This document shows, piece by piece, positions 1-64,000 of a stretch of DNA of 64,000 nt. Both the position numbers and the translations under genes were made by a program. The notes below the pieces were generated by a model, which saw only the letters and a program-made list of their open reading frames with translations, was not told where the DNA came from and searched no databases. The DNA is taken from positions 1-64,000 of the IMG/VR virus record IMGVR_UViG_3300043449_001609; one strand, given 5' to 3'. Each line of letters opens with the position of its first letter. The first letter of the stretch is position 1. This DNA is from a virus.

Positions 1-1737
1 GGAGTGTCGTTCTCAAACAACGCCGGCGCGCTTCGTGTAACTCACGACCTTCAGTACACGTCGAACACGTCGGCCATTACCAGCAATGCGCTGAACACGA
101 GTGCCAGCCGAGTCATCAACATCATCGCCGCAACGAACAACACGGGCGGCGGGACGGCTTCGCTCAGTTCGAACGTGTCGTTTTCCAATGCCAACGGGGC
201 GACGTTCTACACGAGTGCCGGCGGCGCGGTGGCGCTCAGCTACTCGGTGCCGACTGTACCAACAGCGTACGTGTCGAGTGTCAATGGCAGTTCGGGGGCG
301 ATCAGCCTCAATGTTGGGTCCAGCCTGTCCGCGTCCACAAACGGGAGCTCCATCACGTTCGGGCTGGCGTCGAACATCACGACGGCGCTCCAGAGCGCGG
401 GGGCGTACCTGACCACGGCGCGCGCGTCCAACGACGCCATCGGCCTGAACACCGCACAGACGAACGTCACGTGGACGGTCAACAGCTCCGGGCTGTCGTT
501 CAACGCTGCCGGGTACGCCGGCACGGGCACGAGTGCCACCAACGCGTCGATCACGCTGAACTCCAACGGGCTTGCGATCAGTGTTGCAGCGCCGGGCGGT
601 GGGGCTGCGATCAACGTCTCGGCGGGAACAACATCGAACAACGTGCAGACGCTTGTGTTCTCCAACAGCAACGGTGTGTCGTTTGGGCTGAACGGCTCCA
701 CTGTGACGGCAAGCGTGAATGCGGGCGGTGCTGAGAGCAACTGGATCAACCTGCTCGGGGCGAACACCGCAGGCAACACGACCGCCTCCGGCAGCACGAT
801 TGGCTGGTCCGGGTCGAACATCACGCTGAGTGGCACGAACGGTTCGCAGATCGTGATTTCTGCGCCCGCTATGTCGAGCCTCGTGGGGGCAAACGGCATC
901 TCGGTCAGCACCGCAGGCAGCACGCTGACGGTGATGAACAACTGGCTGTCCAGCTATGAAAATATCGCGTTTGTGTCTGCTGCAACCCGGACGTTCAACA
1001 TGGCGTCTGTTTCGCATTGTGTTGCGTTTGCGTTGTCGCAGCCACTGTCGGCAAGTTTCCTCCGCATACCTGTGTTGATGACGACGAACAGCACGTCTAT
1101 CGCTGCATCCGCTAACTCAAACACGGCAGGCGTGTCGCTTTTCTCCACGTACAACGCGGTAATCTACTCGCTGGGTGTCGGCGGCAACTCGGCAAGTTTG
1201 CAGTCTGTCGCATCTGGATCGGCGGGGTTCACGTTCGCCAACTCCATTTCTGTCGCGGCCAACGGATCGCAGGGCAGTTACACACAAGGGTATTCTGCGC
1301 AGGCGAACGGCAACGGCACGACGTTGACCACGCAGTACTCGGTATCGAACACGAACAGCTATCAGTTTTCGTCAACCGCGTTTACCGCGTTCACTTCGGC
1401 GCGGTACTTGGACATTCCATTTGCGAACTCCCTGCCCCCGGGAGCGTATTGGTTGGTCTTCGGCGGCTCCACGACAAGCTCGGCGTCCACCGGAGCGGCG
1501 GCGTTTTCAGCGATGACGAACTGCAACGTGCGTTACTCCAACCACTACGGAATATCGCAAGGTAACGTCGCTTTCGGGATCATGGGGAGCAGCAACCTGA
1601 CATCGGGGCCGGCTGCTCTGGGGGCAGGCTCGTTCTCCACCGCCGGCGGAGGCACAACGGCGTCGTTGCCGTACAGTGCAATTTCGTCGTGGGCGTCGCA
1701 CGTGCGGCCGTACTTCCAGATGTTGAGGTCAGCATGA
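1..1737 (+). CDS. Tail fibre / appendage protein, 5' end outside window
   Basis: The frame is open from base 1 with no upstream stop, so the gene begins before the window; the GTG at 4 is only an internal codon. The 578 visible residues are rich in Ser, Thr, Asn, Gly and Ala and almost free of charged residues, with repeated short beta-strand-like phrases such as SNGVSFGLNGSTVTAS and LNSNGLAISV. That composition is typical of trimeric beta-structured phage fibres. The last ~230 residues are less repetitive and could be a receptor-binding tip. Its stop overlaps the next start (ATGA), so it heads or continues a tail operon. Fibre role is inferred from composition and context; no enzymatic motif is seen. 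Confidence 0.7.
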   Translation, partial: GVSFSNNAGALRVTHDLQYTSNTSAITSNALNTSASRVINIIAATNNTGGGTASLSSNVSFSNANGATFYTSAGGAVALSYSVPTVPTAYVSSVNGSSGAISLNVGSSLSASTNGSSITFGLASNITTALQSAGAYLTTARASNDAIGLNTAQTNVTWTVNSSGLSFNAAGYAGTGTSATNASITLNSNGLAISVAAPGGGAAINVSAGTTSNNVQTLVFSNSNGVSFGLNGSTVTASVNAGGAESNWINLLGANTAGNTTASGSTIGWSGSNITLSGTNGSQIVISAPAMSSLVGANGISVSTAGSTLTVMNNWLSSYENIAFVSAATRTFNMASVSHCVAFALSQPLSASFLRIPVLMTTNSTSIAASANSNTAGVSLFSTYNAVIYSLGVGGNSASLQSVASGSAGFTFANSISVAANGSQGSYTQGYSAQANGNGTTLTTQYSVSNTNSYQFSSTAFTAFTSARYLDIPFANSLPPGAYWLVFGGSTTSSASTGAAAFSAMTNCNVRYSNHYGISQGNVAFGIMGSSNLTSGPAALGAGSFSTAGGGTTASLPYSAISSWASHVRPYFQMLRSA

Positions 1738-2435
1738 CGATAAGTGTGTTGCAAGTAGTATCTGGGGCTACGAATACTGGAGCGGGGTCTACGCTAGACA
1801 TTACCGTATCGGCAGGGAGCTATCTCTACCTATTTATGATTATGGGAGTGTTGAATAGAGATTTATCTTTTTCTTCCTCCCCTGCGCTTACTTGGCTCCC
1901 CCTTAATTCTCCTTTAGCGACTTCAAATGGGCTGGCGGCGACTTCTTCTCATGCTGTTTCAAGTGTAACTTCGTCAGGAACGATAACTGTAAGCGTCAAT
2001 ACCGACGGGGGAGATACTAACCCGAAAATAATACTTGTAGAGGTTGGGGATTCTTCTGGATATGATTATAGTTCTAATTGTGCTTCCTCTGGACTGATGC
2101 GTGTAGTTAGTGGGACCCCTACGGACGGGCTTACCACCCTAAAGACAGCAAAACTTTCTAAGTCTCCGGGATTACTAATTGCATTTTCTGGTCAGTATGT
2201 AGACTCTGCCCCCTTGGCTGGTACTGGATTTACAGATCATGGAGCTTACCCGATATACAATGGGGCAACTAATACTACTAGGGTAGAGTCTAAAAGGATA
2301 ACTTCCACCGATGCCGTAGAAGCTACGTTTACTCCTTCCGCAACCTCTACTTTTGGGTACACTTCCTGCTGCGCCTTTTTTCTAGAAAATGGTGCCCAGC
2401 CTGACCCACAGAACGTGGCGTGGGGGCGGGGATGA
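1734..2435 (+). CDS. Tail appendage protein, tandem paralogue A
   Basis: 233 residues, starting at the ATG that overlaps the upstream stop (ATGA). It begins MTISVLQV and ends with FFLENGAQPDPQ, both nearly repeated in the next gene, so the two are tandem paralogues. The middle is Ser/Thr/Gly-rich and probably beta-sandwich. Local DNA is richer in A and T, and uses T-ending codons more, than the flanking genes, which suggests separate acquisition. No known catalytic motif is visible. Position directly behind a fibre gene makes a receptor-binding or fibre-tip accessory role likely, but this is inference. Confidence 0.65.
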   Translation: MTISVLQVVSGATNTGAGSTLDITVSAGSYLYLFMIMGVLNRDLSFSSSPALTWLPLNSPLATSNGLAATSSHAVSSVTSSGTITVSVNTDGGDTNPKIILVEVGDSSGYDYSSNCASSGLMRVVSGTPTDGLTTLKTAKLSKSPGLLIAFSGQYVDSAPLAGTGFTDHGAYPIYNGATNTTRVESKRITSTDAVEATFTPSATSTFGYTSCCAFFLENGAQPDPQNVAWGRG

Positions 2436-3115
2436 CGATAAGTGTGTTGCAAGTTTCCAGTAACGACAACTCTGGCGGCGCGTCCACTACTTGTGCAGTT
2501 ACCCTCACGCTCAGTGCAGGGAGTGCACTTCACGTCGCCACGTTAGGGTTCGGGACGCCTACTGTTTCCGTGTCCTCCTCTCCTTCCCTAACGTGGCTTT
2601 GGGGAGGGCGCCAGCGAGAAACTATTCAGGGATACACAATAGACCAATTTGTTGCTAGTGGGGCGGCCTCCGGAAGCATAACGGTCACGGCCACGTTCAG
2701 CACCTCAAACACGCTACATGGAATCGCCATAAAAGAAATTGGGGATACGTCCGGGTTTGATGCATCTTGTTTGTGCGCGTTTTCCAGCAGTCGCTATGCG
2801 GATTTTTTTGATTCTGGAACGGATAACATCACGTCAGGAAAAACCAATAAGCTCTCCGCATCGCCAGCACTTATTTCTGGTTTTGGCACTAACGAAGGTA
2901 ACGACTTACTCGCGGGTACTGGGTTTACGCAGGATGGGGGGTTTTCTTCTGGGTACAACAACCTCCCGTGGCCGTTTATCGGAGAGTACAAACGAGTTAC
3001 CAATACAAGTCCACAAGAAGCTATCTTCAGCTCATCGACTCCATCTAATGACATTTGTTCATTTTGTGCCGTATTCCTAGAAACCGGCGCCCAACCCGAC
3101 CCCCAATGGTACTGA
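2432..3115 (+). CDS. Tail appendage protein, tandem paralogue B
   Basis: 227 residues, ATGA overlap with paralogue A. It shares the N-terminus MTISVLQV, a central LTWL motif, the phrase EIGDTSG (VGDSSG in A), LAGTGFT, and the C-terminus VFLETGAQPDPQ. The two proteins are otherwise diverged, so the duplication is not recent, but both ends are held constant, as expected if the ends fold together or attach to the same partner. Lower GC than neighbours, like paralogue A. Function unknown; likely a distal tail or fibre component by position. Confidence 0.65.
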   Translation: MTISVLQVSSNDNSGGASTTCAVTLTLSAGSALHVATLGFGTPTVSVSSSPSLTWLWGGRQRETIQGYTIDQFVASGAASGSITVTATFSTSNTLHGIAIKEIGDTSGFDASCLCAFSSSRYADFFDSGTDNITSGKTNKLSASPALISGFGTNEGNDLLAGTGFTQDGGFSSGYNNLPWPFIGEYKRVTNTSPQEAIFSSSTPSNDICSFCAVFLETGAQPDPQWY

Positions 3116-3118
3116 CCC

Positions 3119-3331
3119 ATGAAACGCATCCTCGTTCGCACATCTATCGTCGCCCCAACTCGCCTCTGGCTCGATGTCAACTGGTACGACACGGACACGC
3201 TGGAGCAGGATGGTGCGCAGTTCACTTTTGAGGACACGGGCAGTTATACTGGTGACGAACTGTACGCTGCGATCAACGATTACATCGTTTCGCAGGTCGG
3301 TGGAGAGTCCGTCAACATTCTCTGGATTTAA
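3119..3331 (+). CDS. Small conserved-type phage protein, unknown function
   Basis: 70 residues from the ATG at 3119, three bases after the preceding stop and two bases before the glycosyltransferase gene. The protein has a short strand-rich N-terminus (MKRILVRTSI), an acidic middle and a C-terminus ending NILWI. No motif is recognisable. The tight spacing on both sides supports a real cotranscribed gene in the tail-fibre operon. It could be a small tail or fibre accessory protein; I have no direct evidence for a function. Confidence 0.55.
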   Translation: MKRILVRTSIVAPTRLWLDVNWYDTDTLEQDGAQFTFEDTGSYTGDELYAAINDYIVSQVGGESVNILWI

Positions 3332-3333
3332 CC

Positions 3334-4065
3334 ATGAAGCCGCAAATCGTCACGATGGATGCGGGGCACCACAACAACGATCTGGAAGCCTCGTCTGCGC
3401 GCATACTGCAGGGCAACAGCTGGAAGAAGCAGCGGGTAATCATGCTCATCCCGGCCGGCGCCGAGATACCCACCAAGGTATACCTGTCCCACTGCTCTCT
3501 GGTGTTCCCTCCGAACCAAGCTGCGCATCGTATGGCGGCCATCGGGATGGAGGTGGGGGAAGCCTTCAGCAACTCCATCGCCAGCATCATCAACACGCCC
3601 GGCATTCAGGACTGGGAGTACCTTCTCACCATCGAGCACGACAACATCCCGCCGCAAGACGGGCTGGTGCAACTCATCAAGCGGCTGGAGGAGAACCCAT
3701 GGTTGAGCTGTGTCTCTGGCCTGTACTGGACGAAGGGCTACGCTGGCGTGCCGCAGATTTGGGGCGACCCGAAAGACCCTGTTTTGAATTTTCGTCCCCA
3801 GCCGCCGGACCCGAACGGAGGACTGGTGGAGTGTTGTGGGACTGGGATGGGGTTTGCTTTGTGGCGATTGTCCATGTTCAAGGATGAGCGCCTGCGCCGT
3901 CCGTGGTTCAAGACCGTTGCCGGCAAAGAAGGTGTCGGAACCCAAGACCTCTATTTTTTTGGGGACGCCAGAAAACATGGGTATAGGTGTGCAGTAGACT
4001 GTTCTGTTCGTGTAGGCCACTATGATTTACACGGGGCCTTCGGGCCACCAGACTATACGTGGTGA
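3334..4065 (+). CDS. Glycosyltransferase-like protein (GT-A fold, family 2 type)
   Basis: 243 residues. The sequence has an N-terminal strand-helix region, then EYLLTIEHDNIPP, which has the acidic D-containing strand end expected for a GT-A nucleotide-sugar/metal site, followed by RLEENPWLSCVSGLYWTK, a GTGMGFALW turn and the C-terminal TQDLYFFGDARKHGY segment. This order (acidic motif, Gly-rich acceptor loop, late D-x-x-F-x-x-x-A/G) is typical of phage-encoded GT2-like enzymes. It lies in the tail-fibre operon together with a SAM methyltransferase, so it may decorate a virion protein or host surface glycan; the substrate cannot be told from sequence. Confidence 0.72.
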   Translation: MKPQIVTMDAGHHNNDLEASSARILQGNSWKKQRVIMLIPAGAEIPTKVYLSHCSLVFPPNQAAHRMAAIGMEVGEAFSNSIASIINTPGIQDWEYLLTIEHDNIPPQDGLVQLIKRLEENPWLSCVSGLYWTKGYAGVPQIWGDPKDPVLNFRPQPPDPNGGLVECCGTGMGFALWRLSMFKDERLRRPWFKTVAGKEGVGTQDLYFFGDARKHGYRCAVDCSVRVGHYDLHGAFGPPDYTW

Positions 4066-4111
4066 CCAGCTTATGGTAGCATGCGCATACATTCCCGTAC
4101 AGGAGGTTTGT

Positions 4112-4609
4112 ATGCCGAAGAAATACATCAAGCAGTGGGAGCGTGGGAAATGGCCACGGCCCAGTAAAGAGGCGACGTTTTACAGCAAGTTTGACGTTTC
4201 TCCATCCGGATGTTGGTTGTGGAATGGGTGGAAAAACTCAGACGGATATGCCCTACTGCGGCGAAAAGCCGCACATCGGTTTGCTTACGAGTTGCTTCGG
4301 GGAGAAATTCCACCGGGCACGGAAATAGATCATTTGTGCAGCGTGCGCCATTGCGTGAACCCTGAGCATATGGAGTGTGTGTCTCACGCCGAAAATATAC
4401 GACGCTCGTGGGAGCGGGGAGCTAATGATGCTCGCAGGTATAGGCTGGCAGACATACACAAAGCGAAAACACACTGTCCGAACGGACATAAGTACAGCCA
4501 CGAAAACACTATAGTTGACCGCTGGAACGGCGCTAGGCGGTGTAGAATCTGTGAGACTGCAAAGTTCCACAGATACCAAGCAAAAGCAAAACTCAGGAGA
4601 GTCCCATGA
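4112..4609 (+). CDS. HNH homing-type endonuclease, free-standing
   Basis: 165 residues from ATG 4112, chosen because AGGAGG at 4101-4106 lies 5 nt upstream; the frame is open further upstream but overlaps the glycosyltransferase. The motif order is CWLWNG, then AHRFAYELLRGEIPPG, then EIDHLCSVRHCVNPEHM, the H-N-H zinc/catalytic core of phage HNH_3-type homing nucleases. The C-terminal CPNGH and CRICE pairs form a second zinc knuckle. It sits between a glycosyltransferase and a methyltransferase, and its last codons contain the CAGGAG used by the methyltransferase (ATGA overlap), so it fits the operon exactly, as expected for a mobile gene tolerated at an intergenic junction. Confidence 0.9.
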   Translation: MPKKYIKQWERGKWPRPSKEATFYSKFDVSPSGCWLWNGWKNSDGYALLRRKAAHRFAYELLRGEIPPGTEIDHLCSVRHCVNPEHMECVSHAENIRRSWERGANDARRYRLADIHKAKTHCPNGHKYSHENTIVDRWNGARRCRICETAKFHRYQAKAKLRRVP

Positions 4610-5181
4610 CAGAAGCAGCATTGGCAGAAGCAGCGCCAGAAATCATCCGCATCGACATCGGGTGCGGCAAGAACAAACAAGCCGGGCACATCGGCGTGGA
4701 TCAGTACGCCATGGAGGGCGTGGATGTGGTCTGTGACCTCGCCAGCGGCCGGTGGCCGTGGGAGGACAACTCGGTCGAGTCAGCACACTGCTCGCACTTC
4801 TTGGAGCACTTGACGAACCTGAACGACCAATGGGAGCGTGTGCACTTCTTCAATGAGCTGCACCGGGTGCTGAAGCCCGGCGGTACGTGCACCCTGATCT
4901 TCCCGCATTGGGCCAGCACACGGTACTACGGCGATCCGACGCACAAGGAGCCCTTCTCCGAGATGGGGTTTTATTACCTGTCGAAAGAGTGGCGCGCGCA
5001 GCAGGCGCCGCATACGGACATCGAGTGGAACCCGAACGGCTACACCTGCGACTTCCAAGCGGTGTGGGGTAACGGCATGCACGCTGATCTGATGACCCGC
5101 TCACAGGACTACCAGCAGTTCGCCATGAGCTGGTACAAGGAGGCCATTCAAGACCTCCACGCGACGCTGACGAAGAAATGA
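4606..5181 (+). CDS. Class I SAM-dependent methyltransferase
   Basis: 191 residues. Motif I is IRIDIGCGKNKQAGHIGVD (glycine-rich SAM loop and acidic strand-2 end), followed by DVVCDLASGRWPWEDNSVE, SHFLEHL and ELHRVLKPGGTCTLIFPHW. This is the layout of small UbiE/type-11 methyltransferases. Start ATG 4606 overlaps the HNH stop; CAGGAG lies 6 nt upstream. It sits in the tail-fibre operon behind a glycosyltransferase, suggesting sugar or protein methylation associated with fibres or surface glycans. The fold is clear; the substrate is not visible from sequence. Confidence 0.82.
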   Translation: MTEAALAEAAPEIIRIDIGCGKNKQAGHIGVDQYAMEGVDVVCDLASGRWPWEDNSVESAHCSHFLEHLTNLNDQWERVHFFNELHRVLKPGGTCTLIFPHWASTRYYGDPTHKEPFSEMGFYYLSKEWRAQQAPHTDIEWNPNGYTCDFQAVWGNGMHADLMTRSQDYQQFAMSWYKEAIQDLHATLTKK

Positions 5182-5387
5182 GCGCCACGGCATTCCAGTT
5201 TGGCGCGTTCCAGACGGACGCGTTTCAGATATGCGTGCAGACGCTCTGGAGTGCCGTGGACACGGATGCAGGGGGCAGCACGGTATGGGCACGCGTGAAC
5301 AACGCGCAGACGAACACATGGACCCAGCTGGACTCCTCCGCCGCGGCGGGCTGGACGCAACTGGACAACACGGCAGGGTCTTGCTAG
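5178..5387 (+). CDS. Small phage protein, unknown function
   Basis: 69 residues, starting in the ATGA overlap with the methyltransferase stop. The N-terminus is an imperfect FGAFQTDAFQ pattern and the rest has three repeats of a W-x-Q-L-D-like phrase (TWTQLDSSAAAGWTQLDNTAG). Short phage proteins of this kind, with QxGAFQxxAFQ openings and W-x-x-V/L repeats, are common in tail operons, but I know no assigned function. Translational coupling supports that it is expressed. Confidence 0.6.
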   Translation: MSATAFQFGAFQTDAFQICVQTLWSAVDTDAGGSTVWARVNNAQTNTWTQLDSSAAAGWTQLDNTAGSC

Positions 5388-5433
5388 GCCGGTTATTTTC
5401 TGGTTTACTTGCCACAACGTAGCGGGGTGTGTT

Positions 5434-5577
5434 ATGCCATCGAAATCAGCCAAGCAGGCCCGCACGATGCGCGCTGCCGCACACTCCCCTCAATTCGCCA
5501 AGAAACTTGGCATTCCCACCAAGGTAGCGAAGGACTTCGTTGCCGCCGACAAACGCAAATCGAAGCGAGGTAAATGA
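5434..5577 (+). CDS. Small basic phage protein (MPSKS type)
   Basis: 47 residues, rich in Lys, Arg and Ala: it begins MPSKSAKQARTMRAAAHSPQ and contains the phrase FAKKLGIP. Proteins with this opening are widespread small phage proteins found among structural genes. The start is supported by a GGGG run about 5-8 nt upstream and by the tight tandem with the next three small basic genes. It is likely a minor head or tail component, or a DNA-binding small protein; function unknown. Confidence 0.7.
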   Translation: MPSKSAKQARTMRAAAHSPQFAKKLGIPTKVAKDFVAADKRKSKRGK

Positions 5578-5578
5578 C

Positions 5579-5707
5579 ATGGCCGAGTCCAAGAAGATGG
5601 TCAAACGGGAGATTGCGTTCTTCAAGAAGAAGGGCGCTCCGAAGGACATGATCGCGCACGAGAAGGCGGAAGCTAAATCGGCCGGCAAGAAAAAGGGGAA
5701 GAAGTGA
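5579..5707 (+). CDS. Small lysine-rich phage protein
   Basis: 42 residues, ending in a Lys-rich tail (KSAGKKKGKK). One base separates it from the preceding stop, and its TGA overlaps the next ATG. The protein has an amphipathic helix (KKMVKREIAFFKKKGAP) before the basic tail. It is the second of four consecutive small, highly basic genes. Nucleic-acid or membrane binding is possible; no assigned function. Confidence 0.65.
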   Translation: MAESKKMVKREIAFFKKKGAPKDMIAHEKAEAKSAGKKKGKK

Positions 5708-5931
5708 TGCCAACGCCCAACCCTAACGCCAAACCTCGTCGCGCCTCCACGGAGCCGACTGAGGAGCAGAAGCAGATGGCACGCGACGCCGAGACGGATC
5801 GCCTGCAGCGTGCTGCAGCGAAAAGCGCACCAACCACCAAGACGACCATGGGCAAACGATTCGCCAAAGGCGGCGGCGTTCGTGGTGGCGGCTGCGCGTC
5901 CAAGGGCGTCGGTCGCGGCATGATGCGGTAA
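5707..5931 (+). CDS. Small phage protein with Gly/Arg-rich C-terminus
   Basis: 74 residues from ATG 5707 (overlapping the upstream stop; an upstream GTG is a poorer choice). The first ~45 residues are charged and helical; the end is GKRFAKGGGVRGGGCASKGV followed by GRGMMR. C-termini of the form RGGGxAxxGxGRGxM(x)R are a recognisable signature of small proteins next to virion genes in many phages. Role unknown; probably virion-associated by context. Confidence 0.72.
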   Translation: MPTPNPNAKPRRASTEPTEEQKQMARDAETDRLQRAAAKSAPTTKTTMGKRFAKGGGVRGGGCASKGVGRGMMR

Positions 5932-5942
5932 GGAGGTGTGTG

Positions 5943-6197
5943 ATGGCCAAGTCTCCCGCGTGGCAGCGTAAGGAAGGCAAGAACCCCGAAGGCGGCTTGA
6001 ACGCGAAGGGCCGCGCCTCCTACAACAAGGCGAACCCCGGCAAGCCGGGCCTCAAGCGTCCGCAGCCAGAAGGCGGCTCGCGCCGCGATTCGTTCTGCGC
6101 TCGCATGAAAGGCATGAAGAAAAAGCTCACCAGCTCCGAGACTGCCAAAGACCCGGACAGCCGGATCAACAAGAGCCTCCGGGCATGGAAATGCTGA
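5943..6197 (+). CDS. Small conserved phage protein (SPAWQRKEGKNPEGGLN type)
   Basis: 84 residues from ATG 5943, AGGAGG immediately upstream (5932-5937). The N-terminal phrase SPAWQRKEGKNPEGGLNAKG and the following SYNK, RRDSFCARMKGMKK and KSLRAWKC segments match a very common family of small phage proteins usually carried beside head or tail genes. The biochemical role is not established. The four small basic genes from 5434 to 6197 form one block directly before the tailspike genes. Confidence 0.78.
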   Translation: MAKSPAWQRKEGKNPEGGLNAKGRASYNKANPGKPGLKRPQPEGGSRRDSFCARMKGMKKKLTSSETAKDPDSRINKSLRAWKC

Positions 6198-6198
6198 C

Positions 6199-8154
6199 AT
6201 GCAGAACTTCTTTGATGTAGTGCAGACACGAACCGGCGACGCCATTTATGGCGCGTCTGTGAGCGTGTACGACGCATCAGGAGCGTTGGCCACCATATAC
6301 AGCGACAACGGCACTACCCAACAGGTAAACCCGCTCACCACGAACGAGGACGGAGAGTATTCGTTTTACGCTGCGAACGGGCGGTACTCCCTCACTATCA
6401 CGGCTTCCGGGTACGACGCTCAGACGCGCGGCGGCATTGTGCTGTACGACGCCAGCGGTGCACTGGAGTGGGTGTGGGCGGAAGACTACGGTGCTGTCGG
6501 TGACGGTACAACTGACGACACGGATGCGCTGAGAACTGCGCTTGCTGTGGGCGGCCACGTAGTCCTCCGCGATGGAGCGACGTACCTGATTTCTTCTGGG
6601 CTCACGTTCACCAACGGTTCCGGTCTGGTGTGCCCAAACGGGTACGCGTGGCTGAAAGCCAAGACGGGCGCTGGCGGTTTCTTTGCTACCAACGTCGGAA
6701 CGCCGAGAACGGGCACCGACAAGAACATGATCGTTTGCACCAGCGCGGATGATCTGACGCTGGACGGCATAGGGTTCACCACCGACGGTGTCATGCAGGT
6801 GGTTCTGCACGGCGTGCGGGTAACGGCTGGCACGGAGACGTACGGTTTCTCGTTCCGCCGGTTGCGCTTCTCCAACTGGCCTGTTGGCGTAATGGTTGTG
6901 TGCAACTCGCTGGGCGCGGCGCCCAACAAGATCATTGATATTGAGTCTGCGAATGGTTGCTACGTTACCAACGACAACACATATTGGTTTGGCGGCACCC
7001 CCCAGACAACTGTTGTGGAGGTGGACAACGACCGTTTGGGCGGCGTTGCTTCCAGCCCCGGTGTAATTCGCATCGCATCAGTAAAGAACATCCTGTTCTC
7101 TGGCGGGGCACTGTTAAGCTACGGGCAGCAGACGGACGTTGTGAACCTGACCGGCACATCGGGCAACAAGACCGCTGGCTGGGACATCGAGATTGGCACT
7201 GTGGACGGCGTGGGCGAAGTCGTTGACATTTTTGCCAACGCTAACAACGTGCGCGTCGGGCACGTAAAAAACACGTACAACGACGCCCTCAAGCTCATTC
7301 ACGGCGCGCAGGGAAACAAGATTACGCTCGGCGTCTCCGAGAACTCCGGGCGTTCCGTTGTCGTGCTGAGCGGGTCCAACTCTGCAGATCAAGACACCAA
7401 GGGCAACTCGGTCACTGTGGGAACCGTGCGTAACCCCGGAACATATGGGCTGGGTACGACTGCGCAGACACAGGTTGTCCTGTTCCTCCTCTCGACGGGA
7501 ACGTACAAGCCGGTAAGTAACCACGTGCACATCCAGAACGTCATCGGTGATGGTGTCAATCTGGACTATGTCGTCCATGATGGCAGCGGTGCGTCAAACA
7601 ACGACAACAGCATCATCATAGATCGCGCACAGGGATGGGCGATAGCCAGCACAGGCGGGTCCACACCCGGGTCTGGCAGCAGCAACTATCAAGTTCAGTG
7701 CACGTCGCCGTGCTATACGATGATGGCGTTGTCTGGCGATCAGACGGGTATCGTTACTGCGACGGACACCGTCGTCGACTGGGGCGAAACCATTGTTGAT
7801 CTTGAAGGTCTTGCGGACCTCGTAAACAACAAGATCACCGTGAAGTGGCCCGGGCTGTATCAGTTTGAGGCATCTGCCCGTTTGAATGCGCAGGCGGTTG
7901 GGGCAACGGATCAGTGGCGGCTGACGCTGTACAAGGCGGGCACATCCCCTGTTGTGTCTGGACGTGGGCGCATCCAGTTCACCGCCACCAACGATGAAAC
8001 GATAACTGTGCGCGCCACCATATACGTGGACTACAACGACGTCGGTACGACGTTCGCTGATTTCTCTGTCAAGTTCTACCAGACCACCGGGGTGGATCGC
8101 ACGGTGTCTGATGCCAACACCATGACGTACTTCTCCGCAACACGGATCAAGTGA
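6199..8154 (+). CDS. Tailspike 1: anchor domain, beta-helix, C1q-like tip
   Basis: 651 residues. Residues 1-~88 form a carboxypeptidase-regulatory/Ig-like beta-sandwich anchor (MQNFFDVVQTRTGDAIYGAS), almost repeated in the next gene. From ~95 the sequence WAEDYGAVGDGTTDDTDALR is the classic entry to a pectate-lyase-type right-handed beta-helix, as in phage depolymerase spikes, and repeated short strands follow to ~490. The last ~150 residues (WPGLYQFEASARL...FSVKFYQ) look like a C1q/TNF-type trimerisation or binding tip. It probably binds and may degrade host surface polysaccharide. Catalytic residues cannot be assigned from sequence alone. Confidence 0.85.
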   Translation: MQNFFDVVQTRTGDAIYGASVSVYDASGALATIYSDNGTTQQVNPLTTNEDGEYSFYAANGRYSLTITASGYDAQTRGGIVLYDASGALEWVWAEDYGAVGDGTTDDTDALRTALAVGGHVVLRDGATYLISSGLTFTNGSGLVCPNGYAWLKAKTGAGGFFATNVGTPRTGTDKNMIVCTSADDLTLDGIGFTTDGVMQVVLHGVRVTAGTETYGFSFRRLRFSNWPVGVMVVCNSLGAAPNKIIDIESANGCYVTNDNTYWFGGTPQTTVVEVDNDRLGGVASSPGVIRIASVKNILFSGGALLSYGQQTDVVNLTGTSGNKTAGWDIEIGTVDGVGEVVDIFANANNVRVGHVKNTYNDALKLIHGAQGNKITLGVSENSGRSVVVLSGSNSADQDTKGNSVTVGTVRNPGTYGLGTTAQTQVVLFLLSTGTYKPVSNHVHIQNVIGDGVNLDYVVHDGSGASNNDNSIIIDRAQGWAIASTGGSTPGSGSSNYQVQCTSPCYTMMALSGDQTGIVTATDTVVDWGETIVDLEGLADLVNNKITVKWPGLYQFEASARLNAQAVGATDQWRLTLYKAGTSPVVSGRGRIQFTATNDETITVRATIYVDYNDVGTTFADFSVKFYQTTGVDRTVSDANTMTYFSATRIK

Positions 8155-8155
8155 C

Positions 8156-9601
8156 GTGCAAAACTTTTTTGATGTCGTACAGACCCGCACCGGCGACGCT
8201 ATTTACGGCGCGTCCGTGAGTGTGCACAACTCAGGCGGATCGCTTGCTACGATATACAGCGATGATGGGGTGACGCAGCAGACGAACCCCATGACAACGA
8301 ACGCAGATGGGGAGTACTCCTTTTTCGCCGCGGACGGCAAGTACTCAATCACCATTACGGCTACCGGGTACGACACGCAGGTACGCTCCGGAGTTGTCCT
8401 GTACGATGCTGCAGTGGCACAACCATTGTCGGCTACTGACGTCTCGTTTCCGACCCAAAACGATGTTCTGGCCTATATTGACGGGCTATGGCGTAACAGC
8501 CCCGGCTGGAGCGGCGTCAGCTTGTTGCCGCTGAATAATACGTGGACTGGCACGAACACGTTCACTGCCACTGTAACGGCAGATCAGTTGTATGCGTCGT
8601 TTGTAAAAATAGGCGGGAGCTACTGGATATACGGCGACGGTTCGTTTGCCGGCGATTATATGCGCTGGGAGTACTCATCGGATGGTGTGACTGGCGGCGC
8701 CGCGTTTATACCCAGTGCAGCAACAGCGGCATACAATTTTTACATAGACAGCACGCACGCTGTAGCCATTGAGGACACAGGAAACATCCTGCTGTACTCT
8801 GGGGCACCTACAATCTCCAGTGCATACCACGTCGTCCCAAAAGGCTACGCTGACGCCACGTACGCGCCGAAAGGTGCTGCCACTGCCAGCGGAATTACTA
8901 TGACCAGCGCGCGTCTTCTCGGGCGCACGACGGCAAGCACAGGAGCCATTGAGGAACTGACGGTTGGTGCTGGCTTGACGCTGAGTGCCGGCGCGCTCGG
9001 GCGCCCTGCATTGACGGGAGATGTCACGGCGTCGGCCGATAGCAACGCCACCACGATTGCCAATAACGCCGTTACCACGGCAAAGATTAATGATACGGCG
9101 GTTACGACTGCCAAGATCACCGACGCCAATGTCACGAACGCCAAGCTGGCGAACATGGCGAACAGCACCATCAAGGGTCGCACCACGTCTGGCACTGGCG
9201 TGCCAGAAGACATGACCGCGGCGCAGACCGCTGCCATTGTGCAGGGTGACGGCCTCACGGTCGACCTATGCGGGTTCCGTGGCGTGCCGTTGAACTCTCA
9301 GAGCGCCGACTACGGAATAGTAGCGGCGGATTCAGGCAAGACAATTGCGCACCCCTCTACGGACGCTAACAATCGGACGTTCACGATCCCTGCCAACGGC
9401 AGTGTTGCGTTCCCAATCGGAACTGCCCTGACGTTCTCCAACATGAGCGCCAATTCACTAACCATCGCCATCACGACGGATACGATGTATCTGGCGGGGG
9501 CAGGCACTACGGGATCGCGCACATTGGCCCAGTATGGTGTAGCGACGGCGCTCAAGCTCACGTCCACAACGTGGCTTATCAGCGGCACGGGGTTGGCCTA
9601 A
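8156..9601 (+). CDS. Tailspike 2: same anchor domain, different body
   Basis: 481 residues, GTG start at 8156 one base after the previous stop. The first ~88 residues repeat the anchor of tailspike 1 at roughly three residues in four, with many synonymous base changes, so this is an old, selected duplication. The body is unrelated: a short linker, Thr/Ala-rich repeats (VTTAKINDTAVTTAKITDAN) and a C-terminal beta domain. The TTAKI repeats resemble triple-stranded fibre stalks. Both spikes probably dock on the same virion site or form a branched pair. Binding specificity is unknown. Confidence 0.8.
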   Translation: MQNFFDVVQTRTGDAIYGASVSVHNSGGSLATIYSDDGVTQQTNPMTTNADGEYSFFAADGKYSITITATGYDTQVRSGVVLYDAAVAQPLSATDVSFPTQNDVLAYIDGLWRNSPGWSGVSLLPLNNTWTGTNTFTATVTADQLYASFVKIGGSYWIYGDGSFAGDYMRWEYSSDGVTGGAAFIPSAATAAYNFYIDSTHAVAIEDTGNILLYSGAPTISSAYHVVPKGYADATYAPKGAATASGITMTSARLLGRTTASTGAIEELTVGAGLTLSAGALGRPALTGDVTASADSNATTIANNAVTTAKINDTAVTTAKITDANVTNAKLANMANSTIKGRTTSGTGVPEDMTAAQTAAIVQGDGLTVDLCGFRGVPLNSQSADYGIVAADSGKTIAHPSTDANNRTFTIPANGSVAFPIGTALTFSNMSANSLTIAITTDTMYLAGAGTTGSRTLAQYGVATALKLTSTTWLISGTGLA

Positions 9602-10359
9602 TGGGCGGTACGTTTCAGGCTTTGTTGATGGTGCGAGGCGAACAAGTGATTCCGTTCTCGGCTGTGTCGCTGTTGCTGCACATGAACGGAGCGGACGGCA
9701 GCACGACGTTCACTGACAGCAGCAGCTACGCCACGAACCCGAGCCACATATTTTCATGGCCGAAGATCTCCAGCACGTCGCCGAAGTTCGGCAACGGCTG
9801 TGGTTCTTTTGGGGTAACTGGCGCGGGCGACAACGGCTATTTAGACCGTAGCTACGTGTCGTACCTCGACTTCAGTTCGGGGAATTTCACGGTCCAGTAT
9901 TGGTTTCGCTCGACCAATTCGGCGCAGGTTTCTCGGCGCATGATTTCGTTCTGTAAGGCAGGGCCTTCTGCGGCCGCCGACTTCCAGTACACCATCGCTA
10001 TCAACAGCGGCGGGACGCTCTATGCCAGCGTGTACTCGGGGTCTACAGGGTACACCGTGGGATCAGCGTTATGGTCGACGTATGCCGATGGCAACTGGCA
10101 CTTCCTCGAACTCTGTCGGATAGGTAATGATTTTTTCATGCTTATAGATGGTTCTGTGATCGGCTCAATAACGCAGAGTATTACGTTGAACACCAACGCC
10201 GCGTGGCTACTAGAGATCGGCGCGATTCAGCCCTCGGTTAGCCAGCCGTACAGCGGATACTTTGACGACATGCGACTAATCAAAGGGTATGGCTTGAAGT
10301 ACACCAGCGTACCGACAGCCCAGTTTTCCGATAGCTCCGTGAACCCAACAGGCGGCTGA
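9601..10359 (+). CDS. Concanavalin A/LamG-like tail protein
   Basis: 252 residues from the ATG overlapping the previous stop. The sequence has the jelly-roll signature of LamG/ConA-like lectins: an opening LLLHMNGADGSTTFTDSS, SGNFTVQYWFRSTN, GNWHFLELCRIGNDFFMLID, and the ending YSGYFDDMRLIKGYGLKYTS. Phages often carry this fold in tail proteins that bind glycans. It lies directly behind two tailspikes, which supports a receptor-recognition role. A bare glycan-binding module is more likely than an enzyme because no catalytic Glu pair is evident. Confidence 0.78.
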   Translation: MGGTFQALLMVRGEQVIPFSAVSLLLHMNGADGSTTFTDSSSYATNPSHIFSWPKISSTSPKFGNGCGSFGVTGAGDNGYLDRSYVSYLDFSSGNFTVQYWFRSTNSAQVSRRMISFCKAGPSAAADFQYTIAINSGGTLYASVYSGSTGYTVGSALWSTYADGNWHFLELCRIGNDFFMLIDGSVIGSITQSITLNTNAAWLLEIGAIQPSVSQPYSGYFDDMRLIKGYGLKYTSVPTAQFSDSSVNPTGG

Positions 10360-10360
10360 C

Positions 10361-11068
10361 ATGACAAGCGTACTATCAGGAACAGGGACTACATCGGGCG
10401 TCACTACGTTCGATCTGGACCTCACCGAGATTATCGAGGAGGCATACGAGCGCTGTGGCGCCGAGCTGCGTACGGGATATGAGGTACGCACAGCGCGCCG
10501 TTCGCTCAACCTGTTACTGCAGGACTGGGCCAATCGCGGCATAAACCTGTGGACGCTAGAGGAAGGCACGCAAGTGCTGACGGCTGGGACGGACACCTAC
10601 GTGTTGCCCACGGACACGGTCGACCTGCTCGATCATGTGATCCGCACCGGTAGCGGCACCACGCAGTCCGACATCACTATTTCGCGCATCAGCTCCTCCA
10701 CGTACGCGAGCATCCCCACCAAGACGTCAGCAGGTCGGCCCATCCAAATCTGGGTGCAGCGCTTGCTCACGCCGCAGTTCACGGTGTGGCCGGTGCCGGA
10801 CGACACCCAGACGTACACGTTGGTCTATTGGCGCTTGCGGCGCATGGACGACATGCTGACAGGGGTGAACACAACCGACGTGCCGTTCCGTCTGTTGCCG
10901 GCGCTGGTCGCAGGGCTGGCGTACTACCTGTCCATGAAGGTGCAGGGCGCGCTGGAGCGCATGCCCGCACTGAAGGCGCAGTACGATGAGTTCTGGCAGA
11001 TGGCTGCCGACGAAGACCGCGAGAAGGCGCCGATACGGCTCGTGCCGCGTGCGATGCCGTGGCGGTGA
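10361..11068 (+). CDS. Head-tail connector / tail accessory protein (P22 gp4-like)
   Basis: 235 residues, ATG one base after the previous stop. Key segment: LTEIIEEAYERCGAELRTG then ARRSLNLLLQDWANRGINLW, the hallmark N-terminal helix pair of connector proteins in P22-like and marine short-tailed phages. This is followed by strand-rich DTYVLPTDTVDLLD and a C-terminal helical part (LPALVAGLAYYLSMKV). It would bind beneath the portal and start the tail. It shares an operon with the adaptor at 11794 and the tail hub at 15497. Assignment is by recognised sequence pattern, not structure. Confidence 0.75.
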   Translation: MTSVLSGTGTTSGVTTFDLDLTEIIEEAYERCGAELRTGYEVRTARRSLNLLLQDWANRGINLWTLEEGTQVLTAGTDTYVLPTDTVDLLDHVIRTGSGTTQSDITISRISSSTYASIPTKTSAGRPIQIWVQRLLTPQFTVWPVPDDTQTYTLVYWRLRRMDDMLTGVNTTDVPFRLLPALVAGLAYYLSMKVQGALERMPALKAQYDEFWQMAADEDREKAPIRLVPRAMPWR

Positions 11069-11071
11069 AGC

Positions 11072-11461
11072 ATGAGCAGCCAATTCGCCTCTGGAAAAAT
11101 CGCGATTGCGGTGTGCGACCGCTGTGGCTTCCAGTACAAGCTGAAAGAGCTCAAGACGCTCACGATCAAGACCAAGCAGGTCAACCTGCTGGTGTGCCCG
11201 TCGTGCTGGGAGCCGGATCATCCGCAGCTCCAGCTGGGTATGTACCCCGTATCAGACCCGCAGGCACTGCGCAACCCCCGGAGGGATACATCCTACGAGG
11301 CTTCTGGTACACTTCCGGACGGCTCCATTGGCGAGGGCAGCAGGGTGTTTCAGTGGGGGTGGAACCCGGTCGGGGGCTCCCGCGCATTCGACGCTGACAT
11401 GACGAAGAACGACCTTGTCCTGACCATCTTGGTAGGCACGGTCACAGTGACCACCACGTGA
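11072..11461 (+). CDS. Zinc-ribbon virion-associated protein
   Basis: 129 residues. An N-terminal zinc ribbon, CDRCGFQYKLKEL...CPSCWEPDHPQLQLG (CxxC ~24 residues apart), is followed by a Pro/Ser-rich linker and a short strand-rich C-terminus ending VGTVTVTTT. Small proteins with CxRCG...CxxCWxPDHPQ are common among connector genes of short-tailed phages; the function is unproven. It lies three bases behind the gp4-like connector. Confidence 0.72.
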   Translation: MSSQFASGKIAIAVCDRCGFQYKLKELKTLTIKTKQVNLLVCPSCWEPDHPQLQLGMYPVSDPQALRNPRRDTSYEASGTLPDGSIGEGSRVFQWGWNPVGGSRAFDADMTKNDLVLTILVGTVTVTTT

Positions 11462-11471
11462 GGGTATGACC

Positions 11472-11591
11472 ATGAAGAACGCCAGCAAACCCAGCGGAAA
11501 GGGCAACGTCGGTAAGACGAACGCCAACATGCTGAAGCTCGGTCGCAACCGTGCCAAGATCGCCGCCCAGAAAGGCGGAAAAGGAGCCTGA
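11472..11591 (+). CDS. Very small basic protein
   Basis: 39 residues from ATG 11472, preferred over ATG 11466 because GAGGG (11460-11464) is then 7 nt away. The product is Lys/Asn/Gly-rich: it begins MKNASKPSGKGNVGKTNANM, continues LKLGRNRAKIA and ends in GGKGA. It lies between the zinc-ribbon gene and the next small gene, and its last codons hold the AAGGAG used by that gene. It resembles the small basic block at 5434-6197. Function unknown. Confidence 0.6.
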   Translation: MKNASKPSGKGNVGKTNANMLKLGRNRAKIAAQKGGKGA

Positions 11592-11592
11592 C

Positions 11593-11790
11593 ATGCCTAC
11601 CTACAAACAGCCGTCCAAAGTCGCGTCGCCGGAAGCCGGCCCCGCCAAGGTGCGGGAGACTCTGCGTGCCAACGTCACGATTGCCAATCGGCGCAGCAAC
11701 GCGTACGACGGCGTCAAGACGTCCGGCATCAAGGTTCGCGGCACGGGTGCAGCAACCAAGGGTTTGATGGCCCGCGGCCCGATGGCATGA
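11593..11790 (+). CDS. Small conserved structural-type protein
   Basis: 65 residues from ATG 11593 (AAGGAG 6 nt upstream; the longer frame upstream overlaps the previous gene and has no better start). The C-terminus SGIKVRGTGAATKGLMARGP is a well-recognised signature of short virion-related proteins in many short-tailed phages, next to connector genes. Basic and Gly-rich. Exact role not established. Confidence 0.75.
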   Translation: MPTYKQPSKVASPEAGPAKVRETLRANVTIANRRSNAYDGVKTSGIKVRGTGAATKGLMARGPMA

Positions 11791-11793
11791 TCC

Positions 11794-12456
11794 ATGAACT
11801 ACACGCAGCTCGTTGCGGCAGTTCAGTCGTACCTTGAGGACACGGACAGCACGTTCGTCGCGCTGATCCCGACGTTCATCACGCAGGCGGAGACACGGAT
11901 ATTCAACACCGTGCAGTTTCCGGCGCTGCGCCGCACGTCGCTGGGTAACGCCACCATCAGCAATCGGTTCTTGAGCTGCCCCAGCGACTTCCTTGCCCCC
12001 TACTCTCTGGCCGTCGTGCTGAGCACGGGGGAGTATCGGTTCCTGCTGAACAAGGACGCGACGTTCATTCGCGAAGCCTACCCAACGATCACCGCGACCG
12101 GCATCCCGCGCTACTACGCGCTGTTTGGTCCGCAGTACACGGACGCCACCGAGTTGTCGCTGATCTTGGGGCCGACGCCCAACGCCACCTACAGCATGGA
12201 GCTCCAGTACTTCTTCTACCCCGAGTCGATCACGGTCGCCGCGAGCGGCACGACGTGGTTGGGTGACAACTACGATCCGGTGCTGTTGTATGGCACGCTG
12301 GTCGAGGCGTACACCTACATGAAGGGTGAGGCGGACCTGCTGCAGCTGTACGACGCGAAGTACAAGGAAGCCCTTGCCCAAGCCAAGCGTCTGGGAGACG
12401 CCATGGAGCGGCAGGACTCGTACCGCGGCGGCCAGTACCGACAGGCGGTGACCTGA
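11794..12456 (+). CDS. Tail adaptor protein (phage SU10-type adaptor)
   Basis: 220 residues. N-terminal helices NYTQLVAAVQSYLEDTD and LIPTFITQAETRIFNTVQ, an LPSDFLAPYSL-like segment (CPSDFLAPYSLAVVL) and a C-terminal helical stretch (ALAQAKRLGDAMERQDSYR) follow the order seen in the adaptor that sits under the portal in SU10-like short-tailed phages. With the gp4-like protein it would form the portal-tail joint. Start ATG 11794 is four bases after the preceding stop. Recognition is by pattern and context. Confidence 0.75.
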   Translation: MNYTQLVAAVQSYLEDTDSTFVALIPTFITQAETRIFNTVQFPALRRTSLGNATISNRFLSCPSDFLAPYSLAVVLSTGEYRFLLNKDATFIREAYPTITATGIPRYYALFGPQYTDATELSLILGPTPNATYSMELQYFFYPESITVAASGTTWLGDNYDPVLLYGTLVEAYTYMKGEADLLQLYDAKYKEALAQAKRLGDAMERQDSYRGGQYRQAVT

Positions 12457-12457
12457 C

Positions 12458-12883
12458 ATGGCTATCCAGCAGACGGCCACATACAGTTTCGCAGCACAGC
12501 TGCCTGTTGGCACGCACGTGTTTGGCACTGACGTCCTCAAGATGGCGCTGTACATCAGCACCGCAACACTCAACGCCGACACGACGGCGTACACGGCGTC
12601 TGGTGAGGTGTCGGCCACTGGGTACACAGCTGGAGGCGCCACGTTGACAGGGGTTGCCGTGACATCGTCGGATGGTGTGGCGTGCATCACTTTTGCGGCG
12701 CCGGTGTGGACGGCAGCGCTGACGGCGCGCGGCGCACTGATATACAACTCGTCCAAGGCGAACGCTGCCATTGCCGTGTTGGACTTTGGCGGGGACAAGA
12801 CATCCACCACCACGTTCACCGTAACGCCGCCGGCGGCCACATCCACGAGTGCGGTCATCCGCATTCGCGTGGGCAACATTTAA
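12458..12883 (+). CDS. Beta-rich structural protein, unknown role
   Basis: 141 residues, one base after the adaptor gene. It begins with LKMALY-type strands (FGTDVLKMALYISTATLNAD) and continues with Thr/Ala-rich strands to VIRIRVGNI. Proteins starting this way, with an early K-(M/V)-A-L-Y strand, occur beside connector and fibre genes in many phages. It precedes the S74 fibre by nine bases (AAGGAGG in the gap). Probably a minor tail protein. Confidence 0.6.
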   Translation: MAIQQTATYSFAAQLPVGTHVFGTDVLKMALYISTATLNADTTAYTASGEVSATGYTAGGATLTGVAVTSSDGVACITFAAPVWTAALTARGALIYNSSKANAAIAVLDFGGDKTSTTTFTVTPPAATSTSAVIRIRVGNI

Positions 12884-12892
12884 GGAGGCGTC

Positions 12893-14299
12893 ATGCCCAG
12901 TTCATATTCCACCAACCTTGCGCTGGAGCTGATGGCCACCGGCGACAAGGCCGGCCTATGGGGAGACATCACCAACACCAACCTCGGCACTCTGATTGAG
13001 CAGGCTATCAGCGGGTACGTGACGCAGGCCATCACGGATGGCGCCGACACCGTCATCACGATCCCGAACGGTGCCACGGGCGTGGCGCGGAACATGTTTC
13101 TGGAGCTGACGGGCGCGCTGTCTGCTGCACGCAATCTGATTGTCCCTGCCAACAAGAAACTGTACTTCATCTACAACAACACCACCGGCGGCAGTGGGTA
13201 TGCTGTGACGGTGAAGGTCAGCGGGCAGACGGGCGTGTCCGTCCCCAACGGCGCCAAGATGCTGCTGGTGTGCGATGGCACCGACGTTGAGCTGGCAACA
13301 ACGTACATGCGCATGACGGGGATGACGTCCTCGGGTGCGGTGGGTATTGGCACAACGACGCCGCTATTTTCTCTTGATGTGAGCGGCACCGGCGCAGACA
13401 CATTCATTCGCCAGATCAATACCGGCACTTCGGCATCCGACGACTCTATCGTCTCTGTGCAGACAAGCTCGACAGGCACGACAGCTACCGTATCGGGGTT
13501 GTATTTCGGGGACGGAGACAACCAAACAATAGGCCGCTTGTGGTACCAGCACGCTGACGACTCCATGGCGTTCTACACGAACAGCACTGAAAAGCTTCGT
13601 GTGACTTCAGCCGGGTATGTTGGTATTGGCACCACAAGCCCAAACTGGAAACTTGATGTACAAGGCACTGGAACTGACACATTCTTCCGCCAGTTGAATA
13701 CCGGAACCTCCGCTTCCGACGACTCAATTATCTCCATACAGACCAGCTCGACTGGCGCCACAGCTACGTTGTCCGGCATCTACTTCGGAGACGGCGATAG
13801 CCAGACGGTTGGGCGTATCTGGTACAGCCACAGCTCCAACAACTTGCAGTTCTGGACAAGTGACACGTACCAAGGGGCTATCGACACGGATGGCAACTGG
13901 TTGGTCGGGTACAGCGGCTCCAACGGCGCGTACAAGCTGCAGGTCAACTCCCAGATATTCGCCACCAACGCCACGATTGCCACGTCCGATGGTCGATACA
14001 AGGAAAACGTGCAGGCGCTGGAGGCTGGGCTGAGTGTGATCGAGAAGTTGCGCCCGGTTACCTTCACGTGGCGCCCGCACACGGTGCACAACTTCCCTGT
14101 CGGGACGACCGACATCGGTTTCATCGCGCAGGAGGTGAAGACTGCGCTGCCGTTCTGGTATGGCGGCGCCGTGGTGAAGGAGAACTCGATTGGCGACGAG
14201 CCGTTCCTTGGCATGGCCGACAGCAAACTGATCCCGATTCTGGTTCGTGCGGTGCAGGAACTGGCCGCCCGAGTTTCTGAACTGGAGGGTGCGCGGTGA
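12893..14299 (+). CDS. Tail fibre with C-terminal S74 intramolecular chaperone
   Basis: 468 residues. The N-terminus STNLALELMATGDKAGLWGD...TNTNLGTLIEQAISGY is a typical virion-attachment domain. The middle holds two copies of a ~93-residue repeat beginning VGIGTTTP and VGIGTTSP, each containing NTGTSASDDSI and YFGDGD. The C-terminus SDGRYKENVQALE...IEKLRPVTFTW...IGFIAQEV is the S74 chaperone/autoprotease of endosialidase-type fibres, with the conserved Ser (S of SDGRYKEN) at the cleavage point. The last coiled coil (VQELAARVSELEGAR) would trimerise. The chaperone is normally released after folding. Confidence 0.9.
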   Translation: MPSSYSTNLALELMATGDKAGLWGDITNTNLGTLIEQAISGYVTQAITDGADTVITIPNGATGVARNMFLELTGALSAARNLIVPANKKLYFIYNNTTGGSGYAVTVKVSGQTGVSVPNGAKMLLVCDGTDVELATTYMRMTGMTSSGAVGIGTTTPLFSLDVSGTGADTFIRQINTGTSASDDSIVSVQTSSTGTTATVSGLYFGDGDNQTIGRLWYQHADDSMAFYTNSTEKLRVTSAGYVGIGTTSPNWKLDVQGTGTDTFFRQLNTGTSASDDSIISIQTSSTGATATLSGIYFGDGDSQTVGRIWYSHSSNNLQFWTSDTYQGAIDTDGNWLVGYSGSNGAYKLQVNSQIFATNATIATSDGRYKENVQALEAGLSVIEKLRPVTFTWRPHTVHNFPVGTTDIGFIAQEVKTALPFWYGGAVVKENSIGDEPFLGMADSKLIPILVRAVQELAARVSELEGAR

Positions 14300-14646
14300 A
14301 ATACTTCACTGAAGCTGAGTTTGTGTGCTCGTGCTGCGGCGAAAACGGGATGCTTCGCTCTACCATGGAAGCGCTCGACCGACTGCGCGGTGAGTGTGGG
14401 TTTCCCTTCATCATCACCAGCGGGTACAGATGCCCGAAGCACAACGAAGCGGTGGGTGGGGAAAAGAACTCCATGCACATGCGTGGCATAGCTGCCGATA
14501 TTGCGTGCAGCGCGTCACAGGCGTACATCATTCTTTCCCTTGCCGCACGCCATGGGTTTCGCGGCATCGGTGTGTCGCAGAAGGGTTACAGTCGGTTCGT
14601 TCATCTGGACACGCGGGATACGCCCGCAGTTGTCTGGTCCTACTAG
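14296..14646 (+). CDS. Endolysin: M15-family peptidase (D-Ala-type)
   Basis: 116 residues, start overlapping the fibre stop. Zn-peptidase signature: ITSGYRCPKHNEAVGGEKNS, then MHMRGIAADI (H-x6-D metal ligands) and FVHLDTR (third His ligand). This is the M15_3 family that cleaves peptidoglycan peptide cross-links. The full length matches single-domain phage lysins; no signal peptide is present, so release needs a holin. It heads the lysis cluster together with the membrane proteins at 14657-15485. Confidence 0.92.
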   Translation: MKYFTEAEFVCSCCGENGMLRSTMEALDRLRGECGFPFIITSGYRCPKHNEAVGGEKNSMHMRGIAADIACSASQAYIILSLAARHGFRGIGVSQKGYSRFVHLDTRDTPAVVWSY

Positions 14647-14656
14647 GAGGTGTGTC

Positions 14657-14854
14657 ATGCCCGGTGATGGAGTAAAGACAGAGCGCAAGTCGTGGTACAA
14701 GTCGAAGACGATCATCGTCAATGCGGCGATTGGTAGTCTTGCATCGGCAGCCCCGGAACTGGTTGCGTTGATCCCCCCGCAGTATCAGGTGCTTGGGGTC
14801 GTGGCGATCAACCTGCTCCTGCGCAAGTTCACGAACCAGCCGTTGGGCAAGTAG
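14657..14854 (+). CDS. Small membrane protein, lysis-cluster candidate
   Basis: 65 residues from ATG 14657 with AGGAGG 6 nt upstream. A basic N-terminus (KTERKSWYKSKT) leads to a hydrophobic helix starting IIVNAAIGSLASAAP, and a second hydrophobic stretch (VLGVVAINLLLRKF) follows. Small two-segment proteins of this type directly after an endolysin are often holins or holin partners; here that is a contextual inference. Confidence 0.6.
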   Translation: MPGDGVKTERKSWYKSKTIIVNAAIGSLASAAPELVALIPPQYQVLGVVAINLLLRKFTNQPLGK

Positions 14855-15159
14855 TGCGAACGTATTGTATGACGACGCAATACGTTTCTGCTTTCATTCA
14901 CTTTCTCGTGTTGGCTTACGCAACGCGCATTGTGTGTACATGGAGGCACGACAGACGCATTCCTCGTCAGGATGATGTGTCCGCGGTACGTGTTGGGTTC
15001 TTGCTCAGCTTCCTGCTTTTTGCGGGTGCTGCCGTCGAAGACTTTGTCAGAACAGGGTACCAGCATGCCATGTGGCATTTGGCGTCTGCGTCCTGCGTGA
15101 TAGTGGTTGGGATGGTCGTCTGTATCGTGCGCGGTGTGGGACGAAAAAAAGAGCCATAA
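14854..15159 (+). CDS. Membrane protein, lysis-cluster candidate
   Basis: 101 residues from a GTG that overlaps the previous stop (TAGTG). Three predicted membrane segments: YVSAFIHFLVLAYATRIV, VGFLLSFLLFAGAAV and CVIVVGMVVCIVRGV, with a basic C-terminus (GRKKEP). Candidate holin, antiholin or spanin-like component between the endolysin and another membrane protein. No homologous family is recognised. Confidence 0.62.
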   Translation: MRTYCMTTQYVSAFIHFLVLAYATRIVCTWRHDRRIPRQDDVSAVRVGFLLSFLLFAGAAVEDFVRTGYQHAMWHLASASCVIVVGMVVCIVRGVGRKKEP

Positions 15160-15170
15160 GGGGCAGGCTA

Positions 15171-15485
15171 ATGATCGAGGTGGAAGACGTTATGAACGCC
15201 AGCAAACCCGGCGTGATGGGAGCGGCAGCGGCACTGTTGGGCTATCTTGCCAACGTGGCGCATCGGGGCGCTCCGTTCAGTAGGCGAGCACTGTTTCTAT
15301 CCATGTTCTCCGGTGGGGTGCTGGGCACGCTCGTGCAGTACTCGTGGCCGCCGGACTTGCCCGGTATGGGAGCAGCCATCAGCCTGATCGGCATGGCGAA
15401 TCTCGTGTTCGTGGCCGGTGTGCAGGACGGCGTGCCCACTCTCACGAAGCGGCTCATGGACTGGTTGGCCGGTCGTATCAAGTAA
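15171..15485 (+). CDS. Holin-like membrane protein
   Basis: 104 residues from ATG 15171 (AAGGGG upstream); the frame extends further 5' but overlaps the previous gene. Hydrophobic segments VMGAAAALLGYLANV, ALFLSMFSGGVLGTLVQY and MGAAISLIGMANLVFVAGV suggest three membrane passes, and the tail is basic (TKRLMDWLAGRIK). The layout fits a class of phage holins. Best holin candidate in the cluster by size and topology, but unproven. Confidence 0.62.
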   Translation: MIEVEDVMNASKPGVMGAAAALLGYLANVAHRGAPFSRRALFLSMFSGGVLGTLVQYSWPPDLPGMGAAISLIGMANLVFVAGVQDGVPTLTKRLMDWLAGRIK

Positions 15486-15496
15486 CGCGAGGGTAC

Positions 15497-17479
15497 ATGC
15501 CACTCCAGAAACTCACGTTCAAGCCCGGCGTCAACCGGGAAGCCACCACGCTGGCGAACGAAGGCGGCTGGTGGGCGTGTGATCGCGTGCGCTTCCGCTC
15601 GGGGTACCCGGAGCAGATCGGCGGCTGGCAGGTTGATGCCGGCGCGCAGGTTTCCGGCTTGCTTCCCGATGGCGGTCAGTTCTGGGGTGTGGCGCGCGCG
15701 TTGTGGGTGTGGTTGACGTTGAACGGGAACAACCTGCTTGGTATCGGCACGCACCTCAAGTACTACATCCAGAACGGCATGGACGGCACGTTGTTCGATG
15801 TCACACCGTTGCGGGACACTACTACGGCGACTACGACGTTTGCAGCTACCAACGGTAGCTCAACGGTGACTGTCACCGACAATGCGCACGGTGCCGGCGT
15901 GGGTGACTTCGTGACGTTCAGCGGAGCTGTGTCGCTTGGTGGCGTCGTTACCGCCGCGGTGTTGAACGCCGAGTTCCGCATTCTGACTGTGCCGACCGTA
16001 AACACGTATACCATTGACGTTGGCGTGCTGGCGAACGGGTCCGACACAGGAAATGGTGGCGGGGCAGTGGACTCCGAATATCAGCTGTCCATCGGCTTGC
16101 CGTTTTCTGCGCCGGCGTTCGGTTGGGGTGCTGGCGGTTGGGGCGGCGTTACTGGGTCGAGCACGACGGGGTGGGGGGAGTCTGAATACCTTGCACCGAT
16201 GCGGTTTTGGTCACAAGCCAACTACGGCGAAAACCTCATCTTCAACGTCACGAACGGACCTCTGTTCCTGTGGGTGCCAGGCGGCAGTTTCCCCGGCACG
16301 GTGAACCGCGGCGAGTTGTTGTGGGACGGTGGCACGGGCGTATACCAGACGGATGTGAACTGCCCTGCGTACTGCACGCAAGTGCTAGTCTCCGACGCTT
16401 CGCGGTTTGTGATTGCACTGGGTGTGAACGATCTGGATGCCACCTACGGCGGCTCCAGCCAAGACCCCATGCTCGTTCGGTGGAGCGACCAAGAAGACTA
16501 CACCACGTGGACGCCGGAGCCGACGAACCAAGCGGGCGGGTATCGACTGAGCCACGGGTCGTACATTGTCGGCGCGCTGCAGACTCGACAGGAAGTGCTG
16601 GTGTGGACGGACGCTGCGCTGTACTCGATGCAGTACCTTGGGCCGCCGTATGTATGGGGGTTCAACATTCTGGCCGATAACGTGTCGGTCATGTCAGCCA
16701 ACTCGACCGCGACTGCCAACGGCATTGTGTTCTGGATGGGATTGGACAAGTTCTACGTGTATACGGGCCGCGTCGAGACGCTGTCGTGCACGCTCCGCCA
16801 GTACGTGTTCGGCGACATAAATCTGGAGCAGCGCGCGCAAATTTTCTGCAGCACCAACGAAGCCTACAACGAGGTGTGGTGGTTCTACTGCTCGGCAAAC
16901 TCTGCCACGGTAGACCGCTACGTGGTGTTCAACTACCTTGAGCGGCTGTGGTACTACGGCACCATGGAGCGCACGATGTGGCTCGACACGTCTCTGCGCA
17001 CCTACCCCATCGCCACCAACTACGACGCCGAAGCCGAGTCTGGCAACGTGATCTATCACGAGTACGGTGTGGATGAAGTACTGGACGATAGCGGTGTCGG
17101 CGTGGCGCTGAACTCCTACATCGAGTCTGCGGACACGGATGTCGACGACGGACACCGCTTCGGGTTCATCTGGCGCATGCTGCCTGACGTGACGTTCGAA
17201 GGCTCCATCTCTGCTGCGCCGGAAGTGACGTTGACGCTGACGCCGCGCCGCGCGCCGGGCTCGCCCTATGGTACTGCTGTAGGCAACGACGTGGTCAGTA
17301 GCAATGACTACCTGCCACCTCCGCAGAAGAACTATTCGGTTCAGCTGTTCACGGAGCAGATATTCCCACGCCTGCGCGGTCGCCAGATCAAGTTCAAGAT
17401 CGCTGCGACTGAGGCCGGCACCAAATGGCAGCTCGGGGAGCCGCGGGTCGACCTGCGGCCTGACGGACGGCGCCAATGA
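15497..17479 (+). CDS. Tail hub / DNA-stabilisation protein (P22 gp10-like family)
   Basis: 660 residues from ATG 15497, with GAGGG 3 nt upstream; upstream frame is read-through of the previous gene. The N-terminus MPLQKLTFKPGVNREATTLA, then NEGGWWACDRVRFRSGYPEQ, is diagnostic of a tail protein family found in many short-tailed phages, next to connector genes. The rest is beta-rich (propeller-like blades such as LVRWSDQEDYTTWTP and VFNYLERLWYYGTMER). Probably closes the tail and contacts spikes. Stop overlaps the next start. Confidence 0.8.
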   Translation: MPLQKLTFKPGVNREATTLANEGGWWACDRVRFRSGYPEQIGGWQVDAGAQVSGLLPDGGQFWGVARALWVWLTLNGNNLLGIGTHLKYYIQNGMDGTLFDVTPLRDTTTATTTFAATNGSSTVTVTDNAHGAGVGDFVTFSGAVSLGGVVTAAVLNAEFRILTVPTVNTYTIDVGVLANGSDTGNGGGAVDSEYQLSIGLPFSAPAFGWGAGGWGGVTGSSTTGWGESEYLAPMRFWSQANYGENLIFNVTNGPLFLWVPGGSFPGTVNRGELLWDGGTGVYQTDVNCPAYCTQVLVSDASRFVIALGVNDLDATYGGSSQDPMLVRWSDQEDYTTWTPEPTNQAGGYRLSHGSYIVGALQTRQEVLVWTDAALYSMQYLGPPYVWGFNILADNVSVMSANSTATANGIVFWMGLDKFYVYTGRVETLSCTLRQYVFGDINLEQRAQIFCSTNEAYNEVWWFYCSANSATVDRYVVFNYLERLWYYGTMERTMWLDTSLRTYPIATNYDAEAESGNVIYHEYGVDEVLDDSGVGVALNSYIESADTDVDDGHRFGFIWRMLPDVTFEGSISAAPEVTLTLTPRRAPGSPYGTAVGNDVVSSNDYLPPPQKNYSVQLFTEQIFPRLRGRQIKFKIAATEAGTKWQLGEPRVDLRPDGRRQ

Positions 17480-18102
17480 CGGACAACACACTCCAGCTGG
17501 TGCCTACGCGCTCGCCGTACTTGCCAACGGCGCCCACGGAGTATGACCCCCGTGCGTTCCATCAGCTCACTGATGCACTGCGGGTGTACTTCAACCAGAT
17601 CGACTCGCGGTTCCAGCAGGTGCTGCTCGGGTTCAACAACTACGGGTCGTTCCTGAGTACGGCGACACAGACGAACCCGGTTGGGGGCGCTGCTAATGCC
17701 GTAACGTACGACACAACGATGGAGAATTATGGTGTCTATGTTGACAGCGTAAACACGTCGCGTGTCTATGTGGTGCGGGATGGCGTGTACAACTTCCAGT
17801 TCTCGGCCCAACTGGATCACACTGGTGGTGGGTCCGTCACGTTTTTCATTTGGTACGCCATCGGCGGCACGCCCGTTGCCAACTCTGCGACGAAGATGGT
17901 GCTATCTGGCCCCAACGACGAGAAGTGCGCGGCGTGGAACTTCGTGACCAGCATGGCAGCAGGCACGTATTTCGAACTGATGTGGAGCTCGTCGGATACA
18001 GCAGCGGTGCTGGCGGCAGCGGCGGCAAGCTCGCCCGTACCGGCCGTCCCGTCCGTGATCCTGACCGTCTCGTACATGTACCCAGCAGGCACCGTGCGAT
18101 AG
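17476..18102 (+). CDS. Tail-associated protein with C-terminal beta-jelly roll
   Basis: 208 residues, ATGA overlap with the tail hub. The N-terminal ~55 residues include FHQLTDALRVYFNQIDSRFQQ, an amphipathic helix of the kind used to plug into a hub or trimerise. The C-terminal ~130 residues (VYNFQFSAQLDHTGGGSVTF...FELMWSSSDTAAVL) resemble a C1q/TNF-type domain. A needle- or tip-like role is plausible from position; I do not recognise a named family. Confidence 0.6.
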   Translation: MTDNTLQLVPTRSPYLPTAPTEYDPRAFHQLTDALRVYFNQIDSRFQQVLLGFNNYGSFLSTATQTNPVGGAANAVTYDTTMENYGVYVDSVNTSRVYVVRDGVYNFQFSAQLDHTGGGSVTFFIWYAIGGTPVANSATKMVLSGPNDEKCAAWNFVTSMAAGTYFELMWSSSDTAAVLAAAAASSPVPAVPSVILTVSYMYPAGTVR

Positions 18103-18153
18103 CACAGGGTGTTGAATTTTGTTACTATCGGGCAAGACTGAAGGAGCCCCCTC
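18103..18153 (+). promoter_or_regulatory. Intergenic gap with possible extended -10 element
   Basis: A 51-bp gap before the next gene holds TGTTACTAT at 18120-18128, an extended -10-like sequence, with no good -35 at 17 bp. A 6-bp inverted repeat (CGATAG/CTATCG) spans the gap. AAGGAG at 18141-18146 serves the next gene. Weak evidence for a promoter. Confidence 0.25.
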
Positions 18154-19278
18154 ATGCAACACGTAGCCAATCACTTGTCCCAGTACGGCCGTCACGGCGA
18201 CGATACGCTGGTGCACATGAGCCGCGAGGAAGTCGGCGGTCTGGAAGCGCTGGCACGCGCGCAAGGCCACGGCCTCTCCACCAATCCGCACACTGGGCTG
18301 CCCGAGGCGTTTAGCCTCAAGAAAGCGTTCAAGTCGCTGATCGCGCCGGTGGCTGGCGCCCTCCTGTCTCCGTTCATCACGCCCATGGGCGCGGCTGCCG
18401 TGGTCGGCGGCATCACCGGGCTGGCGAAGAAGAACCTGCTGGCGGGCCTGACGGCTGGGCTAGGTGCGTATGGCGGTGCGAACTTGGCGGGGAGTCTTGC
18501 GAATGCAGGCACCACGGGGTCGCAGTTGGGCTTGAACCCAGAGGTAGCGGCGCAGGCTGCCAAGTCAGGCGTTGATGTTGCGGTGCCGTCACAAGCGGGG
18601 TTTGTCACCTCCGAAGGTGTGAAGGCAGGCGCCAGTCAGTTGGGGCAACAAGGAGGTCTATCTTCCCTTGCGCAGAACGCCAACATCTGGGGCGGCAAAG
18701 CAGCAGACGCTGGCTACGGCCAGCTCGCCAAGTACAGCATGGCAGCAGCGACGCCTTTCATGACTCAGTCGCCGTCCGGCGGCGTGGACATGCCGGAGCA
18801 GATGCCTACCAAGTTCCGCAAGTACGACTTCATGCGTACGCGCAATCCGTATCAGGAGCCGGGCACATACACCGGCGAGCAGCGCTACTTCAATGACCAG
18901 TACAACGCGTACGACCCGACGGACAAATATGACTATGCCGGCGGCGGTATCGCTGGGCTGTACAGTGGCGGCGGCGCGACGGACTCCACGATTGATTCGT
19001 TCGGCAACGTCGCTGGCTATGCAGCGGGTGGACGCATGATCCGTGGCCCCGGCGATGGCACGTCCGACAGCATCCCTGCCACGATCAACGGCCAACAGCC
19101 GGCGGCGCTGGGCGACGGGGAGTTCGTGATCCCGGCCCGTATCGTGGCGGAGATTGGCAACGGTTCGTCGGAAGCCGGCGCGCGACAGCTGTATGCGATG
19201 TTGAGCCGTGTCGAGCAGCGGGCGCAGCAAGCGCAGCGGGGACAGGATTCGGGTGCGTGGCAAGAGCTGCCGGCCTGA
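18154..19278 (+). CDS. Virion-associated protein with glycine-rich hydrophobic core
   Basis: 374 residues. A hydrophobic, Gly/Ala-rich stretch from ~65 to ~125 (APVAGALLSPFITPMGAAAV, then GLTAGLGAYGGANLAGSL) is flanked by charged regions. The second half has the phrases YAGGGIAGLYSGGG and YAAGGRMIRGPGDGTSDSIP, the latter followed by PATINGQQPAALGDGEFVIPA, a conserved motif of phage internal/tape-like structural proteins (GPGTGTSDSIPAxLSDGEFVxxA). It is probably an ejected inner-virion protein that interacts with membrane. Family recognised by motif, role inferred. Confidence 0.68.
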   Translation: MQHVANHLSQYGRHGDDTLVHMSREEVGGLEALARAQGHGLSTNPHTGLPEAFSLKKAFKSLIAPVAGALLSPFITPMGAAAVVGGITGLAKKNLLAGLTAGLGAYGGANLAGSLANAGTTGSQLGLNPEVAAQAAKSGVDVAVPSQAGFVTSEGVKAGASQLGQQGGLSSLAQNANIWGGKAADAGYGQLAKYSMAAATPFMTQSPSGGVDMPEQMPTKFRKYDFMRTRNPYQEPGTYTGEQRYFNDQYNAYDPTDKYDYAGGGIAGLYSGGGATDSTIDSFGNVAGYAAGGRMIRGPGDGTSDSIPATINGQQPAALGDGEFVIPARIVAEIGNGSSEAGARQLYAMLSRVEQRAQQAQRGQDSGAWQELPA

Positions 19279-19301
19279 CACAGTAACCAGAGGATAGCCG
19301 C

Positions 19302-20243
19302 ATGGCCAAGACGACAGCCACTACTTACACCACCAACATACCGGAGTATGCCCAGCCGTACGTGACCAACTTGCTTGGTCAGGCGGAGGCGTTGACGGAC
19401 ATCAACAAGAACCCCTACCAAGCGTACGAAGGGCAGCGGCGCGCGAACTTTACGCCGATGCAGCAGCAGGCGTTTCAAGGTATCGCCGGGCTGGCGCCGT
19501 CTCTCGCCGGGCGCGCGGGGCAGGGCTGGGCTGCGCAGGGCATCATGGGGGCCTTCAATCCGCAGTCGTGGACGCAGCCGGGCACATCGCAGCAGTTCAT
19601 GTCGCCGTACATGCAGGGTGTGGTGGACATCCAGCAGCGCGAGGCTCAGCGCCAAGCGGACATGGCCACGCAGGGGCGCAACGCGCAGGCAGTCAAGGCA
19701 GGTGCCTTCGGCGGCTCGCGGCAGGCGATCACTGATGCTGAAGCAGCGCGCAATCTGGCGTTCCAGAAAGGGGACATCCAAGCGCAGGGGCTGCAGCAAG
19801 CATACGACCGTGGCATGGCGCAGTTCAACGCCGAGCAGGCCAACCGCATGCAGGGGCTCAACGTCGGCATCCAAGGTGCCAACGTGCTCGGTCAGTTGGG
19901 GCAGCAAGACTTCAGCCAGCAGCAGCAGGCACTGCAGATGCAGAACCAAGCCGGCACGCAGCAACAGGAGCAGGAGCAGAAAGGGCTGACCATGGGGTAC
20001 CAAGACTTCATGGACCAGCTGAACTACCCGTATAAGCAGCTTACGTTTATGTCCGATATGGCGCGTGGCACGAGTGGTTTGCAGACCCAAACGGGCGCAT
20101 ACACCAACGCGGCCCAACCCTCGCTGATGAACCAGCTGGCTGGGCTTGGCACCATGGGCGCTGGACTCACGATGAAGGCTGCTGGCGGCATGATCGACCG
20201 GCCGGCTGGGTTGATGGAACTTGCCATGCGCCGCGCGGCGTGA
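19302..20243 (+). CDS. Virion-associated protein, Gln-rich helical
   Basis: 313 residues, starting after AGAGGAT. The opening includes TTNIPEYAQPYVTNLLGQAE and YQAYEGQRRANFTPMQQQAF, with a conserved-looking AFGGSRQAITDAEAARNLA segment, then a long Gln/Ala-rich helical region (FNAEQANRMQGLNVGIQGAN) and a glycine-rich end. Proteins with this sequence pattern sit beside the internal-protein gene in many marine and soil short-tailed phages. Likely an inner-core or ejection protein; unproven. Confidence 0.66.
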   Translation: MAKTTATTYTTNIPEYAQPYVTNLLGQAEALTDINKNPYQAYEGQRRANFTPMQQQAFQGIAGLAPSLAGRAGQGWAAQGIMGAFNPQSWTQPGTSQQFMSPYMQGVVDIQQREAQRQADMATQGRNAQAVKAGAFGGSRQAITDAEAARNLAFQKGDIQAQGLQQAYDRGMAQFNAEQANRMQGLNVGIQGANVLGQLGQQDFSQQQQALQMQNQAGTQQQEQEQKGLTMGYQDFMDQLNYPYKQLTFMSDMARGTSGLQTQTGAYTNAAQPSLMNQLAGLGTMGAGLTMKAAGGMIDRPAGLMELAMRRAA

Positions 20244-20253
20244 GGAGATGGAC

Positions 20254-21882
20254 ATGATGCCTACCGCTCCCCAAGGAGCTCCGCAGCAAGCGCCGCAGGC
20301 ACCACAAGCGCCGCAGATGCAGCGCGGCGGCGTGCCGACGAACCCGTACCAGCTGACGAGTCAGGTCGCCAAGGCGCCGGACCAGCAGCTCACGCAAATG
20401 CTCCAGCAGTACAAAGGGGTCGGGGATGCTGTGTCCTTCTCCGTCGTGTACAACGAGCTGCAGCGCCGCAAAGAGATGCGTGGCGCCAGCCAAGCGCAGC
20501 AGGCGCCAGCGCAGCAACCCACCGTGGCGGATCAGGCCCTAACTGGTATCGCAGCGGCGCCGGCGGGCGACATGCAGTTCGCTGACGGCGGGATTGTGGG
20601 GTTTGCGACGGGGAACATGGTTGGTCCGTACCAGCGCTCCGGACTGTCGTTGCAAGAGACAAGCGAGCTTGAGCGGCTGGCGCAGATGCGTAACGACTTG
20701 AGCACACCGTACTTCGGCAGCATACACGGGCGCGATCAGTCGCAGGCACGCGAAGCACAGCTGGGGCAGATAGACCCCCGCTTCAACGAGCTGCTTGGCA
20801 AGAATGCTGCGGCTCGGCAGGCGGAGCAAGATGCACGCTTTGCGCAAATGTTTCCGGAGGAAGCTGCACCGCAACCCCAAGCTCCGGCCCAACCTCAAGC
20901 AGCGGCACCTGCGCCAGCCGAGGCGCCACGCCGTGAGTTCGGTGATGTGGGCTACCCGTCCACGGCGTTCATGCGCGACAAGCCGCCAATGAAATCCCCC
21001 GCCGAGGAAGTTGAATCGCTCAACATGGAAGGCATAATGCGGTTGCTGGCGCCCGAAGCCGGCACCAAGGGCTTCGAAGCCATCATGAAGTCCGCCGACG
21101 CAGCCAAGGCCGACGACCTCAAGGCACTGGAGGCGTACCAGAAGCAGCGCCGCGATCCCACCAAGGCCATCGAAGACATCATCGCCAAGGGTGAGGCGAG
21201 CGAAGTCGAGGACCGTCGTGACGCCAAGCGCCAAGCACTCATCATGGCAGGCGCTGCGATTGCCAATTCCACGGGTCCGCTGGGTGCTGCGATTGGCCAA
21301 GGTGCCATGGCCGCGCTGCCCGGCTACAAGCAAGACATGCGTGCGATCAAGAAGGCCGAGGATGAGCGCGACAAGCTGCGCATTCTGGCCGATCAGGCGC
21401 ACCAAGCCATGCTGGAGGGCGACTACAAGGCGCACCGCGAAATCACTAAGGAGCATCGCGCGCTGTCCACCACGGTGGCGTTGGAGATGCAGAAGGCCGA
21501 AGAAGCGCGGGCACGTACCCTCGCGCGCACGGGCGCCACGGTGGTAGCTGCCCAGATCACGGCGGACGCTGCCAAAAGCCAGATCGAGCAGAAGGCCGAT
21601 GACAAGCGCCGCGGGACGCCGTCTCAGTTGGAGGAGGTGCAGCGCACGCAGCTGGCGAAAATTGACGCGGAGCTTGCAAAAGTTCAAGTAGCGGCGGCCC
21701 AAGGAATGGCGCTGACGCCAGAACAGGAAGCTGCAATGGCACAACTCATGGAGCAGCGCCGGGGTCTGGTGCTTGGCCTGTCGCAGTTGGAGTCTGCGCG
21801 CATGTCCGGGCAAAGCGTCGGTGCAGCACCGTACAACTTCTCGCTAAGCACAGGGCTCACCTCCGGCGCACCCCAACAGTAA
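20254..21882 (+). CDS. Virion-associated protein with coiled-coil C-terminal half
   Basis: 542 residues from ATG 20254 (GAGGAG 6 nt upstream; earlier ATG 20248 and TTG 20221 are worse). The N-terminus is a Pro/Gln-rich low-complexity segment (QQAPQAPQAPQMQRGG), with FADGGIVGFATGN, a short phrase shared by this group of inner virion proteins. Residues from ~290 to the end are charged, helical, coiled-coil-like (KAEDERDKLRILADQAHQAM, then AKSQIEQKADDKRRG). It precedes the giant internal protein and is probably packaged with it. Confidence 0.66.
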   Translation: MMPTAPQGAPQQAPQAPQAPQMQRGGVPTNPYQLTSQVAKAPDQQLTQMLQQYKGVGDAVSFSVVYNELQRRKEMRGASQAQQAPAQQPTVADQALTGIAAAPAGDMQFADGGIVGFATGNMVGPYQRSGLSLQETSELERLAQMRNDLSTPYFGSIHGRDQSQAREAQLGQIDPRFNELLGKNAAARQAEQDARFAQMFPEEAAPQPQAPAQPQAAAPAPAEAPRREFGDVGYPSTAFMRDKPPMKSPAEEVESLNMEGIMRLLAPEAGTKGFEAIMKSADAAKADDLKALEAYQKQRRDPTKAIEDIIAKGEASEVEDRRDAKRQALIMAGAAIANSTGPLGAAIGQGAMAALPGYKQDMRAIKKAEDERDKLRILADQAHQAMLEGDYKAHREITKEHRALSTTVALEMQKAEEARARTLARTGATVVAAQITADAAKSQIEQKADDKRRGTPSQLEEVQRTQLAKIDAELAKVQVAAAQGMALTPEQEAAMAQLMEQRRGLVLGLSQLESARMSGQSVGAAPYNFSLSTGLTSGAPQQ

Positions 21883-21894
21883 GGAGCCCCGCTC

Positions 21895-24800
21895 ATGCCG
21901 TACATGTTCCCGCTCCCGAACGGGCAATACGTCAATGTCACCGATGACACGCCGCCAGATGTAGTGGAGGCGCGACTGCGCAAGGAAGCGCCGCAGCTGT
22001 TCGCAGGCTTGGAGGTCGAGCAGCCCGCACCGGACTACGGTCTGTTGGAAGCCTTCGGGAAGGGCGTGAAGCGTGGCACGCGCCAGATGGCCTCTGCGTT
22101 CGGAGATGTGATCCCGGCGATGGCTGCCAACGCGCTCGGCGCCGACGAGTACGCCAAGCAGCAGATGGACGAAGCGGCAGCGTCTCGCGAAGCCATCCAG
22201 AAGGAAGTGCCGGCGCAAGTCCCGTCGTACCGCGACGTCGATGGGGTGCGGAGTGGGGCCATCTACGCGCTGGAAGCCGCTGGCGAAGCCGTGCCGTCCA
22301 TGCTGGGCGCGTTGCTCCCCGGCGGTATCGCAGGCAGTATCGCCAAGCGTGGTGTGTTGGCAGCCGCCGAGAAAGGTGCGCTGTCGTTGGGAGCCAAGGA
22401 GCTTGCGACGCTCGCTGCCAAGAAGCAGATGACGGGCCAACTGGTCGGGGCCTATCTGGGCTCCTACGCGCAGAACGCACCCGAGATTTTCCAGAACATC
22501 TACGACCGCACGGGTGACATGCGCCCGGGTGTGGCGATGCTTGCGAGTACGGTGTCCGCTGCGCTCGATACGGTGGTGCCGGCGAAGGTGTTGCATGGCA
22601 TGAACGCTCCGGTGCGCGCGGAGGTAGTCAAGCAGCTGCTGCAGAAGTCTGGTACGCACCCGGTGCTCGCCGGGCTGGCCAAGGGCCTGCTGGCAGGGGC
22701 AGCCGAGGAAGGCATCACAGAAGCCGCGCAGGAAGGCGTCAGCATCGCCGCGGAGCGCTTCGTTGAGGGCAACGACAGCCTGTGGACGAGCGACGAGTGG
22801 CACCGTGTCATTGACTCCGGCCTGAAGGGCGCAGCGGGCGGCGCAGGCTTCGGCGCGCTGGGTGGCGGTGCGGAAGCGTACCGGGTCAAGACAGAAGCTG
22901 AGCGTGTGGACCAGCCGCCTCCGCCGGCGCCGTTCACCGGCAAGCAGTTGGGATGGATGGGGGAAGACGACGCAGGTGCCGCCGACTTCGGCCCTGTGTT
23001 CACGGGTGGGCCGACAGACGGTGAGCCCCCAGCAGGCGGCATGCGAGAACACGAGCTGCCTGACGCCGAGAACTTGCGCACGTTCGACATGTCGCAGGAA
23101 GCTGAACGCGCCGGCGCACCGCTGCATCAGTTCGGTGATGTGTTCCCTCCCCCGGAAACGAAGGAGGCGCCCGCAACACCCAGCGCCACTCGATTGGGTT
23201 GGATTGGTGAGGCGGATGAAGGCGCCCCTGCAGCAGACTTCGGCTCTGTCGTGGACATGGCGAACCAGCCAGAGTTCTACAACACGGTAAACAAGTTCCC
23301 GGCAGTGGTGCCGCCGACAACGGACTTCGTGGGCACGGACACGGGAGACGTGTCGGCTTCCGCTGACGAGGCAAGTGCTGCTGCGCTGGAGCGCCAGTAC
23401 CGCCCACGCCCGCTCGATATTCCTACCGTCTCCGCTCCGCGCCCGATTACGCTGGAGGATGTGGCGGCAACGGGCGTGGCGTATCCGGGGCGAGACAGGT
23501 GGTTTGCAGAAAACGTCGTGGGCAAGACGCAGGACGAGCTGCGCCAACTTGTGTTCAACAAGCCGGAGCTGCTGCCCACACAGGGACAAGAACTATCCGA
23601 AAAACAGCGCGCGAAAAACGTCAAGCTGAACCCGCGCGCACAGGTCATATCGGCGTTGTTGGGCAAGCCCCTCGTTGCGGAAGACGCGCCGGCGCAGGTA
23701 GGCAAAGCGATTGCCGAGGCGGTGCCGAACAGGCCCGGCTGGCTGCAGTCCTACGCAGACGATCTGACCACGCGTGTCACGCCTCTGTTGCCCAATGGCA
23801 GCGCCCTGAAAGCAGCTCTGCAGGTCGAGCGCACGGCGATCCGCCGCAGCAAGGCGTCCGATGACGCGAAGCAAGCCAAGCTGGCCATGGTCGACGCGAT
23901 CCAGCAGAAGGGCAACGCATACCGTCAGCAGATGCGCAAGCAGCCCAAGCAGACGCCGCTGAAAAGCCAAGGCGACTCCACGACCACCGGGCACACGGCG
24001 GACGAGCTTAACTCGCGGTTGGACAGCATCTTCGGTGCGGGCTTCATGGACAAGCTGTTCGGCACCGGGCGGTTCCATGTCGGCTCGGCGGAGCAGGTTG
24101 GTGCGGCGACGCAGGAAGACACCGGCAACACGCGCGGTATGTACGACCGTCGCACCGGCATCACGCACCTCATCGCAGACAACATCCCGAAGGCGCTGAC
24201 CGACAACCAGCTCCGTGGTCTCATGCTGCACGAGATAGCTGTGCACGCCCTGCGCGTGGGACGCGACAGCGACGGCTGGCAGTTTCTGATGAGTGAGTTG
24301 CAGCGCCTGCACAAGCTCGGCAACAAGGATGTGGTCGAGGCGCACGAGCGCGCGGCAGCGGCCGGCACGGAAGACGCAGACCTGTGGGAAGAAGTCGCGG
24401 CGTACCTCGTGCAGAACAAGCCCAAGGCGTCCATCACACGGCGCATCCTCACGTGGTTCAAGGATCAGGTCAACAAGGTGTTGAGCGCGTTCGGCCGAGA
24501 CAGGCTCTCGCTGACGCCAGACGACATCACTGCCATGGCCCAGAGTGCGTTCGCCCGCGCGCCGCGTGAGTTGAGCAAGGCAGTTGTGCCGGGTGAGGGA
24601 GTCATCCCCTCCGAGCGTGCGCCGATATGGTACTCGCAGCTGAAGCGCGTCATGGAGCAACAGGGCGAGACGGAGCGCTCTGGCAATGAGTGGATTCAGT
24701 GGCTGAACGGCAACCTGTCCAAGCTCGGCGTCAAGAAGGTAGAGGTCGAGGCATCCGGCATCACGGACTTCTTGGCGCTGCTGGGCAAGAAGAAAACATC

Positions 24801-27800
24801 GGCGCAGGAGCTGGCTGCGTTCGTGGAGCGTAATGGCCCGCGCGTGGAGTCACGGGTGCTTTCGGCAACTCCCGCAGATGGCCCAGCCCCATGGTCGGAC
24901 TACAAATCGTTGCATGGCGGCCATTTGTATGGGGTGCTTGCTGTGCACTACCCACACACCGCGGTTACGGAGCTTCCTGATGGGTGGATAGTGGAGCCGG
25001 CAGGTCACGACGCCGATAGTGGGACGGTTTTTTTCCATGTTCGTGATGAGAATGGCAGGTATGTGCCCGACACACTGGCCACCAGTCGGGAACTAGCTGT
25101 ACAGCAGGCGACAGAAAAAAGCAGTCTCCTATACCAATCTCCGCACTACAACGGGCGCGTGTTCTCGCGCAAACATGCGATACCAAATCTCATTGCCACG
25201 GCACGCGTGTCTGACATAGAAGCGGCCTCTGGTGAGACTGTGTTGGCAGCCCATGAGCTGCAGAGCGACTGGGGTGCTGACCTGATCGAGCAGGCAAAGC
25301 CCGAGACAACTTTGGAAGTCCTCCAGCGTAGACTTGATGAGGCCGCTGCCGCAAGAGACGCGGCATGGGAGGACTTTCATACACTCATAGCACCGTTTGT
25401 GCGAGACATTTCGACTGAGCTGGCGCTGGCGCTGGAGAAAGTACAACATACAGACCCTAACAGGTACGCAAAAGCTAAATTCGAAAGTAGGTTTTCGGGG
25501 ACCGCGGAAGACTACGCCGAGAAAATGCTCATGCCCGGCGATCCGACAACTACAATGCGGCTCGTTCGACAAGCGCTCACGGGTTTCCGCACAACGCTGG
25601 GGGAGTTCAGGCACGCCATAAATGATGAGCGCTACAGACGAGTTAGAAATGCGTTGGATAACTTGGAAGAATCCACCGCCTACGACGATCTACTCCGAGC
25701 GCAGGATCGTTACTTTGACGCCACCAATGCGCTTGATCGGTATGAGCTGGACGGCCCCGAGCAAAGAAACGTGGCTCCACCAGCACCACACGTAAACGAT
25801 ACTCGCACATGGACGGCGCTCATCCTCAAGAACATGTTGCGGCACGCAGTGGACAACGGCTACAACGGCATTGGCTGGGCGTCTGGCATGGATGTACACA
25901 TCATGTTCCCCACCGCGGAAGATGGTTCCAGCACGTTGCCGGGCATGAAGAAGTACTATGACGAAATAGCACCGTCCGTTGCCCGTGACGTGATGAAGAA
26001 GCTCGGCGGTGGGGAAGTGACCACCATAGAAACGAAAGCTGGACAGCGCATCCACTACATCCCGTTGACGGACAAGCTGCGCGACACCGTCTCCCGAGGC
26101 ATGCCGCTGTTCAGCAAGGCGCCCGCTGCGACGGCGCGAGCTAAGCCACTCCGCTCCATGACGTTCGATGATGACGTCGCTGGGGCCACGGCGCCGCAGG
26201 CAGCTGCCAGCACAATGCAGAAGTTCGGCAAGACGCTGCAGCAAGCATCGGACACAGTGCTTGGCCCGGAGCGCACGAACGCGCTTGACGGCCTGCTGCG
26301 TGGCACGGCGTCCGACGTCGCCAAGAACGCCACACTGGGTGCGCTGCCTCTGCATGCACTGGCTGACTGGATCAAGACGCGCGCCGGACGTGTGGTAACT
26401 GAGCAGACGCGCGCACTGGCTGACGCTGCGGCACGATTCCTTGATCTTGAGCGCTTGCGTAACGGTGCGTACAAGGAGGCTGATGCCGACGTCGGTGCGA
26501 TCTACAAGGCGACGGAAACGTGGCGGCGCGCGAACCCGAACAAGATTTCGGCATTCAACGAAGTTGTGTTCCGTGGTTCGGATGCCAAGATAGATTTCCG
26601 TTTCGGTGAGCCGCACTACGCCGAGCGGGTGGCTGCAGCCAAGAGCGAAGACGCGCGCGCCGCGGCCGTGGAGAAGCTGAACGCATACCGGGCGCTGAAG
26701 CCGCTGTACGACAGTCTCGGCAAGGACGGCCAAGCCACGTACGCCAAGATGCGTGCGACGTACGACCGCCTGTACTACGACGTGGTCGAGCAGATCAGGC
26801 ACAAGGTGCAGTCAATCAGCGGTGACGGCGAACTCGCTACGTCCGTGCACAACGTGTTCCATAGAAAGTTGATCGAGAGCGGTGGCCTTGAAGGTTACGC
26901 ACCGTTCCTGCGTGAAGGCGACTACATCCTGAAGTACGACATCCGTGAGCCCGGCAAAGAAGGTACGGTGCCTGTGGTGCGGTTCTTCAAGAGCAAGCTG
27001 GAGCGCAGTCGCTTCATTGAGGGCATCGAGAAAGTTGATCCGGGGCTGGTGCAGGGGTCGATCCAGATGCCCGCCAAGGTGTCGCGAGAGACGTTCCGCG
27101 GTGCGCCGCCGAATTCGTTCATGGGGCAGCTCATGACGGTGCTGAGCGACAACGGTGTGCAGGGTGAGACGCTGGACGAAATCATGCGGCTGGCTGTGTC
27201 CCTGTCCCCGGAAGGTTCGCTCGCGCGGATGCTCCAGCACCGTAAGGGCACGCGCGGCTACGTCGAGGATGCGTTCTGGGCGTTCGAAAAGAATGCGCTC
27301 TCCTTGCGCAAGAAAGCGTTGAACCTGCGCTTCGCTGCCGACTTCTCCGACACACTGCGCAAGGTGAAGGACGCCGAGAAGCTGGCGGGTCCGGATGAAG
27401 TGTTGGTACGCCACGCACAAGAGCTGGAGAAGCGACTGCAGTTTGCGATGAACCCGACGCTGCCCACGTGGTCGCACCTCGCGCGCACCGCGACATACGC
27501 ATGGACGCTGGGGCTCAACGTATCCTCCGCCATGATCGACATGGCAGCGATCCCCATGGTGTTCTACCCGTATCTGCTTGCCAACTACGGCAGCTCGGCT
27601 ACCGCGGCGCTGAGCGACGCCACCAAGGTGTTCTTCGGCAGTGGGCGCACGCACCGGGTGGAGTCGTACCTGACTGCTGGCTTGGAAGGTGACGCTCTGA
27701 AGGAGGCGAAGAAAGCAGCCGGGCTCACGGGGCGCGACATCTCGGAGCTCAAGGGATACTACTCGATCACCAACTACGACTTCTCCAAGATCACGGACCC

Positions 27801-29091
27801 GCGCATCAAGCGGCTGGAGACGCTGGCGAAAATCGCCAACGACCATGGGCAGGTGATCCGGTTCTCCATGTACGACGACAAGGACGCGTTGCAGGAGGGC
27901 AGCACGCTCGCCAAGGTGAACGCGTGGCAGGGGCTGATGATGCAGCTGAGCGAGCGCACGCGCCGCGAGATTGGCATGACCGCGCACTATAACCTCGCAC
28001 TGGACAAGATCGAGCGCGCCACGGGGCGCCCGGCGACCGCCGCCGAGCAGCAGCAGGCAGCGCGGAACGCTGTGGACTTCATCGAGAACACCAGCGGTGG
28101 CCTGTCCAGCATCGCCTCTCCACGATGGTCGCAGTCGTCTCTTGGCAGCGTGGCGTTCCTGTACAAGAAGTACGGCCTCACCATGTACTACCACCAGTTC
28201 AAGATGCTGCGGGAGCTGCTGGCGTCCGAGTCCGATCCGGCGACGCGCGCGGCAGCGAAGCGGCAGTTCTTCACCACCATGGTCACGTCGGCCCTCTTTG
28301 CTGGTGTGCGTGGGATGCCCATGGTCGGCATCGTGGCGGCGCTCTGGAACGCGTTCAAGGACGAGGAAGACGACGACTTCAACACCATGCTGTCGAAGAA
28401 CATCGGCTGGGGCGCTACGGGTCCGATCAACGCGCTGCTCAACACTGAGGTGTCGGCTCGGGTGAGCTTGACCAACCTGCTCGTGCGCGACCTGCCCGGC
28501 AACGAGAACCGGAGCACGGCGGACATCTTCGCACTGGTGCTGGGCGGGCCTGCGTGGGGCACTGCAGATCGCGTGATGCGGGGCGTGGGGCTCATCAACC
28601 AAGGCAACATGGAGCGTGGGCTGGAGACGCTGCTGCCGGCCTCTGTGGCGAACGTCATGAAGTCGGTGCGGTACTACGCCGAGGGCACCACCAACCTGAA
28701 GGGCGATCCGATTACCAAGGACGTGTCGTTCTTCAACGCAGTGGGACAGGCAATCGGCTTCGCGCCGGCGGACTACATCGCCGCGCAGGAGCGCGCCACG
28801 ATCCTCAAGGCAGGCGACGACGCCATGCGCGCTGCGCGCGGCAAGCTGATGCAGCGCCTGTGGATTGCCAGCCGTGCCAGCGATGCCGAGGAAGTGCGTT
28901 CGATCATGCAGGACGTGCAGGAGTTCAACAAGCGGTATCCGTACTCGGCCATCACCGGGGACACGATCATGCGCTCGCGCTCCCAGCACATGCGCGCCCT
29001 GAAGGACATGATCTACAGCAGGATTCCGGATGCGTCGCGGCGGGCGTTCTGGCTGTCTCAGCTGCGGGAGCAGGGTGCCGACGACTTCTAG
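21895..29091 (+). CDS. Giant polyvalent internal virion protein
   Basis: 2398 residues, AAGGAG upstream. The N-terminus (MPYMFPLPNGQYVNVTDDTP, then PPDVVEARLR) is a standard opening of such proteins. A hydrophobic Gly/Ala-rich stretch lies near 120-180. A zincin-like motif HEIAVH at residues 779-784 lies in RGLMLHEIAVHALRVGRDSD. From ~1090 there is a toxin/LPD-like region (AHELQSDWGADLIEQAK, NGYNGIGWASGMDVHIMFPT). The C-terminal ~900 residues are helical with long coiled-coil-like stretches (AAKSEDARAAAVEKLNAYR, TRAAAKRQFFTTMVTSALFA). Such multi-domain proteins are packaged and ejected into the host. Family assignment is by pattern and size; each domain's activity is inferred. Confidence 0.8.
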   Translation: MPYMFPLPNGQYVNVTDDTPPDVVEARLRKEAPQLFAGLEVEQPAPDYGLLEAFGKGVKRGTRQMASAFGDVIPAMAANALGADEYAKQQMDEAAASREAIQKEVPAQVPSYRDVDGVRSGAIYALEAAGEAVPSMLGALLPGGIAGSIAKRGVLAAAEKGALSLGAKELATLAAKKQMTGQLVGAYLGSYAQNAPEIFQNIYDRTGDMRPGVAMLASTVSAALDTVVPAKVLHGMNAPVRAEVVKQLLQKSGTHPVLAGLAKGLLAGAAEEGITEAAQEGVSIAAERFVEGNDSLWTSDEWHRVIDSGLKGAAGGAGFGALGGGAEAYRVKTEAERVDQPPPPAPFTGKQLGWMGEDDAGAADFGPVFTGGPTDGEPPAGGMREHELPDAENLRTFDMSQEAERAGAPLHQFGDVFPPPETKEAPATPSATRLGWIGEADEGAPAADFGSVVDMANQPEFYNTVNKFPAVVPPTTDFVGTDTGDVSASADEASAAALERQYRPRPLDIPTVSAPRPITLEDVAATGVAYPGRDRWFAENVVGKTQDELRQLVFNKPELLPTQGQELSEKQRAKNVKLNPRAQVISALLGKPLVAEDAPAQVGKAIAEAVPNRPGWLQSYADDLTTRVTPLLPNGSALKAALQVERTAIRRSKASDDAKQAKLAMVDAIQQKGNAYRQQMRKQPKQTPLKSQGDSTTTGHTADELNSRLDSIFGAGFMDKLFGTGRFHVGSAEQVGAATQEDTGNTRGMYDRRTGITHLIADNIPKALTDNQLRGLMLHEIAVHALRVGRDSDGWQFLMSELQRLHKLGNKDVVEAHERAAAAGTEDADLWEEVAAYLVQNKPKASITRRILTWFKDQVNKVLSAFGRDRLSLTPDDITAMAQSAFARAPRELSKAVVPGEGVIPSERAPIWYSQLKRVMEQQGETERSGNEWIQWLNGNLSKLGVKKVEVEASGITDFLALLGKKKTSAQELAAFVERNGPRVESRVLSATPADGPAPWSDYKSLHGGHLYGVLAVHYPHTAVTELPDGWIVEPAGHDADSGTVFFHVRDENGRYVPDTLATSRELAVQQATEKSSLLYQSPHYNGRVFSRKHAIPNLIATARVSDIEAASGETVLAAHELQSDWGADLIEQAKPETTLEVLQRRLDEAAAARDAAWEDFHTLIAPFVRDISTELALALEKVQHTDPNRYAKAKFESRFSGTAEDYAEKMLMPGDPTTTMRLVRQALTGFRTTLGEFRHAINDERYRRVRNALDNLEESTAYDDLLRAQDRYFDATNALDRYELDGPEQRNVAPPAPHVNDTRTWTALILKNMLRHAVDNGYNGIGWASGMDVHIMFPTAEDGSSTLPGMKKYYDEIAPSVARDVMKKLGGGEVTTIETKAGQRIHYIPLTDKLRDTVSRGMPLFSKAPAATARAKPLRSMTFDDDVAGATAPQAAASTMQKFGKTLQQASDTVLGPERTNALDGLLRGTASDVAKNATLGALPLHALADWIKTRAGRVVTEQTRALADAAARFLDLERLRNGAYKEADADVGAIYKATETWRRANPNKISAFNEVVFRGSDAKIDFRFGEPHYAERVAAAKSEDARAAAVEKLNAYRALKPLYDSLGKDGQATYAKMRATYDRLYYDVVEQIRHKVQSISGDGELATSVHNVFHRKLIESGGLEGYAPFLREGDYILKYDIREPGKEGTVPVVRFFKSKLERSRFIEGIEKVDPGLVQGSIQMPAKVSRETFRGAPPNSFMGQLMTVLSDNGVQGETLDEIMRLAVSLSPEGSLARMLQHRKGTRGYVEDAFWAFEKNALSLRKKALNLRFAADFSDTLRKVKDAEKLAGPDEVLVRHAQELEKRLQFAMNPTLPTWSHLARTATYAWTLGLNVSSAMIDMAAIPMVFYPYLLANYGSSATAALSDATKVFFGSGRTHRVESYLTAGLEGDALKEAKKAAGLTGRDISELKGYYSITNYDFSKITDPRIKRLETLAKIANDHGQVIRFSMYDDKDALQEGSTLAKVNAWQGLMMQLSERTRREIGMTAHYNLALDKIERATGRPATAAEQQQAARNAVDFIENTSGGLSSIASPRWSQSSLGSVAFLYKKYGLTMYYHQFKMLRELLASESDPATRAAAKRQFFTTMVTSALFAGVRGMPMVGIVAALWNAFKDEEDDDFNTMLSKNIGWGATGPINALLNTEVSARVSLTNLLVRDLPGNENRSTADIFALVLGGPAWGTADRVMRGVGLINQGNMERGLETLLPASVANVMKSVRYYAEGTTNLKGDPITKDVSFFNAVGQAIGFAPADYIAAQERATILKAGDDAMRAARGKLMQRLWIASRASDAEEVRSIMQDVQEFNKRYPYSAITGDTIMRSRSQHMRALKDMIYSRIPDASRRAFWLSQLREQGADDF

Positions 29092-29093
29092 AA

Positions 29094-29119
29094 AAAAGAA
29101 CCCCCGCACGGGGCGGGGG
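29094..29119 (-). terminator. Intrinsic terminator, minus-strand direction
   Basis: Stem CCCCCGC/GCGGGGG (29101-29107 with 29113-29119) with the 5-nt loop ACGGG. Read on the minus strand it is followed by TTCTTTTTTC, a good U-tract; on the plus strand it is preceded by the A-run and followed by CAACAAC, so it favours leftward transcripts. It sits ~60 nt beyond the primase-helicase stop at the convergence of late (+) and early (-) genes. Confidence 0.8.
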
Positions 29120-29181
29120 CAACAACTTGAGAGGACTTGAACGACGCCGACCAAAGCGTCACGTGCATTATACCGCCCGGC

Positions 29182-32016
29182 TCAGCTGTCTGCAACCTCC
29201 CCGGCGGCAGCGTCCAGCGGCTTCTGCATCTCCGGTGTAAACCACCCTTCCCCGCTAACCTTGAGTGCCAGCGTGGGCGGCATGTCGATCTTCGTGCCCT
29301 TGCCCAGCCTGCACCGAACAAGCGTGCCATTGGCCGGCGCGCGCTGCATCTCCTTGACCAGCCATCCGTAGTTGATCTGCCGGGACACGCACCAGTTCTT
29401 GAGTGGCGTGGGCAGGATGTACCACATGTTGGTGTCCGTCTCGTGCCGGCCCCGGATGTCTCCGCGCGGCACTGCGTCCACTATGGACGCGTCATGGCGT
29501 CGCCTGTCGTCGGTACTGCGCAGGCGCAGGAAGTTGCTGTACGTGGCGTTCAGGTACTCCATCAGCAGGTCGGGTGCCGATAGATCATCGTCGTTGATCC
29601 GCTTGCGCTCCTGTATCAGCGCTCGGATTATCCACGCCTGCAGCGCTTCCAGATCGTAGCTGACCAGTCCGAGGTGCTTGGCGATCTTGAGTGCCGTCAG
29701 TACGCAGGCTGCTTGCACGGACCAGTGGCGGTTCTCGGCGGTGAGTCCGGCGGCCTCGTCAATGTCTTGCTGAATGGCAGCCACAGCAGCCTGCACATCC
29801 TCCACGTGCTCCATGACATACGCCAGAAAGATCGGCCCCGCGTGCCCGTAGTTGGCCTTGAGCGCGCGGCTGAACACGTCCGTTTCGTGCTTGTTCTTGA
29901 ACAGCATGCGGTGCGCTGTCACTTCGATGACACGCTGCGCTTCCGCCTTCGGCACAGCCTTGTACTCGGATATGCGCTCAAGCAAGCTGGTGTTGCCGGT
30001 GGTGACTGCGATCAGCGCCCATGGCTTACCCCGCGTGCGCTCGACGTTCATGCTGCCTGCCATGCGGTTGCGCTGCATGCCGCTGGGTATCTGGTAGATA
30101 ATGTCGCTCGCTTCGTTGGGCTTCACGTTGGTCATCTCGTCCAGATACAGCGGCAGGTCTTTGTACACTTCCGCACGCAGCATCTTGGAGTTGTTCGTGT
30201 CCTGCTCGATCAGCACATACTGATCCGGGTCTGCCCACACCGATGCACCAGCCCACATCGCTGACGTCTTGCCAAGGCCGGAGTCTTTGCTGTGGAAGTG
30301 GAACAGGCTGCCGCGGATGGGCGTGAGTCGTGTGAGCACCGAACCGAACCCGGTGCCGACGATGTATTGGTGGGCTTCGAAGTCCGGCCGGTTGTAGAAG
30401 TTGACGGTGTCCTTCCAATCTTGCAGCGTTCCTTTCGGAACGAAGATGGGGAACAACTTCACCGTTGTCGGCGCCGGCGGGTTCGCGACTGTTCCCTTGA
30501 CGGTGTACACCTTGTCTCCCAGAGCGAACCCCGTGAAGGTGTCATCCGTCCAGCCGAACTGTCTGTGTGTAAATGCAGCTGATGTTGTGTACTCCATTTT
30601 AGTCGTCCACTTGATGAGGTAGTCCATGATGAGGTCGACCTTCGGCTCCAGCACACCGTGCTTGGCCATGATCTTCCTCAGTTCTTCTTTCGTCGCCACG
30701 GTGGTTGTGGGCACCGTGATTTCCCGAACACCATCGCGCGGCATGTGCACGCGCACGATGATCGCATCTCCCACATCCTCGTCGTTGATCCGGTTCACAA
30801 CGTACATGTCGTTGCGATATACGCAGACGTCCATGGGGTCGCCGGCCTTGTCCTGCGTACGAAGGTACACGCCGCCGTTCTTGCCGCGGAAGTAGGGTGC
30901 AGGGTACTGCGGCACTTCCAACGTCACGGATTCCGCGTCTTCCCACTGCGCGCGCTTGGTGGGTTCCTTCACGGTCACCACGTTATCTTCCGGCTCCGCT
31001 TCGATCACTTCTTTCCCAAGCTGTATGGGAGATGTGATCCTGCCCTTGTGCGGGCAGCCTTCGCAGCGCTCGGCGTTCAACGTCGCAAACGAACTGCAGT
31101 GGTACGGACCTTTCGTGAGCTGTGCCTTTTCGGCCGTCTCGGCTGGGTTGTAGTTGGGGTGCTTCTCGGAAATCTTGTGTATCGCCTTGTCGGCGTCAAC
31201 ACAGTGCGCTGCGATAGACAGCGCAGCTCGCCACAGGGGCTCGTCAACTTCGTCTTGGTGCGTCGCCGCAAACGTCAGCTGGCTGCACCCGGTGCCCTTG
31301 GCACACTTCTGCATGATGGTGCGAAAGCGGCTCGTCATGTTGCCCAGCAACGCGTCCATGAGTGGATCGCTCGGCAGACTTATCGCTGCAGGCACAGGAG
31401 TCTTGATGACAGGCACCAGCTCGCGCACGCGCGCAACAGATAACAGCTGGCCGCCGGGCACTACCACACGCACCGGACGCGGCGTGCCGTCCTTCATGTT
31501 CTCACTGCCGGGCACACGCAGTACGCGCGCACTGTCAGCTGTTACAACAGGGTCGATAGCAAACCCATTCGACAGGCAGAGCTCACGGAAGCCGTCAGCA
31601 AGCGGCTGCCACTCTCGTCTCGGCAGTGCGTCTTCCAACGGCCAGTACGCGTGGATGCCGCGCCCGGAGTTCACCACGATGGGTTTGGGCAGCTTGTGTT
31701 GCTTGCAGAATGCGCGCAGCGCCGTGACCGCGTGGGGCTGGTCGACAAATGGCTTGCCTACCCCACAGTCCAGATCGACGAACAGGGACCGCAGCGCCTC
31801 GACGTTATCGGCCTTGCGCCCCTTCGGATCGACAAACGTGGCGAGCGCAAAATAGACATCACACCCTTCGCCGGCGCGCTGCATGGCAGCATCGACCAGC
31901 TGTGGGATGGTCTTATGAAACGTCTGCACAGGTTGCTGGCTAGACGCGCGCGTAGCGAACAGGCAGTAGTAGCCCGTGTCGCTCAAAACTATACGCAGAA
32001 ACTCGTCTGTGGTCAT
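29182..32016 (-). CDS. Primase-helicase: AEP-type primase plus SF3-like helicase
   Basis: 944 residues. The N-terminal ~200 residues hold RSLFVDLDCG (D81, D83) and VVNSGRGIHAYWPL (H122), the DxD and G-R-G-x-H motifs of archaeo-eukaryotic-type/RepB-like primases. A Cys cluster (C238, C244, C307, C318, C321) could bind zinc. The C-terminal half has Walker A SKDSGLGKTS (577-585), DLPLYLDEMTN as Walker B, and a sensor-like VTTGN, matching the DUF927/SF3 group that unwinds DNA. Combined enzyme for priming and fork opening. It is the last gene of the replication operon. Weak SD (GGTATGG). Confidence 0.88.
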   Translation of the reverse strand: MTTDEFLRIVLSDTGYYCLFATRASSQQPVQTFHKTIPQLVDAAMQRAGEGCDVYFALATFVDPKGRKADNVEALRSLFVDLDCGVGKPFVDQPHAVTALRAFCKQHKLPKPIVVNSGRGIHAYWPLEDALPRREWQPLADGFRELCLSNGFAIDPVVTADSARVLRVPGSENMKDGTPRPVRVVVPGGQLLSVARVRELVPVIKTPVPAAISLPSDPLMDALLGNMTSRFRTIMQKCAKGTGCSQLTFAATHQDEVDEPLWRAALSIAAHCVDADKAIHKISEKHPNYNPAETAEKAQLTKGPYHCSSFATLNAERCEGCPHKGRITSPIQLGKEVIEAEPEDNVVTVKEPTKRAQWEDAESVTLEVPQYPAPYFRGKNGGVYLRTQDKAGDPMDVCVYRNDMYVVNRINDEDVGDAIIVRVHMPRDGVREITVPTTTVATKEELRKIMAKHGVLEPKVDLIMDYLIKWTTKMEYTTSAAFTHRQFGWTDDTFTGFALGDKVYTVKGTVANPPAPTTVKLFPIFVPKGTLQDWKDTVNFYNRPDFEAHQYIVGTGFGSVLTRLTPIRGSLFHFHSKDSGLGKTSAMWAGASVWADPDQYVLIEQDTNNSKMLRAEVYKDLPLYLDEMTNVKPNEASDIIYQIPSGMQRNRMAGSMNVERTRGKPWALIAVTTGNTSLLERISEYKAVPKAEAQRVIEVTAHRMLFKNKHETDVFSRALKANYGHAGPIFLAYVMEHVEDVQAAVAAIQQDIDEAAGLTAENRHWSVQAACVLTALKIAKHLGLVSYDLEALQAWIIRALIQERKRINDDDLSAPDLLMEYLNATYSNFLRLRSTDDRRRHDASIVDAVPRGDIRGRHETDTNMWYILPTPLKNWCVSRQINYGWLVKEMQRAPANGTLVRCRLGKGTKIDMPPTLALKVSGEGWFTPEMQKPLDAAAGEVADS

Positions 32017-32040
32017 GCGCCATACCAGAGCAAAGCGGGG

Positions 32041-32063
32041 AAAAAGAAGGGCCTTGCGGCCCC
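32041..32063 (-). terminator. Intrinsic terminator after SSB-like gene
   Basis: Hairpin GGGCC-TTGC-GGCCC at 32049-32062; on the minus strand it is followed by TTCTTTTT. It lies 25 nt downstream of the SSB-like stop and before the primase start, so it would attenuate transcription into the primase-helicase gene, lowering its level relative to the SSB-like protein. Confidence 0.7.
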
Positions 32064-32086
32064 TCTCACGTCAACACACGATGGTG

Positions 32087-33112
32087 TTACTCGTCATCCC
32101 ACTCGTCCAGCATGCTGCCCAAGTCCTTGACAGGAGCCGCAGGCTCCGGCGCCTTCGTTTGCTCCCGGCGCTTCGGCTCGGCAACGGGCTCCGTGGCAGG
32201 CTCGGCGCTACCAAAGCCTTTCGCACCCTTCGGACGGCCACGCGTCTTGACAGCTGCCGGTGCCGGCGTAGGTGCGGGCGCTTCTTCGTCGTCGCCTTCC
32301 TCGTCGTCAGCTGCCGGCTCCGGCGCAGGGGCGGGCTTGGACTTGGCGCCGCCGAACAGATCGGCCTTTTCCTTCTTCTCGGCTTTCTTCTCCGTGCGAT
32401 CTGCTTGCGCTACCGTAAAGGTGATGGCGTTCAGCGCTTCCGGGCTGTCTTTGTGCTCGATAACCGCACGCAGCTCGTCTTCGTCCAGCGGGCGCACCGG
32501 GCTGAAGGTCAGCATCGGGGTCGTGGAGTCGACGTCCATCGTCATGCGCGTGACCACGCTGATGATGTGCGTGTTGTGTGCCTTCAGCAGACGGGCGTAC
32601 CCCTGCATGGACATCTTGTTCTTGTCGCCACCAAATAGCGACGTCGCCGGCAGCTGCATCTGGTACACCGGGCCATCTTCAATAGCGCCGTCCAGCACGA
32701 CAGCCACACGTTGCGAGAAGCGGCACGCACGGCTTTCGCCTTGGCCAGACCCCTTGATGTTCTGCGGGCAGTCCATGCAGCGGCTGGCTTGGCGCTGATC
32801 CTCCGGCACATCATCGGCAGGCACTTGCGTGTCGCGCGACCAGCAGGTCGGTGCGGACGACTCGCCCTCCACGTACGGGCCGTCGTAGAAGTGTCGGGAC
32901 ATGGTTGCCGCCGCAACAATCACCACGTCCAGCTCGCTCTCTTTCGATACGCGCACTTCTTCGCCGTTGATGACTTCGCGGAATCGACCACCGCGGATCG
33001 AGATGCGGTTACCTCCACCGCCGCCCGCCAGTGTGCCGGTGATGTTATCTTCGATACCCTCAAGCAGTTTGAGAGCTGGGTTCTTCTTGAACAATGCAAG
33101 ATCGGTACTCAT
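32087..33112 (-). CDS. Candidate single-stranded-DNA-binding protein
   Basis: 341 residues. The first ~230 form a compact domain with strands (GGGGGNRISIRGGRFREVIN...VVIVAAATMSRHFY) and Cys spacing C...CMDCPQN...C that may bind zinc. Residues ~230-341 are disordered: Lys/Ala/Pro/Glu-rich ending in the acidic aromatic peptide MLDEWDDE, the type of tail SSBs use to bind polymerase and helicase partners. It starts in an ATGA overlap with the HTH gene and lies upstream of the primase-helicase. SSB role is an inference; no OB-fold proof. Confidence 0.55.
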   Translation of the reverse strand: MSTDLALFKKNPALKLLEGIEDNITGTLAGGGGGNRISIRGGRFREVINGEEVRVSKESELDVVIVAAATMSRHFYDGPYVEGESSAPTCWSRDTQVPADDVPEDQRQASRCMDCPQNIKGSGQGESRACRFSQRVAVVLDGAIEDGPVYQMQLPATSLFGGDKNKMSMQGYARLLKAHNTHIISVVTRMTMDVDSTTPMLTFSPVRPLDEDELRAVIEHKDSPEALNAITFTVAQADRTEKKAEKKEKADLFGGAKSKPAPAPEPAADDEEGDDEEAPAPTPAPAAVKTRGRPKGAKGFGSAEPATEPVAEPKRREQTKAPEPAAPVKDLGSMLDEWDDE

Positions 33113-33408
33113 TCAGAGTCTCCTTCAGTTGGGAAAATATCTTCCAGTCGAAACGGCCGGTGCTCCGGTGCGGGCACAGGCTCCTCCAGTTGCAGCGGTA
33201 GCTGCTCCTCATCCACGGCCGCTACGCGAGGCTGCGGCCTGAACGCTATCAGCAGGGCTTCCATATCGAAGCGATACGTCTGCCCTATCTTGCAGTAGCA
33301 GTGCGCAGGGACAAGCCCACGGCGCAGCCAATACCGCACGGTTCCTACAGTCACATCCAGCTGCGTCGCCACCGCGTCAATGCGAACCCAGCGCGGGTCA
33401 TCGCTCAT
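33109..33408 (-). CDS. Helix-turn-helix DNA-binding protein (MerR/excisionase-like)
   Basis: 99 residues; AGGGGG 7 nt upstream. RIDAVATQLDVTVGTVRYWLR is a helix-turn-helix of HTH_17/MerR type, followed by the wing-like YRFDMEALLIAF. The rest (Pro/Glu-rich, LQLEEPVPAPEHRPFRLED) is probably a flexible acidic tail. It is next to the SSB-like gene and upstream of the primase; possible roles are regulator of this operon or replication initiator accessory. Confidence 0.7.
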   Translation of the reverse strand: MSDDPRWVRIDAVATQLDVTVGTVRYWLRRGLVPAHCYCKIGQTYRFDMEALLIAFRPQPRVAAVDEEQLPLQLEEPVPAPEHRPFRLEDIFPTEGDSE

Positions 33409-33411
33409 GGG

Positions 33412-33825
33412 TCAGCCCCCTGATGCGCGCGGCTTGGTGATGACGATTTCGTACTTGACCGTGCTGTTCAGCCCGGGCGGCAGCAGGTCGGGGTGATCGG
33501 TCAGGAACTCTTTCATGTTGCTCTGGTTGATGCGACGGTCGAGCAGCCCCAGCGCGTCGTGCTCCTTGATGAAGCCGTACATCGAATCCCAGTCGTTCGT
33601 CTCGTACCGCGTGCTGGTCTTGCGGTAGAAGCTGCCGGCATCCGTGCGCCCGCTCTCGACGTTGTGCTCTTTGCAGTAGTCCATGAGCGCTTGCTTGATG
33701 ATGGTCTGCTTTTCTTCCAGCTCGGCGTCTTGGTCTTCGAACGCCTTCTTGAGTTCGGAGCGCTTGTTGCGCAGCTTGATGAACACTTTGACCAGACGTT
33801 CGATGTCCAGTGTGCTGTCGGTCAT
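33412..33825 (-). CDS. Conserved-type phage protein, helical, unknown role
   Basis: 137 residues from ATG 33825 (GGAG 8 nt upstream; an upstream start in the same frame is poorer). N-terminal coiled coil: VFIKLRNKRSELKKAFEDQD, then AELEEKQTIIKQALMDYCKE. The C-terminus has NDWDSMYGFIKEHDALGLL and PDLLPPGLN, which are recurrent in a family of phage replication-region proteins. It is the first gene behind the promoter at 33856-33884. Function unknown. Confidence 0.65.
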   Translation of the reverse strand: MTDSTLDIERLVKVFIKLRNKRSELKKAFEDQDAELEEKQTIIKQALMDYCKEHNVESGRTDAGSFYRKTSTRYETNDWDSMYGFIKEHDALGLLDRRINQSNMKEFLTDHPDLLPPGLNSTVKYEIVITKPRASGG

Positions 33826-33855
33826 GGGGTGGACTCCATGGTGGGTTGAGCTGTC

Positions 33856-33884
33856 ATTAAAACATAACAATTCGTTTCAATCAA
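33856..33884 (-). promoter_or_regulatory. Candidate sigma-70 promoter
   Basis: On the minus strand TTGATT (33879-33884), a 17-bp spacer and TTTAAT (33856-33861). It lies at the end of the SNF2 gene and 30 bp before the gene starting at 33825; it could supply SSB-like and primase-helicase transcripts. Confidence 0.5.
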
Positions 33885-35415
33885 GTAGTTTTCGATACAT
33901 TTCGACAATCTGGGTGTGAACGTCGATGTTGTTGTCCAGCATGCTGTACACGTGTCGCTCAACAGGGGCGCCTTCCAACCGCACGACAGTGCAAGGAAAC
34001 TTCTGTCCGGCACGGTGCGGTCGGGCGTTGGCTTGCGCGTAAATCTCCAGCGAGCTGGTCGGCCCCCACCAGACGATGGTGTCGGCTGCGGTGAGCGTCA
34101 CGCCGTGTGCGGCTGACTGAGGCTGGATAATCAGGATACGCGGGTCTGGGTCGTCTTGAAAAGCCCTGAACAGCCGCGTGCGCTCGCCGGCGGACACCGC
34201 CCCGTTGATGACCCCCACGGTGTAGCCGTCCTCCTTGAGCCGCGACTGCAGCGCCTGTATGGCGTGCGTGTACATGACGAACACCAGCACCTTGCGATCT
34301 GTCTCGCTGATGACCTCCTCCAGCACGCGGTAGCGGTTGCTGATGTCGTAGTCGAGGATTGCCCCGGACTCGGTGTAACTCGCCCCTGACGCGATCTGGA
34401 GCAGCCTGTTGAGCTTCACGGCGGCGTTGGCAGCGGTGATCTGCTCCCCGGCCGCGCTGATGAGCATGTGCTTGCGGAACTCGTCGTAGTAGTGCTTCTG
34501 CTGCTGCGTCATCGGCACGTGGCGCGTGACGTACGTTATCTCCGGCAGGTCAAGGCACTCCTTCTTGGTGAAGCGGATCGCCGGCTGCAGCGCAGCGTGC
34601 ACGATGTCCTTGGCGTTGGGGCGCGGGATGTACTTGAAGTTGGTGACCTTCTGCATCACCTGTTCGCGGAAGCCGTTGAAGAACCGCGGCACGCCGTTGG
34701 GGTTCACGAGCTTGGCCAGTCCGTAGGCATCCACAGGCGACTGCGCCGCCGGCGTGCCGGTCATCATCCACAGCCACGTATTGGGCTTGACGAGCTTGGC
34801 CATCGACTTCCACCGGCGCGTGCTGGTGGTCTTCACGGCGTTGGCTTCATCTGCGATGACAAGGTCGAACCCGGCAAGCATCAGGTACTCCATCATGATG
34901 GGCACCCCGTCGTAGTTGATGATGACGAACTCAGCGTTGCCTTGGATCACCTTGCGGCGCTGCTCGGCGGAGCCGTGTGCGATGTCCACGCGCCGGTGCA
35001 TGAGGGTCTTGAACAGGTCGCTCCGCCACGCGTTGTCCATGACGGACACAGGACACACGATCAGCACGCGCTTGATGAGCCCCTTCTCCATGAGGTAGTC
35101 CGCAGCCCACGCCGCCGACATTGTTTTCCCGGTTCCCTGTTCCCCGAAGTTGAACGCGCGCGAGTGCATGGTGAGGAACGCAGCGACCGTCTTCTGGTGC
35201 TCAAAGGGCTTGTACATGCCGGGCCAGTTGTAGTCCCGCATGATGGGAGATGGCGCTGACTTGACACCGAGGTTCTGCAGCACGCGCATCTCGTCTACGC
35301 CCCAGTGCACCAGCACGCGACCGTCCGGCAGCAGTCGACTCTTGGGTATGGCTGCCAGAATGTGTGCAGGCCGCTTCACGCGCACGGCAACGGCGCGGTT
35401 CTCGATTACTTCCAT
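33877..35415 (-). CDS. SNF2-family DNA helicase/translocase
   Basis: 512 residues from ATG 35415 (the longer start at 35466 overlaps the upstream gene). Motif I is FNFGEQGTGKTMSAAW (~89-104), motif Ia LIVCPVSVMDNAW, motif II VIADEAN (DEAN in place of DEAH), motif III MMTGTPAAQS. The C-terminal RecA lobe has KVLVFVMYTHAIQALQSRL, LIIQPQSAAHGVTLTAADTI (motif V) and QANARPHRAGQ (motif VI). It probably remodels forks or removes proteins from DNA during phage replication/recombination. Confidence 0.93.
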   Translation of the reverse strand: MEVIENRAVAVRVKRPAHILAAIPKSRLLPDGRVLVHWGVDEMRVLQNLGVKSAPSPIMRDYNWPGMYKPFEHQKTVAAFLTMHSRAFNFGEQGTGKTMSAAWAADYLMEKGLIKRVLIVCPVSVMDNAWRSDLFKTLMHRRVDIAHGSAEQRRKVIQGNAEFVIINYDGVPIMMEYLMLAGFDLVIADEANAVKTTSTRRWKSMAKLVKPNTWLWMMTGTPAAQSPVDAYGLAKLVNPNGVPRFFNGFREQVMQKVTNFKYIPRPNAKDIVHAALQPAIRFTKKECLDLPEITYVTRHVPMTQQQKHYYDEFRKHMLISAAGEQITAANAAVKLNRLLQIASGASYTESGAILDYDISNRYRVLEEVISETDRKVLVFVMYTHAIQALQSRLKEDGYTVGVINGAVSAGERTRLFRAFQDDPDPRILIIQPQSAAHGVTLTAADTIVWWGPTSSLEIYAQANARPHRAGQKFPCTVVRLEGAPVERHVYSMLDNNIDVHTQIVEMYRKLLD

Positions 35416-35420
35416 AAATT

Positions 35421-35930
35421 TTACATCCCCGATACGAGTTGGTCTAAGCGCAACGGTGCTGCGCACTCTGCATTAAGCTCCGGCTTCAGCACGTGAATAT
35501 ATATGGACTCTAGGCGGTTTAATTTTTCTGGCGGGCACGGGACGTAAGCAAAACGGTCAAATGTTTTATCTTTGTGCTGCGAGAGTCGGCTATAGACATT
35601 CACGGATTGTCCAACGTAGACAACTCGGTTGTCACGTATCAAGAAGTACACCCCAGACACACGAGACATACTGTAGCTGGCCGCTACAATGTGCTCCTCC
35701 GACAACAAAAGTTTATCGTTCAGTTCCGGGTGCTGGGCTTGCAGCTCCGCGCACAGCCTTGCCATTCCGAGTCGTTGCTCCAGAGCCTGCACTTCTTCGG
35801 CCAGACGGAAGCGCTGGCTCATCGCGTATTCTCGTTCCGCGTGCAGCTTGTCCAGTCTCGCTCGCCGTGTAGCCACCCCTTTTGCAGCGCTGGCTCTGCG
35901 CTGGTCCGGTGTCCTGTCGTGCAGTCCCAT
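35421..35930 (-). CDS. GIY-YIG nuclease
   Basis: 169 residues. The N-terminal ~85 residues are a basic coiled coil (RRARLDKLHAEREYAMSQRF...EEVQALEQRLG) and the C-terminal half has SGVYFLIRDNRVVYVGQSVN (GIY-YIG core as GVY-YVG), RLSQHK and NRLESIYIHVLKPELN (catalytic Arg/Glu helix). The 5' end has no strong Shine-Dalgarno. It lies between an HNH-like small gene and the SNF2 gene and looks like a mobile or recombination nuclease, perhaps a free-standing homing nuclease. Confidence 0.85.
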   Translation of the reverse strand: MGLHDRTPDQRRASAAKGVATRRARLDKLHAEREYAMSQRFRLAEEVQALEQRLGMARLCAELQAQHPELNDKLLLSEEHIVAASYSMSRVSGVYFLIRDNRVVYVGQSVNVYSRLSQHKDKTFDRFAYVPCPPEKLNRLESIYIHVLKPELNAECAAPLRLDQLVSGM

Positions 35931-35933
35931 AAC

Positions 35934-36194
35934 TTATTTTTTCTCGCCCGGCTTGTGGCCATTGCGGGAACGGTTGGTGCGCGGCGACTCAAGGTAGTAC
36001 CCGTCGCCGTTGTCGCCGCCCTTGGCGAGCGCCTTCTTGTGGCTGACGTCTTTGCCCTTGCGGTTCACGCCCTTCTTGTCGAGCGCTCTGCGCGCACGCT
36101 GCCGCTCCATGCGGTCCTCGTGCTCACCACGCTTCTTCTGCAGCTCGTACTCGTGCTTGTACGGGCGATCCTTCTCGGGGTTCTTGTAGGCCAT
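35934..36194 (-). CDS. Small basic phage protein with HNH-like signature
   Basis: 86 residues, very basic. It contains DVSHKKALAKGGDNGDGYYL and SPRTNRSRNGHKPGEKK: H, then KGG-N, then N/R-rich, which resembles a degenerate HNH motif seen in small phage proteins encoded beside replication or packaging genes. The N-terminus is helical (YKHEYELQKKRGEHEDRM). Its start overlaps the Cas4-like stop (TAATG). Enzymatic activity cannot be claimed; could be a structural DNA-binding protein. Confidence 0.6.
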   Translation of the reverse strand: MAYKNPEKDRPYKHEYELQKKRGEHEDRMERQRARRALDKKGVNRKGKDVSHKKALAKGGDNGDGYYLESPRTNRSRNGHKPGEKK

Positions 36195-36862
36195 TACCTG
36201 TTACTCCCATTGTGTACACACGACTCAACGATGCAGTGCCGACGACAAAGACCTGACTCGCGTGGGTTCCAGATGTCGTTCTTGAACGCCAGCTCCAGTG
36301 CGCGGTGCTCGCGTAACCACTTGTCCCACAGCTGCGACTCTTGCGCGCGGTGGTATATCTCACGGGGGAAGCTGTTGGCGACCACGAACAGCAACCCAGC
36401 ACGCACGATGTCCACGTCGGGGAAGTGCTTGAAGATGGCCATGGCCATCAGCTCCAGCTGCCCCTTGTCTGCGTACTTTGCGCTGGCGCCCGTCTTGTAG
36501 TCGATGACCCGTGCCGTGCGGTCTTGCAGGATCACCAAGTCGGCCACGCCCCGCCACCACACATTGTGCGCGTCGATAGCGCATGGTTCAAGGTCTTCCG
36601 TGAGCCCCATGGTGTACTCGCACAGTTTCTTGCCGGGCATCTCCTTGAGCTTGGTCAGTGCCTCCAGCGCGAAGTCGAACTTCGCCGGCAGCTCGTGCGT
36701 TCCCTGCACGAACAGCTCTGCGGCCTTGTGGAACTCCGTGCCGTACCGTGTGGCCTCCGTGTCTTCGATCTGGTAGTTCTTCAGCACCCGTATCTCGTGG
36801 TACTGCCGCGGGCACGTCTTGAAGTTCTTCAGGCTGCTGTACGACCATGTGCGTGCTTTCAT
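36194..36862 (-). CDS. Cas4/RecB-family Fe-S nuclease
   Basis: 222 residues. Order: WSYSSLKNFKTCPRQYHEIR (C17), GTEFHKAAE (His), VWWRGVADLVIL (Asp), ARVIDYKTGAS (D-x-K catalytic), and C-terminal LCRRHCIVESC. The PD-(D/E)xK core plus one N-terminal and three C-terminal cysteines is the hallmark of Fe-S-cluster nucleases of the Cas4/AddB-like type. It probably resects DNA ends for phage recombination or replication. No CRISPR array is seen, so there is no reason to call it part of adaptation. Confidence 0.88.
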   Translation of the reverse strand: MKARTWSYSSLKNFKTCPRQYHEIRVLKNYQIEDTEATRYGTEFHKAAELFVQGTHELPAKFDFALEALTKLKEMPGKKLCEYTMGLTEDLEPCAIDAHNVWWRGVADLVILQDRTARVIDYKTGASAKYADKGQLELMAMAIFKHFPDVDIVRAGLLFVVANSFPREIYHRAQESQLWDKWLREHRALELAFKNDIWNPRESGLCRRHCIVESCVHNGSNR

Positions 36863-37152
36863 TTCAAATCACTCCACGGTACATCTACACCACACAACAA
36901 GCACAGCGCGTTCTCGGGCATGAGACAGAACTCGTAGCTGCCGCACTTGCATTGAAACACCATACCTTCTGCCGGCAGCACCACGTGCGTGTACCGGCCC
37001 TTCATCGTGCCACAAGCCGGGCACTCCAGCTCACGCGTCCCTGCGGGGGCCACACAATGCCACTTATGCCGACACTCGATGCACACAGCTTCCGATTGAA
37101 TGTGCGGCATGCGCTTGAGGCGTTCGGCTTCCAAGTCGATGGGCTCGCTCAT
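36859..37152 (-). CDS. Zinc-ribbon protein
   Basis: 97 residues from ATG 37152 (GGAG 7 nt upstream). Two zinc-knuckle pairs: CIECRHKWHC and CPACGTMKGRY, then CKCGSYEFCL and CLLCGVDVPW. The C-terminal half also looks like a second ribbon. It ends in an ATGA overlap with the nuclease gene start and begins one base after the coiled-coil gene. Likely an accessory nucleic-acid-binding protein. Confidence 0.7.
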   Translation of the reverse strand: MSEPIDLEAERLKRMPHIQSEAVCIECRHKWHCVAPAGTRELECPACGTMKGRYTHVVLPAEGMVFQCKCGSYEFCLMPENALCLLCGVDVPWSDLK

Positions 37153-37153
37153 T

Positions 37154-37417
37154 TCATTTCTCCATATCACATGCCGTTTCCGCTATCGACGCAGTCAGCC
37201 CAGCAATATCAATAAAGCGAGCGATTGCATTTAGTGTTTTTTCCTGCTCGGCTAATTTTTCTTCGCACGCGCCCAATTTCGCTTTCGTACGCGCAACGTC
37301 TAGGTTCGCTCGCTGCAGTTGTATCATAAGACTAGAAATCTCCGCGGCGTGATCTGAGCACACACCAGCCAATTTCAGGTACTCATCTTCTAAGTTAGTC
37401 CACTGTATGTCGTTCAT
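37154..37417 (-). CDS. Small coiled-coil protein
   Basis: 87 residues from ATG 37417, which overlaps the polymerase stop. A continuous helix, LMIQLQRANLDVARTKAKLG then ACEEKLAEQEKTLNA, is followed by a short hydrophobic end. Its leader (TATGGAGAAATGAAATG at the minus strand) is nearly identical to that of the next gene, which suggests duplicated leader sequence. Function unknown. Confidence 0.6.
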   Translation of the reverse strand: MNDIQWTNLEDEYLKLAGVCSDHAAEISSLMIQLQRANLDVARTKAKLGACEEKLAEQEKTLNAIARFIDIAGLTASIAETACDMEK

Positions 37418-40284
37418 TTCATTTCTCCATAGCACGTACCCGTGCTGCCTGCGGCCCACACGACCAGCTGCGGCCACCACGCCGGCGGCGTGCGCATGAT
37501 GCGCAGCACCGTGTCCAGCAGCGCGTCAGCGTCTTCCTCCGGTGCCACGTACATCAGCTCGTCATGCACCGACAACACCGGGCGTTGCTTGGTTGCCTTG
37601 TAGATGTCGAACGCCATGTCAGCCACCACGTCGCGCGCCAGCGCCTGCACGCAGTTGTGCACTATGAACGGGCCTTCTTTGCCTTTGACGACAAACCGTT
37701 GTCGGGGGCCACAGTTGACGATGTCGTATACCGACCGCTGACATTCGGCGTTGTCCGCAGCTGTGTTTTGCTCCATCCGTGTGAAATTCGATAGTACAGC
37801 GTCGAGCGGCTTATTCCAGTCTGTGCGCTCAACTGCGGCACGTCCACCATGCGAATTGTATTTCGTTTGTTCATGGTGTTTACCCGACGAGAAACCCACC
37901 GGCAGTTCTTCTTTGTGTAGTCTCCTTCGTTGTTTTTTCGATCCAAGTCCATCCCCGGCTGGTACGAGCTGCCCATGTCCGCCCAGAAATTCTCGAAAGA
38001 TGCTTGCCATCGAACACACACTGTTATTCCACGCGCTCCGTAGTTTTTCCACGCCCTGTGCGATGGCAGCTGGCAGCGGTCCAACATAGCCCTCCACACT
38101 GCGTATGCCGGGTGCTTTGACATGCCGTGTGTCGTTACCTTCTGTCTCAATCTGTCCCAGCTGGAACACCCGCAATTGGGCACTCTCCCCGCGCGCATAT
38201 CTTTTTTGACGTCGCAGCCAAGTTTCTCGCAGCGATTTCCACATGCGCACTGGAACTCCCAACTCCATGTCTTTCCCGTGGACCGTGTCGGTCGCACCGC
38301 TGTCAACTTCCCGAATGTTTGGCCGGTAAGGTCTTTGAACCTCCAGTGCAGCTTTCCATCCTTCATCCGTTAGTACCTCATGATCCGGTGTCATAAACAC
38401 ACCATCCACGGTAACACAGGTTTGGACTGATTTGAATACTTTACCGGCATGCCGCACGAACTCGACACCATCGTGCACTCTGTCATCCAAGCGCACGTCT
38501 TGTATCGGCACCCAACCGCGCTCACATAGAACCAACGTGCCTTCGGCTATGCAGTTCTCGTCGATCTTCCCAGCATAAATACGTGCAGTGTGGCGCCCCT
38601 CGCCGTAGAACCACTCCGTCTTGCCCGCCTCGTCCATCTGCTTGCGCAGCTCCGGGTAGCGGATATACCGCCCGCTCGGGAGCATGATGCCCTCTGCACA
38701 GGTGCGTGTCAGTCCCCACGGATCAATCGGCACGATGTCGCCGGACTCGATAGCCGGCAGCAGCGAGTGACACTTTTTCCACCCCTGCACAATCTCGGGG
38801 TACATCTCGCGCCACGCGTTTTTGATGTTCTCGGACTCCGCTTCGGTCAGCGTGACACCGCCCATCGTCTTGGCCACGCTGCGGAATGTCTCGGCGCCCG
38901 AACCGAAGCCCAAGCCCAGCTGCGCCACCTTGCCCATCTGACGCTGGTCTTTCGACACGTCCTTCACAGGCACAGCGTATAGCGACGCCGCAAACTGCCG
39001 ATACAGGTCGGCTTCTGCTGGGTCTTTCTTGAACAGGTCCATGCTGCTCGGCACTTTCCACAGGAAGTGGTTCACGCGCAGCTCGATGCCGGACAAGTCA
39101 GCCACGACCAGCTTGTGGCCGGGCGGTGCGTTGATACTGCACCGCAGGGCGTCGGAGATTTTTGGTGCTTTGGGGTTCACGCGCGGCAGGTTCTGCAGGT
39201 TCAGGCCGCCGATGCCGGCGCCCCAGCGCCCCGTCGTGGTTGCGCCACAGTAGTTGAGCGGGACAGGCAGCTTGCCCTTCATCGTCTTGCCGACGTTGAT
39301 GAAAGACTCCAGCCGCGTTTCGATAATGGTGGACTTCACATCCAGACGCGCGCACACCGCGGCGGCGACAAGTTCGTTCTCGTGTTCCTGCAGGGCAAGA
39401 AACTCCTGATCGGTCTTTGAGAACGCCAGCGTCTGCTGCCCCGTGGTGGGGCTGATCTTGGTGGGCGGTGTCACGCCCTCTTGTGCCATAACGGCGGCCA
39501 GCTTGACGTTGGACATCAGTGTGGCCTTGGTGCGCTCAATGGCTGCGTCCATGACGCCGCTCACGACAGCGCGATGGATGGCTTCTTCCTCGCCAAACTG
39601 CCGCTTCAAGTCAAGCATTTCCAGATCGAGCACGGATGCCAGTTTCTGCAGCGCCCGCACCTTGCGTGCTTGCTCCTTGATGAGTGCGCTCTCCAGCATG
39701 CGCTTGTCGAGTATCAGCTTCGGGTCGATGAGCATGCGGATGGTGGAGTCTATCTGCCACATCTCGCGGGAGTTGTAGTGCGGCAACAGCTTCTTGAACA
39801 GTGCGGCGCATTGCTCGGTGTCTGCTTCGTTGTATATCTTCATCTGCTCACGTTCAGCAGCAGTGAACTCGGCCAACTTCCTGCCCTGCGTCTTGAGCAG
39901 GACGGTGTTGTCCTTCTTCCCCAGCTCGTAGTGTTCCACCAGCTTGGCCAGTGAGTTGCCTACGGTCAGGTTGTGGATGGGCTTGGCCATCGCCAGCGTA
40001 CACCCCCACGCTTTCGGCTTCACACCCAGACGCCATGCGAAGATCATGGCGTCGAACCCGGACATGTTGTGCGCCACGAACAGGGCGTCCGAGAAGTCGG
40101 TCCTCTCCAGCAGCTCGCGTATTTTCCACTCGCCAAACACAACCTTGGTGGGCGCGTCACCCACCTTGAGTGACAGCGAAATCAACTCCGTCTCCTTGTG
40201 CAGACAGTAGTCAATCGGACTCATCTTCGACAGCGAATGTGTCTGGCTCCAGAACGTCTCCAAGTCTCCCACTATTACTTTCAT
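37414..40284 (-). CDS. Family-A DNA polymerase interrupted by an intein
   Basis: 956-codon frame: 656 extein residues plus a 300-residue intein (578-877). The 3'-5' exonuclease motifs are VGDLETF (D7, E9), AHNMSGFDAMIFAW and YNEADTEQ. Polymerase motif A is VVADLSGIELR (~393-403), motif B is RQMGKVAQLGLGFGSG (R448, K452) and motif C is VLSVHDELMY (H907, D908). In the O-helix the positions equivalent to E. coli Pol I Phe762 and Tyr766 appear to be Leu456 and Phe460. The intein sits in the conserved EN-CVQALARD stretch between motifs B and C. No 5' nuclease domain is present, as usual in phage enzymes. Confidence 0.93.
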   Translation of the reverse strand: MKVIVGDLETFWSQTHSLSKMSPIDYCLHKETELISLSLKVGDAPTKVVFGEWKIRELLERTDFSDALFVAHNMSGFDAMIFAWRLGVKPKAWGCTLAMAKPIHNLTVGNSLAKLVEHYELGKKDNTVLLKTQGRKLAEFTAAEREQMKIYNEADTEQCAALFKKLLPHYNSREMWQIDSTIRMLIDPKLILDKRMLESALIKEQARKVRALQKLASVLDLEMLDLKRQFGEEEAIHRAVVSGVMDAAIERTKATLMSNVKLAAVMAQEGVTPPTKISPTTGQQTLAFSKTDQEFLALQEHENELVAAAVCARLDVKSTIIETRLESFINVGKTMKGKLPVPLNYCGATTTGRWGAGIGGLNLQNLPRVNPKAPKISDALRCSINAPPGHKLVVADLSGIELRVNHFLWKVPSSMDLFKKDPAEADLYRQFAASLYAVPVKDVSKDQRQMGKVAQLGLGFGSGAETFRSVAKTMGGVTLTEAESENIKNAWREMYPEIVQGWKKCHSLLPAIESGDIVPIDPWGLTRTCAEGIMLPSGRYIRYPELRKQMDEAGKTEWFYGEGRHTARIYAGKIDENCIAEGTLVLCERGWVPIQDVRLDDRVHDGVEFVRHAGKVFKSVQTCVTVDGVFMTPDHEVLTDEGWKAALEVQRPYRPNIREVDSGATDTVHGKDMELGVPVRMWKSLRETWLRRQKRYARGESAQLRVFQLGQIETEGNDTRHVKAPGIRSVEGYVGPLPAAIAQGVEKLRSAWNNSVCSMASIFREFLGGHGQLVPAGDGLGSKKQRRRLHKEELPVGFSSGKHHEQTKYNSHGGRAAVERTDWNKPLDAVLSNFTRMEQNTAADNAECQRSVYDIVNCGPRQRFVVKGKEGPFIVHNCVQALARDVVADMAFDIYKATKQRPVLSVHDELMYVAPEEDADALLDTVLRIMRTPPAWWPQLVVWAAGSTGTCYGEMK
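37654..38553 (-). mobile_element. Intein in DNA polymerase, with an overlapping endonuclease ORF
   Basis: Residues 578-877 of the polymerase frame. Block A is CIAEGTLVLCERGWVPIQDV (Cys1 nucleophile). Block B is TPDHEVLTDEGW (T-x-x-H). Blocks F/G are VYDIVNCGPRQRFVV and GPFIVHN, followed by Cys+1 of the C-extein, the standard His-Asn/Cys splice end. There is no LAGLIDADG or HNH motif in the intein frame. The middle ~205 residues (from about 645 to 850) are low in recognisable motifs, but the same DNA encodes a complete endonuclease in another frame. So the intein is probably splicing-competent with its homing function supplied out of frame. Confidence 0.92.
37662..38366 (-). CDS. Homing endonuclease nested out of frame in the intein
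   Basis: 234 residues, entirely inside the intein DNA and in a different frame from the polymerase. Start ATG 38366 has GAGG 9 nt upstream, itself encoded by intein block B codons. The N-terminal zinc/beta motif has WEFQCACGNRCEKLG and NCGCS. THGMSKHPAYAVWRAMLDRC is followed by NYGARGITVCVRW, and LDRKNNEGDYTKKNCRWV forms the catalytic-type core. The C-terminal QLSAQTGISRSTLYYRIS is a helix-turn-helix (NUMOD-like). This motif order is the common phage W-x-C-x-CGN/HNH-like nuclease family. Expected target: the intein-free polymerase gene. Confidence 0.88.
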   Translation of the reverse strand: MKDGKLHWRFKDLTGQTFGKLTAVRPTRSTGKTWSWEFQCACGNRCEKLGCDVKKDMRAGRVPNCGCSSWDRLRQKVTTHGMSKHPAYAVWRAMLDRCQLPSHRAWKNYGARGITVCVRWQASFENFWADMGSSYQPGMDLDRKNNEGDYTKKNCRWVSRRVNTMNKRNTIRMVDVPQLSAQTGISRSTLYYRISHGWSKTQLRTTPNVSGRYTTSSTVAPDNGLSSKAKKARS

Positions 40285-40287
40285 AGG

Positions 40288-40485
40288 TCACGCCCACGTA
40301 TTGTTGTGGATGACGTTGAAGATACACATGGTGGACACGTCGTACCGCTTCGCAAGCATGGCTTGTGTGTAGCGCCCGGTTTCGTACAGCACGCGGATGC
40401 GTGCGGCCTTGGCGTATGTGAGTTTGGCGCGGCCGTTACGTTCGCCGGCGTTGTTGGAAACTTTCTTCGCAGTTGACTTCTTCAC
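40288..40485 (-). CDS. Small helix-turn-helix protein
   Basis: 65 residues from a GTG (AAAGGAG 7 nt upstream; GTGA overlap with the upstream gene). NGRAKLTYAKAARIRVLYET, then YTQAMLAKRYDVSTMCIFNV, then IHNNTWA: a compact HTH like those at the end of homing or NUMOD-type proteins. It could be a remnant of a nuclease, or a small regulator. It lies directly upstream of the polymerase and so may be coexpressed with it. Confidence 0.7.
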   Translation of the reverse strand: MKKSTAKKVSNNAGERNGRAKLTYAKAARIRVLYETGRYTQAMLAKRYDVSTMCIFNVIHNNTWA

Positions 40486-40928
40486 TTGGACTCTCCTTTC
40501 ACAATGTCATGTAGATCAAACTTGGTGTTCTCCCGTGCACGGAGTGCGGGGAGTATTGCTGCCTGCTCGTCCAGCAGCTCGTCAAAGTCCCCCATGTAGG
40601 GGGGCCGGTTGTCGTTGAACAGCTCGGTGCCGTCAACATCCAGTATCATCATCAGGCACGCGCAGGCAGCTGCCAGCGGGTGTACGCCGTCCGATGTCTT
40701 ATCCTTCCCACACCACCACGCAAAGATGTGTCGCATGGCCGCGCCAAAGTACACGCTGGCGCTGATCTTCTCCTCCTCCCAGTTGTATGGTTGATATTTA
40801 AACCCACCGTCCGCAAACGCCATGGCGATCTTCGCCAGTGCACGGACAGGTATGAGGTGAAGCGGCACTTTGTTCATGCCGCCCACGCGCGTCTTTGGGT
40901 TGCTGTCAGGTGCCGGCATTGCTGTCAT
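40482..40928 (-). CDS. dATP/dGTP diphosphohydrolase-like protein
   Basis: 148 residues; starts at 40928 or 40919 are both possible (overlaps the previous gene by 10-23 nt). SNPKTRVGGMNKVPLHLIPV, FADGGFKYQPYNWEEEKIS and YFGAAMRHIFAWWCG then SDGVHPLAAACACLMMILDV match the N-terminal domain of the dATP/dGTP diphosphohydrolase group found in phages. It probably adjusts dNTP pools. No PurZ or thymidylate-modifying enzyme is in the window, so a modified-base system is not supported here. Confidence 0.72.
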   Translation of the reverse strand: MTAMPAPDSNPKTRVGGMNKVPLHLIPVRALAKIAMAFADGGFKYQPYNWEEEKISASVYFGAAMRHIFAWWCGKDKTSDGVHPLAAACACLMMILDVDGTELFNDNRPPYMGDFDELLDEQAAILPALRARENTKFDLHDIVKGESK

Positions 40929-41115
40929 CCCGTAGAAACTCAATGGTCGGTGCTTCTTCCCGCAGTGCGTAGTATTCAATCTGTGCTTTGGCCGAGTTAA
41001 TCATCTTGCCCGCGATGTTGGCAAGTTCTGCAGCCTCGTGGTGCTGCATCTTCCCCTGCTTCAGTAGTTTGAACACGTCGCTTAATTCCGTCCGTAACTC
41101 ACTTGCCGTTTTCAT
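40906..41115 (-). CDS. Small helical phage protein
   Basis: 69 residues from ATG 41115 (AGAGG 7 nt upstream; the ATG 41121 is too close). TASELRTELSDVFKLLKQGK, then AAELANIAGKMINSAKAQIE form two long helices, followed by a short tail. Proteins with ELAN-x-A-GK-MI-N/S are found beside replication genes of several phages. It overlaps both neighbours by a few codons. Function unknown. Confidence 0.62.
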   Translation of the reverse strand: MKTASELRTELSDVFKLLKQGKMQHHEAAELANIAGKMINSAKAQIEYYALREEAPTIEFLRDDSNAGT

Positions 41116-41500
41116 TTGCATGCCTCTTAATCTGAAGTTGAAGTCGCTTAATATCAGCCAAAACTTGCGGCACGTCTACTGTGGATAGCCCCGTGTTGTT
41201 TGCCACAAGTCGTTTGGCGTATGTATTACTGATGGTCTTGCTTGCGTTGCCGCTGTTTCTCCTCCTCATGGTTGATAAAACTTTCCTGCCTTTGGTTGAC
41301 GTCCTGTATTTTTTTATGGCCGCTTTATGCTTTCCGGTTCTGCTGCGCCACTCGCGCGCAATGTTTCTTGCGCACCCCCTGCACGGGCGACCAGATGCGC
41401 TGCGACAGTCGCTCCACACACCGAACCACGACACAGGCAGTACGTTATAACAGCGTGGGCAATACTTAAACCCCGAACACGCTATCTGACATGCCAGCAT
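41099..41500 (-). CDS. Cysteine-rich zinc protein, possibly endonuclease-VII-like
   Basis: 133 residues from ATG 41500 (GGAGG 7 nt upstream). YCPRCYNVLPVSWFGVWSDC then CRGCARNIAREWRSR is a four-cysteine module like the zinc site of recombination endonuclease VII and related phage proteins. The catalytic His/Asn part is not evident. The C-terminus (VDVPQVLADIKRLQLQIKRH) is helical and recurs in other short phage proteins. It overlaps VRR-NUC. Call is tentative; a decayed nuclease or an RNA/DNA-binding protein are both possible. Confidence 0.55.
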   Translation of the reverse strand: MLACQIACSGFKYCPRCYNVLPVSWFGVWSDCRSASGRPCRGCARNIAREWRSRTGKHKAAIKKYRTSTKGRKVLSTMRRRNSGNASKTISNTYAKRLVANNTGLSTVDVPQVLADIKRLQLQIKRHANENGK

Positions 41501-41822
41501 CGCCGTCCCTCCGCAATTTAAGTTCCCACTGTGCGTACGCACACTTCAGCCAGACCATCACACCGGCGGCGTTCGCCTCACGCATGACGCACGACACACC
41601 ACCCGCTGTTTTTATCCGACGCAGTTGGTTCTCCTGCAGCGCCGTGGGTTGATTATCCCCCGCTTTACACTCAATTGCAAAGAACATCCCGCGGTAGCAG
41701 CCGACGATGTCCGGCACGCCTGATGTGCCGTAACCTCCGGTAGCGGGGAAAAAGTAATACACCCCGTGCGCCTTGAGCTCGTCGGTGATGGTTTTCTTGA
41801 CTTTCTTTTCTGGTGTACTCAT
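41466..41822 (-). CDS. VRR-NUC domain nuclease
   Basis: 118 residues from ATG 41822, which overlaps the TGA of the 24-residue gene upstream (ATGA). TITDELKAHGVYYFFPATGG, then SGVPDIVGCYRGMFFAIECK: D38 and the E51-C-K53 pair form a PD-(D/E)xK active site of the virus-type replication-repair nuclease (VRR-NUC). It may cut branched DNA or process ends. Overlaps the downstream zinc-protein gene by 35 nt. Confidence 0.85.
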   Translation of the reverse strand: MSTPEKKVKKTITDELKAHGVYYFFPATGGYGTSGVPDIVGCYRGMFFAIECKAGDNQPTALQENQLRRIKTAGGVSCVMREANAAGVMVWLKCAYAQWELKLRRDGDAGMSDSVFGV

Positions 41823-41893
41823 CGACGGTACAACCACAAAGCGAGCATCAGGACCGAGCACGAGTACCACATCACAACTTCAATATCTGTCAT
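41819..41893 (-). CDS. 24-residue membrane micropeptide, coupled at both ends
   Basis: ATG 41893 overlaps the previous gene's stop (ATGA) and its own TGA overlaps the next ATG (ATGA), with GGAG 8 nt upstream. The peptide has a hydrophobic segment (VVMWYSCSVLMLALWLY) and ends in Arg-Arg. Size and topology suggest a membrane-inserted microprotein or a translational coupling device for VRR-NUC. The double overlap is the main evidence that it is translated. Confidence 0.5.
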   Translation of the reverse strand: MTDIEVVMWYSCSVLMLALWLYRR

Positions 41894-42078
41894 CCCTCGT
41901 TCTCCACTTGAACGTCGCGCCATTCGCCCTTGACTCCATACGAGATGCCGCATAAGTCAAAGTCTTCCCATTCCCACCACTGTTGCAATGCCAACCCCAT
42001 GCGAGTACGCGGCACCCCTTCCAGTTCCGTAACTATCATTTCCTTTTCTACCCATCTCAACTTCGCTGTCGGTGTCAT
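41890..42078 (-). CDS. Small acidic protein, unknown function
   Basis: 62 residues from ATG 42078 (GGGAGG immediately upstream). It has VEKEMIVTELEGVPRTRMGL and the Trp-rich LQQWWEWEDFDL, then GVKGEWRDVQVENEG. Tryptophan-rich and acidic; a possible protein-protein interface. Coupled to the micropeptide and VRR-NUC. No family recognised. Confidence 0.58.
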   Translation of the reverse strand: MTPTAKLRWVEKEMIVTELEGVPRTRMGLALQQWWEWEDFDLCGISYGVKGEWRDVQVENEG

Positions 42079-42124
42079 GCGTCCTCCCGCTGGTCTGCCC
42101 AACCTGTACGAGATGCTTTCAAGT

Positions 42125-42343
42125 TCATTCCCTCCACTCCTGCACATCGGCAGTGCATGTGATGTACGGCAGCGTCGGATACGTCGGCGTCACTGGGTAG
42201 TAGTACGGCGGATGCACATACACCGGCGCAGTTCTGCACGGTGCGTGCGCGGATAGCCAGCGATCGTGCTGGTTGCGTTCGTCAGATTCGTAATGCTGCT
42301 GTATCACAAACACCGCACCGCATTTGCATGTGTCGTTAATCAT
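42125..42343 (-). CDS. Small Tyr/Pro-rich protein with CxC motif
   Basis: 72 residues from ATG 42343 (AGGAG 7 nt upstream). CKCGAVFVIQQHYESDERNQ, then a Pro/Tyr-rich tail (YVHPPYYYPVTPTYPTLPY). Only two cysteines early and one pair later, so zinc binding is uncertain. In a run of small coupled genes. Function unknown. Confidence 0.5.
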   Translation of the reverse strand: MINDTCKCGAVFVIQQHYESDERNQHDRWLSAHAPCRTAPVYVHPPYYYPVTPTYPTLPYITCTADVQEWRE

Positions 42344-42626
42344 CTTGCTTCTCCTGCTCGCCTCGGGCTGCGTCCACGATTTCACACGCTGCGGCTTTTG
42401 TGCTTGCAACAGCCGCATCCTCAGCAACTTGCTGCCAGCGCAGCACTTCGGCCCTAGCCTCGTCCCGCTCGCGGGTGAGGCGTTCGATTTCGGGCCGCAT
42501 CGACAGGAGTTGTGCGATTGCCTCGACAACCAGCGTGTCGTATCCGTCGTCGGCTTCGCCGTTTTCGAGTGTTTCTACCAACCCCCGCAGTTGGTAGATC
42601 ATTCGATCAAAGTCTGCCTGCTGCAT
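42336..42626 (-). CDS. Small coiled-coil protein
   Basis: 96 residues from ATG 42626 (GGAGGGAG upstream). An acidic helical N-terminus (QQADFDRMIYQLRGLVETLE) then a heptad-rich region (PEIERLTRERDEARAEVLRW). Similar in type to the coiled-coil genes at 42987 and 43277. Start overlaps the upstream gene stop (TGATG). Role unknown; perhaps part of a small host-interaction set. Confidence 0.58.
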   Translation of the reverse strand: MQQADFDRMIYQLRGLVETLENGEADDGYDTLVVEAIAQLLSMRPEIERLTRERDEARAEVLRWQQVAEDAAVASTKAAACEIVDAARGEQEKQDD

Positions 42627-42814
42627 CACTCTCCCTCCCCGCCGCGCGCTGCGTCGATGGCTGCGGCTTCTTCCGGTTTGTTTTGCGGCTCCGTCACCAC
42701 GTACAACCTGATAATGTGCGTCCGTTGATACAGGTCGCCGTCATAGCAGACATTGACCTTATTGCACCTGCGGTCGGCGTAGTGCCAACAAGTCCGGCAG
42801 TCGATGGGGGTCAT
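42626..42814 (-). CDS. Small Cys-rich protein
   Basis: 62 residues; GAGGA immediately upstream. CRTCWHYADRRCNKVNVCYD has four cysteines in a knuckle-like pattern, then a short strand segment (IIRLYVVTEPQNK) and an acidic/Ala tail. Its start overlaps the upstream stop (ATGA). Probably zinc binding; function unknown. Confidence 0.57.
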   Translation of the reverse strand: MTPIDCRTCWHYADRRCNKVNVCYDGDLYQRTHIIRLYVVTEPQNKPEEAAAIDAARGGEGE

Positions 42815-42990
42815 TCCTCAAACTCCTCGAGGCAGTCGCGAATATCGTCCATGAGACAGGCGCCATCGCAATCCGCGCCGTCGTAATGTGTGGTCAATTC
42901 CATCGGGGAAACGACATATCCCGATTCATTACATTGGCGCAGCATGTCGTAACAGGCGCGTAGCAGAGTGATTTCCCGTGGCTCTTTCAT
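42811..42990 (-). CDS. 59-residue acidic protein
   Basis: ATG 42990 to TGA 42811, with AGGAG 5 nt upstream and overlaps (ATGA) on both sides. Residues: PREITLLRACYDMLRQCNES, then acidic DGADCDGACLMDDIRDCLEE. It has six cysteines and many Asp/Glu. The ATGA chain with its neighbours is strong evidence for translation. Role unknown. Confidence 0.58.
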   Translation of the reverse strand: MKEPREITLLRACYDMLRQCNESGYVVSPMELTTHYDGADCDGACLMDDIRDCLEEFEE

Positions 42991-43277
42991 TTCATCTCCT
43001 TCGCTCGGGCGAGCGCGGCTTTTAGTTTGATGCGCGTATTACATGACTCGCAGCATTCAGCGACAGGTTCGTCTTCCCACGCTGCATCAAGGCCTGCGAG
43101 CGCGGTCTCCAACGCCTGCACCAGCTCCGTATTGATTGAGCGCAGGCGGGTGAGTTCTTTCGCGACAGTTTCAGCCTCTTGGAATTCCATTGTTTGCTCG
43201 ATCTTCACGCCATTCATTGCGGCTGCGATAAACCCATCCGATCTAAGCCGTTTTACAACCATGTCCGCTGCGTTCAT
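42987..43277 (-). CDS. Small coiled-coil protein with late Cys pairs
   Basis: 96 residues from ATG 43277 (GGGGGAG upstream). Helical (FQEAETVAKELTRLRSINTE) with CCESCNTRIKLKAALARAKE near the C-terminus. It matches the pattern of the two flanking coiled-coil genes. Coupled by overlap on both sides. No function assigned. Confidence 0.57.
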   Translation of the reverse strand: MNAADMVVKRLRSDGFIAAAMNGVKIEQTMEFQEAETVAKELTRLRSINTELVQALETALAGLDAAWEDEPVAECCESCNTRIKLKAALARAKEMK

Positions 43278-43585
43278 CACTCCCCCATCACATCGGTTGG
43301 GTTGCCGGACGAATCGATAAGGCCGAAAAAATGCGCCGTTATCATGTGCCCGCCCTCGTCCAGTATTGATCTCGCAAACCCCCGCAGCGCGGCAAGGTGC
43401 TTTTCCTTCTCTCGGAGCACCAAGTTCAGAGCCGCTACCGTAACCTCGCTCCCTTGAAATTCTTCCCGCAGGCTGCGCACTTCGGCGCGCAGGCTGTCAT
43501 TATCAGCAACGATAGATTCATATACAGGCAGAGGTTTACTGTATAGATACTTGCCACAGCGTTCACACTGATCGTTACTATTCAT
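43277..43585 (-). CDS. Zinc-knuckle plus coiled-coil protein
   Basis: 102 residues from ATG 43585 (GGGGGAAGG upstream; an earlier start is possible). QCERCGKYLY is a CxxC knuckle, followed by a long heptad region (ADNDSLRAEVRSLREEFQGS, then VLREKEKHLAALRGFARSI). Resembles phage Gp-like small coiled-coil proteins; function unknown. Confidence 0.55.
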   Translation of the reverse strand: MNSNDQCERCGKYLYSKPLPVYESIVADNDSLRAEVRSLREEFQGSEVTVAALNLVLREKEKHLAALRGFARSILDEGGHMITAHFFGLIDSSGNPTDVMGE

Positions 43586-43596
43586 ACCTTCCCCCA

Positions 43597-43851
43597 TCAT
43601 GCAACTCTCCGTCGTCTTTTGTATTCCCGGTGTGCCTTGCGGGCGCACACCACACAGTGCTTGGTCTTGGTGTATCTCTCCTTGCCACCACACGTCTTGC
43701 ACGCAACAGACAGGTACGTCTTGTGTCCGGCGTGCAGTGCAGCCTCCCGGCGCCTGCGTTTCTCGGCGTCAGGCATGTACTCGCGGTCCAGTGGGATGTC
43801 GTTGTGGACGCGATACTTCATTATGTCATTAGGTATATCGAAATCAAACAC
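43597..43851 (-). CDS. Zinc-finger protein, paralogue of 48988-49437
   Basis: 84 residues from a GTG 43851 (AGGAGG 5 nt upstream) directly behind the palindrome at 43865-43880. Key: PLDREYMPDAEKRRRREAAL and CKTCGGKERYTKTKHCVVCA (two CxxC). The same order appears in the protein at 48988 (PLDAPY, RPCDKCGGTIRYVSSRTCVV). Basic and probably nucleic-acid binding. Confidence 0.68.
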   Translation of the reverse strand: MFDFDIPNDIMKYRVHNDIPLDREYMPDAEKRRRREAALHAGHKTYLSVACKTCGGKERYTKTKHCVVCARKAHREYKRRRRVA

Positions 43852-43863
43852 AGTGTCCTCCTG

Positions 43864-43881
43864 TGTATACCACGGTATACA
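43864..43881. promoter_or_regulatory. 18-bp palindrome, copy 1
   Basis: TGTATACCACGGTATACA. Lies between 43851 and 43883, 13 nt before the zinc-finger GTG and directly upstream of AGGAGG. The only copy with A at the left centre. Confidence 0.9.
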
Positions 43882-43882
43882 G

Positions 43883-44149
43883 TCAGCCCAAGTCTATCCA
43901 GAATACGTTCTTGCCCACGCGTTCGCCCACGCCGGGTATCAACTCCAACAACGGCGGCGGTACCGGCATCATGTGCAGCTTGCGCAGGTTATCTTGTATT
44001 TGGTCGTACTGAGGGGACGCGACTAGCGACTTAATCTCCAGATCAGATAGCCACTTGGTGCCGGGCAGGCCGCCGTCGTAACGCAGCACGGACTTGATGC
44101 TGCCGTCATCAGCAAGCTCTACGCGCAGTGACGGGGTGTGCCCGCTCAC
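43883..44149 (-). CDS. Small protein sharing a C-terminal motif with 44146
   Basis: 88 residues from a GTG 44149 (GAGGTGGAG upstream). LRVELADDGSIKSVLRYDGG is strand-rich; the end LLELIPGVGERVGKNVFWID matches the end of the upstream gene (VVPGVGLHVGDCVFWVEV). Both probably share a small fold that ends in PGVG-x-x-VG-x-x-VFW. Coupled by overlap. Function unknown. Confidence 0.6.
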   Translation of the reverse strand: MSGHTPSLRVELADDGSIKSVLRYDGGLPGTKWLSDLEIKSLVASPQYDQIQDNLRKLHMMPVPPPLLELIPGVGERVGKNVFWIDLG

Positions 44150-44781
44150 GACTCCACCTCCACCCAGAACACACAGTCCCCCACGTGCAGGCCAACACCC
44201 GGCACCACCATGTCGTCCAGCTCACGTGTGCCGAAGTCGATCACAGGCAGTATCACGAGCCGCTGTATTTTGTTCATCATCCACTCAGGCGCGGTGCCCT
44301 TGCTGTAGTAAGCCCTGACACCGTAGTCCGTCAAGGTCGCACGCCCGGAGCCCAGCGTGTCCAGCCACAGGTGCTCTTGCTTGCTAACCCACACTCGCAC
44401 CATCGGCCGCGGCAAAATGCTGTCGTCACAGTAGGTGTCGTACTGCTCGCGCTCCACCACTGAGGCTGTCGCGCCGACGATGTTTCGTGAGTACATCGGA
44501 TTGGGGTTGACGCCGATTTGCCACCCCCCAGTGCTGCTGGTTATGGTGGACACAAGGTGGCGGGATTGCGAACCCACCATAGTGATAAGGCCGCCACCAA
44601 GGCTGGCGCCAGAACTACCACCCAAAATACCCTGTGAGTGGGCAGGTACACCGTTGGTTGCGTTTGTCTGCTGTGCGCTTGCGTACAGCTTCTTGTTTTC
44701 TTTTTCTTGTTTCTTCACCGCAGCTCGGGCCGCGTCCATGCGGCGTTCTTCTTCCGTTTTCTTGCGAAACAAGTCTTTCAT
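44146..44781 (-). CDS. Phage protein, unknown function
   Basis: 211 residues. The N-terminus is a basic coiled coil (FRKKTEEERRMDAARAAVKK), followed by a Gly/Ser-rich linker and a globular region (LPRPMVRVWVSKQEHLWLDT). The C-terminus holds the PGVGLHVGDCVFW motif shared with 43883-44149. It directly follows the VWA-metallopeptidase gene, so may act in the same pathway, but this is only context. Confidence 0.6.
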   Translation of the reverse strand: MKDLFRKKTEEERRMDAARAAVKKQEKENKKLYASAQQTNATNGVPAHSQGILGGSSGASLGGGLITMVGSQSRHLVSTITSSTGGWQIGVNPNPMYSRNIVGATASVVEREQYDTYCDDSILPRPMVRVWVSKQEHLWLDTLGSGRATLTDYGVRAYYSKGTAPEWMMNKIQRLVILPVIDFGTRELDDMVVPGVGLHVGDCVFWVEVES

Positions 44782-44783
44782 GG

Positions 44784-46019
44784 TCAGTCCTCGATGTGAA
44801 CAGTCCGGCCAACGCCAGCTGTAGTGTGTTTATTGTTGAGTATACACCACAGCACAGGGCAGTTCCATTGCCCCCAGCTGCCGCCGAGATACCCGTCCGT
44901 CAATACAACGACAGCCTGCGGCGTGATGCGGTTCTCCTGCATATACTCAGGCACACATTCAACAGTCGTGCCACCACCGCCGGCTGGCTTGGTGGACTGC
45001 ACCAGCTTGTCCAGCTCCCCCTGCTCGTACACCTCCGAACGGCACACCTTGGTGTCCCAGTACAGCAGGCGCACGCGCTGCGGGTTGACGGTGTCGCAGA
45101 TACCCTTGACCTCACCCAGAAACTGCATGAGTTGTCGCCCGCCGATGGAGCCCGACGTGTCGATGGCCAGCACCAGCTCACCCACAGCTTCGCTGATCGC
45201 AGTCGGCAGGTACACGCCAGACGAGACGTAGCGGCGGTTGGGTCGGCGCCACGTGGAGAAGTCACGCCCCGTGCATGTGGTGGACACGAACTCGCGCAGC
45301 ACCTCACGCCAGTCGATCTTCGGCTCCAGCAAGTCCTCCAGATTGCGGATGCCGCCGGTGCCCAGCTTGCCGGCCACAGCCACACCTTGGCGTACAGCCA
45401 TGTCAATCTCGCGCTCCAGTGCGTGAGCTTCCTCGGGCGTCATCTCCTCGGCGCCTTCCCAGTCGTGCTCGTCCAGACTCGGCATACCGCCGCCCTTACC
45501 GGCGCTCTTGCCCTTACCTTTGCCGCCTTGCGGCTGTTGCTGCGGCTGTTGCTGCGCCTGCTGCTTGAGTAGCTGGTAAATCTGCGCGGAGTCCATGCCG
45601 TCGTACTGCGGGTCGTACAGCCCCTTGAGCGTGCCGTCCTTCTCGGTGGGCATGGCGATGCTGACACCGAGCTTGGTGATGTCGTTCATGAGCTTGCCGT
45701 TGATGCAGTAGTCGCAGGCAGCGTTGGCCAGCTCGGCGTTCTCCTTGTACAGCGGGCGCCACGTGGTGAGGTGCCGGTACATCTTGTGGTAGCACTCGTG
45801 CAGCACGAGGAAGCGCAGCTCCGCGTCGCTCAGGCTGTCGATGAACGCACGCCCGTACATCTCGTCGCGTCCGTTGGTGCAGGCAGTGGGGATCGTGTCG
45901 CTGACACGCTTGCTGCCGACCATGAGCACCCCCTGCAAGGCGATGTACTCTGGTATGGCCATGATGTCCACGACGGCTCGCGTGAGACGCTGGTCTGCGG
46001 TGAGTTGTTGGTTGAACAT
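44784..46019 (-). CDS. VWA-like protein with metallopeptidase-type domain (DUF2201 type)
   Basis: 411 residues. Residues ~60-85 contain LRFLVLHECYHKMYRHLTTW: H74-E75-x-x-H78, a zincin-like HExxH. A Gln-rich low-complexity linker is at ~150-170. From ~280, LVLAIDTSGSIGG is a D-x-S-x-S MIDAS motif (D287) of a von Willebrand A fold, with a GGGGTTVECV stretch and VVVLTDGYLG. This is the DUF2201-type organisation. It pairs with the MoxR-like ATPase at 46428. In bacteria such pairs act as chaperones for metal insertion or complex remodelling; the phage target is unknown. Confidence 0.88.
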   Translation of the reverse strand: MFNQQLTADQRLTRAVVDIMAIPEYIALQGVLMVGSKRVSDTIPTACTNGRDEMYGRAFIDSLSDAELRFLVLHECYHKMYRHLTTWRPLYKENAELANAACDYCINGKLMNDITKLGVSIAMPTEKDGTLKGLYDPQYDGMDSAQIYQLLKQQAQQQPQQQPQGGKGKGKSAGKGGGMPSLDEHDWEGAEEMTPEEAHALEREIDMAVRQGVAVAGKLGTGGIRNLEDLLEPKIDWREVLREFVSTTCTGRDFSTWRRPNRRYVSSGVYLPTAISEAVGELVLAIDTSGSIGGRQLMQFLGEVKGICDTVNPQRVRLLYWDTKVCRSEVYEQGELDKLVQSTKPAGGGGTTVECVPEYMQENRITPQAVVVLTDGYLGGSWGQWNCPVLWCILNNKHTTAGVGRTVHIED

Positions 46020-46035
46020 TGGTCTCGTCCTCTTG

Positions 46036-46053
46036 TGTATACCGCGGTATACA
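46036..46053. promoter_or_regulatory. 18-bp palindrome, copy 2
   Basis: TGTATACCGCGGTATACA, perfect palindrome, 16 nt upstream of the VWA gene start (46019), with AAGAGGAC between. Confidence 0.92.
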
Positions 46054-46056
46054 GGG

Positions 46057-46419
46057 TTAGCTTTGAAGCCCCGCGGTCACCGCGCGGCGTATGGCATCGT
46101 TTACTTCGTACGCGTTCAGCAGCATGCTCATGGCTCTGGACACCGGCTTGTTGTGCAGACCGCCGACACCCACGTGCTTGTAGCGCGCAGCTGCATCATC
46201 GACCGACACGTTTGTCTCCACAGTGCCAGCCTTCTTCCACACCCAGCTGACGTGCTTCCCCTGTGCCGCCGTGTATGCCGCTACCTCGTAGTGCAGCGTG
46301 TCGTGCACCGCCCAGCGCGGCCCCTTGGTCTTGACCGCCACCAGCCGGAGCAGGTACTCCTTTTTCTCTGCCTCCGGGGTGAATAACGTCCCGCAGTGCG
46401 GGCAGGTTACGGCATCCAT
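46057..46419 (-). CDS. Zinc-ribbon protein, unknown function
   Basis: 120 residues. TCPHCGTLFTPEAEKKEYLL is a CxxC half-ribbon; the rest is mixed alpha/beta (KGPRWAVHDTLHYEVAAYTA and VSWVWKKAGTVETNV). Only one CxxC is visible, so a full ribbon is uncertain. It lies between the VWA and MoxR genes, suggesting a role in that set; I cannot name it. Confidence 0.6.
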   Translation of the reverse strand: MDAVTCPHCGTLFTPEAEKKEYLLRLVAVKTKGPRWAVHDTLHYEVAAYTAAQGKHVSWVWKKAGTVETNVSVDDAAARYKHVGVGGLHNKPVSRAMSMLLNAYEVNDAIRRAVTAGLQS

Positions 46420-46427
46420 GCCTCACC

Positions 46428-47528
46428 TCACTTCTTCTCGGCGGCGTACAGCCAGCCGAACTTCTGTGCCCACTTGCCGAAGCCTGCGGCCATCACCACT
46501 GCGTTGCGGCGCTTGACGTTATACTTGGCCGGGCGGATGCCGTTCACGAACAGCCCCTGCGCTTCGCTCTCCAAGCGGTCGAGATAGGTGAACCATGCGT
46601 CCACCCACGTCTCGTCGATGAGCGACAGCGCGCGGTACACCACCATGCACGTGGCAGACGGGGACGTCGGCACCACGGCAGACTTCGGGTTGTTCTTGAT
46701 CGACTCCAGCGACGGCAGCTGGTCAGCGAGCTGCACGAACGCCATCAGGTCCAGCGCGCCGCGCTCGCCAATGGTACCCATGAGCAGGGAGACGAGCGTC
46801 TGCGAGTCCATGGTGTGGCGCAGCTTGACCCAGTCCGACGCAGCCTCCAGCGAGCGTGGCGTGACGAACGCCGTGCGCTGCTCGCGCGGATGGTAGATGT
46901 ACGGGTTGTCGCTCGGGCGGTCCACATCTTCGAACGTGTGGAACAGCTGCGGGTTGTCCTTGCACCAGCCAAGCAACGTGTGGTCGATGCCGTTCTCGAT
47001 GCCCCACTCGATCCACTCCATCGCCTCGGGCTTGCGCATGGTGAGCACGGTCATGCGGTTGCGTGCGTGCGGCGGCAGCAGGTCGCCCACACCCTCGGCG
47101 CCCAAGTTGGTCGTCGCGAACACGAGGCTGTCCGGGTGCAGCGTGTAGCTGCCGATCTTGCGCTCCAGCATGAGGCGCAGCATCGCGTTCTTCACGGCAG
47201 GGTTGGCCTTGCCATACTCGTCCAGCATCAGGATCACCGGCGCGTTCAGGTGCACGCCCAGCTCCTCGTTGGTGAGGTACGACACGAAGCCAGTTCCGTC
47301 GTCGAGCTTGGCGATGTTGGGGATGGTGATGTCGCCCAAGTCCTTGGTCGTGCAGTCGAAGTAGCATGGCGTGTGCGTCGGCAGCGCGTCAGCGAGCATG
47401 CGCAGCAGGGATGACTTACCCGTGCCCATGTGCCCTTGCACAAGCACCGTGCGGTGGTTGCCACCGTTCTTGATGGCGTTGAAGGTCTGGTCGATAGACA
47501 GTGCGTACATCTGTTGTGCGGTCGTCAT
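46428..47528 (-). CDS. MoxR-like AAA+ ATPase
   Basis: 366 residues, AGAGGA 7 nt upstream. Walker A QGHMGTGKSS (31-40), Walker B VILMLDEYGK (98-107), then NAMLRLMLERK, an insertion of the MoxR clade type, and the sensor segment LVFATTNLGAEGVGDLLPPH. C-terminal lid includes a long helical part. MoxR ATPases commonly work with VWA-domain partners, as here with the 44784 gene. It would unfold, assemble or activate a target complex during infection. Confidence 0.92.
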   Translation of the reverse strand: MTTAQQMYALSIDQTFNAIKNGGNHRTVLVQGHMGTGKSSLLRMLADALPTHTPCYFDCTTKDLGDITIPNIAKLDDGTGFVSYLTNEELGVHLNAPVILMLDEYGKANPAVKNAMLRLMLERKIGSYTLHPDSLVFATTNLGAEGVGDLLPPHARNRMTVLTMRKPEAMEWIEWGIENGIDHTLLGWCKDNPQLFHTFEDVDRPSDNPYIYHPREQRTAFVTPRSLEAASDWVKLRHTMDSQTLVSLLMGTIGERGALDLMAFVQLADQLPSLESIKNNPKSAVVPTSPSATCMVVYRALSLIDETWVDAWFTYLDRLESEAQGLFVNGIRPAKYNVKRRNAVVMAAGFGKWAQKFGWLYAAEKK

Positions 47529-47531
47529 GGT

Positions 47532-47705
47532 CTAGTCCTCTTTCGATTGGTTCATTTTGTTTACCCACTCCACAGCGGCTTGCTGCGTGGGGAAGATCAG
47601 CTCTTGGTGTCCGGTACTCCAGCGGTGCAAGTACACGAAACCGTCTTTGCCATCCTTGGCTTCCGTCGCCTTGCGCATGTAGAACACGTCGTGTTCCGTG
47701 GTCAT
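47532..47705 (-). CDS. 57-residue protein, unknown function
   Basis: From ATG 47705 (behind AGAGGACTAGACC, the recurrent leader) to TAG 47532. The peptide includes HDVFYMRKATEAKDGKDGFV and QELIFPTQQAAVEWVNKMN. Its end and the MoxR start are separated by three bases, and its last codons contain the next AGAGGA. Likely expressed; function unknown. Confidence 0.6.
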   Translation of the reverse strand: MTTEHDVFYMRKATEAKDGKDGFVYLHRWSTGHQELIFPTQQAAVEWVNKMNQSKED

Positions 47706-47720
47706 GGTCTAGTCCTCTTG

Positions 47721-47738
47721 TGTATACCGCGGTATACA
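47721..47738. promoter_or_regulatory. 18-bp palindrome, copy 3
   Basis: TGTATACCGCGGTATACA, perfect, 15 nt upstream of ATG 47705, followed on the minus strand by CAAGAGGACTAGACC. Confidence 0.92.
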
Positions 47739-47954
47739 TTAGTGTGATGTGTTCAGCTTCTTCTCGATGAGTCCGTTCAGTTCACGTACACGGGTAACCG
47801 CATCCTTGAGTGGTTCCCACTTCAACTCGTCGTCACGCAGGTGCAGCACGACGTAAGCTGCAATCTGGGGCAGCAGGACGCGCACTTCCGTGTACGCATC
47901 CGACGCTTCCTGATCCGTCTCCAGCAGGGTGATGAACTCAACCATGCCTGCCAT
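47739..47954 (-). CDS. Small helical protein
   Basis: 71 residues. VEFITLLETDQEASDAYTEV and LPQIAAYVVLHLRDDELKWE form helices; the end (VRELNGLIEKKLNTSH) is a short amphipathic helix. One base separates it from the upstream gene. No family recognised. By position it belongs to the MoxR-VWA set. Confidence 0.57.
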   Translation of the reverse strand: MAGMVEFITLLETDQEASDAYTEVRVLLPQIAAYVVLHLRDDELKWEPLKDAVTRVRELNGLIEKKLNTSH

Positions 47955-47955
47955 G

Positions 47956-48870
47956 TTACATCCCCAGCCCCGGCAAAGTTGCGATGATGGCGTCCACGCG
48001 CGCCTTGGTCTGGCGACGCAGCACGTTGTCCTCGCGCAGTGCAGCGGGGGTCACGTTGAACATGGCGTTGCGCAGCATGTCCGCGGCGGACTTCATCGTC
48101 GCGTCGTTGGTTATGTTGCACGTCTCCAGCAGGTTAATCATATCCAGCACGTTGTCCACGAGCGAGTCGCGGAACACCTTCTTATCCGTGTCGCCCAGAT
48201 AGTCGAGACGGTCGGACATGCGCTTGAGTGCGTCGTACACACGCTCCCATACGCTACGCATCGCACCCTCCAGCTGCGTGCGGTAGTACTCGGAGTAGTG
48301 CTTGGTCAGCGTGGCCTTGGCCTCGTTGCCGACGTCCACACGCCAGTCGCCAGCATCAGGCAGCGGGATGTAGTTCACCCGGAACCCGAACTTCTCACGC
48401 ACGGACTCGGATGACGGGTACTCGCCGCGCTTGAACAGCTCGCCCAGTCGCAGCTCCGCCTGCCCCACCTCCCAGTCATACGCTTGCACGAATGCCTCCA
48501 CGAGTCGCCAGAACTCCGCTTGCAGCGTGGTCATCTCGTTCTGGTAGGTGAAGAACGCAGCGCTGGGCAAGATGCGCAAGCCGCTGTCACTCCACGGCAT
48601 GGTGCTGGCGTAGGACGCCGTGCGCACGTTGGCTGCGAACTTGATGACCGCCTCCAGCTCCGGGCAGTCCCCGAGCAGCTTCTTGTTGACGTTGGCCACG
48701 CCACGCTTGGCGTTCTTGTTGTCGGTCACCTCGTTGCTCGCCTTCTTGTCGAGCTTCTTGCCCGTCCAGCACGAGATGGACAGCTCCACCAGCATGCTGC
48801 TCGTGCCGATACTCGGCACCGAGATTTCAGGGGCGTTGTTGGTAAAAGGGATCACTTGTGCAGTGTTCAT
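47956..48870 (-). CDS. Helical protein beside MoxR/VWA set (DUF3150-like position)
   Basis: 304 residues, largely alpha-helical: VREKFGFRVNYIPLPDAGDW in the middle, helices LEGAMRSVWERVYDALKRMS and RDSLVDNVLDMINLLETCN. In bacterial and phage gene sets a DUF3150-type protein often accompanies a MoxR ATPase and a VWA protein; size, fold type and order here agree, but I cannot confirm the domain. Likely the third component or substrate adaptor of that chaperone set. Confidence 0.62.
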   Translation of the reverse strand: MNTAQVIPFTNNAPEISVPSIGTSSMLVELSISCWTGKKLDKKASNEVTDNKNAKRGVANVNKKLLGDCPELEAVIKFAANVRTASYASTMPWSDSGLRILPSAAFFTYQNEMTTLQAEFWRLVEAFVQAYDWEVGQAELRLGELFKRGEYPSSESVREKFGFRVNYIPLPDAGDWRVDVGNEAKATLTKHYSEYYRTQLEGAMRSVWERVYDALKRMSDRLDYLGDTDKKVFRDSLVDNVLDMINLLETCNITNDATMKSAADMLRNAMFNVTPAALREDNVLRRQTKARVDAIIATLPGLGM

Positions 48871-48890
48871 CGCGTCAGTCCTCTTGGTTG

Positions 48891-48908
48891 TGTATACCGT
48901 GGTATACA
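48891..48908. promoter_or_regulatory. 18-bp palindrome, copy 4
   Basis: TGTATACCGTGGTATACA, 20 nt upstream of ATG 48870. The core (48892-48907) lies 48 bp downstream of the -10 of the promoter at 48956-48984. Confidence 0.92.
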
Positions 48909-48955
48909 GTTTGGGTAGTCATGAGCGGGCGGTCTTTTCCCAGCTCATGTTGCAC

Positions 48956-48984
48956 ATTATACACTCATATTACATTCAAGTCAA
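48956..48984 (-). promoter_or_regulatory. Sigma-70 promoter, near consensus
   Basis: Minus strand TTGACT (48979-48984), 17-bp spacer, TATAAT (48956-48961). The start site would be near 48949. A 7-bp inverted repeat (CATGAGC/GCTCATG) lies in the transcribed leader before the palindrome. This should drive the DUF3150-like gene, MoxR and VWA genes. Confidence 0.85.
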
Positions 48985-48987
48985 ATG

Positions 48988-49437
48988 TCACTCGTCCCCG
49001 ACGAAGCGGAGCTTGTGATCCTTCTTGGGCTTTTTCTCGGAGCACTTCACGCAGGCTCCATCGAGCTTGTACCGCATGTACGTGCCGCACGCCATGTGAT
49101 AGTCGCCCCGGAACACATCGCGCTGCGCCAGCCGCTTGTCTCTCGACTGCTGCTTGCTGCGCTCGCCAGCACACACCACGCAGGTGCGGCTGGACACGTA
49201 GCGGATGGTGCCCCCGCACTTGTCGCATGGCCGGGCCTCGTACGTCGTCAGGCGCAGCCGGCGGGCCTGCGCGCGCTTCTTCTTGTCGATGCGGGCCTCC
49301 TCGGTATCGCGTGCCTTGTAGGGTGCGTCGAGCGGTACGTCACGCTGTACACGCGACCACAGTGTGTTGATCGGGATGCCGGTGAACTCATGTACCCGGC
49401 GCAGTTTCTCGGCAGTGCTGTTTCTATCGCGTTTCAT
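48988..49437 (-). CDS. Double zinc-finger protein, paralogue of 43597-43851
   Basis: 149 residues; GGAGG 7 nt upstream and overlap with the upstream gene stop. The N-terminus RRVHEFTGIPINTLWSRVQR looks like a short HTH, then PLDAPY, then CDKCGGTIRYVSSRTCVVCA (two CxxC), and a second set CGTYMRYKLDGACVKCSEK. The first set parallels the 43597 protein. Highly basic. Nucleic-acid-binding function is likely; details unknown. Confidence 0.68.
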   Translation of the reverse strand: MKRDRNSTAEKLRRVHEFTGIPINTLWSRVQRDVPLDAPYKARDTEEARIDKKKRAQARRLRLTTYEARPCDKCGGTIRYVSSRTCVVCAGERSKQQSRDKRLAQRDVFRGDYHMACGTYMRYKLDGACVKCSEKKPKKDHKLRFVGDE

Positions 49438-49793
49438 CAGTATTCCTCCATCGTGTGGTAGTCATAGTTCATCGGTGGTGGTGGCGGCAGGTGTGGGGCA
49501 ATCCCGCTTGCTATCGCACGGTTTATGCCGTCCACCGCACCGAACTTGTACACAAGATCCATCGTTTGGTACGTCAGTGCGTACCGTGCGCCGTTCAGCA
49601 AGATGACGGCCAGCATCTGTACCCCCCGTACCTGCATTTTTGTGTCGACTTCGCGCAGCGTGATGCTAGATTCGTCCAGCGAGTGTTGAAGCAGCGTCAT
49701 GAGCTTTGCCGACCTGTCTATGTGGAACTCCCGCTGCATCTGGCGCTCGTAATCGCGGTTGCTGGGGTTGTTGATAGATGTACTTATCGCCAT
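49437..49793 (-). CDS. Phage protein, unknown function
   Basis: 118 residues, largely helical: NRDYERQMQREFHIDRSAKL, then strands (MQVRGVQMLAVILLNGARYA) and a Pro-rich region (HLPPPPPMNYDYH). The last codons supply GGAGG to the next gene. No family recognised. Belongs to the accessory operon of 49.4-50.9 kb. Confidence 0.55.
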   Translation of the reverse strand: MAISTSINNPSNRDYERQMQREFHIDRSAKLMTLLQHSLDESSITLREVDTKMQVRGVQMLAVILLNGARYALTYQTMDLVYKFGAVDGINRAIASGIAPHLPPPPPMNYDYHTMEEY

Positions 49794-50095
49794 ACACCAT
49801 CCCTCCCATCAAGTCCTATCAGCTCACGCAGAAACTTCACGCCTGTCTGTGTCGTGGGCTCGTGCGGATGCAGCTGGCTGTGTTGCTTGGATGTCGTCGG
49901 CCCCCACTTCTCGCCGTTCTCCAGCCAGTACTTGTTGGTCTGGTCGTAGGCAAACATCGGCCAGTGGTAGCCATAGCTGTACACCACGTAGTAGCTGCGC
50001 TCGCCGTGCTGTCGTATCTCCGCGAACGTGTTGTGCCCACGGAACGGTCGATGCTTCTGCACGTAAGGGCGTGCGTCCCGGTTATTTATCTTCAT
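49784..50095 (-). CDS. Small protein, partner of 50082 gene
   Basis: 103 residues. Contains RSYYVVYSYGYHWPMFAYDQ, WLENGEKWGPTTSKQHSQLH and KFLRELIGLDGR. The neighbouring 50082 protein shows similar elements in the same order (GGFYVVCLGSRADEREPYAR, VLRELLGWEP), so the two are probably diverged relatives. Overlaps both neighbours. Function unknown. Confidence 0.58.
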   Translation of the reverse strand: MKINNRDARPYVQKHRPFRGHNTFAEIRQHGERSYYVVYSYGYHWPMFAYDQTNKYWLENGEKWGPTTSKQHSQLHPHEPTTQTGVKFLRELIGLDGRDGVWR

Positions 50096-50585
50096 ATTTC
50101 ACCTCCGTGATTTCGTCGTGAATGGCCTGTGTCCACGTCATGCGCCCCGTTGTCGTGCCTGCGTATTGCAACGGCGGCGACTGGGGCGTGCCGTATGTCA
50201 GATAGTTTTTCAGGTGCGTCTGCCAGTCTGACGTTTTGGCAGGCTCCCAACCCAACAACTCACGCAACACATCAATGTCCATCGGCACTGTCGCCGTACC
50301 GGGGTGTGCGTCTTTTTTCGCTTGATTGCGGTTCGTATCAGCGGGGTGATACCCCTCCCGCTCCAACCACGCCCCGCTCGACTTGACGTACACATAGATG
50401 GGCTGGCGTGCGTACGGCTCGCGCTCATCCGCCCGCGACCCCAAGCACACCACGTAGAACCCCCCATACCACAGGCCACAGTGCTCGGTGCTCCGGTACT
50501 CCATGCGGTGGTGCGTGTAGATATGCGCATTGCGCGGGCTGCGCAGCTGCTTGCGGATCGACCGCGGCTCTCGGTTCTTGTTCAC
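50082..50585 (-). CDS. Phage protein, relative of 49784 gene
   Basis: 167 residues from GTG 50585 (GGAGG 6 nt upstream). RNAHIYTHHRMEYRSTEHCG then YGGFYVVCLGSRADEREPYA and PIYVYVKSSGAWL are strand-rich and resemble the core of the next gene; MDIDVLRELLGWEPAKTSDW follows. It overlaps the upstream stop. No catalytic motif seen. Confidence 0.58.
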   Translation of the reverse strand: MNKNREPRSIRKQLRSPRNAHIYTHHRMEYRSTEHCGLWYGGFYVVCLGSRADEREPYARQPIYVYVKSSGAWLEREGYHPADTNRNQAKKDAHPGTATVPMDIDVLRELLGWEPAKTSDWQTHLKNYLTYGTPQSPPLQYAGTTTGRMTWTQAIHDEITEVKYEDK

Positions 50586-50887
50586 AGCACGCCTCCCGCT
50601 TCGCCCTCGGACACGTAACCTGCGACCACCGCGCGCACCAGTGCGTGCTGCCAGTATGCAGGCACACCACGCTTGGACTTGCTGAACTCAGCTATGTCAT
50701 ACGCCCATACCCGGCGCACAGAACCGCTACGTCTGTTCTTCGCCACCAGCTGATGCGGCATCGTCAAGTTGTTGGGCTCCTCGGCTATGTGCACGAACAA
50801 CTCGTGCCCACCGAACTCCCCGAGCCCCTTGCACTGTGCGCAGTTGTCCTCGTGGTCCCACCAGCCCCAGTTCTCATCTCTTTTCAT
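50582..50887 (-). CDS. Small zinc-knuckle protein
   Basis: 101 residues from ATG 50887 (GGAGGG upstream), 18 nt after the palindrome. WGWWDHEDNCAQCKGLGEFG has a CxxC; then LFVHIAEEPNNLTMPHQLVA. An upstream ATG 50968 in the same frame would encode an N-terminal extension reading through the palindrome (MYTTVYT); see findings. Strand/helix mixture; no family recognised. Confidence 0.58.
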   Translation of the reverse strand: MKRDENWGWWDHEDNCAQCKGLGEFGGHELFVHIAEEPNNLTMPHQLVAKNRRSGSVRRVWAYDIAEFSKSKRGVPAYWQHALVRAVVAGYVSEGEAGGVL

Positions 50888-50904
50888 ACGCCCTCCAGTT
50901 GTTG

Positions 50905-50922
50905 TGTATACCGTGGTATACA
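50905..50922. promoter_or_regulatory. 18-bp palindrome, copy 5
   Basis: TGTATACCGTGGTATACA, 17 nt upstream of ATG 50887 with GGAGGG between. It lies inside a possible extended reading frame of the downstream gene. Confidence 0.92.
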
Positions 50923-50964
50923 TACTTGATAAAATTCTTGCGTGGTGCTTCGCCCACTCAGGTG

Positions 50965-51147
50965 TCATAGTCGCCTCCGCTTGCGCAGCTCCCACTCCAC
51001 CAACGCAGTGCGGCGCTCCAGCCACTCGTTGCCCTCCGGTGCACGGCGGCACGTTTCCAGAAGCAGCAGACGGTGCATGGCCTCCAACATGTTGTTGCTT
51101 TCCTGCCTGAGCCGTATCGCTTGTAGCTTCACATGTTCAGGTGTCAC
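50965..51147 (-). CDS. Small RRR-tail protein A
   Basis: 60 residues. MTPEHVKLQAIRLRQESNN, then LEAMHRLLLLETCRRAPEGN and the end TALVEWELRKRRRL. It shares the pattern (T/S-P-E, IR-x-RQ, R-x-L, E-x-RRR) with the next two genes, so this is a small paralogous set. Start overlaps the upstream gene stop. Function unknown. Confidence 0.6.
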   Translation of the reverse strand: MTPEHVKLQAIRLRQESNNMLEAMHRLLLLETCRRAPEGNEWLERRTALVEWELRKRRRL

Positions 51148-51380
51148 GGCTTCAACCTCCGCCTGCGCATCTCTGCATATTCCACGTCGCGCTCCATACG
51201 CAAGCGTGCAAAGCCTACCGGGCTTAGGTGGCTCTGCCCCTCGTTCTCGGCGATGGCGTCCACACCCATCCGGTGCAACTCTATGAGTGCGGTGTCGCTA
51301 TGCTGACGTATGCGGATCGCGTACTTCTTCCTCCGCTCCGGTGTGGAGGTCATGTCGACGTCGCTCATGGGAAATCTCAT
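51144..51380 (-). CDS. Small RRR-tail protein B
   Basis: 78 residues from ATG 51380 (overlaps the upstream stop; AAGG near). TPERRKKYAIRIRQHSDTAL, then LHRMGVDAIAENEGQSHLSP and DVEYAEMRRRRLKP. Paralogous to its two neighbours. Probably a small helical regulatory or host-interaction peptide. Confidence 0.6.
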   Translation of the reverse strand: MRFPMSDVDMTSTPERRKKYAIRIRQHSDTALIELHRMGVDAIAENEGQSHLSPVGFARLRMERDVEYAEMRRRRLKP

Positions 51381-51646
51381 ACCTTCATCCTCCGCCGCTT
51401 CATCTCCGCCAGCGACACCTGTGCGTCCTTGACATACCGCAGGTTGGTGGTAAACGGGCTAGATTGAGCTTTCTTGATGGCATCACGAGCGAACTCGCGA
51501 GCGAACTCACGATCTGACATGTAGCACGCTTTGACCTGACGGTTGTCCATGTGACGCAGTGCTATGGCATACAGCTTGAGGGGTTCTGCGTCCGTGCCCG
51601 GTATCGACGCTGCCCGTATCGACATTTCCCAGAAGTCGTCTCTCAT
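51377..51646 (-). CDS. Small RRR-tail protein C
   Basis: 89 residues from ATG 51646, which overlaps the stop of the membrane microprotein upstream. LKLYAIALRHMDNRQVKACY, DREFAREFARDAIKKAQSSP and VKDAQVSLAEMKRRRMKV. The end matches paralogues A and B. Longer frames upstream exist but lack a better start. Confidence 0.6.
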   Translation of the reverse strand: MRDDFWEMSIRAASIPGTDAEPLKLYAIALRHMDNRQVKACYMSDREFAREFARDAIKKAQSSPFTTNLRYVKDAQVSLAEMKRRRMKV

Positions 51647-51819
51647 TGATGCCAGTTCCTCATCTCCTCCGGGCTCAGCTGATAGCACTCGTACGAGTGC
51701 AGCACGCCCTTGCTGTCCACGTAACGCTCGCCACACCCTGTTGCCCACATGAACAGGATATAGGCAATCAACAAGCCCATGATGAGGCAGGCAAAAAACG
51801 CTTTCAATATGTCCAGCAT
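51643..51819 (-). CDS. 58-residue single-span membrane protein
   Basis: ATG 51819 with AGGAGG 5 nt upstream, 14 nt after the palindrome; its TGA overlaps the next ATG. MLDILKAFFACLIMGLLIAY, then ILFMWATGCGERYVDSK: a membrane segment followed by a soluble tail (CYQLSPEEMRNWHQ). Candidate membrane-anchored early protein; a superinfection-exclusion role is possible but not shown. Confidence 0.65.
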   Translation of the reverse strand: MLDILKAFFACLIMGLLIAYILFMWATGCGERYVDSKGVLHSYECYQLSPEEMRNWHQ

Positions 51820-51831
51820 GTCATCCTCCTG

Positions 51832-51849
51832 TGTATACCGTGGTATACA
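51832..51849. promoter_or_regulatory. 18-bp palindrome, copy 6
   Basis: TGTATACCGTGGTATACA, 13 nt upstream of ATG 51819 with AGGAGG between. Confidence 0.92.
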
Positions 51850-51855
51850 GTTGTT

Positions 51856-52599
51856 TCATACACACTCGTACGGGTTAGCTTTCAACGCGCGAATGCGAAC
51901 GCACCTGCGGCGTATCCGGTTGGCGTAGTCGAGCAGCTTCTGTTTCACTTCCTCGTGCATGACCACACGGAACGGAATGCCGTTGAGCTGGCGATAGCGC
52001 TTGTACTCCTCCACGATGGGCCGGCATTCTTCTACACGAATATCGTATATCTCATCACGCAGTGACTCTATTTCCTGCTGTGCCTTGTCCTTGATGCTGT
52101 CTGCATACGCATCCTCGGCCCACGATTGTGCGTTGTGGTTGGCTGCGTATGCGGCTTCACGCAGGTCGTCGGTCCTGTCTCTGAAGTATGCGACCACGCC
52201 GGAGCACTCGCTGTGCCGCGCCACGGGCACGAAGAACCCACTGACCTTGACCACGGCAGCCTCCACGGTAGCATCACCGTCCACGTCCGCACCGTGGCGC
52301 TCCAGTATGCGCTTCAGATCGACTTCGTCATCCTTCTCCACGTGCCGCCATGGCCAGTCGTCGTCTTGCAAGTACAGCTCACCGCGCTCGCCGCGGCTCA
52401 CGGGGTACGTGTCCCGGTTACTGTACGGGCTGAACAGATATGTACGCACGCTGCGCCACGATGTGTCATCGTCCGGCCTTCCCCACACCGCGTTGTTGCT
52501 CCGCGTGACCGCTGCGTACTCCTTGTAGAAGGCAAGCCGCGCCTTGGCGCTGTACATCATCGCCTGCACGTTGGGTCTAGGGGGATTTTTGTATGCCAT
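51856..52599 (-). CDS. Phage protein, helical, unknown function
   Basis: 247 residues from ATG 52599 (GGAG 8 nt upstream). N-terminal KNPPRPNVQAMMYSAKARLA, a strand-rich middle (DDDWPWRHVEKDDEV) and a C-terminal coiled coil (IKDKAQQEIESLRDEIYDIR). Overlaps the upstream 52577 gene by 23 nt. No motif recognised. Confidence 0.57.
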   Translation of the reverse strand: MAYKNPPRPNVQAMMYSAKARLAFYKEYAAVTRSNNAVWGRPDDDTSWRSVRTYLFSPYSNRDTYPVSRGERGELYLQDDDWPWRHVEKDDEVDLKRILERHGADVDGDATVEAAVVKVSGFFVPVARHSECSGVVAYFRDRTDDLREAAYAANHNAQSWAEDAYADSIKDKAQQEIESLRDEIYDIRVEECRPIVEEYKRYRQLNGIPFRVVMHEEVKQKLLDYANRIRRRCVRIRALKANPYECV

Positions 52600-52762
52600 G
52601 TGTCTCTCTCCAGTTGTCACAGGGTTTTTGGGACAAGTAGTGCGCCTCGGTGCGCGCTTGCTTCAGCAACGCCAGCACCAGCTCCGCCTCCACGCGGTCG
52701 TGAAACTCCGCCACGGTGTATGTGTCCTTGCACTTGCCGACACGTTGTAGATACAGCTTCAT
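52577..52762 (-). CDS. Small protein, DUF-like early gene
   Basis: 61 residues from ATG 52762, overlapping the NinX-like stop (ATGA). KLYLQRVGKCKDTYTVAEFH then AELVLALLKQARTEAHYLSQ. Looks like a small alpha/beta protein. Cotranscribed with the NinX-like gene. Function unknown. Confidence 0.57.
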   Translation of the reverse strand: MKLYLQRVGKCKDTYTVAEFHDRVEAELVLALLKQARTEAHYLSQKPCDNWRETHGIQKSP

Positions 52763-53106
52763 GCGCACAATTCCTCCGGTATATTCACCTCGTCACCGAG
52801 TTTGGACGCGACGTAGCAGCGCATGGCTGCGATGAGGGGGGTGGGGGCACCGTGCCATTCGCCGTAGTAGGCGTACCACTCGGCTGAGTCTGGGTCTGGG
52901 TCTATGTTGATTCGCTCCCGCTCGATGATCGGGCCGGCTTGGTTCCAGCTGGATGACCAGCGGTACAGGTACTCGCCGTTCTTGACCACGTGCTTGCGCT
53001 GATCCCTCCAGTCTGACACACCGAATCGTGTCGCCTCCGGGTCTTCAATGGTTGTTACCGCCCAATCCAACGCAATATCCGCCAACTCACTCACCTTAAT
53101 CTGCAT
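52759..53106 (-). CDS. NinX/DUF2591-like early protein
   Basis: 115 residues. IKVSELADIALDWAVTTIED, then FGVSDWRDQR, INIDPDPDSAEWYAYYGEWH and PTPLIAAMRCYVASKLGDEV, ending VNIPEEL: the standard order of the P22 NinX/DUF2591 family, including V-S-E-L at the start and V-x-(V/I)-P-E-E-L at the end. The biochemical function of this family is not known. It often lies in early or nin-type operons. Confidence 0.85.
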   Translation of the reverse strand: MQIKVSELADIALDWAVTTIEDPEATRFGVSDWRDQRKHVVKNGEYLYRWSSSWNQAGPIIERERINIDPDPDSAEWYAYYGEWHGAPTPLIAAMRCYVASKLGDEVNIPEELCA

Positions 53107-53374
53107 TTACATATCCTCCCACCAGCGCACGCTGGTATGCTGTTTGAAAACGCTTCGGACTATCCGCAGCCACTTCATCTGACCACATGTACTCGGTCAC
53201 CTTCTCGCCGCGCACCTGTCGGTGCACATACAGCCGGTGCACCACAGGCGAGACTTTGCAGTCCATCAGGGACAACCTCATGCCGCGCCACTTGCCGAGT
53301 GACGTCAACGGATACACGACCTCGTCGGCATCCGGACCACGCACATCTCCCCAAGACAACCCATACACGGTCAC
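53096..53374 (-). CDS. Phage early protein, unknown function
   Basis: 92 residues from GTG 53374 (GGAGG 7 nt upstream; GTGA overlap). VTVYGLSWGDVRGPDADEVV, KWRGMRLSLMDCKVSPVVHR and PKRFQTAYQRALVGG. Strand-rich followed by a helix; no family recognised. In the accessory operon of 51.8-54.5 kb. Confidence 0.57.
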   Translation of the reverse strand: MTVYGLSWGDVRGPDADEVVYPLTSLGKWRGMRLSLMDCKVSPVVHRLYVHRQVRGEKVTEYMWSDEVAADSPKRFQTAYQRALVGGYVNAD

Positions 53375-53742
53375 GACACTTCCTCCGTCAACCACTGGTT
53401 GAACGACTGCACGATGAGTTCCTTGATGTTGTTCCTGTCCTTGCCTGACACCTTGATGTTGATGCCAAACACCAGCGACGCACGCACCGTGACCACGTGG
53501 TCAGTCCAGCCATCGTAGTATCCGTGCGTGTCCATGTGGTGGAAGTGTGTGCGGAACATCAGCTTCTCCGGCGTGCTGTCGTCGTCCAGCACCGTGCCCA
53601 GATCGAAGCCGCTACCCTTGGGTGCCGAGTCCATATGCGTGAGCAGTGACTCGTTGTGTTTCTTCACCCACTCGTGCCTGTCATTCTTCCGCGAGTTCTC
53701 GATAGCCAGCAGCAGGCTGGCGATCTTGTTTGCTCTTTTCAT
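53371..53742 (-). CDS. Phage early protein, unknown function
   Basis: 123 residues, AAGGAGG 8 nt upstream. KIASLLLAIENSRKNDRHEW, then a strand-rich central region (MFRTHFHHMDTHGYYDGWTD, VVTVRASLVFGINIKVSG) and a C-terminal helix. His-rich centre could bind metal. Not a named family to my knowledge. Confidence 0.57.
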   Translation of the reverse strand: MKRANKIASLLLAIENSRKNDRHEWVKKHNESLLTHMDSAPKGSGFDLGTVLDDDSTPEKLMFRTHFHHMDTHGYYDGWTDHVVTVRASLVFGINIKVSGKDRNNIKELIVQSFNQWLTEEVS

Positions 53743-53745
53743 GTG

Positions 53746-54174
53746 TCAGTCCTCCTTCTCGCTGTCGCGAGTATGCGAGAGCAGCACCCGCTCGATGCGG
53801 CGCATCTGCGCTCCCGTGATGTTGAGCCAGTGTGTTTCCCGGTCGCCGTTTTTTATCTGCATCGTGAACGTGTGGTCGATCTTGTAGGTGGTTGGGGAGA
53901 GCACCATGAGCTGGTGCTCCATGTACTGCCGGGTGTACCGCGTGGCCTTGATCTTCTCCAGCCGGCGCTTGGGTGCGATGTTGGGGTCATACTCGCGCAG
54001 CAGCTCGCCGTTCTTCATCAGGAACACCGGCTCATTCGCTATGCGACCGTAACCGCGCCGTGAGTCACGCACGTAGGAGACGAACTCCTTCTCTGCACGC
54101 TCCCGGCTGGGGCCGGTGTGCACCGTGCCGATGCTTCCGGCGATGACGAGGTATTCGTTGGGGTGTCGTTTCAT
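53746..54174 (-). CDS. Phage early protein, unknown function
   Basis: 142 residues from ATG 54174 (AAGGAG 7 nt upstream). EYLVIAGSIGTVHTGPSRER, then FVSYVRDSRRGYGRIANEPV and IAPKRRLEKIKATRYTRQYM, LSPTTYKIDHTFTMQIKNGD. Basic and alpha/beta. The end codons supply the GGAGG of the next gene. Function unknown. Confidence 0.57.
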   Translation of the reverse strand: MKRHPNEYLVIAGSIGTVHTGPSRERAEKEFVSYVRDSRRGYGRIANEPVFLMKNGELLREYDPNIAPKRRLEKIKATRYTRQYMEHQLMVLSPTTYKIDHTFTMQIKNGDRETHWLNITGAQMRRIERVLLSHTRDSEKED

Positions 54175-54500
54175 TTTTTGGCTCCTTGGAGCACCAGCTC
54201 CCACAGCGCACCGACTTTTGTGCAGCCAAGCGGCGTGAACTCGATATGTCCCTCGGCCGTGCCGAAGGATAAGTAGCCCCGGATCGTGAAGCCGCGCACC
54301 TTGCACGCAGCTGGAACCGACCAGTAGCTGTCGCTGTAGCCTGTGGCGTAGCACGTGCGGCGCAAGTTGGTGTCCCTGATCGGGCAGTTCTGCACCTTGG
54401 CATAAGGTCCGAGACAGTCGAAGGGTCCGCCGGGGCGCCAGCCGATGGCGCCGTTGTCGAAGTGGAAAGGTTCGCGAGCGACGAAGCGTTGAAGTCCCAT
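54171..54500 (-). CDS. Phage early protein, unknown function
   Basis: 109 residues, AAAGGAG 6 nt upstream, 13 nt after the palindrome at 54513. FHFDNGAIGWRPGGPFDCLG, then AACKVRGFTIRGYLSFGTAE and ALWELVLQGAKK. Strand-rich with four scattered cysteines. Ends in an overlap with the next gene. Confidence 0.57.
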   Translation of the reverse strand: MGLQRFVAREPFHFDNGAIGWRPGGPFDCLGPYAKVQNCPIRDTNLRRTCYATGYSDSYWSVPAACKVRGFTIRGYLSFGTAEGHIEFTPLGCTKVGALWELVLQGAKK

Positions 54501-54512
54501 GTTTTGCTCCTT

Positions 54513-54530
54513 TGTATACCGCGGTATACA
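54513..54530. promoter_or_regulatory. 18-bp palindrome, copy 7
   Basis: TGTATACCGCGGTATACA, perfect, 12 nt upstream of ATG 54500. Confidence 0.92.
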
Positions 54531-54650
54531 GGTTGTCAGTGGTTGCTGTTTGGCCCCGTTGTACGGGCGGTATACAGGTTGTGGTCGGGTTTTGGCACGG
54601 GGAGAGGGAGAGTTGCCCTCAAAGCCGTGCGAGAAGGCACCTGTGGTGGC
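54531..54650. other. Intergenic gap between 54500 and 54651
   Basis: About 120 bp with the degenerate palindrome and no ORF with a ribosome-binding site. No clear promoter on either strand. Its minus-strand sequence forms the leader of the gene starting at 54500. Confidence 0.5.
54560..54576. promoter_or_regulatory. Degenerate palindrome copy
   Basis: TGTACGGGCGGTATACA: right arm GGTATACA intact, left arm altered. On the minus strand the context CAACCTGTATACCGC is the same as at copy 7, 46 bp away, so this is probably a duplicated, decayed copy. Confidence 0.6.
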
Positions 54651-54893
54651 TCAGGGGAAGCGTATGTAGAGCACCGTGTGCTCCCCTACCGGGTACACCG
54701 TGCAGCCGCTCTCGTCGCACGTGGCGACGTCACGGGCGCTGGCGAAGCCGGCCCACTGTTTGGCCCTGCGGATCAGGGCTTTCTCCGTGATCCCGTGCGG
54801 TAGTGGCTCGTGCTTGCGGGTGCGGATCACCACGTCGCCGCGACGCGTGGCCAACGTGAAGCTGGCAGTCTTGTGTTCGATTGCTTTTGGCAT
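54651..54893 (-). CDS. Phage early protein, unknown function
   Basis: 80 residues from ATG 54893 with AGAGGACCAGACC leader. SFTLATRRGDVVIRTRKHEP, then ITEKALIRRAKQWAGFASAR and CTVYPVGEHTVLYIRFP. Alpha/beta mixture, basic. First gene after the promoter at 54978-55006 and palindrome copy 8, hence probably among the earliest transcribed. Confidence 0.62.
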   Translation of the reverse strand: MPKAIEHKTASFTLATRRGDVVIRTRKHEPLPHGITEKALIRRAKQWAGFASARDVATCDESGCTVYPVGEHTVLYIRFP

Positions 54894-54912
54894 GGTCTGG
54901 TCCTCTTGGTTG

Positions 54913-54930
54913 TGTATACCGCGGTATACA
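54913..54930. promoter_or_regulatory. 18-bp palindrome, copy 8
   Basis: TGTATACCGCGGTATACA, perfect, 19 nt upstream of ATG 54893; its core lies 48 bp downstream of the -10 of the promoter at 54978-55006, the same spacing as copy 4. Confidence 0.92.
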
Positions 54931-54977
54931 GGTTGGTGGTCGAGTGCGCAGAAGGGGGATTCCCGACTGGCTCCGCC

Positions 54978-55006
54978 AGTATAGCAGGCTTTCTTATGCA
55001 GGTCAA
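54978..55006 (-). promoter_or_regulatory. Sigma-70 promoter, near consensus
   Basis: Minus strand TTGACC (55001-55006), 17-bp spacer, TATACT (54978-54983). Start site near 54971. It drives the early operon running left from 54893. Confidence 0.85.
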
Positions 55007-55194
55007 ATTAAAAGGACAGTTTTGGAGGGGCTGACTTGCACAATTTTAAGTGCTTGATTTGCAAGGGGGAAATGAGAGGAATGCAATATGTGTGTGTAAT
55101 GTTACGCAATGTGCACTTATTTTTGCTGGAACCGGAACAATATAAGTTATTGATTTATATAGGTGTTGTGAATATGCATATATATAATGTATCT

Positions 55195-55326
55195 AATGTT
55201 CACTATAAAAAAGGGTATGGGTGGGGGGTAAAATGCTTATAGGGAGATTAAATAAATTAGGAACAAAAGGCCGGATAATTATTGCCTCCCACACCCCCTA
55301 CTATACCCTTTTTTTCGGTGTACATT
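55195..55326. repeat. Imperfect inverted repeat with ~33-bp arms
   Basis: Arms 55195-55228 and 55289-55326 match in about three quarters of positions, including AAAAAAGGGTAT and a run of five G. The loop is about 60 bp. The G-rich arms could also form non-B DNA. Confidence 0.65.
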
Positions 55327-55503
55327 GCGTACAATATATGTATGGCACTGCATAATTCCTTTCGAATCAGCTTTCTGCCGGTGCAGCAAAAACCGCAAAT
55401 TGACATGTATTTGCAGAACAATATAGGAACATTGTACAAAAAACGTCCAAAACGAGGTATTAAATTGCCAAAAATCACGTGGTGCGCGTGAGATTCTGTG
55501 TTT

Positions 55504-55519
55504 CTGTATTAACATACAG
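55504..55519. repeat. Hairpin palindrome CTGTAT-TAAC-ATACAG
   Basis: Perfect 6-bp arms with a 4-nt loop. CTGTAT/ATACAG is also the outer part of the operator at 56445-56463. Confidence 0.6.
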
Positions 55520-55622
55520 TGGTTTTCGATTTAATTGAATTTATTTTTGTGTGGTCATTAAATGCTTTTCGGATTTATTTTGGCCGTATCATTGTGCATC
55601 TCACCAATTAATTGCCGCGAAT

Positions 55623-55642
55623 AATATAACCGTTGTTATATT
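55623..55642. repeat. Hairpin palindrome AATATAAC-CGTT-GTTATATT
   Basis: Perfect 8-bp arms, loop CGTT. The next palindrome (55673) also has a loop beginning CGTT. Confidence 0.7.
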
Positions 55643-55672
55643 AACTGGGTCGCCGGCTTGGAAACTGGCATC

Positions 55673-55700
55673 ATTAATTCGGCGTTGCGACCGAATTAAT
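55673..55700. repeat. Hairpin palindrome ATTAATTCGG/CCGAATTAAT
   Basis: Perfect 10-bp arms with the 8-nt loop CGTTGCGA. Directly upstream of palindrome copy 9. Confidence 0.75.
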
Positions 55701-55713
55701 TCCCCGTGCGTGC

Positions 55714-55729
55714 GTATACCGCGGTATAC
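55714..55729. promoter_or_regulatory. 16-bp core palindrome, copy 9
   Basis: GTATACCGCGGTATAC; the left outer T is C here. No gene starts close by on either strand; it sits within the hairpin-rich region and next to the terminator at 55741-55768. Confidence 0.9.
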
Positions 55730-55740
55730 AAATTCGGGGC

Positions 55741-55768
55741 GAAAAAAAGCCCGGCACATGGCCGGGCT
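55741..55768 (-). terminator. Intrinsic terminator after 55790 gene
   Basis: Stem AGCCCGGC/GCCGGGCT with loop ACATG, followed on the minus strand by TTTTTTT. It ends transcription of the 55790-56422 gene before the AT-rich region. Confidence 0.85.
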
Positions 55769-55789
55769 TGGTGGGTGGAACGGTTCGGG

Positions 55790-56422
55790 TTACTTGCGCG
55801 GCCCCGCCTTGCCACGCTTCGGCGCCGCTGGGATGCACGCCAGCGCCTTATCAATGTGAGCGATAAAAGCGGCCATGTCGAAGCCGGGCAATTCCACGCC
55901 ATCACATTCGCGCAGTGTGTCGCGCAGCGCCGTCGTCGTGCCGACCCACGCGCGGAGCTTAGTGACCGGATCGGCGCCCGCGTCGCCCGCGTCATCGTCG
56001 TCGCCGCCCTGCACGCGTGGCGCTTTCGGCTTCACTTCATTCCATGCAATGTCGAGCCGGTTCGCGGTGTCATATGCGTACTTGTTTGCGCTGATGGCTT
56101 GCGCGCGCTTCTTGTCTTGCTCCGCCTTAGCCAGTTTATCGGATGGCGTCGCGCGCAATACTTCCGCCTCTTTCCCCCAGCCCGCATATATGGCGTTTAG
56201 TACCGCGTCACGGTACGCGCCACCGGGGCGGACGTCCGCGCCGTGTACGCCTTCTTTTTTCAGTGCCACCGCGATCGCCGCATATTTGCCGGCGGCGGAT
56301 TCGATCGCATGCATCGCTTCAACAATTACGCTGATCGTTGCCGCGCCCAACCCTCTCGGGACCGGAGTCGTTTTCGTTGCCTTCTTGCCTGCTACCTTCT
56401 TGCCTGCTACTTGCTTAGTCAT
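55790..56422 (-). CDS. Lys/Ala-rich protein, candidate regulator
   Basis: 210 residues from ATG 56422 (GAGG 8 nt upstream; the earlier ATG 56428 is too close). The N-terminus repeats VAGKK in VAGKKVAGKKATKTTP, histone-like. Then a helical region (SVIVEAMHAIESAAGKYAAI and LAKAEQDKKRAQAISANKYA), an acidic linker (GGDDDDAGDAGADP) and a C-terminal helical domain ending KRGKAGPRK. It has its own promoter, a private 19-bp palindrome at the start site and its own terminator. No family recognised; a DNA-binding regulator or nucleoid-like protein is plausible. Confidence 0.6.
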   Translation of the reverse strand: MTKQVAGKKVAGKKATKTTPVPRGLGAATISVIVEAMHAIESAAGKYAAIAVALKKEGVHGADVRPGGAYRDAVLNAIYAGWGKEAEVLRATPSDKLAKAEQDKKRAQAISANKYAYDTANRLDIAWNEVKPKAPRVQGGDDDDAGDAGADPVTKLRAWVGTTTALRDTLRECDGVELPGFDMAAFIAHIDKALACIPAAPKRGKAGPRK

Positions 56423-56444
56423 GGTCATATCCTCATCAGGTTGC

Positions 56445-56463
56445 CTGTATCGACTTGATACAG
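56445..56463. promoter_or_regulatory. 19-bp operator-like palindrome CTGTATC-GACTT-GATACAG
   Basis: Perfect 7-bp arms. It covers the expected start site of the promoter at 56471-56499, so a bound protein would block transcription. Differs from the 18-bp repeat but shares CTGTAT. Confidence 0.75.
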
Positions 56464-56470
56464 TGCGAGC

Positions 56471-56499
56471 ATTATCTCATATCTAGTTATGCAATGCAA
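56471..56499 (-). promoter_or_regulatory. Candidate sigma-70 promoter
   Basis: Minus strand TTGCAT (56494-56499), 17-bp spacer, GATAAT (56471-56476). Drives the gene at 55790-56422. Palindrome copy 10 is upstream of its -35. Confidence 0.7.
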
Positions 56500-56516
56500 A
56501 TACTAAAGGTTGCGAT

Positions 56517-56534
56517 TGTATACCGTGGTATACA
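56517..56534. promoter_or_regulatory. 18-bp palindrome, copy 10
   Basis: TGTATACCGTGGTATACA, upstream of the -35 of the promoter at 56471-56499, in the region between divergent early and packaging genes; it could act on both. Confidence 0.9.
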
Positions 56535-56890
56535 GCACGCGGCGCGTATCTATCCGCACGACAATCATTGCACTGACAACTAATCGGCGCCGCGCCGCGC
56601 GCGTGGCAGCAGAGTGGAGCGCGGTGGGCTGGGTGGCTCGACCCCACCGGGAGGGCAGGGGGCGCTGGGAAACGAAGGGCAGTGTCTTGTTGGTACTACC
56701 AATCATTTCCCTCACACTACAAATTTTTACAATACCCACACAATTTACATGGCTATCCCCGCGTCGCTCGCGCTACCGCACGCCGCGACCCCCACCCCCC
56801 TCCACGGAACCATACCCCCCAAATTACCTCCCCTATTCCTCCTCCGCGTGCTATATTCCAGAAATCGGCCACAAGTCCGCGGGTAACTTG
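56535..56890. other. Intergenic region before packaging genes
   Basis: About 356 bp. A 13-bp palindrome TTGGTA-C-TACCAA lies at 56690-56702 and a pyrimidine/C-rich stretch at 56785-56845. A weak TACAAT at 56728-56733 lacks a good -35. No ORF with a clear start on either strand other than the long read-through frame of the terminase small subunit. Possible late-control or packaging-site region; nothing definite. Confidence 0.45.
56690..56702. promoter_or_regulatory. Short palindrome TTGGTACTACCAA
   Basis: Perfect 6-bp arms around a central C, in the packaging-gene leader. May be an operator or packaging-related site. Confidence 0.4.
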
Positions 56891-57412
56891 GTGAAGAAAA
56901 AAGCTGAAATTCCGGCCGCATGGCCGACGATAGACAAGGAAAAGCGCAAGTCGGTAGCTCTCCAGCCACCGTCACCTGCCGGCGCCGCGTTCGCGGAGCG
57001 CATCCTTGAAGATTTCGGCATCAGCACCAAGGCTACCCCGTCCCAGATTCGCAACGTCGTCATCAACAAGCTGCTCGTGGAGGCGGATAACCCCCAAGCC
57101 ACCGTGCGCGTGCGTGCGTTGGAGCTGTTGGGCAAGATTCGCGAGGTTGGCCTGTTCTCCGAGCGTACCGAGACGGTTGTCACCCACCAGACGTCAGAGG
57201 AATTGCGCGCCAAGCTGCTCGACAGGCTGCAGAAGCTGCGTTCTCTCTCGCCTCAAGGTGCCAATCACGAGCCCGTGCTTATAGAAGAAGGGAAAGTGGT
57301 GCCGCAACGGAGTCCAAAAGCGGTTCTTCACCCTGTTTTGGACATTTTGGACCTCATGGAAGGTGAAATCGTGCTCGCGCAGCCTGATCTGCCGTGGGTA
57401 GCGCACCCATGA
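56891..57412 (+). CDS. terS: Terminase small subunit
   Basis: 173 residues, assuming GTG 56891 (TTG at 56888 is an alternative; no strong Shine-Dalgarno; the open frame extends to 56510 but its 5' part is not protein-like). AAFAERILEDFGISTKATPS, then VVINKLLVEADNPQATVRVR and ALELLGKIREVGLFSERTET, typical of small-terminase helical DNA-recognition and oligomerisation segments, followed by EELRAKLLDRLQKLRSL and a C-terminal extension. The stop overlaps the TerL start. It would select phage DNA for packaging. Confidence 0.82.
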   Translation: MKKKAEIPAAWPTIDKEKRKSVALQPPSPAGAAFAERILEDFGISTKATPSQIRNVVINKLLVEADNPQATVRVRALELLGKIREVGLFSERTETVVTHQTSEELRAKLLDRLQKLRSLSPQGANHEPVLIEEGKVVPQRSPKAVLHPVLDILDLMEGEIVLAQPDLPWVAHP

Positions 57413-58944
57413 TGGTGCCGTTGGAGCTCACCGACGAGGATATTGCGCTGCTGCTGGCCAATGTCGACCAGTTGAGCCCCGAGGAGCGCCACGAACTCGA
57501 CGAAATCACGGAAACCTTGGAGCGCCGCAAGCGCGCGGCGTTGTGCCGGGACGATCTGCTGGAGTTCTGCAAGACAATGCAGCCGGATTACAAGGTCGGT
57601 GCCCATCACCGAGCCCTTGCCAAGCTCCTCATGCAGATCGAGAAGGGCGAAAAGGACCGGATTTCCGTCTCGATTGCCCCCAGACACGGCAAATCGCAGC
57701 TCACATCCATCTATTTCGCGGCGTGGTTCATCGGCAGAAACCCGGCGAAAAAGATCATCATGGTGTCCCACACGACCGATTTGGCCGTGGATTTCGGTCG
57801 AAAAGTGCGAAATATCATCGACACACCTGCCTACAAGGAGGTGTTCACGGACGTCACGCTGGCGCCGGACTCCAAGAGCGCCGGGCGCTGGAACACCAAC
57901 CATCTGGGGGAGTTCTTCGCGTGCGGTATCGGGTCGAGCTTGGCCGGTCGCGGTGCGGACCTGCTGCTGATTGACGACCCCCACTCCGAGCAGGACGTGC
58001 TGGCGGGCAACTACAGCGTGTTCGACAAGGCGTATGAGTGGTTCACCTTCGGTGCGCGCACACGACTGATGCCGCAAGGCCGCGTCGCTATCGTGGCCAC
58101 GCGCTGGCACCAAGATGACCTCATCGGGCGCATGATCCGTGACATGACCAACAACCCCGTGTCCGACCAGTACGAGGTGGTCGAGTTTCCAGCGATTCTC
58201 CACGAGGGCACCGGCGACGAGAAGGCACTGTGGCCGGAGTTCTTCGACCTGCCGGCGCTCAAGCGGACCAAGGCGTCCATGCCGCTGTACCAGTGGGAGG
58301 CGCAGTACCAGCAGCGGCCCACGGGCAAGGAGGCTGCCATCGTGCAGAAAGAGTGGTGGCGGCGCTGGCGCAAGAGCAAGCCGCCCGTCAGCGACTACAT
58401 CATCATGTGCCTCGACGCGGCCTCCGAGACGCACAACCGTGCCGACTTCACTGCCATCACCACGTGGGGAGTGTTCTTCAACGAGGAGGAGTCGCTGCAC
58501 AACGTGATCCTGCTGAACGCCATACAGGAGCGCATGCAGTTCCCCGAGCTCAAGAAGAAGGCGCTGGAGGAGTACCGGGAGTGGGAGCCCGATGCGTTCA
58601 TCGTGGAGAAAAAGTCCGCCGGGACGCCGCTGTATCAGGAGCTGCGCCGGCTCGACATTCCGGTGCAGGAGTACACGCCCCACCGCGGCAGCGGCGACAA
58701 GATCGCGCGGTTGAACTCCGTGGCCGACATCATCAAGTCGGGCCTCGTGTGGGTGCCGGACCTGCGCTGGGCCGACACGCTGGTGGAGGAGACTGCGGCA
58801 TTCCCCAACGGGTCGCATGACGACCTCGTGGACACCATGATAATGGCGCTGATGCGCTTCCGCAGCGGAGGGTTCCTCGTGCTGCCGACCGATGCCAAGG
58901 ACGAGCCGTTGTATACTCGACGGCGCCGAGCTGCTTACTATTGA
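57409..58944 (+). CDS. terL: Terminase large subunit
   Basis: 511 residues, start overlapping the TerS stop. N-terminal ATPase: Walker A SIAPRHGKSQLTS (A90-S96), Walker B ADLLLIDDPHS (D189, D190), coupling motif ATRWH (230-234). C-terminal RNase H-like nuclease: CLDAASE (D336), FIVEKKSAG (E400), SHDDLVDTM (D471/D472). Full length and motif-complete. It cleaves concatemeric DNA and powers packaging through the portal encoded next. Confidence 0.97.
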   Translation: MMVPLELTDEDIALLLANVDQLSPEERHELDEITETLERRKRAALCRDDLLEFCKTMQPDYKVGAHHRALAKLLMQIEKGEKDRISVSIAPRHGKSQLTSIYFAAWFIGRNPAKKIIMVSHTTDLAVDFGRKVRNIIDTPAYKEVFTDVTLAPDSKSAGRWNTNHLGEFFACGIGSSLAGRGADLLLIDDPHSEQDVLAGNYSVFDKAYEWFTFGARTRLMPQGRVAIVATRWHQDDLIGRMIRDMTNNPVSDQYEVVEFPAILHEGTGDEKALWPEFFDLPALKRTKASMPLYQWEAQYQQRPTGKEAAIVQKEWWRRWRKSKPPVSDYIIMCLDAASETHNRADFTAITTWGVFFNEEESLHNVILLNAIQERMQFPELKKKALEEYREWEPDAFIVEKKSAGTPLYQELRRLDIPVQEYTPHRGSGDKIARLNSVADIIKSGLVWVPDLRWADTLVEETAAFPNGSHDDLVDTMIMALMRFRSGGFLVLPTDAKDEPLYTRRRRAAYY

Positions 58945-58953
58945 GGAAACGAC

Positions 58954-61482
58954 ATGGCAACCAACATTGACAAGACGCTGTACCCCGCCTCTGGCGAGTT
59001 CATGGGGGGCACCGAGCCCGACGACACCGTGCTGGAGATTGAGGTCACCGACGAAGACCTCGCGGAAGCGGAGGAAACCGGCGTGAGCGAGGAGATGGAC
59101 TTCGGTCTGAACCTCGCGGAAACGATGGACGACGACACACTGCAGTCGCTCGCCAGTACGTTGGCCTCGGACATCGAGAACGACAGGAACAGTCGCAAGG
59201 ACTGGGAACAGACCTACATCGACGGCCTGAAGCTGATGGGACTCAAGCCCGAGGAGCGCTCGGAGCCGTGGATCGGCGCGTGCGGCGTCGTGCACCCCAT
59301 GATTACCGAAGCGGTCATGCGCTTCCAAGCCGAGACTATCATGGAGACGTTCCCCGCGCAGGGGCCGGTGACCACCAAGATCATCGGGGAGGAGACGCCG
59401 GAGAACCGGGCCGCGGCGACACGCGTCAAGGAGGACATGAACAACGAGCTGACCGAGCGCATGGTCGAGTATCGCCCCGAGCACGAGAAGATGCTCTGGA
59501 ACCTGCCGGCAACGGGCTCTGCGTTCAAGAAGGTCTACTTCGACCCCAGCCTTGGGCGGCAAGTGTCACTGTTCGTACCAGCGGATGATGTGTTGATACC
59601 GTACGGCACGTCGGACATGAGCACGTGTTACCGCGTTACCCACGTGATGCGCAAGACCAAGAACGAGCTGCGCAAGCTCCAAGCCGCTGGGTTTTACGTT
59701 GACGTCGAGCTGCCGGAGCCTGAGAAAACCAAGGACGACATCCAGCAGGCCAAGGACAAGGAGACGGGGTTCTCCGACATCAACGACGACCGCTACGTGA
59801 TCTTCGAAGCACACGTGGACCTCGACCTCAAGGGGCACGAGGACATGGCGCTCGACCCGGAGACGGGGGAGATGGCGCCCAGCAAGATCGCGCTGCCCTA
59901 CGTGGTGACCATGATCCGCGGGACCAACACCATCCTCGGCATCCGCCGCAACTGGGTCGAGAGCGAACCGCTCAAACTCAAGCGTCAGCACTTCGTGCAC
60001 TACCAGTACGTGCCGGGCTTCGGGGCCTATGGGTTCGGCCTGTTCCACCTGATCGGCGGCTACGCCAAGAGCGCCACAGCCATCACCCGGCAGCTCGTGG
60101 ATGCCGGCACGCTGGCGAACTTGCCCGGTGGTCTGAAGACGCGCGGGCTGCGTATCAAGGGCGACGACACACCCATCTCCCCCGGGGAGTTCCGCGACGT
60201 GGACGTCTCATCGGGGACCATCCGCGACAACATCCTGCCGCTCCCGTACAAGGAGCCCAGCAACACCCTGTACCAGCTGCTCGGCAACATCGTGGAGGAG
60301 GGCCGGCGCTTCGCCGCTACCTCGGACGTGAAGGTGACCGACATGAGCTCGCAGGCGCCGGTGGGGACCACGCTGGCCCTGCTGGAGCGACAGTTGAAGC
60401 CGCTCACTGCGGTGCAGGCGCGCGTGCACTACGCCATGAAGCAGGAGCTGAAGCTCCTCAAGGACATCATCCGCGACCACACGCCGGCGGAGTACGACTA
60501 CATCCCTGACGGCGGCAAGCCGCGTGCCAAGCGCAGCGACTACGAGCGAGTCGACGTCATCCCGGTGTCGGACCCCAACGCCGCCACTATGTCGCAGCGG
60601 ATCGTGCAGTACCAAGCCGTGATTCAGATGGCGCAGATGGCACCCGACATCTACGACCTGCCGGTGCTGCACCGGGGGATGCTGGACGTACTGGGTATCA
60701 AGCACGCGGACAAGCTGGTGCCGCTGCCGACCGATATGAAGCCGCAAGACCCCGTGACCGAGAACATGCGCTTGCTGAAGACCGAGCCGGTCAAGGCGTT
60801 CGTGTATCAGGATCACGAGTCGCACATCAAGGTGCACATGGCGCTCATGCAAGACCCGATGATCCAGCAGATGGTGGGCCAGAGCCCGCAGGCGGCGCAG
60901 ATCGGTGGGGCCATCATGGCGCACGTGATCGAGCACGTCGGCTTCTCGTATCGCCAGAAAGTCGAGGCGCAGCTGGGCCTGTCGCTGCCGCCGGTGGAGA
61001 CAGAGCTGCCGCCCGAAGCGGAGGTCGCCGTGTCCGCCATGATGGCGCAGGCCGCCGGACAGGTGCTCCAACAGTCGCAGACTGCCGCCGCTGCACAACA
61101 AGCGCAGCAGGCCGCGCAAGACCCGGTGTTGCAGATTCAGCAAGGCGAGCTGGAGGTCAAGAAGGGCGAGCTGCAGATCAAGGACAAGGAGGCCGATGCC
61201 AAGATCAGGAAGATACTGGCCGACATCATGCTGGAGCGCGAGAAGCTGGAGATTGAGCGGGAGAAACTTGAGTCCGACTCGCTCCACAAGGGCTTCGCTG
61301 CTGGGGCACAGGCGCACGCGGCGCGTGAGCAGGTGCGGTTGGCGGAGGAGAAGCAGCATACCGATGCACATGCTGCTGGGTTGAAGATTGGTGCCGACAT
61401 CGGCAAGACGAAACACACAACGGCCGCCGCGCAGGAGAAAGCCAAATCCCGCCCGAAAGCCGCGAAAAAACCGAAGGAGTAA
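58954..61482 (+). CDS. Portal protein, long form
   Basis: 842 residues, directly after TerL. The start has an acidic ~50-residue leader, then DIENDRNSRKDWEQTYIDGL, EPWIGACGVVHPMITEAVMR and YSPADDV-type segments (SLFVPADDVLIPYGTSDMST), matching the long portal family of short-tailed phages. The C-terminal ~180 residues are Gln/Ala-rich and then a charged coiled coil (VKKGELQIKDKEADAKIRKI, then MLEREKLEIEREKLES) likely to form the barrel. Forms the dodecameric DNA channel at a head vertex. Confidence 0.9.
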   Translation: MATNIDKTLYPASGEFMGGTEPDDTVLEIEVTDEDLAEAEETGVSEEMDFGLNLAETMDDDTLQSLASTLASDIENDRNSRKDWEQTYIDGLKLMGLKPEERSEPWIGACGVVHPMITEAVMRFQAETIMETFPAQGPVTTKIIGEETPENRAAATRVKEDMNNELTERMVEYRPEHEKMLWNLPATGSAFKKVYFDPSLGRQVSLFVPADDVLIPYGTSDMSTCYRVTHVMRKTKNELRKLQAAGFYVDVELPEPEKTKDDIQQAKDKETGFSDINDDRYVIFEAHVDLDLKGHEDMALDPETGEMAPSKIALPYVVTMIRGTNTILGIRRNWVESEPLKLKRQHFVHYQYVPGFGAYGFGLFHLIGGYAKSATAITRQLVDAGTLANLPGGLKTRGLRIKGDDTPISPGEFRDVDVSSGTIRDNILPLPYKEPSNTLYQLLGNIVEEGRRFAATSDVKVTDMSSQAPVGTTLALLERQLKPLTAVQARVHYAMKQELKLLKDIIRDHTPAEYDYIPDGGKPRAKRSDYERVDVIPVSDPNAATMSQRIVQYQAVIQMAQMAPDIYDLPVLHRGMLDVLGIKHADKLVPLPTDMKPQDPVTENMRLLKTEPVKAFVYQDHESHIKVHMALMQDPMIQQMVGQSPQAAQIGGAIMAHVIEHVGFSYRQKVEAQLGLSLPPVETELPPEAEVAVSAMMAQAAGQVLQQSQTAAAAQQAQQAAQDPVLQIQQGELEVKKGELQIKDKEADAKIRKILADIMLEREKLEIEREKLESDSLHKGFAAGAQAHAAREQVRLAEEKQHTDAHAAGLKIGADIGKTKHTTAAAQEKAKSRPKAAKKPKE

Positions 61483-61485
61483 CTG

Positions 61486-61683
61486 ATGAGTCCCAGAGAT
61501 TTCGCGCAGGTGTTGGTCCTAGCGATGCGTGAAGACATGGATTCCATGGCCGACTCCATTGCCCGCGGGCAGTGCACGTCGTACGAGGAGTACAAGCGTT
61601 GTGTAGGCGTGTTGCAGGGGTACAAGCTGTCCCTCCAGCACATTGAGACGGTGATGCAGAAACTGGAGAAAGACGATGAGTGA
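61486..61683 (+). CDS. Small head-region protein
   Basis: 65 residues three bases after the portal. Helical: FAQVLVLAMREDMDSMADSI, then QGYKLSLQHIETVMQKLEKD. Overlaps the next start. Small acidic helical proteins in this slot are common in phages. Possibly a portal- or scaffold-associated factor. Confidence 0.62.
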   Translation: MSPRDFAQVLVLAMREDMDSMADSIARGQCTSYEEYKRCVGVLQGYKLSLQHIETVMQKLEKDDE

Positions 61684-62116
61684 GTCCGCATTTGTTCTTC
61701 CTGAAAACGTGACGCTTCCGGAGGCATTGCAGCCGGTAGATGAGGTGGAGGAGGGGTTGAGTGATGAGCAGCGCGCGCGGCGCGTGCCGAAGCCTACCGG
61801 GTACCGTTTGCTCTGCGTGGTGCCGGACGTCAAGGATACCTTCGAAGGCACGAGTCTCATCAAAGCGTCGTCTATCATGAAAGGCGAGGAGCACGGCACG
61901 ACCGTGTTGTTTGTGCTCGACGTGGGGCCGGACGCGTACAAGGACGAGGCCAAGTTCCCCTCCGGGCCATGGTGCAAGGCCGGGGATTTTGTGTTGGTGC
62001 GCACGTACACCGGCACGCGCTTCAAAATATACGGGAAGGAGTTCAGGCTCCTGAACGATGACCAGATCGACGCTGTTGTCGACGACCCGCGCGGGATTTC
62101 CCGCGTCGCTGTGTAA
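61676..62116 (+). CDS. GroES-like co-chaperonin for head assembly
   Basis: 146 residues. GYRLLCVVPDVKDTFEGTSL, then VLFVLDVGPDAYKDEAKFPS and KAGDFVLVRTYTGTRFKIYG then FRLLNDDQIDAVVDDP follow the GroES order: strand, mobile-loop-like SLIKASSIMKGEE, VG-P, GD-x-V-L, L-x-(D/E)-x-D-I. Phages such as T4 carry a GroES replacement (gp31) for capsid folding. It lies between portal and scaffold, supporting that role. Sequence similarity is modest but patterned. Confidence 0.78.
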   Translation: MSESAFVLPENVTLPEALQPVDEVEEGLSDEQRARRVPKPTGYRLLCVVPDVKDTFEGTSLIKASSIMKGEEHGTTVLFVLDVGPDAYKDEAKFPSGPWCKAGDFVLVRTYTGTRFKIYGKEFRLLNDDQIDAVVDDPRGISRVAV

Positions 62117-62143
62117 CCGCCCGCAGGGCGCAAGGAGACTGCC

Positions 62144-63082
62144 ATGAATGACAAGTTTAAGTTCCCCGACGAGATTGACGAGAAAGATGGGATCGAGGTG
62201 CAAGCCGAAGACGACATCGAGATTGTGGATGATACGCCGCCGGTAGACCGTGGTCGTAAGCCGCTCGACCGAGACGTCAATGACCCGACCGATGACGAGC
62301 TTGCTGCGTACTCGGAAGGCGTCAAGAAGCGTATGAACGAGCTGACGCACGCGCGCCACGACGAGCGCCGGGCCAAGGAAGCACTGCTGCGTGAGAAGCA
62401 GGAGCTGGAGCGCGTTGCGCAGGTGGTGCTGGAGGAGAATCGTCGGCTGAAGCAGGCGGTCAACACCGGCACCGAGCAGTACGTCGAGACGGCCAAGACC
62501 GCAGCAGAGGCGTCACTGGACGTCGCCAAGCGTCGGTTCAAGGAGGCGTTCGAAACGGGGGATGCGGACCAGATCATGGATGCGCAGGCAGCCCTGACGA
62601 CGGCCCAGATGCGTGCTGAGACAGCAAAAAATTTCCGTCACACCCCTTTACAGGTCGACGAAGATGTTGTACAACAACGCCAACCAGTCGCACAAGCCCC
62701 TGAACTGGACGAGAAAACACTGAGCTGGCAGGCACGTAACCAGTGGTTCGGGGACAAGCGACACAAGGCCATGACCAGCTTCGCCCTCGGGGTGCATCAA
62801 GAGCTGGTCGACGACGGGGTTGACACCCGCTCCGATGCGTACTACGAGAAACTTGATTCTCGTGTGCGGTCTACCTTCCGCGACTTTTTCGCGGACACCG
62901 ACAAGTCCGGCGCTTCGCAAAGACGAAATCCGCCGCCTACCGTTGTCGCCCCAGCCGCGCGCTCCACAGGCACACGGAAAGTCCAGCTGACGCAAACGCA
63001 GGTTCAACTTGCCGCTCGTCTCGGACTTACACCCAAGCAGTACGCTGCAGAACTCGTGAAACTGGAGAAGCAAAATGGCTGA
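62144..63082 (+). CDS. Scaffolding protein
   Basis: 312 residues. An acidic N-terminus (DEIDEKDGIEVQAEDDIEIV), a long coiled coil (ERRAKEALLREKQELERVAQ then QVVLEENRRLKQAVN), another helical region (AAEASLDVAKRRFKEAFETG) and a basic C-terminal end (LTQTQVQLAARLGLTPKQYA) that usually binds capsid protein. Overlaps the next gene. Would nucleate procapsid assembly and be removed before packaging. Confidence 0.85.
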   Translation: MNDKFKFPDEIDEKDGIEVQAEDDIEIVDDTPPVDRGRKPLDRDVNDPTDDELAAYSEGVKKRMNELTHARHDERRAKEALLREKQELERVAQVVLEENRRLKQAVNTGTEQYVETAKTAAEASLDVAKRRFKEAFETGDADQIMDAQAALTTAQMRAETAKNFRHTPLQVDEDVVQQRQPVAQAPELDEKTLSWQARNQWFGDKRHKAMTSFALGVHQELVDDGVDTRSDAYYEKLDSRVRSTFRDFFADTDKSGASQRRNPPPTVVAPAARSTGTRKVQLTQTQVQLAARLGLTPKQYAAELVKLEKQNG

Positions 63083-63530
63083 GCAACAACGAACCCCCCG
63101 CGAACTGGAAACGCGCGAAAAGGAACCGCTTCGGACGGTGTACACCCCTCCGAGCACGCTGCCCGAGCCGAACCCTCGGCCCGGACTGGCACATCGCTGG
63201 ATCGCCACCCATATCATGGGCCAAGCCGATCCGACGAACGTGTCGAAGCGCTTGCGAGAAGGTTGGGTGCCGGTGAAGGCGGCCGACTACCCGGAGTTGA
63301 TGCTGGCAGCATCGAAGTCGGGAAACGTAGAGATTGGTGGGTTGATGTTGTGTGTTGCGTCCGCAGAGTTCGCCAAGTCGCGTGAAGCGTATTACAACGC
63401 TCAGGCGCGCGGGCAGATGGAGTCGGTGGACAACAACTTCATGCGCAATAGCGACCCCCGGATGCCACTGTTCGCGGAGAAGAAAAGCTCCACGAGCCGC
63501 GGCAAAGATAGTTTTGGTTCAGGAACCTAA
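63075..63530 (+). CDS. Head-region protein, unknown role
   Basis: 151 residues overlapping the scaffold stop. The Pro/Glu-rich N-terminus (LPEPNPRPGLAHRWIATHIM) is followed by NVSKRLREGWVPVKAADYPE and an alpha/beta region (GGLMLCVASAEFAKSREAYY), ending in a Ser/Lys-rich tail. A short protein in this slot precedes the head protein in several short-tailed phages. Possible capsid-maturation or minor head protein. Confidence 0.65.
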   Translation: MAEQQRTPRELETREKEPLRTVYTPPSTLPEPNPRPGLAHRWIATHIMGQADPTNVSKRLREGWVPVKAADYPELMLAASKSGNVEIGGLMLCVASAEFAKSREAYYNAQARGQMESVDNNFMRNSDPRMPLFAEKKSSTSRGKDSFGSGT

Positions 63531-63543
63531 AGGAGTGCTTTAA

Positions 63544-64000
63544 ATGGCAAGCTCAGCAACCCCCTTCGGGCTGCGTCCGTTCAATCTGATTGGCGGCCAG
63601 TCTTTCAACGGTGGCACGATCCGTGAGTATAAACTGCCCAGCAACGTGGCAGCGGCCTACTACACCGGCTCGGTCATCTACATGAACACCAACGGCGTAC
63701 CGACCGCGATCACCGCGACTCCGGTGGCTCCGAAGTACACCTCGACGTCGTCTGACGGCACCGCGGGTATCTTGGGCGTCATGGTTGGTGTCCGATACAC
63801 CGACCCGACCCTGAAGTACACCGTGTTTGGTCAGTACCTGCCGTCCGGTGCAATCACTGCGGGCTACACCGATGTGTACATCCGCGTGTGCGACGACCCG
63901 GATCAGCTATACATGATCCAAGCCACCACGGCTGTCGGCTCCAAGACCAACGGCGCGCGCGGCGCAATTGGCCAGAACGCTGCTCTGTCCGGGTTCTCCG
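63544..64000 (+). CDS. Head (capsid-associated) protein, 3' end outside window
   Basis: 152 residues visible from ATG 63544 (AAGGAG at 63530-63535), frame open to the window end. It begins ASSATPFGLRPFNLIGGQSF, then GGTIREYKLPSN, and VYIRVCDDPDQLYMIQATTA. The opening (TPFG-(L/M)-RP) is common in a phage head protein found beside scaffold; depending on the phage it is called capsid or decoration protein. I cannot distinguish the two from this part. Confidence 0.72.
   Translation, partial: MASSATPFGLRPFNLIGGQSFNGGTIREYKLPSNVAAAYYTGSVIYMNTNGVPTAITATPVAPKYTSTSSDGTAGILGVMVGVRYTDPTLKYTVFGQYLPSGAITAGYTDVYIRVCDDPDQLYMIQATTAVGSKTNGARGAIGQNAALSGFS

Follow-up and report, generated by a model that had tools for sequence, protein, structure and literature searches.

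In the 64,000-nucleotide stretch of viral DNA analysed here (the window), a family A DNA polymerase gene carries an intein whose DNA also encodes an HNH endonuclease in another reading frame of the same strand. Such concealed double coding is the rule in a large phage intein family and not a curiosity of a single phage. The element is very probably a composite mobile intein, in which frame 0 would serve protein splicing and a homing nuclease would be made by internal initiation in frame +1. Descriptions of mobile inteins present them either with splicing and nuclease domains fused in one frame or as mini or split forms.

A nested HNH gene in a contiguous polymerase intein

The polymerase gene lies on the minus strand (37414..40284), as do all features described below, and encodes a 956-residue precursor that matches DNA_pol_A (E = 1.5e-20) and the PHROG 17 DNA polymerase family (E = 2e-65). 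Its open reading frame (ORF) is continuous and runs uninterrupted between the intein ends. The intein comprises 300 residues (37654..38553; polymerase residues 578-877), with Cys1, TPDH in block B, VYDIVNCGP as block F, a terminal HN and Cys at +1. Comparison with intein-free polymerases places the end of the N-extein (38554..40284) at GKIDEN, and the C-extein (37417..37653) begins with CVQALARD; the insertion site adjoins conserved polymerase residues. In the AlphaFold2 (AF2) model, both intein ends have pLDDT values above 90 and residues 84-269 are mostly below 50. Foldseek matched the model best to the gp41-1 and DnaB inteins (probability 1.00, E = 0.002). The modelled ends of the window intein form a Hint fold, and its splicing residues are those of the class 1 type.

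The same residues recur across the family. The N-terminal nucleophile is Cys1 in the window and in all 87 loci of our intein set, T55 and H58 of the block B TxxH motif are invariant in the intein alignment, and the block F Asp is conserved among related inteins. The C-terminal dipeptide is HN or SN in 85 of the 87 inteins, and 85 of the 87 have C or S at +1.

The window intein has no endonuclease domain in its own frame; the HNH gene lies instead in frame +1 relative to the polymerase (37662..38366, 234 codons). It covers 705 of the 900 intein bases (78%) and terminates within block G. Its 5' end falls in the block B region (GVFMTPDHEVLTDEGW; 38356..38403), where intein codons double as the Shine-Dalgarno sequence and start codon of the nested gene, and its 3' end overlaps blocks F and G (QRSVYDIVNCGPRQRFVV...IVHN; 37654..37740). 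The DNA of intein residues 84-269 (37747..38304), which has no stop in the intein frame and encodes a predicted disordered linker, is shared with the HNH gene. Searches of this intein-frame middle against Pfam and PHROG gave no family match. Both the intein anatomy of the preliminary description, including the lack of an in-frame nuclease, and its account of the nested ORF, down to the GAGG nine nucleotides before an ATG formed from block B codons and the overlap of the last HNH codons with blocks F and G, agree with these coordinates and motifs.

The nested protein matches the PHROG 374 HNH endonucleases over residues 9-194 (E = 6.7e-54), and its structure model has a mean pLDDT of 85.5. A Pfam search of the nested ORF returned no nuclease match, and a PDB fold search with the model gave nothing credible. 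Conserved columns and a weak match to I-HmuI mark an HNH-like core (LDRKNN...YTKKNCRW...NTMNKR; 37863..37958). In this weak alignment (E = 0.42), Arg143, invariant in the nested-HNH family, stands at the position of the first HNH His of I-HmuI, so catalysis by the nested protein is not assured. Sequence homology, purifying selection on its frame and the precisely empty site of a relative suggest that the nested protein is a homing endonuclease.

The intein frame is kept open across the family

Loci were collected by searching viral contigs and bacterial genomes with the HNH protein, and viral contigs with the first 70 residues of the intein. Removal of identical DNA left 87 intact inteins, the window included. 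Intein-frame stops were compared with a null of synonymous shuffles, in which the codons for a given amino acid trade places within the HNH gene, so that neither its protein nor its codon usage changes. In the window itself, this null predicts 6.43 stops, and not one of 2000 shuffles left the intein frame open. Over the HNH region of the 87 inteins, no intein-frame stop was observed against 547 expected, totals that are not independent trials because the loci are related. The expectation was 519.8 where the HNH gene lies in +1 and 26.8 where it lies in +2, and the observed number was 0 in both sets.

The third frame, which served as a control, showed no depletion (1060 stops against 1003 expected; 918 against 871.3 in the +1 set and 142 against 131.5 in the +2 set). 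Among 67 free-standing HNH relatives, the frame equivalent to that of the intein contained 1007 stops against 1073 expected and was open in none. Where the intein frame is interrupted, as it is in three loci, there were 32 stops against 33.6 expected; thus the depletion disappears where the intein needs no read-through. Synonymous shuffles, third-frame control and free-standing relatives together rule out a chance ORF. The earlier impression that both frames are selected therefore stands in that both are maintained and chance is rejected, but the middle of the intein is merely kept free of stops.

The two frames are selected for different things

In close pairs, dN/dS in the HNH frame is 0.05-0.13, and in most of them that of the intein N-terminal block is about 0.1. 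In the middle of the overlap, the intein-frame dN/dS is 1.1-2.4, like that of the unused third frame. Excess conservation was measured in 43 non-redundant sequences against a synonymous-shuffle null. Amino-acid similarity in the intein frame strongly exceeds this null where the overlap begins (z = 9.0) and over blocks F and G (z = 24.2 and 12.8). Between these ends it is near the null, with no clear excess conservation of the linker, and the third frame deviates about equally. The dN/dS values and the near-null similarity thus indicate that the intein middle is a stop-free linker with a sequence dictated by the HNH gene.

Two-protein constraint is confined to both ends of the overlap, and amino-acid selection on the intein frame along its whole length is rejected. 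The preliminary description had estimated that about 700 of the 900 bases encode two proteins. The extent of the overlap bears this out, whereas constraint on both proteins does not reach beyond its ends. The dN/dS comparison of both frames that it had proposed gave purifying selection on the HNH frame and the splicing blocks, but not on the intein middle.

The nested gene has its own initiation signals

The GAGG of the nested gene (38376..38379), read by the intein as part of Glu-Val (GAG GTA), ends 9 nt before the nested ATG. Two codons ahead of this ATG, the HNH frame has a TAA (38370..38372), so the HNH ORF cannot be extended upstream. Across the family, nested starts cluster at two places. 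One is an ATG after the GAGGT of the block B His-Glu-Val codons, as in the window; the other is an ATG or GTG 15 nt later, after the GAAGG or GGAGG of Glu-Gly codons.

Shine-Dalgarno sites were assessed in 43 relatives by redrawing the intein codons synonymously, with starts picked without regard to Shine-Dalgarno matches. Matches of at least 5 nt precede 24 of the 43 starts, against a null mean of 14.4 and a maximum of 21, and none of 500 draws was as high. In 31 of the 43 relatives, an in-frame HNH stop lies at most 30 nt upstream of the start. The Shine-Dalgarno enrichment and the upstream in-frame stops favour internal initiation over frameshifting. A block B GAGG is also associated with the first start position (26/28 against 8/44, raw counts), an association on which we do not rely because few independent changes remain on the tree. 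As independent proof of initiation, coevolution of the block B Glu with the start position was rejected, being not significant on the tree with 4 supported independent pairs.

Distribution of the layout among phages

Of the 87 intact inteins, all of which differ in DNA, 78 have the HNH gene in +1, 9 have it in +2 and none has it in frame. The scan with the intein N-terminal block is blind to the nuclease. It found an out-of-frame HNH in every intein whose ends could be paired, one of them a remnant (L132), and no in-frame HNH among the inteins with both ends. A fully out-of-frame nested nuclease had been judged unusual at the outset; within this family it is the usual arrangement. Loss or breakage of either ORF in most relatives, which had been named as an outcome that would speak against the double-coding reading, is not what we observed among the intact inteins, all of which keep the out-of-frame HNH gene. 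The HNH is full-length in nearly all relatives, and HNH identities across loci go down to about 36%.

Among annotated phages, tblastn revealed the same layout in Shewanella phage SFCi1, the APSE phages and Caulobacter phages GB2A, RW, RLK and KcrB. Distant polymerase inteins at other sites also have out-of-frame HNH genes, of different HNH subfamilies, which lie in +1 in Streptococcus phage Javan255 and Gardnerella phage AB1, and in +2 in EBPR siphovirus 2, Pseudomonas phage MR14 and Vibrio phage 97.13. Ruminococcus phages carry short polymerase inteins without a nuclease, and the nuclease of Javan422 is truncated. The element occupies at least two host genes, the polymerase and a SNF2-like helicase (site LLQIS^CG), the latter identified by a match of this motif to the SNF2 gene of the window itself.

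Mobility, decay and splitting of the element

The phage contig L195 is 93% identical to its intein-bearing relative L138 around the polymerase site (91.7% on one side, 96.9% on the other) but lacks exactly the 900-bp intein. The empty site of L195 reads EN^VCQAVAR and the occupied site of L138 EN^[intein]CCQAVAR. This precise absence and presence, seen in relatives outside the window's own lineage, shows that such elements are mobile, and the nuclease is the presumed cause of the mobility. A scan with the joined exteins of the window itself retrieved distant polymerases only and no close empty-site relative.

Intein and HNH distances are correlated (Mantel r = 0.68, 0 of 1000 permutations as high), indicating that the two travel together. 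On the poorly resolved intein tree, two changes of frame fit best, and one origin is also compatible. In L132, a 157-residue intein contains an HNH remnant; the nuclease has been deleted and the intein frame kept. The HNH of L120 is frameshifted, and this locus looks decayed. In three further loci (L137, L154 and L018), and in these only, the host gene is interrupted between the intein halves; the intein is split over two ORFs and an HNH ORF spans the gap, which suggests a passage from the contiguous nested layout to split inteins.

Discussion

We propose a mechanistic model for this element, in which splicing, HNH translation, cleavage and homing are inferred. Ribosomes that start at the polymerase ATG would translate the whole 300-codon intein in frame 0. 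Its N-terminal block of about 80 residues and its C-terminal block of about 30 would fold into a Hint splicing domain, with the roughly 185 residues between them as a disordered loop, and the intein would excise itself and join the exteins. Other ribosomes would start at the Shine-Dalgarno sequence within the block B codons, in relatives also at one formed by the Glu-Gly codons that follow, and translate this DNA in frame +1 into a separate HNH endonuclease. This protein would most likely cut or nick intein-free polymerase genes at ...EN^xCQA..., and repair of the cut empty site would copy the intein in.

Other explanations concern either the nuclease or the way its frame is reached. The view that the nested HNH frame has no function, having decayed or arisen by chance in a mini-intein with an unconstrained linker, would fit the replacement of the first catalytic His by Arg, with nuclease activity remaining putative. 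It is nevertheless highly improbable given the low dN/dS of the HNH frame, its full length in nearly all relatives and the good AF2 model, and true decay looks different, as in the remnant of L132 and the frameshift of L120. A fusion of the HNH to the intein N-terminus by programmed frameshifting, with no internal initiation, is very unlikely. The two frames do overlap, and all members of a clade shift to the same frame, but the start codons come with enriched Shine-Dalgarno sites, and a stop in the HNH frame lies just upstream in the window and in most relatives.

The remaining two explanations deny protein splicing. Phage group I introns commonly carry HNH genes, and the segment could in principle be an intron, or an intron within an intein, that is removed at the RNA level so that frame 0 is never translated. 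Frame 0 stops, 0 against 547 expected, point instead to translation through the segment, the stop count is neutral in the three loci with an interrupted frame, and the splicing blocks evolve at a dN/dS of about 0.1. An Rfam search of positions 37000-40600 found no intron match up to E = 1. With this negative search and an intein frame that is kept open, we reject a group I or II intron and consider removal at the RNA level extremely unlikely. Alternatively, splicing could have been lost and the insert be a tolerated loop of the polymerase, as proposed for the ShiLan domain, and splicing here is indeed a prediction. We give this hardly any credence, since Cys1, the block B TxxH, the block F Asp, the HN and the Cys at +1 are conserved, the ends model as a Hint fold and the insertion adjoins conserved polymerase residues. 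The composite mobile intein with internal initiation thus remains our preferred reading.

The nearest precedents, the ShiLan domain and the Pacc40 insertion, are out-of-frame HNH genes in methylases that come without a splicing domain (2025, PMC11855218). The ShiLan domain resembles the present case in that an HNH gene lies inside a host gene in another frame, the host frame is free of stops and the distribution is sporadic and homing-like; in contrast, its gene starts with GTG without a Shine-Dalgarno sequence, and the domain has no splicing function and is thought to be retained in the protein (PMC11855218). In the window, the intein that surrounds the HNH gene has the full set of splice blocks, and its codons form the Shine-Dalgarno sequence and ATG of that gene. 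The polymerase P45 intein of Hamiltonella phage APSE-1 (NC_000935) is a homologue at the same polymerase site with the same +1 HNH, which shares 46% amino-acid identity with that of the window. In this record, the polymerase and an overlapping P46 'HNH endonuclease' are both annotated, in different frames, with P46 too short; a publication on viral inteins (PMC549080) refers to the APSE-1 paper. Our literature search covered open-access papers and retrieved no out-of-frame homing endonuclease inside an intein. Within that literature there is one precedent for an out-of-frame HNH insertion, ShiLan/Pacc40, and none within an intein.

Conventional mobile inteins also combine an intein and a homing nuclease at one locus, even of HNH type, as in the dCTP deaminase intein of cyanophage CL131 with its in-frame HNH_3 (PMC6293099). 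They encode the nuclease in the intein frame, as a portion of the intein polypeptide, whereas the nuclease of the window would be a separate protein from another frame. The PHROG 374 phage HNH endonucleases are of the same sequence family as the nested protein, and many of these relatives are free-standing (67 loci); the resemblance of I-HmuI to it is distant and lies in the HNH core, which aligns weakly. In 2009, Dassa et al. reportedly described fractured genes in which a free-standing nuclease gene separates the two halves of a split intein. There too, intein and nuclease are separate proteins, and L137, L154 and L018 show a related state; the window differs in that its host gene is intact and its intein contiguous.

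Our results suggest that a whole phage intein family divides splicing and nuclease between two proteins encoded by one stretch of DNA. As a gene overlap the element is stable: selection acts on the sequence of one frame and, in the other, mostly against stops, with measurable constraint at both ends. Many phage 'mini-inteins' or odd polymerase insertions may hide a nuclease that frame-by-frame annotation has missed, and the three split loci suggest a route from contiguous to split inteins. On balance, we favour the view that a large and phylogenetically broad class of phage inteins, at several polymerase sites and in a SNF2-like helicase, carries an overprinted homing nuclease with a ribosome-binding site made of catalytic-block codons. 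Neither protein would then be easily lost alone by a stop or frameshift, and the layout may precede the split inteins of phages.

The nested-HNH intein in another host gene

The intein that carries an HNH nuclease ORF out of frame also occurs outside the polymerase. In four loci (L023, L024, L050 and L052), the same intein is found at LLQIS^CG (^ marks the insertion point), in a host gene that looks like an SNF2-like helicase, and the polymerases of L023 and L024 are intein-free. The LLQIS^CG site is empty in the window's own helicase (33877-35466, minus strand), where the sequence is LNRLLQIASGASY.

A GIY-YIG nuclease gene (35421-35930, minus strand; Pfam, 7.9e-5), flanked by this helicase gene and a PD-(D/E)XK nuclease gene, is possibly another mobile nuclease. 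Near the polymerase gene lies a gene for a dATP/dGTP diphosphohydrolase N-terminal domain (40482-40979, minus strand; 1.6e-18). The window polymerase resembles DpoZ weakly, below the cutoff. A modified-base genome is not supported, because the window contig has no match to the adenylosuccinate synthetase family.

Variation of the nested layout

A second clade of polymerase inteins (L162, L164, L165, L170-L173, L175-L177 and L132:1747-2580) has its HNH nested in frame +2, not +1. Its HNH differs from that of the +1 inteins, and its insertion sites are RFVGKT^C and RQLGKA^C. As in the +1 layout, the intein frame contains no stops.

Residue 143 of the window's HNH family (about 37938-37940) is an invariant Arg, also kept in free-standing relatives, whereas I-HmuI, a weakly aligned HNH nuclease, has His (DR versus DH). 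A single ORF at L048:2835-4448 carries three HNH-family stretches in tandem.

Loss of the nested HNH and apparent splitting of the intein

In several short inteins the nested HNH is reduced to a remnant (L132:3001-3471), absent (Ruminococcus phages L187 and L192, from 2501) or truncated (Streptococcus phage Javan422, L189, from 2501), and the intein frame is still open in all of them. Contig L120, from an Arsenophonus endosymbiont, carries a prophage remnant in which a fragment of the polymerase survives and the nested HNH is frameshifted, apparently a decayed copy.

Three polymerase genes with an intein and an HNH ORF are split (L137:136-1140, L154:1-950 and L018:3732-4704), and overlapping N-intein, HNH and C-intein ORFs occupy the three frames. 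In L137 and L154, the same polymerase holds a second, intact nested intein downstream of the split one. These three loci seem to be split inteins of the fractured-gene type that arose from the nested-HNH layout.
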